Virus record (IMG/VR): IMGVR_UViG_3300011013_000111
Location: 1-21,689 of that record
Direction: 5' to 3' (one strand)
Length of the DNA stretch: 21,689 nucleotides
Origin: a virus
The translations under genes and the position numbers were made by a program. The notes below the pieces were generated by a model. The model had not been told where the DNA came from. It searched no databases and was given only the letters and a program-made list of their open reading frames with translations. Positions 1 to 21,689 of the stretch are shown here, piece by piece; position 1 is the stretch's first letter; each line of letters starts with the position of its first letter.

Positions 1-147
1 CCAACCAGCTCCAAGCCCATTACTAATACCTTCATCTCTAGTTTCTAAATCAATTGCTATTTCTGTTGCAGAAGATAAATCTTTATACTCACTGGGAGTA
101 TTCCACATAGATTTTTTAAATTCTAATGTTAACTGTAATCCTGTCAT
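1..147 (-). CDS. DNA polymerase, family A, N-terminal fragment (3'-5' exonuclease domain start)
   Basis: This is the first 49 codons of a gene that runs off the left edge of the window; the reading frame is open exactly to base 1. The translation contains AIDLETRD at residues 31-38, which fits exonuclease motif I (D33-x-E35) of the DnaQ-like proofreading domain that begins phage family A DNA polymerases. The following residues (GISNGLGAGW) fit the strand after this motif. The ATG lies just after the TGA stop of the 55-residue zinc-ribbon gene (TGAATG), with GGAAAGG upstream as a plausible ribosome site. Neighbouring primase, helicase and nuclease genes support a replicative polymerase. A stand-alone DnaQ-type exonuclease cannot be excluded because the polymerase domain lies outside the window. 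Confidence 0.75.
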   Translation of the reverse strand, partial: MTGLQLTLEFKKSMWNTPSEYKDLSSATEIAIDLETRDEGISNGLGAGW

Positions 148-315
148 TCAACTACCTTTCCTAAGTGTCTTATTACTGTCCACGGGCTTAGACTGTAATC
201 TTTTGTGCAACTTAGTAATAAATTGCTCGACAGCACAATCACCACAATAATAAATTTTATTTTCAAGAATGACTGCATCTTTTTCACATTTATTACACTT
301 TATTTTTTTTATCAT
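148..315 (-). CDS. Small zinc-ribbon protein (55 aa)
   Basis: A short gene that starts MIKKIKCNKCEKDAVI and has two CxxC pairs, C7-x-x-C10 and C24-x-x-C27, separated by 13 residues. This is the usual arrangement of a treble-clef or zinc-ribbon knuckle. The C-terminal half is basic and helical in character. Its ATG lies inside the end of the DUF3310 gene (23-base overlap, different frame) and its TGA directly precedes the DNA polymerase start, so all three genes are packed as one transcription unit. Position in the replication cluster suggests a nucleic-acid-binding accessory protein, but no specific function can be assigned. The spacing of the cysteines and the tight fit between neighbours make it a real gene rather than a chance frame. 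Confidence 0.75.
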   Translation of the reverse strand: MIKKIKCNKCEKDAVILENKIYYCGDCAVEQFITKLHKRLQSKPVDSNKTLRKGS

Positions 316-544
316 CTTCTATAGCTTTAATTTCTAATTCACAATAATGAATTATTTTTTGTAAATCTTTTATCTTATCTTTATTTAAATAGCGACAAAC
401 ATACTTCACAACACATCCTTGAAAAAAAGATAATTTATTTTTGGTAATAAATTCAAAAGGCTGAATACGAAAGTTTTTATAATGAGTTCCTCCAATTTGT
501 TTGTCTTGAGGAAATGCTTTATCAAACATATCTTTATCTGTCAT
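293..544 (-). CDS. DUF3310 family protein (T7 gp1.7-like putative nucleotide kinase)
   Basis: The 83-residue protein carries the DUF3310 signature: IGGTHY at residues 17-22, then a Q-P-F-E-F segment, a GCVVKYVCRY segment and a DLxKxxHY segment near the C terminus. In phage T7 the member gp1.7 has been reported as a nucleotide kinase acting on dTMP and dGMP; whether this short version keeps activity is not known. The gene has a good ribosome site (AGGAG) and its ATG overlaps the stop of the SF1 helicase gene by four bases (ATGA), so translation is probably coupled. Family assignment is secure from the signature; enzymatic role is inferred from the family. Confidence 0.85.
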   Translation of the reverse strand: MTDKDMFDKAFPQDKQIGGTHYKNFRIQPFEFITKNKLSFFQGCVVKYVCRYLNKDKIKDLQKIIHYCELEIKAIEDDKKNKV

Positions 545-2175
545 TTTTTCTCCTGAATGTAAATTAAATAATCAGATCCAATTGGATAATTAAACTTATA
601 GTCAGATCTTAATAAATGTAAAGTTTTTTTAGCTCTAGTAGCCCCTGTATACCAAACTTTTTTTTCATCACTTTTTTCTTTCTTATTTTTATTCTCAAAG
701 TCTGAAGGGTAGTTTCCTTTACTATACAGAACTACATGATTAGCTTCCCCACCTTTAACTGAATGAATAGTATCTATTGTAATTAAAGGATCTTTATCTA
801 ATTCTTTTTGGCCATATCTTCTTAGTAATCGTATAAAATGCCGTACTTGTTTAGGCTTAAAATTTCTTCTTAATATCCAATACCACGGTTTACTTTTGTC
901 TTTTAATGGTAGATCTAATCCTGCCCATTCTACTAAGGATTCAAAATCATATTCTTTAAAATCAGGTTCAGAGCTCCAAAATTTATCACTTCTATATTTA
1001 GGATCTTTAAGTTCCCTAATGTATTTGTACATATTTTTACTTTGTTTTTTATCTATCTTTTTATTTTTAGTAAGAGCCGTCCAAGACTTAATGGCTTCCC
1101 ATTGTTTTATATCGAAACATTTTGTGTCCTTGTTATCTTTATAATAAAGACCCGCATCTTTAGCCAACATTCTTAATTCATTTACTGTTTCATTAATTCG
1201 ACCTAAAATGTACCAATCTTCTTTTAAAGATTCAAAAGGAATTTCTCTAAAAGATAAATAACTTTTAACATATCCTTTCATCTTACCAGGTTGATATTCT
1301 TTTTCCTCACTATCACTTATCCCTCTTCTAATTACTTGAGAAAATTTATAAATAGCTTCTCCAAATCTTTGAGTTCTTCTTAATTTAACTTTACGACCTG
1401 GAAAAAATGTAGTGAAATATTTTGAGTCTGCTCCATTCCATTTGTAAATTCCTTGATCATCATCTCCTGCTAAATAAATTCTATTAACTTTATCAGCCAT
1501 CTTATAAATAACAGACCATTGTAACGGAGTACAATCTTGTGCTTCATCTAAAATTAAAACTTTTAATTTAGGAAAATCTAAGGTAATTGCTTTTTCAATC
1601 ATATCATCAAAATCAATAAAAGCTTTTTCTCCCCCATGTTTTTTATAATGTTCATAAGTAGCAATTTTTCTTTTAAAAATAGTAAGAGAATCTTTTTTAT
1701 AACTCTCTCTTTTATAAGCTTCTTCTGGAGTAATAAGTAAATTTCTAGCTTTACTATAAATAGCTAAAGACCAATCTTTATAAGTAAAATTATCATCAGT
1801 TAATCGTTGATCACTTGTTTTAATTATTTTAGTTTGTAACGCAAAGTCTATTGCACAATGTTTAGGATCAAATACATCTTCCGAAAAATATCTCCTACAA
1901 TAAGTATGAAGAGTTTTAAATCTCATAAAATCTTCTGTAGTATAATGAGGAAAAGATTCGATAGCTCTTTTTATTGCAGTATTAACAGCTTTATTGGTAA
2001 AAGATAAATATGCAATATCTTGAGGTTTAGTTCCTTTTCTTAAATAATTTTTTAATACTTTTTCAATTAAAGTATAAGTTTTACCTGTACCTGGCGGACC
2101 AAATATTTTTATTGTCTTGTGGTAAAGCTCTTTTAATTTATTCAGTTCTGAATTTTCCTGTGTGGAAGTCATCAT
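541..2175 (-). CDS. Superfamily 1 DNA helicase, UvrD/Rep type
   Basis: A 544-residue ATP-dependent DNA helicase. The canonical SF1A motifs are all visible in order: Walker A GPPGTGKT (26-33), motif Ia SFTNKA (58-63), Walker B LILDEAQD (207-214), motif III AGDDDQGIYKW (236-246), motif IV around LRRTQRF (265-271), motif V TIHSVKGGEA (469-478) and motif VI WYTGATRAKK (508-517). Both RecA-like halves look intact. It probably unwinds DNA at the replication fork or in recombination; it is shorter than cellular UvrD (about 700 residues), as is usual for phage versions. The start lies 38 bases inside the primase gene in another frame; tandem ATG codons are present with GGAAATGG just upstream. The four-base overlap with the DUF3310 gene places it in the replication operon. 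Confidence 0.9.
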   Translation of the reverse strand: MMTSTQENSELNKLKELYHKTIKIFGPPGTGKTYTLIEKVLKNYLRKGTKPQDIAYLSFTNKAVNTAIKRAIESFPHYTTEDFMRFKTLHTYCRRYFSEDVFDPKHCAIDFALQTKIIKTSDQRLTDDNFTYKDWSLAIYSKARNLLITPEEAYKRESYKKDSLTIFKRKIATYEHYKKHGGEKAFIDFDDMIEKAITLDFPKLKVLILDEAQDCTPLQWSVIYKMADKVNRIYLAGDDDQGIYKWNGADSKYFTTFFPGRKVKLRRTQRFGEAIYKFSQVIRRGISDSEEKEYQPGKMKGYVKSYLSFREIPFESLKEDWYILGRINETVNELRMLAKDAGLYYKDNKDTKCFDIKQWEAIKSWTALTKNKKIDKKQSKNMYKYIRELKDPKYRSDKFWSSEPDFKEYDFESLVEWAGLDLPLKDKSKPWYWILRRNFKPKQVRHFIRLLRRYGQKELDKDPLITIDTIHSVKGGEANHVVLYSKGNYPSDFENKNKKEKSDEKKVWYTGATRAKKTLHLLRSDYKFNYPIGSDYLIYIQEKK

Positions 2176-3700
2176 CCATTTCCGATACTGTTTTAGTATT
2201 TGGTTTAGTAGTATTGTTTATTTTTTTATGATCCACAAAAGTAGGCATTTTTACTGACCATACATTTTTAACTCCTTCATGATAGTCTAATCTTTGGCAG
2301 CTTAAGAGATTAAGAGCTTCTGTAGCACTTTTAAATGTTTTGTTATTACCTAAAAATTTTTCAAAAGTTATTTTTTTAAAATAACAAGTATTAGTTTTAG
2401 AATCTAATATAACATAATTGTCCTGTAGTTTTTCAAAATCATCTTCTTCAATATGACTTTCAAAAAACTTCTTAAGAAAATTATATTTTTCTTCTCCCAA
2501 TGTATCTTCAAATTTCATTTTTTCATTTTCTACTGCCTTTCTTACTAAGGTAGCCATAAGCATTTCAAATGGAGAAGCTCCTGTTTTAGGTCGAGGTAAG
2601 GTCATCCAATAAATACCATATCTTAATAATTTTACTCTAAAAGATTTTTCATCTTTCATATCTTCAGGATTAATAATAATTTTTTCATTTTGAAATTTAA
2701 AAGTATATTCAATTGATTTGGTACTTCTAATAAATTCTACTTCTTCAAACTCATCTATTAAATCAGGGACCTGTGAACCAATTCCTAGTTTTCTTAGCTT
2801 ACATAAATCTTTATTACAAATAGGAGTAATAGCTCCTAATTTTGGAGGACATTTGTAAGTGTAATCTTTTTTACTTACAGATTTAACTACAGAATTTTCT
2901 ACTTCTCTTGGATCCATTGGAGTAACAAAAATTTCTTGATTTCTTTTTTGAAGTATTCTAGAGATATCTTCTTTACTTAAATTACCATCGGCTTTTTTCA
3001 TTTCTAAAACGCCAACATTAAATAATAAATCATTTCTATGATTCCCTGCCCATTTATCAGCAATCATTTTTTGAACACAAGGAGGATAATCTTTCCAATT
3101 TATTTCGGGTTCATATTCTTTAACTTGAATATTATTTAACTGTTCTAAGGTAACAGTTTTTTTAAATGCTATTTCTAAAAATGTATTTATTAATACAGGT
3201 GTATTGTTATCATTGTATGCAAATTCGGTAGTTTGATCCATATTAAAATATGGCATGTTCAAACATTTATTCATGGGAAATACTTCTAAGGCTTGAAAGA
3301 AATTATTATTCCATTCATGTAATTTTTTTAAAATATCTTTTATAGGTGTCCAATCCTTTAAAAATAAAAATAAATGGAGACCTCCTGACTTTGATCTAGC
3401 AGGAACTAAAGGTAATTTATTATCTCTAATAATATCTACAACTTTTTTTTCTGAATAATCTTTATAACTTTGAGGATCTATATCAATACACCCCCATTTA
3501 GCAACAGCTCCATTTTCAGGTTTGATACCAATTCTAGTTTGACCTGCTAAATGTTTTTTCCATAGCTCTAGTGTAACAGGTTCGTGAACCGTGATAGTTT
3601 TGGCAACTCTCTTGCCCCGTTCATCTACTTCCCCCGTGAGGGAAGTAGTGATGAACAGTTCAGAATTACCCTCAAATAAATTTAAGAGTTTCTGCTCCAT
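2138..3700 (-). CDS. Primase with archaeo-eukaryotic (AEP) catalytic domain and PriL-like four-cysteine domain
   Basis: A 520-residue protein. The N-terminal half has the AEP catalytic signatures: CIDIDPQ with the metal-binding D73-x-D75, and SKSGGLHLF (103-111) with the motif II histidine H109. This form of AEP is like that seen in phage and TOTE-type primases. The second half has PPC at 206-208, an HRND motif at 221-224, and C284, C295 and C300. Four cysteines with that PPC...HR...C...C...C order match the iron-sulfur domain of archaeal and eukaryotic primase large subunits (PriL/Prim2). The last 150 residues look helical and may be a winged-helix or partner-binding region. It is expected to make RNA or DNA primers. 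Start and preceding stop form a TAATG junction. The first 120 coding bases are unusually G+C-rich and hold a strong hairpin. Confidence 0.8.
   Translation of the reverse strand: MEQKLLNLFEGNSELFITTSLTGEVDERGKRVAKTITVHEPVTLELWKKHLAGQTRIGIKPENGAVAKWGCIDIDPQSYKDYSEKKVVDIIRDNKLPLVPARSKSGGLHLFLFLKDWTPIKDILKKLHEWNNNFFQALEVFPMNKCLNMPYFNMDQTTEFAYNDNNTPVLINTFLEIAFKKTVTLEQLNNIQVKEYEPEINWKDYPPCVQKMIADKWAGNHRNDLLFNVGVLEMKKADGNLSKEDISRILQKRNQEIFVTPMDPREVENSVVKSVSKKDYTYKCPPKLGAITPICNKDLCKLRKLGIGSQVPDLIDEFEEVEFIRSTKSIEYTFKFQNEKIIINPEDMKDEKSFRVKLLRYGIYWMTLPRPKTGASPFEMLMATLVRKAVENEKMKFEDTLGEEKYNFLKKFFESHIEEDDFEKLQDNYVILDSKTNTCYFKKITFEKFLGNNKTFKSATEALNLLSCQRLDYHEGVKNVWSVKMPTFVDHKKINNTTKPNTKTVSEMDDDFHTGKFRTE
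3619..3656 (-). other. Strong imperfect inverted repeat (hairpin) inside the 5' end of the primase gene
   Basis: On the plus strand GTTCATC-TACTTCCC (3619-3633) faces GGGAAGTA-gt-GATGAAC (3640-3656): 15 complementary base pairs, a 2-base bulge (3648-3649) and a 6-base loop (3634-3639). It begins about 45 bases downstream of the primase ATG and is G+C-rich compared with its surroundings. It codes residues of the primase N terminus, so it is not intergenic. It could affect primase translation, act as a protein-binding site, or form a structured site in single-stranded DNA. Confidence 0.7.
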
Positions 3701-4524
3701 TAAAAGGGTACGGTTTCCTTTTTGTTAGCTTGAGCAATACTATCTTGTGAGAAATCTACTTTCCCAAAAATATCACTCTTCATAGCACTTTGATAAAAGC
3801 CTTGAGTGGTTTCAAGTACTTTTAAATTCGAAGTAGAATTTAAAAATTTATCAAATTCTACAACCCAACCATACCACGAGTTTTGAGAATTAGACTCTTT
3901 GGTAGTGGTTAATCTATAAGAAGTAGACCATGATGGTGGATTAAAGAAACCTGATTTACCTTGAGATCTCCTAGACATTATCATGGAGTTCCAAGTTTTA
4001 GATTTCTTTTTTTGCGTAGACTTCATTGTAATCAAAGCTTGCTCAATTGGATTATAATCTTCATCCAAAATATAAACAAAATGATTACCTGTATCCTCAA
4101 TATAATTACCGTTTTCTAAACGGTCTTTATTATCTGCACCTCTAGAGGTATCAGACATTACTGAAGGATCAGTATGAATTGCCACAGGTCTTCCTGGGCT
4201 ATCTCCTTTGTCTTTCCATTCATTAAATGTATTTATATAAAGACAAGGTACTACGATTACTCCTTTTTTACCTTTCCATACTGTGCCAGATGTTTCACTC
4301 CATATATCTCCTTGCTTTGCAGTCTCGACATATTTCCCATCACTTTCATCAAGTACAGGGGAGTTAGCATATAGTATTTTTAGGATTGGTAGTTTTTGAT
4401 CCCGAGCTGTCACATACTCTTGACCTTGACCCGCCATCTCTTCTAAATTAAAATTAGATGGAAGGTTACTCGCTTTTTTTATTACCTCTTTAGCTTGAGG
4501 TTTTGCGTTGTTGCCGTTTGCCAT
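3700..4524 (-). CDS. Putative single-stranded-DNA-binding or replication-associated phage protein
   Basis: A 274-residue soluble protein with no transmembrane segment. It contains a beta-rich core with many aromatic and basic residues (for example KKGVIVVPCLYINTFNEW near residues 85-102, and a WSTSYRLT segment in the C-terminal half). The protein ends KKETVPF; a terminal Pro-Phe after an acidic residue resembles the partner-docking tail of bacterial SSB (which ends in acidic residues and IPF). It sits between a coiled-coil protein and the primase, where phages commonly keep an SSB. A good ribosome site AAGGAG overlaps the stop of the preceding gene. I do not recognise a named family with certainty; the SSB-like role rests on position and the C-terminal tip, and no OB fold can be proven by eye. 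Confidence 0.45.
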   Translation of the reverse strand: MANGNNAKPQAKEVIKKASNLPSNFNLEEMAGQGQEYVTARDQKLPILKILYANSPVLDESDGKYVETAKQGDIWSETSGTVWKGKKGVIVVPCLYINTFNEWKDKGDSPGRPVAIHTDPSVMSDTSRGADNKDRLENGNYIEDTGNHFVYILDEDYNPIEQALITMKSTQKKKSKTWNSMIMSRRSQGKSGFFNPPSWSTSYRLTTTKESNSQNSWYGWVVEFDKFLNSTSNLKVLETTQGFYQSAMKSDIFGKVDFSQDSIAQANKKETVPF

Positions 4525-4527
4525 TGT

Positions 4528-5073
4528 TTACTCCTTCGTGGTTATTTTTGTTTTATTTGCAACATAGGTTCCGAACAATTCAGCAGGAACATTCCTTCCA
4601 AGTTCTTGAATTTGTTCTCTAACAAATCCTCTTAAAGTACTTGGATGTACTGTTGTCTTCTGTTGTACAGGTAAACCTTTTTGTTTCAGCTCTTCTATAA
4701 TTGATTTAGCTTCATTATCTTGCTGCATTCCAAATTCCAAAGTAACTTGATTTTTTATCAAATCACCATGACCATTTTCACGCAACCATGAAAAAGCTTC
4801 ATCAGCTTTAGATGCTGGTATTCGCGCTGAATAAAAAGGCCTAATTTCAACAGATGAACCATCTGCTAATTTAAGCATTGATATACCAGCTTGTTGCATT
4901 AAGTTTGGAATTGTTTGCTCAGAAAGAGTGTTTTCAACATCTTTTAACTTTTTTAGTTGTTCTTCAACCGTTGATATTTTCTTCTGAGTTTCCAATAACT
5001 TATTGCAAGATTCGGCAATGTCTCTAGACATGCCAGTATCTACCGATACGATAGATTCTGCTTCTAAGTCCAT
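4528..5073 (-). CDS. Conserved phage protein with N-terminal coiled coil, unknown function
   Basis: A 181-residue protein. Residues about 20-55 form a heptad-like coiled coil rich in Leu, Lys and Glu. The C-terminal part contains a VHPSTLRGFVREQ segment followed by VPAELFG and a Lys-rich end; similar HP-x-T-L-x-x-F-V-R-E strings are familiar to me from phage proteins of unknown function located beside the SSB-like and primase genes. It has the strongest ribosome site in the window (AAGGAGG at 5079-5085, five bases before ATG) and is the first minus-strand gene after the divergent promoter region, so it probably opens the left replication operon and is well expressed. It could be a replication accessory or an SSB partner. 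Confidence 0.6.
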   Translation of the reverse strand: MDLEAESIVSVDTGMSRDIAESCNKLLETQKKISTVEEQLKKLKDVENTLSEQTIPNLMQQAGISMLKLADGSSVEIRPFYSARIPASKADEAFSWLRENGHGDLIKNQVTLEFGMQQDNEAKSIIEELKQKGLPVQQKTTVHPSTLRGFVREQIQELGRNVPAELFGTYVANKTKITTKE

Positions 5074-5143
5074 AAGAACCTCCTTAGCGAATCAATATAT
5101 TATATATTTGTAAAAAGCAAACAAATAATTTATAAAAAAGAAA
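5074..5143. promoter_or_regulatory. Divergent promoter region between the coiled-coil gene and the SNF2 helicase gene
   Basis: This 70-base gap is almost pure A+T and separates the only pair of divergently oriented genes. Leftward, a perfect TATAAT (reverse complement at 5099-5104) would place a start of transcription some 20 bases before the 5073 ATG, with the ribosome site AAGGAGG at 5079-5085; no convincing -35 is seen. Rightward, TTGTAA (5108-5113), a 17-base spacer and TATAAA (5131-5136) resemble a sigma-70 promoter; transcription would then start near base 5143, right at the ATG of the helicase, suggesting a leaderless or very short leader. Such boxes are easy to find by chance in A+T-rich DNA. 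Confidence 0.5.
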
Positions 5144-6550
5144 ATGTATAATTATAAAACTTCCCCTTTTAAACATCAAAGACACGCTTTAATTCAAGGA
5201 GCCAAAGAAAAAAATTTTGCTTATTTTATGGAAATGGGAACTGGTAAGACTAAAGTAGCCATTGATAATGCTTGTTTTTTATTTCAACAACAGTATATAA
5301 ATTATTGTTTTGTAATTGCTCCTAATTCTGTCTATCAAAATTGGGCCAAAGAAATTAGTATGCATTGCCCAGAAACCCACAATATATGGATATGGAAAGT
5401 AGACTCAGAAAAGACTCTAGATTTGAATGATTCTAAACTAACTTTTATTTTAATGAATGTTGAAGCTTTATCTCACAAGTCGGGTCAAAAATGGTTGGAA
5501 AAATTATTAAGTGTAGTTGGATTAAGATCATTAATGGTAGTAGATGAAAGTACTACTATTAAAAACAGAACTGCTAGAAGAACTAAATGTATTATTAAAT
5601 TAGGAAAGTTAGTTAGATTTAAAAGAATATTAACGGGGTCTCCTGTTACCAAATCCCCTTTAGATTTATTCACTCAATGTTATTTTTTAGATTGGAAATT
5701 ATTAGGATATGAAAGTTTCTATCCTTATAGATCTCGCTATGCTGTTATGCATAGTATGGAAATGAATGGTCGTCAAATTATGTTTCCAAAATATTATACG
5801 AATTTAGAGGAATTAGAACATAAATTAAAAAATTTTAGTTATAGAGTAAGAAAAAAAGATTGTTTAGATTTACCCCCAAAAACATATGTTCAAAGATATA
5901 TAGATTTAACCGAGGAACAAAGGAAAGTATATAATGATTTAAAACGCAGAGCTCTAGCAATAGTTCAAGATGAGACTATTTCATATACTAATAAACTTAC
6001 TGAAGTTTTAAAACTTCATCAAATTACTTGTGGTTTTTATAAAACAGATGAAGGAACAATTACCTCTTTTAAAAGCAACCCTAAATTAAATGAATTACTC
6101 AATATATTGGAGGAGACTGAAGATAAGTGTATCATATGGGCAAACTATATTTTTAATATAAAAATGATTAAACAGAAATTAGAGGAGACCTATGGAAAAG
6201 ATACAGTGGTTTCGATATACGGTGAAGATTCAATTAAAGTACGTAATGATGCTGTTGAAAGTTTTCAACATAATGCTAGATGCCGTTTCCTCGTTGGTAA
6301 TCCTACTGTTGGTGGTTACGGTCTTACCCTTACTGCTGCTAGGTATGTTATATATTATAGTAATAATTACAATCTTGAAGTCCGCCAGCAAAGCGAAGAT
6401 CGTGCTCATAGATATGGTCAAACTGCTCAAGTCACATATGTCGATTTAATTGCAAATAAAAGTATTGATGAAATGATATTAAACTCTTTAGAAGGTAAAA
6501 TAGAAATATCTGCTAAGACTCTTGGGGAAGAGGCTCAGAAGTGGCTTTAG
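5144..6550 (+). CDS. SNF2-type superfamily 2 helicase/ATPase
   Basis: A 468-residue SF2 enzyme, the only plus-strand gene in the window. Motifs seen: Walker A MGTGKT (31-36), DExx motif as VVDEST (132-137), motif III LTGSP (163-167), motif V GGYGLTLT (390-397), and motif VI QQSEDRAHRYGQ (415-426). The RAHRYGQ string is diagnostic of the SNF2 branch. It probably translocates on duplex DNA and may remodel protein-DNA complexes, support replication restart, or help recombination; phage homologues are often annotated simply as DNA helicase. The start shows no clear Shine-Dalgarno sequence, in line with a leaderless transcript. Its 3' end overlaps the 3' end of the oppositely oriented nuclease gene by 38 bases. 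Codon use in the last third (6240-6440) looks richer in C and G than the first two thirds. Confidence 0.9.
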   Translation: MYNYKTSPFKHQRHALIQGAKEKNFAYFMEMGTGKTKVAIDNACFLFQQQYINYCFVIAPNSVYQNWAKEISMHCPETHNIWIWKVDSEKTLDLNDSKLTFILMNVEALSHKSGQKWLEKLLSVVGLRSLMVVDESTTIKNRTARRTKCIIKLGKLVRFKRILTGSPVTKSPLDLFTQCYFLDWKLLGYESFYPYRSRYAVMHSMEMNGRQIMFPKYYTNLEELEHKLKNFSYRVRKKDCLDLPPKTYVQRYIDLTEEQRKVYNDLKRRALAIVQDETISYTNKLTEVLKLHQITCGFYKTDEGTITSFKSNPKLNELLNILEETEDKCIIWANYIFNIKMIKQKLEETYGKDTVVSIYGEDSIKVRNDAVESFQHNARCRFLVGNPTVGGYGLTLTAARYVIYYSNNYNLEVRQQSEDRAHRYGQTAQVTYVDLIANKSIDEMILNSLEGKIEISAKTLGEEAQKWL

Positions 6551-7253
6551 TTTTATAATATTTATCTACCCTCTCTAGCCATTTATCTTCATACTCTTTT
6601 AATTTATCTTCATTCATTTTAAATTCTTGATAAACTTTATCTTTAGTACAGATACATATAAGTCCTTGTGTTATAGGACCATATTGTTCTTTATGTGCTA
6701 AGGAATATGCACAGATCTGATAATAGTAATCTTCAACATAATCTTCTCTTTTTAATTTATTAGATTGTTTAAAGTCTATTATAGTAGGTTGTTCATCATA
6801 TAGCCCCACCACATCAGTAGAACCTGCCCATAAATCTTTATAAGCTAAATTAACTTCATTCCCATAAACTATTTTTAATTTTTCTAAATTGTTAACTATT
6901 TCATGAGCCATCATTCGTGCTAATGCCCCATCTTCAGATAGATTTAAATATCCTTTACCATCTATATAATTTTCTAATACATAATGCATTTCCGTTCCTC
7001 GTGTTGCTGCCTGAGTAGTTATTCTTTGTGCCTCTTGATAACCTACTCTTTCTCTCCATCGATCTAATGAATCTTGTTTATTTTTAGATTGAGTAGCTGA
7101 TAATATAGTAGTAACGGAAGGAATTTTTTTATCACCCACATTATAGTGTCGTGAGCCGAGATCGGTGTCTCTAGTATATTTGCTATACTTATATTTATTT
7201 TCCCGTTTAAGATCAGTAATTAAAAATTTATTATTTTCTTTAATAAGACGCAC
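6513..7253 (-). CDS. PD-(D/E)XK exonuclease, RecB/MGME1/Cas4-like
   Basis: A 246-residue nuclease. Active-site elements of the PD-(D/E)XK fold are visible: H90 in a GTEMHYVLE helix, E133, D147 in GSTDVVG, D160-x-K162 in IIDFKQSN, and the QxxxY motif at Q179-Y183 (QICAY). This arrangement is like RecB-family exonucleases, including MGME1 and Cas4. It probably degrades or processes DNA ends in phage recombination, replication or host DNA breakdown. The start is GTG (7251-7253), not ATG; an out-of-frame ATG lies two bases upstream. Its 3' end overlaps the SNF2 gene on the opposite strand. Iron-sulfur cysteines typical of Cas4 are not arranged as expected, so a plain exonuclease is more likely. 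Confidence 0.85.
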   Translation of the reverse strand: MRLIKENNKFLITDLKRENKYKYSKYTRDTDLGSRHYNVGDKKIPSVTTILSATQSKNKQDSLDRWRERVGYQEAQRITTQAATRGTEMHYVLENYIDGKGYLNLSEDGALARMMAHEIVNNLEKLKIVYGNEVNLAYKDLWAGSTDVVGLYDEQPTIIDFKQSNKLKREDYVEDYYYQICAYSLAHKEQYGPITQGLICICTKDKVYQEFKMNEDKLKEYEDKWLERVDKYYKTKATSEPLPQES

Positions 7254-7261
7254 ATGGTCTT

Positions 7262-7528
7262 TTAGAATACTTTCAATAAAAGAGCAACAATTAATCCCAA
7301 CATAGATGTTATTAAAAATGCAGAAGAAGAGATCATTATTTTTTCTATTCGATGAATATCTGTATGTAATTCATTTATTTTACGATTTGTTTCTCTTTGC
7401 ATTATTTGACACAATTTTTCATGATCATCTATTCTTTGATGAGCTAATGAATCTTTGCTAGAAATTTTTTTTGGCACTGATAATCCCACCTGTTTTAAAT
7501 TGTTGAGGTTGAGATGCAATAGCTCCAT
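7262..7528 (-). CDS. Small single-helix membrane protein, possible lysis accessory (XhlA-like layout)
   Basis: The 88-residue frame has a polar, helical N-terminal part (residues about 30-65, rich in H, E, R, K and with an INELHTDIHRIEKIM stretch) and one C-terminal transmembrane helix ending in LIVALLLKVF. A coiled coil followed by a single C-terminal membrane helix is the layout of XhlA-type lysis accessory proteins, but similarity is only architectural. Start choice is uncertain: the ATG at 7528 lacks a ribosome site and lies 71 bases inside the upstream gene, while the GTG at 7477 is preceded by AGGTGGG at good spacing and would give 71 residues. It sits between the 887-residue virion protein and the nuclease. 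Confidence 0.6.
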   Translation of the reverse strand: MELLHLNLNNLKQVGLSVPKKISSKDSLAHQRIDDHEKLCQIMQRETNRKINELHTDIHRIEKIMISSSAFLITSMLGLIVALLLKVF

Positions 7529-10121
7529 ATAAATTACCAGAGGCTAGGGCTGCTCTAGTTTGTGGATTTTGGCCAGTCATAGATAAATTAGAAGGAGATA
7601 CATTAGGTAACTGTTCCGAAAAGACGGCAGTTTCATCAATAACTTCTCCTCCACCTCCGCCTCCACTTTCTACACCTTCTACCGGTATTGCTGGAGCTTC
7701 TGCTGGATTAGATTGTCTTACAATAGAACCTTCATATTTTCCTGTTTCAAAAAATTTATCATAGTAAGCTTTGTTGCCTTGAAGTTGTTTCATAGTTTCT
7801 TCTCCTTCTTGTGCACTTACTACTCCTGCTCCAATTAATCCTGTAGTTAATTGCCCCATATATCTAGTTAATTTGGAATAACTATCTATAGTTTTGTTTC
7901 CCCCACCTAATCCATCCATCATTAAACGGCTTAGTTTAGGATTAGAAAAAATTCTAGATAGTCCCAAAGGAGCAGCCACAAAGAAAATTGCAGTACCAGG
8001 ATCTATAAGCCCTGTACCTCCTGCGAACACTCCAATTCCTTGTGATATAGCTCCAGCTTGGTTTAATTGAATAAACATTGCTGGATTAGAACCTGCAGCT
8101 CCTGTAGGTTTTAGTGTACCTTCAACAAATTTTATTCTATTAGTATAGTCTTTAATATTTTTTATTTGACTCTTTGTTAAGAATCCCTCTTTACTTAATA
8201 AAAAGTCATGATTGTCTAAAAATTTTTGAGCTCTTGAAGCATTTAATTTTGGATATTGACCACCCGCTTCAACAGAATGTTTTAAGTAGTCTTTAAAAAA
8301 TTGTCCTCTAAGACCCCCTACTATAAGTTCTTTATTTGGAAATAGATCATATGATTTGGTTGTACCATCCGAAAGTTTATAACTAACTTTTCCTTCATCA
8401 AGAGCTCTTGCAAAATCATCATAATAACTTTCTTTACCTGAAGCTATAATTTGTTTGTATAATGCTTCATGTCCTCTTTCTGTATTTAAAATTTTTTTTA
8501 TAACAGAGTTGTTAAATGCTGATCCTCCCATAGTAGTAAATTTAGCAGCACTTTGTCTAAGTACGCCTATATTACCTGGAAGAGGAGAATTATTTAACAT
8601 GGATTGCATTCTTTGTAAAAGGTTTGCTTGAACTTCTGCTTGTCGACCTACCACTTTTGTTTCTGCTATGGCAGTGTAAATGTTTTTAAAATCATTATAG
8701 TCTGTTCTTCCTTGTGCTCTCATTAGCATTCCTAACATACCTTTAATAGTTTCATCATCAACATTTCTGTTTACTTTTAATGCTTCATTAATATAATCAT
8801 TTAAATTACTTACAGTTTTAGGATAACTAGCTTTACCTGCAGGTGTGACTAGAACATCTAATTGTAGGGGTGCTCCAGTACCATTCCATACCACATCATA
8901 TCTAGGATCAAATGTACCATCAGGTCTTTTTAATTTATTCACTGCTTCAGTAACTTCATCCCATAATTGATTTTTTATAGTGTCATATGCAGCATTACTT
9001 TTAGTAATTTGGGTATTTAAAAGTTGACCAATAGCAACTCCTCCTTCATCATATCCTGCAGCTTTAGGTAATTTATAAAGTACAGCATCAACAAAACTAT
9101 CAATTCCTTGCATAGTTGTTCTTCGTGCCATTCCTTCTGAAGCTCTAACTAAACCTCCTCCTAAAATAGAAGCTGTAGCTATACCTGATAAGGTTTCAAT
9201 AGCACTATTTTCTGTTAATTTACCAGGTGTAATATTTGCTTTTTCTGCTCTTATTCCTGTTTTTCCTAGAAGACTGCTTGTTCCTTCTAGTAAGTCTCCA
9301 GCTTTAGTAATTGCTTGGCTAGCTAACTCTGGTGTTGTTATTATCTCTATTTGTTCAGTAGTTAAACCGTCTCTGACTTTTACACCTTTTAGTGTTTCAC
9401 CCGCTTTTAATTTTTCAATTCTTTCGGGAGAAATTTTTTTTCCTTGCTTAATTTCTTTTAATACTTTCATAAATTCTGTATCTCGGGCTAAAGTAGCAGT
9501 AGCTTCTCGAGCTCCATCGATTTGTCTAATAGTATGACCTGTAACTTTATTATATCCTTTAGATAACGCACCTGCTAAACCAAAACCAAGAACTTCTCCT
9601 GCACCCCCTTGTAATGCTCCTCTCGCAACTTCTCGTACAATACTTTCTCTTGGATCAAATGTTTGAGCTACTCCCGCACCAATACCTCCTCCAACTGCTC
9701 CCCCTAATGTTGCTCTTCCAATTAAACCTACTTTTGAAGCTGATATATTTAAAAGAGGTCTAGCAAGTCTTGCTATTCTTGCTGCAGAAATAGCAGTTAA
9801 AGCTAATGAGGATCCACCAGAAAAAGGGGCAGCTACAGCTCCTGCCACACCTCCAGCAATTGATAAACCTACTTCGGTAACTATTCTCATAAAAGTAGGA
9901 CTACTTAAAAAATTTTCTGTATCTTGATTATATTTTCCTTTTGCTGCATCACTTAACACTTCATCAGGAGTTATCATTAAACTTAATTCTTCATCAAAAG
10001 TTAATGCCCCATCCTTTTTCTTTTTACTTGCAATAACAGAATCAATTGCTAAACTTTCTCTAGGAGTAGGCTCATCCCCTTTAATTTTAAATGTTTCTCC
10101 TTGTACTACAATTTCACCCAT
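7458..10121 (-). CDS. Large Gly/Ala-rich protein, putative internal virion/DNA-ejection protein
   Basis: An 887-residue protein, the largest in the window. Residues about 82-118 and 132-188 are hydrophobic and glycine/alanine-rich (for example VGLSIAGGVAGAVAAPF at 84-100 and ATLGGAVGGGIGAGVAQTF at 137-155), able to insert into or cross a membrane. A second hydrophobic part lies near residue 710-760. The middle is helical and polar. The C terminus ends FKTGGIISAKKNF. In podophages the large internal or ejected proteins that form the DNA channel through the envelope have this mixture, and the neighbouring genes are of the same type, so I infer an internal virion or ejection role. No lytic transglycosylase motif is evident. 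A strong AGGGGGA ribosome site precedes the ATG, consistent with high expression. Confidence 0.55.
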   Translation of the reverse strand: MGEIVVQGETFKIKGDEPTPRESLAIDSVIASKKKKDGALTFDEELSLMITPDEVLSDAAKGKYNQDTENFLSSPTFMRIVTEVGLSIAGGVAGAVAAPFSGGSSLALTAISAARIARLARPLLNISASKVGLIGRATLGGAVGGGIGAGVAQTFDPRESIVREVARGALQGGAGEVLGFGLAGALSKGYNKVTGHTIRQIDGAREATATLARDTEFMKVLKEIKQGKKISPERIEKLKAGETLKGVKVRDGLTTEQIEIITTPELASQAITKAGDLLEGTSSLLGKTGIRAEKANITPGKLTENSAIETLSGIATASILGGGLVRASEGMARRTTMQGIDSFVDAVLYKLPKAAGYDEGGVAIGQLLNTQITKSNAAYDTIKNQLWDEVTEAVNKLKRPDGTFDPRYDVVWNGTGAPLQLDVLVTPAGKASYPKTVSNLNDYINEALKVNRNVDDETIKGMLGMLMRAQGRTDYNDFKNIYTAIAETKVVGRQAEVQANLLQRMQSMLNNSPLPGNIGVLRQSAAKFTTMGGSAFNNSVIKKILNTERGHEALYKQIIASGKESYYDDFARALDEGKVSYKLSDGTTKSYDLFPNKELIVGGLRGQFFKDYLKHSVEAGGQYPKLNASRAQKFLDNHDFLLSKEGFLTKSQIKNIKDYTNRIKFVEGTLKPTGAAGSNPAMFIQLNQAGAISQGIGVFAGGTGLIDPGTAIFFVAAPLGLSRIFSNPKLSRLMMDGLGGGNKTIDSYSKLTRYMGQLTTGLIGAGVVSAQEGEETMKQLQGNKAYYDKFFETGKYEGSIVRQSNPAEAPAIPVEGVESGGGGGGEVIDETAVFSEQLPNVSPSNLSMTGQNPQTRAALASGNLYGAIASQPQQFKTGGIISAKKNF

Positions 10122-10129
10122 TGATCCCC

Positions 10130-10996
10130 CTAATTAGCGCTAACATCGTAGCCACCATCATATTTTTTAACACTTACTTCTTCAGTAAGATCTAAATAGT
10201 TTTCTGCACCTTTACCTGAATTTTCCATTATCTCCATGGCAGTCATAAAATCTGCATTGTTATCTTGTGCAATAGCAATTGCATCTGCAAAATAAGAATC
10301 TAATGCTTGTAATTTAGCTTCAAAGGTTACTTCAGTATCACTTAATTGTGGAATTAATTTTGTAATTCTTTCTGCTTCTTGTTCTGATACTGCAGCTCCT
10401 GAAATTGCTTGAGTTAAAAAAGATGTAGTTTGTTGTATTCTACTTTTCATTCCAGCATATCTTTTAGAATAGTCTGTACCCAGTGCCTTAGTAAATGGTG
10501 CTAGTTGTCTATAAGATAAAGGACCTACAGGTTTGTTTAGTGAATAGTAATCATCAGCCACTCTACTTAAAATTGATCTTACTCTTTTACCACCTTGAAT
10601 TTGTTTAAGTTGTTCAGCAGACGGTTTAGATACAATAGAAATTTTACCATCGGCACTCATTTGAGCAATTGTTCCTTTAGGTAAATTATAAGCTACAAGT
10701 TCTTGTTCTGTTAGTGTTCTTACACCACTACCTTTTTTTCCTGCAGCTTTCATTTTTTCCACTTCTATTATAGTAGCTGGTAATTTTGAAACTGCGGTTC
10801 CTACATCAGCTAAAGCTCCTCCAAGACCTGGACCTCCTCTACCTTGTAATAAAGGTCCCGCAAGCGTGGCTGCATAAATTGCTTTTTCTTGAGGAGTTAG
10901 TGATCCTAACCCTCCTGCCTGAAAATATCTAATTTTAGGTTTAAGAGATTTAAAATATCTTTTTTTAAAAAGTTTTCTAGTTAATACTTCATCCAT
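10130..10996 (-). CDS. Putative virion/ejection-associated protein, unknown family
   Basis: A 288-residue protein with a very basic N terminus (residues 7-24) followed by YFQAGGL (24-30), then a Gly/Ala/Leu-rich stretch (40-70), a GLP-type beta segment (NLPKGTIAQMSADGKISIV, about 104-122) and a long helical C-terminal half. The beta segment pattern L-P-x-G-T-x-A-Q-x-x-x-x-G-K-I is one I associate with phage structural proteins. The gene is placed directly before the 887-residue protein, eight bases apart, and begins at a TAATG junction with the 284-residue gene, so the three are probably made together and packaged together. No enzyme motif is seen. Confidence 0.5.
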   Translation of the reverse strand: MDEVLTRKLFKKRYFKSLKPKIRYFQAGGLGSLTPQEKAIYAATLAGPLLQGRGGPGLGGALADVGTAVSKLPATIIEVEKMKAAGKKGSGVRTLTEQELVAYNLPKGTIAQMSADGKISIVSKPSAEQLKQIQGGKRVRSILSRVADDYYSLNKPVGPLSYRQLAPFTKALGTDYSKRYAGMKSRIQQTTSFLTQAISGAAVSEQEAERITKLIPQLSDTEVTFEAKLQALDSYFADAIAIAQDNNADFMTAMEIMENSGKGAENYLDLTEEVSVKKYDGGYDVSAN

Positions 10997-11850
10997 TAAG
11001 CTCGCCTTGGTTGCATCATATTGTATGCTGAATAAGCACCAAGACCTGTACCTAAAGCTTGAGATAAAGGATTAGAACCAGGAGCCGTGGTTGCTGTAAC
11101 AGTACTTTGTGTTGTTGGTAAATTAGTCATGATACCTTTTAAGAATTCTACTCTTTGATAAGGTTCATATGCTCTTTGTAATGCTGTTTGTCTTTGCGCC
11201 TCTAATCCTGCTTGACCTAATTGTCTTTGCAGACCTCCTGCTTGCATTTGAGCTTGAATATCGGATAAAGACATAGCTTGTTGTTGAGCACCTAATGCTC
11301 CATAAAGTTGACCACCTGCAAGTTGTTGTTGTCTTTGATTTTGAGCTGCAGCTAATGCAGTTTGAAATCCTGATGCTTGTGCTTGCCCAATGTTAGCAAG
11401 TCTTGCTCTTTCAATTTCAGCTTCAGCAATTCCTTGTCTTCCTCCACCAAAAGCACCACTTGCAACGGCTTGAGCTCCTAATTGATTAGTTGCCATTTGT
11501 GCCTGTCTTGTAATTTCATCAGTCACATAAGATTGATAAGGATTTAAAAACTGTGAAATATTTGGTGCCGCTAATCCAGCTTGTATTGATCCAATTCCTG
11601 AAGTAACTGCGGGAGCTCCAATACCTGTTACACCCGATTGAGCAATTCCAGCTTTTTCTAATCCTGAAAGTGGAGCTACTTGTAATGCAGGTAACCCTAC
11701 AGGAGTCTTAGCTAAATTAGCAGCTTGATCATATAAAGCTAACTTACGAGACTCTACTCCAGGAGCTTCTCTTGCTATACTAGTTTGTGTGCCTGAAGTA
11801 CTCTGGCCTCCACCAGATCCTCCTCCACCGCCACCAAATATAAAACTCAT
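10996..11850 (-). CDS. Gly/Ala/Gln-rich putative virion protein
   Basis: A 284-residue protein that begins MSFIFGGGGGGSGGG, continues with a Gly/Ala/Pro region, then from about residue 101 (FLNPYQSYV) a long low-complexity helical region full of Gln and Ala (for example NQRQQQLAGGQLYGALGAQQ), and a conserved-looking AYEPYQRVEFL at 227-237 before a Thr-rich end. Proteins with the FLNPYxxxV and AYEPYQR strings are familiar from marine phages, where they sit in the virion module. The composition suggests a fibrous or internal structural role rather than an enzyme. Both ends are TAATG junctions with neighbours. The Gly run at the N terminus is coded by a C+C-rich stretch on the plus strand at 11814-11840. 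Confidence 0.6.
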   Translation of the reverse strand: MSFIFGGGGGGSGGGQSTSGTQTSIAREAPGVESRKLALYDQAANLAKTPVGLPALQVAPLSGLEKAGIAQSGVTGIGAPAVTSGIGSIQAGLAAPNISQFLNPYQSYVTDEITRQAQMATNQLGAQAVASGAFGGGRQGIAEAEIERARLANIGQAQASGFQTALAAAQNQRQQQLAGGQLYGALGAQQQAMSLSDIQAQMQAGGLQRQLGQAGLEAQRQTALQRAYEPYQRVEFLKGIMTNLPTTQSTVTATTAPGSNPLSQALGTGLGAYSAYNMMQPRRA

Positions 11851-12311
11851 TATTTAATCTCCTTAGTGTATAAATATCTTTTAACAGCCCATCCTTTGGT
11901 TTTTAAAAAAGGTTGCCATCCTGGTCGTGCATGGACTGCTATTCTTTTACAAGAATTTATTTTAGCTAAATTCTCTAGTGTATTAGCAAGTAAATCTTGC
12001 CATAATTCTCTTTTCTCTCCTTTTAAAAGAATAACTTCACATTGATTAAAATTAGGAAGTTTAGTTATTCGAGTAACACATACACCAAACACTTTATATT
12101 GTTCACCATCATCTGAACCAAACATCATAAACAATTGCATATGTCCTTCTTTTAAGAATTTTTTTAAATCTAAAATACTCATGGGATCTCCATCATATTT
12201 TAAACCTTCTCTCAACATAAAATCTACTAGATTCCAATGATCATCTATTTTAGATGATGCTATTTCTAATACATCTACTTGTTTTTCTATTTTAATTTGT
12301 TTTGCTTGCAT
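11850..12311 (-). CDS. GNAT-like N-acetyltransferase fold protein
   Basis: A 153-residue protein whose layout fits the GNAT fold: an N-terminal helix pair (residues 20-55), central strands with FMMFGSDDGEQYKVFGVCVTRI (split by a turn around 66-70), and the C-terminal RPGWQPFLKTKGW (129-141), which is the typical last-helix and strand signature where the acyl-accepting side and GW close the fold. Small GNAT-like proteins of this type are common in phage virion modules; substrate is unknown and the Q/R-x-x-G-x-G/A acetyl-CoA loop is not clearly kept, so it may be catalytically weak or inactive. Overlaps the next gene by 20 bases at its start, and its stop forms a TAATG junction with the 284-residue gene. 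Confidence 0.65.
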   Translation of the reverse strand: MQAKQIKIEKQVDVLEIASSKIDDHWNLVDFMLREGLKYDGDPMSILDLKKFLKEGHMQLFMMFGSDDGEQYKVFGVCVTRITKLPNFNQCEVILLKGEKRELWQDLLANTLENLAKINSCKRIAVHARPGWQPFLKTKGWAVKRYLYTKEIK

Positions 12312-13182
12312 GTGTTAAATCATAAATTCTTTTAAATTTTTTTTGTTGATCATAAAAAAAAGTAGCACCTTGCTCTCTCATTTTTTTCATATCAGTAGGA
12401 CTAGCTCCCGATAGAATACCAGCTCCTAATACTGCATCTGCTCGTGATACAAATTCCCCGTCAGCTAATTGTGCTAACATTGTATCTTTATCTTTATTTC
12501 CATTTCCCGTACCATCTTCTACATACCCGTCAGCTTTTACATAATTATTATAATCATTTTCGTCATGGTCTATTTTAGAAGGTAAATAATTTACACCTCC
12601 TGTATTAAATTTTTTTACTACTTCGGCTAATCCCCCTTCGTTTGCATAAAACATATTTGAACTAAACACCTCTTCCATACTAGGCATGGTATTTTCTGTA
12701 GGCTGAAATGCTCCTTCTAATTTTGCTGATTGTTCTTTATAAGCTTTTGTATAATCTTCTTCACTAAATGGTGGTTTAACAGGTTCTTCTTCGCCTTCTA
12801 GTAAAGGAAGTAATGTTGCACCAATAGCAATTTTAGTTCCTGGACTAGACTCTTTAAATTTTGTAAGTAATGATCCTAGACCACTTTGTTGTGGTGGAGC
12901 AATAAAACCTGGCATACTTGATGCTCCTGCCGTAGCAAAGGGAGAGTTAGCTGCGACTGTTCCTGTAGTAGCTTGAAGACCAGCGGCTCCTGCTGATGTG
13001 CCTGCTGTTCCCAAACCTAAACTAGATAAAGGTGCACCTTGAAATGCCTGAACACCTCCTAATTGACCTAAACCATAGGCACCTCCTCCTAAGATAGCTG
13101 CATCTCTTAATGCTCTTTTTGTTGATTTTCCTCTAAGTTTCTGTACGCCAAATGTGGCTAATGCTATTGTAAATGGATCCAT
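12292..13182 (-). CDS. Putative virion protein with tape-measure-like GEFV motif
   Basis: A 296-residue protein. The N-terminal 130 residues are Gly/Ala-rich with hydrophobic stretches. The C-terminal region has a KFNTGGV motif (191-197), then a G-x-G-T-G-N-G-N-K-D-K-D-T sequence and LADGEFVSRADAVLGAG (239-255). The order F-x-x-GG-V, a Gly-rich turn with DxDT, and L-x-D-GEFV followed by A-D-A-V is common at the ends of phage tape-measure-like and ejection-like proteins and of many podophage proteins of unknown role. The protein then ends with a polar, aromatic helix. It probably belongs to the virion or tail assembly. It is preceded by an A+T-rich 35-base gap, and its 3' end overlaps the acetyltransferase gene by 20 bases. 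Confidence 0.6.
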   Translation of the reverse strand: MDPFTIALATFGVQKLRGKSTKRALRDAAILGGGAYGLGQLGGVQAFQGAPLSSLGLGTAGTSAGAAGLQATTGTVAANSPFATAGASSMPGFIAPPQQSGLGSLLTKFKESSPGTKIAIGATLLPLLEGEEEPVKPPFSEEDYTKAYKEQSAKLEGAFQPTENTMPSMEEVFSSNMFYANEGGLAEVVKKFNTGGVNYLPSKIDHDENDYNNYVKADGYVEDGTGNGNKDKDTMLAQLADGEFVSRADAVLGAGILSGASPTDMKKMREQGATFFYDQQKKFKRIYDLTHASKTN

Positions 13183-13217
13183 AATCTCTTTTATTAATTA
13201 TAGATAATATTAACATT

Positions 13218-14063
13218 TTATTTATTTACTATCAACTCATCAGCAAATCGGCCTGTATATGAATGTTCTCCTACATGAGTAATAGGATCAAGAATATAGG
13301 CATAACATTGACCTCCTATATCTTTCCATAATTTGCAAAAAGCAAAGTCTTCTCCTAAATAAGTCTTACTTTCTGGATCATGTAAACAATCAAAAAAATT
13401 CCACATATGAGGTCTATCTTCCAATTTTCCATTAATAATAGTTTTTTGAACTATACCTTTATCAGGATAGGCTTTAATCAATTTTGTAAAAACTTCTCTT
13501 TTAATTAACATACATCCCGTAGGGCTATGAGTTACTTCAATAATTCCATTATCTACCTTTATATCCCCATTATCCTTTACTTTCATAGGATAAGAATTTA
13601 AACCTAAACTTAAATCTTTAGCATTTTTTATTTCCCCTCTTTGAAACTTCTCAAAACCTTTTTCCCACATCATAGTTTTTAAAGGGTAAGGAATTGATAT
13701 TATATCTTTATTTGCGTCAATCATTTTAAAGATAGAAGAGTCATGAAAATCAATATCAGAATCTATAAATAACAAATGAGACATTTTTGATTCTAGAAAT
13801 GCCCCTACACATAAATTTCTTCCTTGTGTAACTAATGAAGATTTTATGAGCTGAAACTGTACTTTTACTTTTTTTCTTAAACATGCTTTTTGAAACTCTA
13901 ATAAAGATTGAGTATAGTGAATAGATACATCACTATGAACAGGAGTGGCTACAAAGATAGAATAAGGAGCAACCTCTAATTCTAATTTAGCATTTTTCCA
14001 CATAGGGTGAATGGCTTTTGAATAGGGTGCGATTGTAGGTCTAGGCTTTATGTAATTTGGCAC
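13218..14063 (-). CDS. GT-A-type glycosyltransferase
   Basis: A 281-residue protein with a GT-A fold signature. FVATPVHSDVS (37-47) is the nucleotide-binding first strand, SSLVTQGRN (75-83) is the conserved donor-site loop, and LLFIDSDIDF (97-106) carries the metal-binding D101-x-D103. Further on are TGCMLIKREVF (182-192), GEDFAFCKLW (237-246) with the acidic pair E238-D239, and a final THVGEH (262-267). This set is typical of phage-encoded family A glycosyltransferases. It would transfer a sugar from a nucleotide-sugar donor to an unknown acceptor, perhaps a virion protein, phage DNA base or host surface glycan. Its start lies 23 bases inside the second glycosyltransferase gene, so the two are probably co-translated. 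Confidence 0.8.
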   Translation of the reverse strand: MPNYIKPRPTIAPYSKAIHPMWKNAKLELEVAPYSIFVATPVHSDVSIHYTQSLLEFQKACLRKKVKVQFQLIKSSLVTQGRNLCVGAFLESKMSHLLFIDSDIDFHDSSIFKMIDANKDIISIPYPLKTMMWEKGFEKFQRGEIKNAKDLSLGLNSYPMKVKDNGDIKVDNGIIEVTHSPTGCMLIKREVFTKLIKAYPDKGIVQKTIINGKLEDRPHMWNFFDCLHDPESKTYLGEDFAFCKLWKDIGGQCYAYILDPITHVGEHSYTGRFADELIVNK

Positions 14064-14979
14064 TTAAGGCTCCTGATAAAAAACTTTCCCATTCCATTCC
14101 TTTTTTATTCCAATTATAAAATCTTTTATAGAATTTGGTTTGTTCTTCTAAATGTTCTTGAATATAATCTTCATGCAAATAACTCGAGGCTACTTTAATA
14201 GCTTCAGCTGTTGCTTGACTCATAATCTCATAGTTTTGAGTGTAGTTAATATAAACAGGCCATTCAGCACAAGTTTCATATAAAGCTCCTAAATTATTTG
14301 TAATTACATGAAGTCCTGCTGATAAAGCTTCTAGAGCTGATATACAAAAAGTTTCTTCAAATATACTTGGATAAACGAACATGTCATAATCAGTAATGTG
14401 TTCTAGTATATATTCATGAGGTTTATAACCAATATAATTTACATTAGGTAATTGTTTAGCTTGTTCATATAGAGGTTGGAATTGCTTATCATTTGCATTT
14501 TTAAAGGCATCTCCATACACTTGACTAGAACTATATACATCTAAAGTAATGTTAGTGTCTTTTAAATGCTGCATAGCGAGTAATAAAATATTTAATCCTC
14601 TCCATGGAGTACAATGATGAAGAATCTTTATAGGATCTCCTTTTTTATAAATTTTTCTTTTAGGAAAATTAGTGCAACCGTTTTTAATAACTATAGACCT
14701 GTCTTCTGGAATGTTAAAAAAATATCTAAACTTTTCATAATTCCAATGAGAATTAAATACATACCAATCATATTCTTTATGTCTTGTGGGATTAGAAAAA
14801 AATTCTTGTAAGTTAGATTGATCATAAGAATTCTTTTGCCATAAAATATTTAATTTAGTAGGATCCAACGGAACTTTCCCAGGAATAGAAGTACAAATTT
14901 GTACTTGATCTAATAATTTTTTAGGACAATGCTTTTGGAGCATTTCCATTTGTAATTCGGTACCGCCTCGTGGATTCAT
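14041..14979 (-). CDS. GT-B-type glycosyltransferase, GT4-like
   Basis: A 312-residue protein with a GT-B layout. The N terminus has RGGTELQ (4-10), a loop commonly seen in GT4 enzymes. The C-terminal Rossmann half carries YIGYKPHEYI (182-191) and FVYPSIFEETFCISALEAL (201-219), including the E209-x7-E217 motif, followed by AGL and VITNNLGA, the donor-site signature. At 312 residues it is shorter than many GT4 enzymes (350-400), mostly in the N-terminal acceptor domain. Function would be sugar transfer to an unknown acceptor. It begins at a TGATG junction with the 65-residue gene and overlaps the GT-A gene. A pair of glycosyltransferases inside a virion module suggests modification of a phage product. 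Confidence 0.82.
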   Translation of the reverse strand: MNPRGGTELQMEMLQKHCPKKLLDQVQICTSIPGKVPLDPTKLNILWQKNSYDQSNLQEFFSNPTRHKEYDWYVFNSHWNYEKFRYFFNIPEDRSIVIKNGCTNFPKRKIYKKGDPIKILHHCTPWRGLNILLLAMQHLKDTNITLDVYSSSQVYGDAFKNANDKQFQPLYEQAKQLPNVNYIGYKPHEYILEHITDYDMFVYPSIFEETFCISALEALSAGLHVITNNLGALYETCAEWPVYINYTQNYEIMSQATAEAIKVASSYLHEDYIQEHLEEQTKFYKRFYNWNKKGMEWESFLSGALSAKLHKA

Positions 14980-15176
14980 CAGTCTTTTGTTTTACCAAAT
15001 AAAGTTAACTTTGCAACTGTTATTTGTAAATCTTGTCTGAAATCCTCATCTTTAGTATCGGTACTTGGGTTAGCTACATCAGCATCAAACTCGGCTTTGT
15101 CTTTATAGACTTTACCTGTTCTTTTATTTTTAACTATTTCTACAGCTTCTGCTGGTATTTTTATTATATCACTCAT
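14979..15176 (-). CDS. Small conserved phage protein, unknown function (65 aa)
   Basis: A 65-residue acidic-to-neutral protein starting MSDIIKIPAEAVEIV and ending LTLFGKTKD. A short helix-strand pattern with GKVYKDKAEFDADV in the middle is seen. The protein has no transmembrane segment or cysteine. It resembles short proteins found beside the 43-residue basic protein in other marine phages as I remember them, but I know no function. The gene is separated from the 43-residue gene by two bases and meets the GT4-like gene at a TGATG junction, so it is surely in the same operon. Confidence 0.6.
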   Translation of the reverse strand: MSDIIKIPAEAVEIVKNKRTGKVYKDKAEFDADVANPSTDTKDEDFRQDLQITVAKLTLFGKTKD

Positions 15177-15178
15177 AA

Positions 15179-15310
15179 TTATTTTTTTCCTTGTTGATTA
15201 TATTTCTTATAACTTCTTTTTTCATGTTTGTTAAGTCTTTTTTTATGCCTTCCAGGACGTTTCCTTGGTTTATCACGAGGAGTAAAGTTTAAAAATTTTA
15301 TCCTAGCCAT
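15179..15310 (-). CDS. Very basic 43-residue protein, conserved in marine phages
   Basis: Translation gives MARIKFLNFTPRDK followed by PRKRPGRHKKRLNKHEKRSY and a KKYNQQGKK end. More than a third of the residues are Lys or Arg and there are two His. The string PRKRPGRHKK...NKHEKR is one I recognise from many marine phage genomes, always as a tiny gene in the structural module. It is not long enough to be reported by standard length filters. Strong positive charge suggests contact with DNA, RNA or a negatively charged virion surface. It overlaps the end of the upstream oxygenase gene by eight bases and is two bases from the 65-residue gene. Function is unknown. Confidence 0.75.
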   Translation of the reverse strand: MARIKFLNFTPRDKPRKRPGRHKKRLNKHEKRSYKKYNQQGKK

Positions 15311-15758
15311 CTTTGTACCAAGCCATAATTACATATCTTTCTCCTAAAATTAATTCGGTAACTTTATGTTCAACAGAAGAGGGAAATAATATAATCTTAC
15401 CTACATGTGGTTCTGCCTTATAACCATCGGGTGGACGACCTACTTCAGTTCTTCCTCCTTGAAAACCATCATTTAAATAGGTGATAGTTGTTTGATCATA
15501 ATTTACGGTATCATTATGCCAATCCTGCGACTCCCCTACCTTCCAAGAGAGTAATTCCATCTTAGTCAGTTGCTTTAAAGGATATATTTTTTTGTAAACA
15601 TTTCTTAAATTTTGAATAGTTAGTTCATTATTTTTTGGATCTATTACATCAAGTATACTTCCGTGGGAAAAAGAAGAAGCGTTTTTTTTATGTCTGTGAA
15701 AATATTTAATTAAAAAATCACAAAGATCTTTACTTAAAAAATTATGTATTTGGATCAT
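15303..15758 (-). CDS. 2-oxoglutarate/Fe(II)-dependent oxygenase, prolyl-4-hydroxylase-like
   Basis: A 151-residue double-stranded beta-helix oxygenase. Iron ligands are H81-x-D83 in DWHNDT and H131 in VEHKV; R141 in GERYVIMAWY is the 2-oxoglutarate-binding arginine ten residues later. GGRTEVGRPPDG and KIILFPSSVEHKV fit the P4H-type core. It should hydroxylate a protein side chain or another small target using O2 and 2-oxoglutarate, giving succinate and CO2. It is short but keeps all four cofactor residues, so it is probably active. Both ends overlap neighbours (an eight-base overlap with the 43-residue gene and a TAATG junction with the 114-residue gene). It is one of four such enzymes within about 5 kb. 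Confidence 0.85.
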   Translation of the reverse strand: MIQIHNFLSKDLCDFLIKYFHRHKKNASSFSHGSILDVIDPKNNELTIQNLRNVYKKIYPLKQLTKMELLSWKVGESQDWHNDTVNYDQTTITYLNDGFQGGRTEVGRPPDGYKAEPHVGKIILFPSSVEHKVTELILGERYVIMAWYKDG

Positions 15759-16102
15759 TAACCGTTTTCCTGCGATCTATCTATTTGAGCATAAGAAACA
15801 ATTCCTTGAATTTCATCTTTAGTGCTACATGTCATTTTTAATACATCACTTTCTTCTAAGACTAAAGTTTTAGTAATTATATCTGTAGTAGCTGAAGCTG
15901 CTATACTTTGATTGCTAATTCTATAGGTTGTAGAAGCAGAGGAATCGGTAACTTGCGTAACTACTGCAAGGGCTCCTACTGCTGATCCATTACTTAGTTG
16001 TATTTGTTTAATTAAACATCTCGCTGAAGCTGGCGAGGTAAGAATATCTACAGTATTTGTAGTAGTTAAATTTATTCCAGCATTTTTATATTGTATTGTC
16101 AT
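15758..16102 (-). CDS. Small beta-rich putative virion protein (114 aa)
   Basis: Starts MTIQYKNAGINLTTTNTVDIL and has alternating hydrophobic and Thr/Ser residues throughout, with repeated short strands and few charges. This fits a beta-sandwich tail, neck or decoration protein. An in-frame ATG four codons upstream (16114) is possible, but the ATG at 16102 overlaps the TGA of the 54-residue gene in an ATGA junction, a pattern used elsewhere in the window, so I prefer it. The gene lies between an oxygenase and a small gene that follows the large stabilisation-protein gene. No enzyme motif is seen and no family is recognised. Confidence 0.55.
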   Translation of the reverse strand: MTIQYKNAGINLTTTNTVDILTSPASARCLIKQIQLSNGSAVGALAVVTQVTDSSASTTYRISNQSIAASATTDIITKTLVLEESDVLKMTCSTKDEIQGIVSYAQIDRSQENG

Positions 16103-16263
16103 GATATAAACCAATTAAACGAATCTTGTTCGTTTTTCAAGTCAAATTGAAAAGAAAAATTAAGTTGATTTTTTAAAGCATTTAATGATTCTAGTATTTG
16201 TCTTTGATTACCTACATCGTATTCATTTCTAGGTTCGGGTATTTGAATGTTTATTTTTGCCAT
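16099..16263 (-). CDS. Short unrecognised phage protein (54 aa)
   Basis: Translation starts MAKINIQIPEPRNEYDVGNQ and continues with a helical LESLNALKNQLNFSFQFD stretch, ending in FIS. The ATG overlaps the TAA of the 714-residue protein (TAATG) and the stop overlaps the ATG of the 114-residue protein (ATGA), so it fills a gap of otherwise 160 bases exactly. A pattern of a short strand, NxYxxxNQRQIL and a helix fits small phage neck or tail-adaptor-associated proteins I have seen in marine phages, but the role is unknown. It is short and therefore easily missed. Confidence 0.65.
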   Translation of the reverse strand: MAKINIQIPEPRNEYDVGNQRQILESLNALKNQLNFSFQFDLKNEQDSFNWFIS

Positions 16264-18407
16264 TATCTCATTCCATCGGGTTGAACATCTGCTCTAAAAG
16301 TACCAAATCTCCAATTTTGATCGGTTGATGTATTAGCTATTTTTAAACTAGCTCCTCTTGATCGAGCTCGTGTATCTACTTTGTCAGTAGAACTATTTAC
16401 TGTAAAAGGTCCGAGAGGCGAGGATGTTTTAGTGTCAGAGGGATAGTCTCTAAGATTTATTGTAACTTGTGCATCTCCTGTAAGTAATTTAAAATCAGGT
16501 ATAAATCTTCTTATACTCATAAAAATTTGTCCATCTGATAAATCAAAATCTCCAGATTGAATAAATGCTGGAATTGCTGTTTTAGTACCCGCTGAATTTA
16601 CTTCATTATTTCCTACTTCGTGAGCAAAATATGTACTCGCTCCATTGGTATTGGTTACACCTTGTATTGTAGGAAATGTAGGAGTATTTGTTGAGTTAAA
16701 TTTAGTGGCGTATGGATTAGGAAATAAAGTTGCATCAACCCAAGTTGTTCTGTCTAAGGAGCCTGTTGTCCATACATTTTCTTCATAATTATAAGTTACT
16801 ATTCTATCTATTTGGGTTGAACCTGATTTAGGATAAAACCAATTTATTTCTCCATATAAATGATTCAAACCTGCATAAATTTGTTCACCACTATTATAAT
16901 TTATTCCTAAATTATCACCCTTATTCGTAAATACAAAATCTTCTACTAAACATGGAAGTGCTTTAACTGTACCATCATAAACAAAAAATCCTCCTGCTTG
17001 TCCCATCCACCACACAGCACCATTAACATATTTAATAGCATGTTGACCAATCAATCCACAACTAGATCCTACTTGTCTAATAGAAAATGTAAAAGGAGGT
17101 CCTACAAACTGTATAACATACGCAGAAGTATCAGTTACAATTAATATATAATCTTTAGCTTTTGCTGCTCCTACAATTGTAACCCCTGAATCTAATCTAA
17201 ATGTTCCTGCAGTATTAACAGAAGTAGGGGAATAATCATTAATATCTTCTTGATCTGAAAATCTAATAAACATTTTATCTTGTGAACCTGTACTTCCTAT
17301 AGTTGTTTCTGTTCCCAAAATAAGTAAATGTCTATCTCTTTCAGAGACAATAGACATTACTGATCTAGTTGGTGCACCACTCACTGCAGTGGCTCGAGTA
17401 GTTAATGCTGCTCCTGAAGATGCAAGAGGAGCCCATTCATAAGTTTTTCCATTTTTAACCGTTGCAATTAAGGTTTCTCCAAAATGATCTAAAGACCAAG
17501 ATGCAGGTTCTATTAATACAGTTGAACTCGTAGAAGCTTCCCCCCATGCTATAAAAAATTCTACGGCAGCACCACTACTATGTGCATCTTTTGAAGATCC
17601 ATTAACTCCTCTAGTAATAGTAGTTAAATCGTTACCTGAAATTCCTGTGTATGAAATTAATTCGGTACCAACTCTTACAACCCCACTTGTAGGAAATCCT
17701 GTAGTGGAAGCCAAAGTTATAGAAGTGCCTACACCCCCCGTACCTGCAGTATCGTTTAATAAAGAACCATTTAAAGTTCCTAAAATTCCTGTTGCTCCTC
17801 CCCATCCAGATGTTCCAAAACCATAACCAAAAGATTGATTTAAAGGACCTACGGTAATGTAAGGATTTATAACAGCAGATCCTGTACCTGAAGTATTACC
17901 AGCAGAATTGGTAGCCATTGTAACTGTAAAAGTGTCAACTGTAGGTACAGTAATTACTTCAAAAGTTTGATCTTCAAAAGCTCCTGTAGTATACCCTGAG
18001 CCTGTTGGGACTGTAACAGAAGTGAATGTAAATAGATCTCCTGCTTCTAATCCATGTGCTACTTTATTGACAGTAACCACAGGGTCATTAAGAGTAGCAT
18101 CAAAAGTTGCACCTGTAATAGCGCTTTCTAAAGGAGTAATATCATAGAATGCTCCTCCATAATAAATAACTAAAACTTTACTCGTTCCTAAAGCCACATA
18201 TTTTCTACCATCTAAATCTGCCCAAACGAGTTGTTCTCTAACTGCTCCTATTAGAGTGCTATTTAAGATTTCTTCCCAGCCCCCTATTTTTTCAGGAAGA
18301 CCGTATCTAAATCTAACAAAATCCCCATCAGTCCATCTTCCTGCAGCACCTGTAGGTGTTAATTGTTTATCAAAGCCTGGTTGTATTTTTACATTTGTTA
18401 ATGGCAT
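16263..18407 (-). CDS. Virion stabilisation/tail-hub-like beta protein (resembling P22 gp10-type phage stabilisation proteins)
   Basis: A 714-residue beta-rich structural protein. The N-terminal signature GRWTDGDFVRFRYGLPEKIGGW (split: residues 23-44) is the start found in a widespread group of phage tail and DNA-stabilisation proteins. Around residues 240-285 lies an inserted beta module with TELISYTGISGNDLTTITRG, which resembles a module of baseplate or tail proteins. The C terminus has RSRGASLKIAN and WRFGTFRADVQPDGMR, a region typical of the same family. It probably closes the portal or forms part of the tail tube in a short-tailed virion. There is no evident ribosome site before the ATG; instead a small hairpin (18413-18427) lies just upstream. 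The family link to P22 gp10 is my best reading, not proven. Confidence 0.6.
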   Translation of the reverse strand: MPLTNVKIQPGFDKQLTPTGAAGRWTDGDFVRFRYGLPEKIGGWEEILNSTLIGAVREQLVWADLDGRKYVALGTSKVLVIYYGGAFYDITPLESAITGATFDATLNDPVVTVNKVAHGLEAGDLFTFTSVTVPTGSGYTTGAFEDQTFEVITVPTVDTFTVTMATNSAGNTSGTGSAVINPYITVGPLNQSFGYGFGTSGWGGATGILGTLNGSLLNDTAGTGGVGTSITLASTTGFPTSGVVRVGTELISYTGISGNDLTTITRGVNGSSKDAHSSGAAVEFFIAWGEASTSSTVLIEPASWSLDHFGETLIATVKNGKTYEWAPLASSGAALTTRATAVSGAPTRSVMSIVSERDRHLLILGTETTIGSTGSQDKMFIRFSDQEDINDYSPTSVNTAGTFRLDSGVTIVGAAKAKDYILIVTDTSAYVIQFVGPPFTFSIRQVGSSCGLIGQHAIKYVNGAVWWMGQAGGFFVYDGTVKALPCLVEDFVFTNKGDNLGINYNSGEQIYAGLNHLYGEINWFYPKSGSTQIDRIVTYNYEENVWTTGSLDRTTWVDATLFPNPYATKFNSTNTPTFPTIQGVTNTNGASTYFAHEVGNNEVNSAGTKTAIPAFIQSGDFDLSDGQIFMSIRRFIPDFKLLTGDAQVTINLRDYPSDTKTSSPLGPFTVNSSTDKVDTRARSRGASLKIANTSTDQNWRFGTFRADVQPDGMR

Positions 18408-18412
18408 ATGCT

Positions 18413-18427
18413 ATGATACCATATCAT
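18413..18427 (-). other. Small hairpin upstream of the stabilisation-protein gene
   Basis: ATGATA-CCA-TATCAT is a perfect 6-bp inverted repeat with a 3-base loop, located between the stop of the 83-residue gene (18428) and the ATG at 18407. No Shine-Dalgarno sequence is visible there. The stem is almost all A:T, so its stability is weak; it may be chance in A+T-rich DNA. Confidence 0.4.
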
Positions 18428-18679
18428 TTATTTTTTTGAAAGATCCACAGGCAATACCTCTAAATCGTTAACAAATTTATTGTTTTCAGGGTCTTTTCTT
18501 TCTTCATCTTTTATTGCTTTTTGTAGATGAGCTATAAGGCCTAAGATACCATTAGTAAGAGTATAAACATTTTCTCGTTTAAAAACAAATTTATTACCAT
18601 TCTTTTTAATGATTTCAAGTTCTTCATCAGTAAAAACAATAGCTCCTTCGGTTACATCGTCATTTAATTGAAATTTCAT
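18428..18679 (-). CDS. Small phage protein, unknown function (83 aa)
   Basis: An 83-residue mixed alpha/beta protein starting MKFQLNDDVTEGAIVFTDEEL; charged throughout, no cysteine and no membrane helix. A single beta hairpin (GNKFVFKRENVYTL) and a helix (NGILGLIAHLQKAIKDEE) are likely. The ribosome site AGGAGG lies eleven bases upstream of ATG, within the end of the preceding oxygenase gene, and is a strong one. It is the last gene before the large stabilisation-protein gene and may be a tail or neck chaperone, but nothing in the sequence proves it. Confidence 0.55.
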   Translation of the reverse strand: MKFQLNDDVTEGAIVFTDEELEIIKKNGNKFVFKRENVYTLTNGILGLIAHLQKAIKDEERKDPENNKFVNDLEVLPVDLSKK

Positions 18680-18681
18680 AA

Positions 18682-19296
18682 TTAGTAATGTCCTCCTTCT
18701 ATAGTATTATAATTGGTTGAAAATATTATTCTAGGTCCTAAATGAGGTATTTTATTATCCGTCATATGTTCTACTGTGGATTTAAATACTAATAGTCGGC
18801 CTGAAGATGCTTTATAATTACAAGTAAGATATGTAAACTCATTAAAGTGTTTTGCGTGATTTATCTCAATAGGATTTAAGGTATCACCTTCTTTCTCTGT
18901 TCTTAGTAATAGAGGATTACTAGAATGATATGAAGGACTTCTAAAGCGTGTAGGTTCGTCTTTTGGGTTTGCTTCTAAATAAAATATTGTACTAATAGCC
19001 CACCCTAGGTGGTTATGCCAATGATTGTTTGTATATGGTTTATAATCAATATACCACGACTCACCAGCTTTCATGGGTTTGTAATTATGGGCGTTTGTAA
19101 AAGTATCTACTTGTTCTTGTTGCCACTCATATAATCTTTTAAATTTTTCATCTTTATGGAGTTGATAATATTGATATTCTTGAGGCCTCTCATCGCTAAT
19201 ATTTAAATACTCTTTATATTTTTTTTGGATTTCATGTATAAAAGGACATTGCGTAACACCGATTACTGTGGGAAACCAACTATGTAAAGTTAACAT
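18682..19296 (-). CDS. 2-oxoglutarate/Fe(II) oxygenase-like protein (TIGR02466-like)
   Basis: A 204-residue protein with a double-stranded beta-helix layout. N91-H92-W93-H94-N95-H96 followed by LGWAISTIFYLEAN resembles the HxHxx...lSg.yYl segment of the TIGR02466/PF13759 oxygenase family, and GRLLVFKSTVEHMTDN (166-181) supplies the distal histidine H177 with R189 following in GPRIIFSTNY. The first iron-ligand pair reads H-x-H rather than H-x-D, so which residues bind iron is unclear. It would hydroxylate an unknown substrate. The gene follows another oxygenase by two bases and is followed by a two-base gap to the 83-residue gene. Confidence in family is good, confidence in activity moderate. 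Confidence 0.75.
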   Translation of the reverse strand: MLTLHSWFPTVIGVTQCPFIHEIQKKYKEYLNISDERPQEYQYYQLHKDEKFKRLYEWQQEQVDTFTNAHNYKPMKAGESWYIDYKPYTNNHWHNHLGWAISTIFYLEANPKDEPTRFRSPSYHSSNPLLLRTEKEGDTLNPIEINHAKHFNEFTYLTCNYKASSGRLLVFKSTVEHMTDNKIPHLGPRIIFSTNYNTIEGGHY

Positions 19297-19298
19297 AA

Positions 19299-19835
19299 TT
19301 ATTTATTAACAGCTCCTTCTCCTAATAGTTTTCGTTTGTCTAATGCCCATTCTTGATAAGGTCCATTTGCATTTACATAATGTAAAAAACATTGATGATG
19401 CCAATCTCCTAAAAACTCATTTCTCCAATGCCACCAATCACACCCTTTATATATAACTGCATCTCCATGCTCTAGTAGCACTTTCTCTCCATCAATGTAT
19501 ATAGGCCATTCAAAAGTTTTACAGCTATCTATACTAACGGTTACACTTATTTCACAAGATGGTCTATCTCTATGTTTTTTTAAAACTGAATATTTATTAT
19601 AAATTCTAAAAAATGAATAAGTAGGAAATAATTTTAGCTGCGTTTTTTCTTCCATTAATTTATGTTTATTTCCTAAAATAGATTCAAACACCCAATCTCC
19701 ATAACCCCCAGAAGAAGCACCATCTTGCAAATCAAATTGTGTGATATTATTTCTTATATAAATTTTACCGTAAGTAGATAATAATTTTCTTTCTGATTCG
19801 TCTAAAAAATTTTTAACTACTATATATCTATCCAT
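19299..19835 (-). CDS. 2-oxoglutarate/Fe(II) oxygenase-like protein, variant cofactor site
   Basis: A protein of 178 residues from the ATG at 19835 (TAATG overlap with the upstream stop); an in-frame ATG at 19847 would add four residues. It starts MDRYIVVKNFLDESE, a common oxygenase opening. In the longer numbering H92-x-D94 lies in LKKHRDRPSCEISVTVS, and H140 in DWWHWRN is the distal histidine. Ten residues later, where arginine normally anchors 2-oxoglutarate, the sequence is H150-H151 in WHHQCFLHYV. Either another residue anchors the co-substrate or this enzyme uses a variant site. The target is unknown. It is the third of four such enzymes in the module and sits between two others. Confidence 0.7.
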   Translation of the reverse strand: MDRYIVVKNFLDESERKLLSTYGKIYIRNNITQFDLQDGASSGGYGDWVFESILGNKHKLMEEKTQLKLFPTYSFFRIYNKYSVLKKHRDRPSCEISVTVSIDSCKTFEWPIYIDGEKVLLEHGDAVIYKGCDWWHWRNEFLGDWHHQCFLHYVNANGPYQEWALDKRKLLGEGAVNK

Positions 19836-20407
19836 TATGGCATCCATGCTACAACTACATACCTATTTCCGCTAGTCACGGGATTAACATGATGAGTAAA
19901 TATGAAATTACTTGGGAACATAATACACATATTTTTACTTATTTTTAATGTTTTGGTATGTGTTTTAGAAAAATGAAATGTTATTTCGCCACCTTCATAA
20001 TCATCGTTTAAAACAAGAATATAACTGAACTGTCTTGGAGTTGTGTAATGATAATCCGAATGTCGCTCATAAAAATTATCTTTGTCATATTTTAACAAAT
20101 TTACTTCCAAATTTTCTGTTACTTGGGTATAAGCAGTATTGAGGGTATTAAAATATTCAAAAGTAAATTTTAAAAATCTATGTCTTAAAAAATTAAACCA
20201 AAAAATAGATGTAGACTTTTGATTACCTAAATTGGAAATAAACTTTGAGTTAACTTTTCTCATCTTTTCATCGATCACGTACTTTTCTTTTAGCACTACA
20301 GCAGCTGATTCCCATTCAATATCATTTTTCATATATTGAAAAAGTTTTTTTAAAGTAACTTCATCTAAAAAATTTTCTTTTATAAAAACATAATTCTCTA
20401 TTTCCAT
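19835..20407 (-). CDS. 2-oxoglutarate/Fe(II) oxygenase, prolyl-4-hydroxylase-like
   Basis: A 190-residue enzyme. YERHSDYHY (113-121) gives H116-x-D118, EGGEITFHF follows as the core strand, and FTHHVNPVTSGNRYVVVAW (170-188) supplies distal H172 and the 2-oxoglutarate-binding R182. These match the P4H-type (Fe2OG) pattern H-x-D...H-x10-R fully, so it is probably active. It opens with NYVFIKENFLDE, as in the neighbouring oxygenases. The gene overlaps the 260-residue gene by ten bases at its start and the next oxygenase by one base (TAATG), so the three genes are made together. Substrate unknown; protein hydroxylation is the most usual activity of this branch. Confidence 0.88.
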   Translation of the reverse strand: MEIENYVFIKENFLDEVTLKKLFQYMKNDIEWESAAVVLKEKYVIDEKMRKVNSKFISNLGNQKSTSIFWFNFLRHRFLKFTFEYFNTLNTAYTQVTENLEVNLLKYDKDNFYERHSDYHYTTPRQFSYILVLNDDYEGGEITFHFSKTHTKTLKISKNMCIMFPSNFIFTHHVNPVTSGNRYVVVAWMP

Positions 20408-21180
20408 GATGTTTTATTTTTTAACCAAAATCTATTTTTATACCTATTAAGAAATTGTAGACTCCAAAAACTTGATTGATGTTTCTCCTGTATACTGTCA
20501 TAAGATTTTATTTTCATTTGCCAATCGTCTCTTTTATAAGGTATTACTTGGACATAGGGAAGACCTTTGTTTAAGGTTAGATTAACTTCCCCATGTTTTT
20601 GATAATTCATTACAATAGGAAAATTTATTTCTTGAAAATAGTATGTATCAGTATGAACAATTGCTGGAATAATAGTAAAATAATCCTGAGAAGGATTATT
20701 AAGAGGATTAACAAATAAGCACGAATATCCCCTTGGTGTTTTTATTTTCCATGGATTGTTTATTTTTAAAAATGGATAATCCATACCTCCATTTTTCTCA
20801 ATAAGTGGAGATCCTTCTACTTGTACAGGAGGATGAGGTTTAGGGTCGGCAATATTCACCCCTTTTGATTTCATTACATGGTTAACCCCTGATTCATCAA
20901 GAGAAGTCAAAATTCTTGTAAGAGGTTTACCCTCCTTATTTCTTTTAACACCAAACTCAATTTTATAATCGACAGGTAATTTTAATAAATAACCCGTAGT
21001 CATACTTTCTAAAAAAGGCATACAACCTTTAATAGTACGTTGGTGTGTTAAATCATTAGGGTCAATTTTACCGTGGTCTAATTTTTTATACCACTCGGGT
21101 ATATTAGTTTTAATGGGTGTGGGATGATCTTCGTGTAAATCGTAATAGTCTTTAGGAGCTAAAAACTCAATTGTTTTCAT
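20398..21180 (-). CDS. Conserved phage protein of unknown function (260 aa)
   Basis: A soluble 260-residue protein. The N terminus MKTIEFLAPKDYY is followed by IPEWYKK (27-33) and TIKGCMPFLESMTTGYLLKL (49-68). I recall similar strings (an I-P-x-W-Y-K box followed by T-x-K-x-C-x-P-F/I-x-D/E-x-x-T-x-G-Y) in unnamed proteins of cyanophages and other marine phages, where they accompany oxygenase genes. A Pro-rich segment ADPKPHPPVQ lies around residues 111-120. No catalytic motif is evident. It overlaps the P4H-like gene by ten bases, so a joint role with the oxygenase (partner or substrate) is possible. The gene's ribosome site lies in the loop of a perfect hairpin (21180-21200), suggesting control of its translation. 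Confidence 0.6.
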   Translation of the reverse strand: MKTIEFLAPKDYYDLHEDHPTPIKTNIPEWYKKLDHGKIDPNDLTHQRTIKGCMPFLESMTTGYLLKLPVDYKIEFGVKRNKEGKPLTRILTSLDESGVNHVMKSKGVNIADPKPHPPVQVEGSPLIEKNGGMDYPFLKINNPWKIKTPRGYSCLFVNPLNNPSQDYFTIIPAIVHTDTYYFQEINFPIVMNYQKHGEVNLTLNKGLPYVQVIPYKRDDWQMKIKSYDSIQEKHQSSFWSLQFLNRYKNRFWLKNKTSWK

Positions 21181-21200
21181 TTTAGTGTCCTACACTAAAA
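21180..21200 (-). promoter_or_regulatory. Hairpin presenting the ribosome binding site of the 260-aa gene
   Basis: In the mRNA sense the sequence is TTTTAGTGT-AGG-ACACTAAAA followed by TG of the start codon: a perfect 9-bp inverted repeat with a 3-base loop. The loop AGG together with the neighbouring A is the Shine-Dalgarno core, and the last base of the stem is the A of the ATG. Such hairpins can hide or present a start site and be bound by a repressor protein. The stem has only two G:C pairs, so stability is modest. It lies in the 38-base gap after the 143-residue gene. Confidence 0.5.
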
Positions 21201-21218
21201 ACTTATTTAGAGCAAGAA

Positions 21219-21650
21219 TTATCTAAATGTAGTTATCCAAGTAATTCCCTGATCCTCTGCTATTTCAGGAACAGTTTTTTTAATAGGGTATGACAATCCA
21301 GAAAGATCTTTACTTTTTAAAGAATTAACTTGAGCAGTAAATTCTGCATCTACACCATCGGCATTTAAAGTATCTATATATGCTTGTAGATGTTCTAAAG
21401 TATCCCAAGTTGGAATATCGTTTTCACTTTTTCCATCAACATAAGAAGGATTACTTAAAACTATATTTCCTCCATCATCATAGGATGCAGTTTTTCTTTC
21501 TAATCTAATATCATTGTATTGTGAATCATTAATTTCACACACTTGATATCCTATTTCTGTAAAAGAAGTAATATCTGTACCAGTAGGTTTTAAATGGACT
21601 AAAGTTCCTCCCTGATTAGGGTTATTTTTATTAAAAATTGCATAAGCCAT
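21219..21650 (-). CDS. Putative tail/virion protein, unknown function (143 aa)
   Basis: A 143-residue protein starting MAYAIFNKNNPNQGGTLVHL, with alternating strands and helices, a GGNIVLSNPSY beta turn, and an acidic middle (THE EHLQAYIDTLNADGVDAEF stretch near residues 86-105). It ends in ITWITTFR. Proteins with this start are familiar from the tail-gene region of marine phages, often next to fibre-like genes, but I can assign no function. It lies between a gene whose C terminus is Gly/Trp-rich (right edge) and the 260-residue gene. Confidence 0.5.
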   Translation of the reverse strand: MAYAIFNKNNPNQGGTLVHLKPTGTDITSFTEIGYQVCEINDSQYNDIRLERKTASYDDGGNIVLSNPSYVDGKSENDIPTWDTLEHLQAYIDTLNADGVDAEFTAQVNSLKSKDLSGLSYPIKKTVPEIAEDQGITWITTFR

Positions 21651-21653
21651 ATT

Positions 21654-21689
21654 TTAACCCTCCCATATCCATAACCAGCCAGCGCCACC
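21654..21689 (-). CDS. C-terminal end of an upstream gene (partial), Gly/Trp-rich tail
   Basis: The frame is open from the right edge and ends in GGAGWLWIWEG followed by TAA, three bases before the ATG of the 143-residue gene. The Gly/Trp-rich end and the operon-like spacing indicate the last codons of a structural gene that continues beyond the window. Only eleven residues are visible, so no family can be named; a tail or fibre protein is a reasonable guess from position. Confidence 0.55.
   Translation of the reverse strand, partial: GGAGWLWIWEG

Follow-up and report, generated by a model that had tools for sequence, protein, structure and literature searches.

What a phage gains from carrying several 2OG-Fe(II) oxygenases and two glycosyltransferases among its virion genes, and on what these enzymes act, is the question raised by the window analysed here, a 21.7 kb piece (21,689 nt in full) of the genome of an HTVC023P-type pelagiphage, whose host group is the SAR11-type bacteria of the ocean. 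A preliminary description had listed four oxygenases and two glycosyltransferases; all six genes are real, they lie at the positions given there, and all are on the minus strand. The features that our argument draws on are the following.

21654..21689, minus: glycine-rich tail fibre, last 11 codons (GGAGWLWIWEG) and stop; the remainder lies beyond the window edge
21219..21650, minus: 143-aa protein; adjoins the fibre and the 260-aa gene in most relatives
20398..21180, minus: 260-aa protein, phrog_7084, distant to DUF6065; dUTPase-like predicted fold
19835..20407, minus: P4H-type 2OG-Fe(II) oxygenase, H116-x-D118...H172...R182; PF13640 E 8e-16
19299..19847, minus: phrog_2954 'ferrochelatase', 182 aa, H92-x-D94...H140, Gln152; 2OG-Fe(II)-type (DSBH) by predicted fold
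18682..19296, minus: PF13759 (TIGR02466-like) oxygenase, H94-x-H96...H177; optional member
18428..18679, minus: 83-aa protein; usually comes after the 19299 gene
16263..18407, minus: virion structural protein ('neck'), phrog_3287 E 1e-88; opens the conserved core block
15303..15758, minus: second P4H-type oxygenase, H81-x-D83...H131...R141; PF13640 E 5e-9
14041..14979, minus: GT4 glycosyltransferase, core gene; PF00534 E 5.5e-15
13218..14063, minus: GT-A-like glycosyltransferase, core gene, phrog_1574; Anp1 E 6e-5, below cut-off

The close packing described earlier holds for the 2-nt gaps, but the overlaps, put at one to three bases, are 10 nt (260-aa gene and 19835) and 13 nt (19835 and 19299). 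A scan for promoters and terminators returned matches at chance level.

Four oxygenases, one of them misnamed

The genes at 15303 and 19835 are complete P4H-type enzymes, as had been proposed, each above the PF13640 cut-off with an H-x-D...H...R site; in the alignment of 19835, the H116 and H172 columns are 100% conserved and those of D118 and R182 87%. The label 'TIGR02466-like' for 18682 is borne out by PF13759 (32.1 bits, cut-off 27) but only weakly by TIGR02466 (18.8 against 62.5 bits), and this protein has an altered metal motif, H94-x-H96...H177, kept in 18 of 18 relatives.

Because sequence comparison places gene 19299 in no 2OG family, the count of four required a test of fold. Its AlphaFold (AF2) model (pLDDT 93) is a double-stranded beta-helix with Foldseek matches to 6n1f (E 6e-8), 4iw3 and PHD2 and a VIA Z of 14–16, and protein hydroxylases are among the solved structures closest to it; a PDB sequence search with the 19299 profile gave no match. 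By predicted fold, 19299 is an oxygenase of the 2OG-Fe(II) superfamily, a claim that covers fold type and not 2OG dependence, and with it all four genes belong to this superfamily, whether on profile or on fold evidence. The 'variant site' attributed to it proved half right: the iron-binding triad is canonical (H92, D94 and H140 do not vary across 51 relatives or the 'ferrochelatases' of cyanophages and pelagiphages), but the 2OG anchor differs, Gln152 standing in 98% of relatives where Arg is usual, so that no 2OG-binding Arg or Lys lies ~10 residues past the distal His. Prolyl-4-hydroxylases (PHD2; P. putida P4H with EF-Tu) have the fold and the H-x-D...H triad in common with 19299, whereas their Arg anchor is missing from it; another invariant or nearly invariant arginine (R81, R95 or R142) might stand in.

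The name 'ferrochelatase' for this phrog_2954 type comes from two papers on such phages (PMC9599517, PMC11561400); the phages are of the same group and their partner auxiliary metabolic genes of the same kinds as in the window, but the gene named there as a ferrochelatase is, by predicted fold, a 2OG-type oxygenase. The modelled fold contradicts the name, a misnomer on which the iron or heme reading was based. Among the Pfam matches of 51 family members at E <= 1 there is no ferrochelatase family, and the two-domain alpha/beta fold of HemH (~300 aa or more) does not fit a 182-aa protein modelled as a beta-helix.

A cassette downstream of a glycine-rich fibre

Directly downstream of a fibre with a glycine-rich tip lies a cassette consisting of the 143-aa gene, the 260-aa gene, the P4H gene (19835) and the 19299 gene, which usually starts 2–7 nt past the fibre gene. 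The complete fibre gene (413 aa; families phrog_28766/892/863) was found in contig L011 (4578–5819), which shares 1,358 nt with the window without a single difference, and in such fibres the tip diverges more than the base. The same gene order recurs in dozens of dereplicated loci, and the arrangement is therefore not accidental: a P4H-type gene follows the 260-aa gene in 76/76 loci, the 143-aa gene directly precedes it in 69/74, and 67 of 68 relatives of 19299 have another oxygenase within 1.5 kb. That every such 'ferrochelatase' has an adjacent 2OG oxygenase had already been noted by Wittmers 2022 (PMC9599517).

A Gly-rich fibre lies upstream within 1.5 kb in 67 dereplicated clusters and at 1.5–6 kb in 3; 21 have none and 24 lack the room for one. 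Fibre followed by oxygenases is also the order in HTVC033P, HTVC023P, Mosig, S-RIM44, syn9/Syn10, S-SM1 and S-CREM1, with different fibre genes. Of 81 oxygenase genes, 34 have a Gly_rich_2 gene upstream of them at a distance of no more than 10 kb, against 6.7 expected by rotation (0/20,000 rotations). Synteny is inherited within each phage family, so these loci are not independent, and there are exceptions. In HTVC027P and contigs L105, L119, L129 and L136 the oxygenases are on the opposite strand and no Gly-rich fibre was found; most oxygenases of S-SCSM1 are far from its Gly-rich gene; the phrog_2954 gene of P-SSM7, S-P4 and Syn30 has dam and gp62 on either side; and 15303 sits elsewhere in the window, as an optional insertion between a 118-aa and a 65-aa gene, a slot without an oxygenase in most relatives. 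Relatives of 18682 adjoin another Gly-rich protein. Where phages lack the cassette trio, it is such a protein that the PF13759 gene comes after, the distance often being ~10 nt.

The glycosyltransferases are a separate module

Of the two glycosyltransferases proposed, 14041 is secure as a GT4 enzyme by PF00534, and 13218 is GT-A-like by weak similarity only. The preliminary description had joined them to the oxygenases, which would hydroxylate virion proteins for the pair to glycosylate at the new hydroxyl groups, and had offered co-occurrence in related phages as a check. Both sets do share one late block in this phage, the cassette trio is present in 19 of the 25 GT-bearing dereplicated loci having enough sequence, and in S-SCSM2R three glycosyltransferases, one of them GT25, lie next to a 19299-P4H fusion gene. 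Against this, the two sets are kept independently in both directions. The GT4 gene directly precedes the GT-A gene in 35 of 36 dereplicated loci; the pair is fixed among the core late genes and is retained in phages without the trio; GT-pair homologues occur in phiM12, Cr30, vB_OspM_OC and RHph_I1_18, all without a PF13640 or PF13759 oxygenase (DLP6 carries three); and GT-A is absent from 10 of 16 oxygenase-bearing phages. The immediate neighbour of the trio is, moreover, the fibre. The glycosyltransferases are a module separate from the oxygenase cassette; we reject the coupling as a general rule and consider this pathway improbable.

We give equally little credence to the idea that the GT pair, perhaps with some of the oxygenases, modifies bases of virion DNA. 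GT-A homologues do lie near sliding-clamp or clamp-loader genes in T4-like phages (phiM12, Cr30, DLP6, vB_OspM_OC and RHph_I1_18), phrog_2954 sits between dam and gp62 in P-SSM7, S-P4 and Syn30, and a system for thymidine hypermodification is present in some clades of the HTVC023P type (PMC9599517). Yet the clamp-linked GT-A proteins are only 25–32% identical to that of the window, the pelagiphage copies of these genes sit in the structural block, and a Pfam scan of the window oxygenases gave no match to the TET/JBP family. The earlier placement of several 2OG oxygenases in a virion module, with virion proteins as the likelier class of target, agrees with our results.

Oxidation of the fibre tip as a candidate function

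We propose, with a probability of roughly 0.4, that the late oxygenases, encoded beside a DUF6065-like companion, oxidise the Gly-rich tip of the adjacent receptor-binding fibre. The block at 18682–21650 would be a late operon of 2OG-Fe(II) oxygenases (P4H, PF13759 and phrog_2954) plus this companion, probably produced together with the fibre; the enzymes would hydroxylate or otherwise oxidise residues in the divergent tip, the putative receptor-binding part, and this could alter host binding. A literature search linking 2OG, tail fibres and post-translational modification returned only large-virus papers. A point against the proposal is that the Gly-rich adhesins of T-even phages are not known to need such enzymes.

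Alternatively, the oxygenases may be auxiliary metabolic genes that act on host metabolites, 2OG levels or DNA repair. As tail-fibre regions are hot spots of recombination, a position near the fibre may just show where cargo lands, and many cyanophage oxygenases are located far from fibres. Cyanophage oxygenases have been read as serving 2OG/nitrogen signalling or DNA repair (PMC3037559), and a metabolic reading is published for HTVC023P-type phages (PMC9599517, PMC11561400). We nevertheless think this account less likely, given the tight order of fibre, 143-aa, 260-aa, P4H and 19299 genes, recurring with different fibre genes. If fibre-tip oxidation is correct, phages tune host recognition through chemistry as well as sequence, and the purpose of these genes narrows to one question that is approachable in culturable phages.

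The companion proteins

The 260-aa protein had been put forward as a proline-rich substrate or partner of the oxygenase that it overlaps. Its Pro-rich stretch is not conserved in the family and its predicted fold is that of the dUTPase superfamily (Z about 10 over ~120 residues; Foldseek E only 4e-3), and we reject the substrate role. The tie to an oxygenase also fails among bacterial homologues: none of the four oxygenase profiles has a match within 8 kb in 79 of 80 loci, and the remaining one, L187, is a contig of phage origin placed in a Maricaulis bin. Unlike dUTPases, the protein has a large insertion and lacks the catalytic Asp that opens motif 3 (VDTD), which is His in the window and variable across the family, so a working dUTPase is unlikely. 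DUF6065 (PF19541) matches 19 of 41 family members (best E 6e-5), the window protein not among them; a PDB sequence search with the 260-aa profile gave no match, and we found no literature on DUF6065. The 143-aa protein has no PHROG match and is possibly a fibre chaperone; both proteins could act as adaptors or chaperones.

Halogenase islands of cyanophages

A comparable island in cyanomyoviruses (syn9, Syn10, S-RIM44, S-CREM1) combines Gly-rich fibres, one or more Trp halogenases, a 260-aa homologue, 2OG oxygenases and phrog_2954. We found this connection, like the links to the Gly-rich fibre and the 260-aa protein, nowhere in the available portions of PMC9599517 and PMC11561400. Homologues of the 260-aa protein adjoin VirX1-type halogenases in cyanophages; VirX1 itself (PDB 6qgm) is CPUG_00131 in the Syn10 cassette, with the 260-aa homologue as its 3' neighbour, and no natural substrate has been reported for it. 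A halogenase profile search of HTVC023P, HTVC027P and HTVC033P gave no match, and we found no literature on SapC with Trp halogenases.

More tentatively, a portable oxidative cassette common to unrelated marine phages may chemically diversify the Gly-rich tip of the receptor-binding fibre post-translationally. Besides 2OG-type oxygenases and the DUF6065-like partner, its cyanophage version would include flavin halogenases, VirX1 among them. Such a cassette would provide a native substrate for VirX1 and for many phage 2OG oxygenases. The cyanophage islands additionally carry JmjC and DUF6445 proteins.

Enzyme genes and the identity of gene 19299

The 21,689-base virus record has the Pelagibacter phages HTVC023P and HTVC027P as its best relatives, and its minus strand carries every gene of the blocks described here, a stretch that runs from the end of a tail fibre gene (21689) to the glycosyltransferases (13218). 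Pfam, PHROGs and NCBIfam bear out the two prolyl-4-hydroxylase (P4H)-type oxygenases, the 18682 oxygenase and the GT4 glycosyltransferase of the preliminary description; the GT-A identity of 13218 is based on phrog_1574 and a weak Anp1 match. Because P4H profiles do not resolve the types of 15303 and 19835, 'P4H-type' is used generically.

Enzyme genes, by window coordinate, with strand and supporting matches
13218, minus: GT-A glycosyltransferase (weak Anp1 match, phrog_1574)
14041, minus: GT4 glycosyltransferase (PF00534)
15303, minus: P4H-type oxygenase (PF13640)
18682-19296, minus: 2OG-Fe(II) oxygenase (PF13759)
19835, minus: P4H-type oxygenase (PF13640)

The sequence matches of gene 19299 are limited to phrog_2954 and phrog_3531, which both bear the name 'ferrochelatase'; PMC9599517 and PMC11561400 base an iron or metabolic reading in part on that name. 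Its AlphaFold model (mean pLDDT 93, built from 51 viral relatives) finds 2OG-Fe(II) oxygenases and related DSBH proteins as top Foldseek and VIA matches (Z 14-16), including 6n1f, the P. putida P4H with EF-Tu, PHD2 and AlkB proteins. H92, D94 and H140 are invariant in 51/51 viral relatives, and likewise in the proteins that carry a ferrochelatase annotation in cyanophages and pelagiphages. Gln occupies the 2OG-binding Arg position in 98% of relatives, so the cosubstrate mode is uncertain. Separately, all 18 PF13759-type relatives of 18682-19296 have H-x-H...H in place of H-x-D...H, a motif that could form a three-His iron site.

Two gene blocks and the glycosyltransferases

Profiles of 18 window genes over 168 loci delineate a constant block (neck, 54 aa, 118 aa, 65 aa, GT4, GT-A, 296 aa and onwards), with GT4 immediately before GT-A in 35/36 dereplicated loci, and a second block in the order 143 aa, 260 aa, P4H, 19299, 83 aa. 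Of the 25 dereplicated glycosyltransferase-bearing loci that extend at least 3 kb past the neck gene, 19 carry all of the trio (260-aa gene, P4H and 19299), three have 19299 and P4H without the 260-aa gene, and three have the PF13759 gene alone. A P4H-type gene follows the 260-aa gene in 76/76 loci, and an oxygenase lies within 1.5 kb of 19299 relatives in 67 of 68.

The oxygenases and two glycosyltransferases had been proposed to form a hydroxylate-then-glycosylate pathway, and their distribution across phages speaks against this: GT-A is absent in 10 of 16 oxygenase-bearing phages, and among five phages with homologues of the glycosyltransferase pair (phiM12, Cr30, DLP6, vB_OspM_OC and RHph_I1_18), four have no PF13640 or PF13759 match and DLP6 has three. 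Such a pathway is therefore no general rule, though possible in this one phage. In the same five phages GT-A lies near sliding-clamp genes, which hints at DNA; in several T4-like phages where it is so placed (L267-L271) the GT4 homologue is far off, and the two are possibly a DNA glycosylation pair. S-SCSM2R (L175:5986-12489) encodes a fused phrog_2954-P4H protein, then three glycosyltransferases (one GT25), a radical SAM maturase and further genes for sugar enzymes.

A glycine-rich tail fibre as candidate substrate

Relatives have a tail fibre gene immediately upstream of the 143-aa gene, as a rule 2-7 nt away; its product is about 400-430 aa long, starts with the conserved MASSYSTDLKLELMVTGENAGTWG and has a C-terminal tip rich in glycine. 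The fibre end GGAGWLWIWEG* is encoded by the window's final 36 bases, and one compared locus, L011, is identical to the window across 1,358 shared nt. In phages with 260-aa proteins 40-80% identical, mean identity is 35-49% for tips (approximate, owing to low-complexity alignment) and 56-61% for fibre bases.

The arrangement recurs. HTVC033P (E down to 1e-16) and HTVC023P (7e-24) have strong Gly_rich_2 genes, followed by oxygenases and 19299 relatives, and where the PF13759 gene occurs alone it follows another Gly-rich protein. The cyanophages S-RIM44, syn9 and S-CREM1 share an order in which Gly-rich fibre genes come first, then Trp halogenase(s), the 260-aa homologue, 2OG oxygenases and phrog_2954, and the 260-aa protein is homologous to its cyanophage counterpart (hhalign probability 99.2, E 2e-19). 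VirX1 of Syn10 (CPUG_00131) belongs to this cassette; it is an iodinating halogenase, with no natural product listed in a review table (PMC8407142). In eight non-redundant Gly_rich_2 phages, selected because they carry phrog_2954 or its kin, 34/81 oxygenase genes are at most 10 kb downstream of Gly_rich_2 versus 6.7 expected by rotation (reached in 0/20,000 rotations), a figure to be read with inherited cyanophage synteny and the shared late-region location of both gene classes in mind. In pelagimyophage Mosig (L171:5120-10205), the oxygenase cassette lies between the fibre and neck genes and includes heme oxygenase and PcyA-like genes.

Most likely, the oxygenases would be made late, together with the fibre, and would oxidise its tip, the candidate substrate; presenting or chaperoning the tip may fall to the 260-aa and 143-aa proteins. 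Against this count HTVC027P and several loci, where the oxygenases are inverted in position without a Gly-rich fibre, and the placement of 15303 and many cyanophage oxygenases away from the fibre; adjacency may instead reflect the fibre region being a recombination hot spot. A second context also counts against it: in the cyanophages P-SSM7 (L178), S-P4 (L180) and Syn30 (L181), phrog_2954 is remote from the fibre cassette and sits between the DNA methylase gene dam and the clamp-loader gene gp62, where its substrate may be another one. Both the gene families and the way they cluster have been described before; the open-access papers searched did not contain the revised identity of phrog_2954, its links to the Gly-rich fibre and halogenase cassette or the substrate proposal.

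The 260-aa protein

The predicted fold of the 260-aa protein is dUTPase-like (Z about 10); the conserved catalytic Asp is absent, so the protein is probably not an active dUTPase. Haloarchaeal HF-type viruses also have a homologue, and the HRTV-7 copy (L168:8893-9783) immediately follows thymidylate synthase, a suggestive fit to the dUTPase-like fold. Chromosomal homologues (L188-L266) are mostly alphaproteobacterial, with recurrent neighbours that, by eye, resemble an ECF sigma factor and anti-sigma factor.
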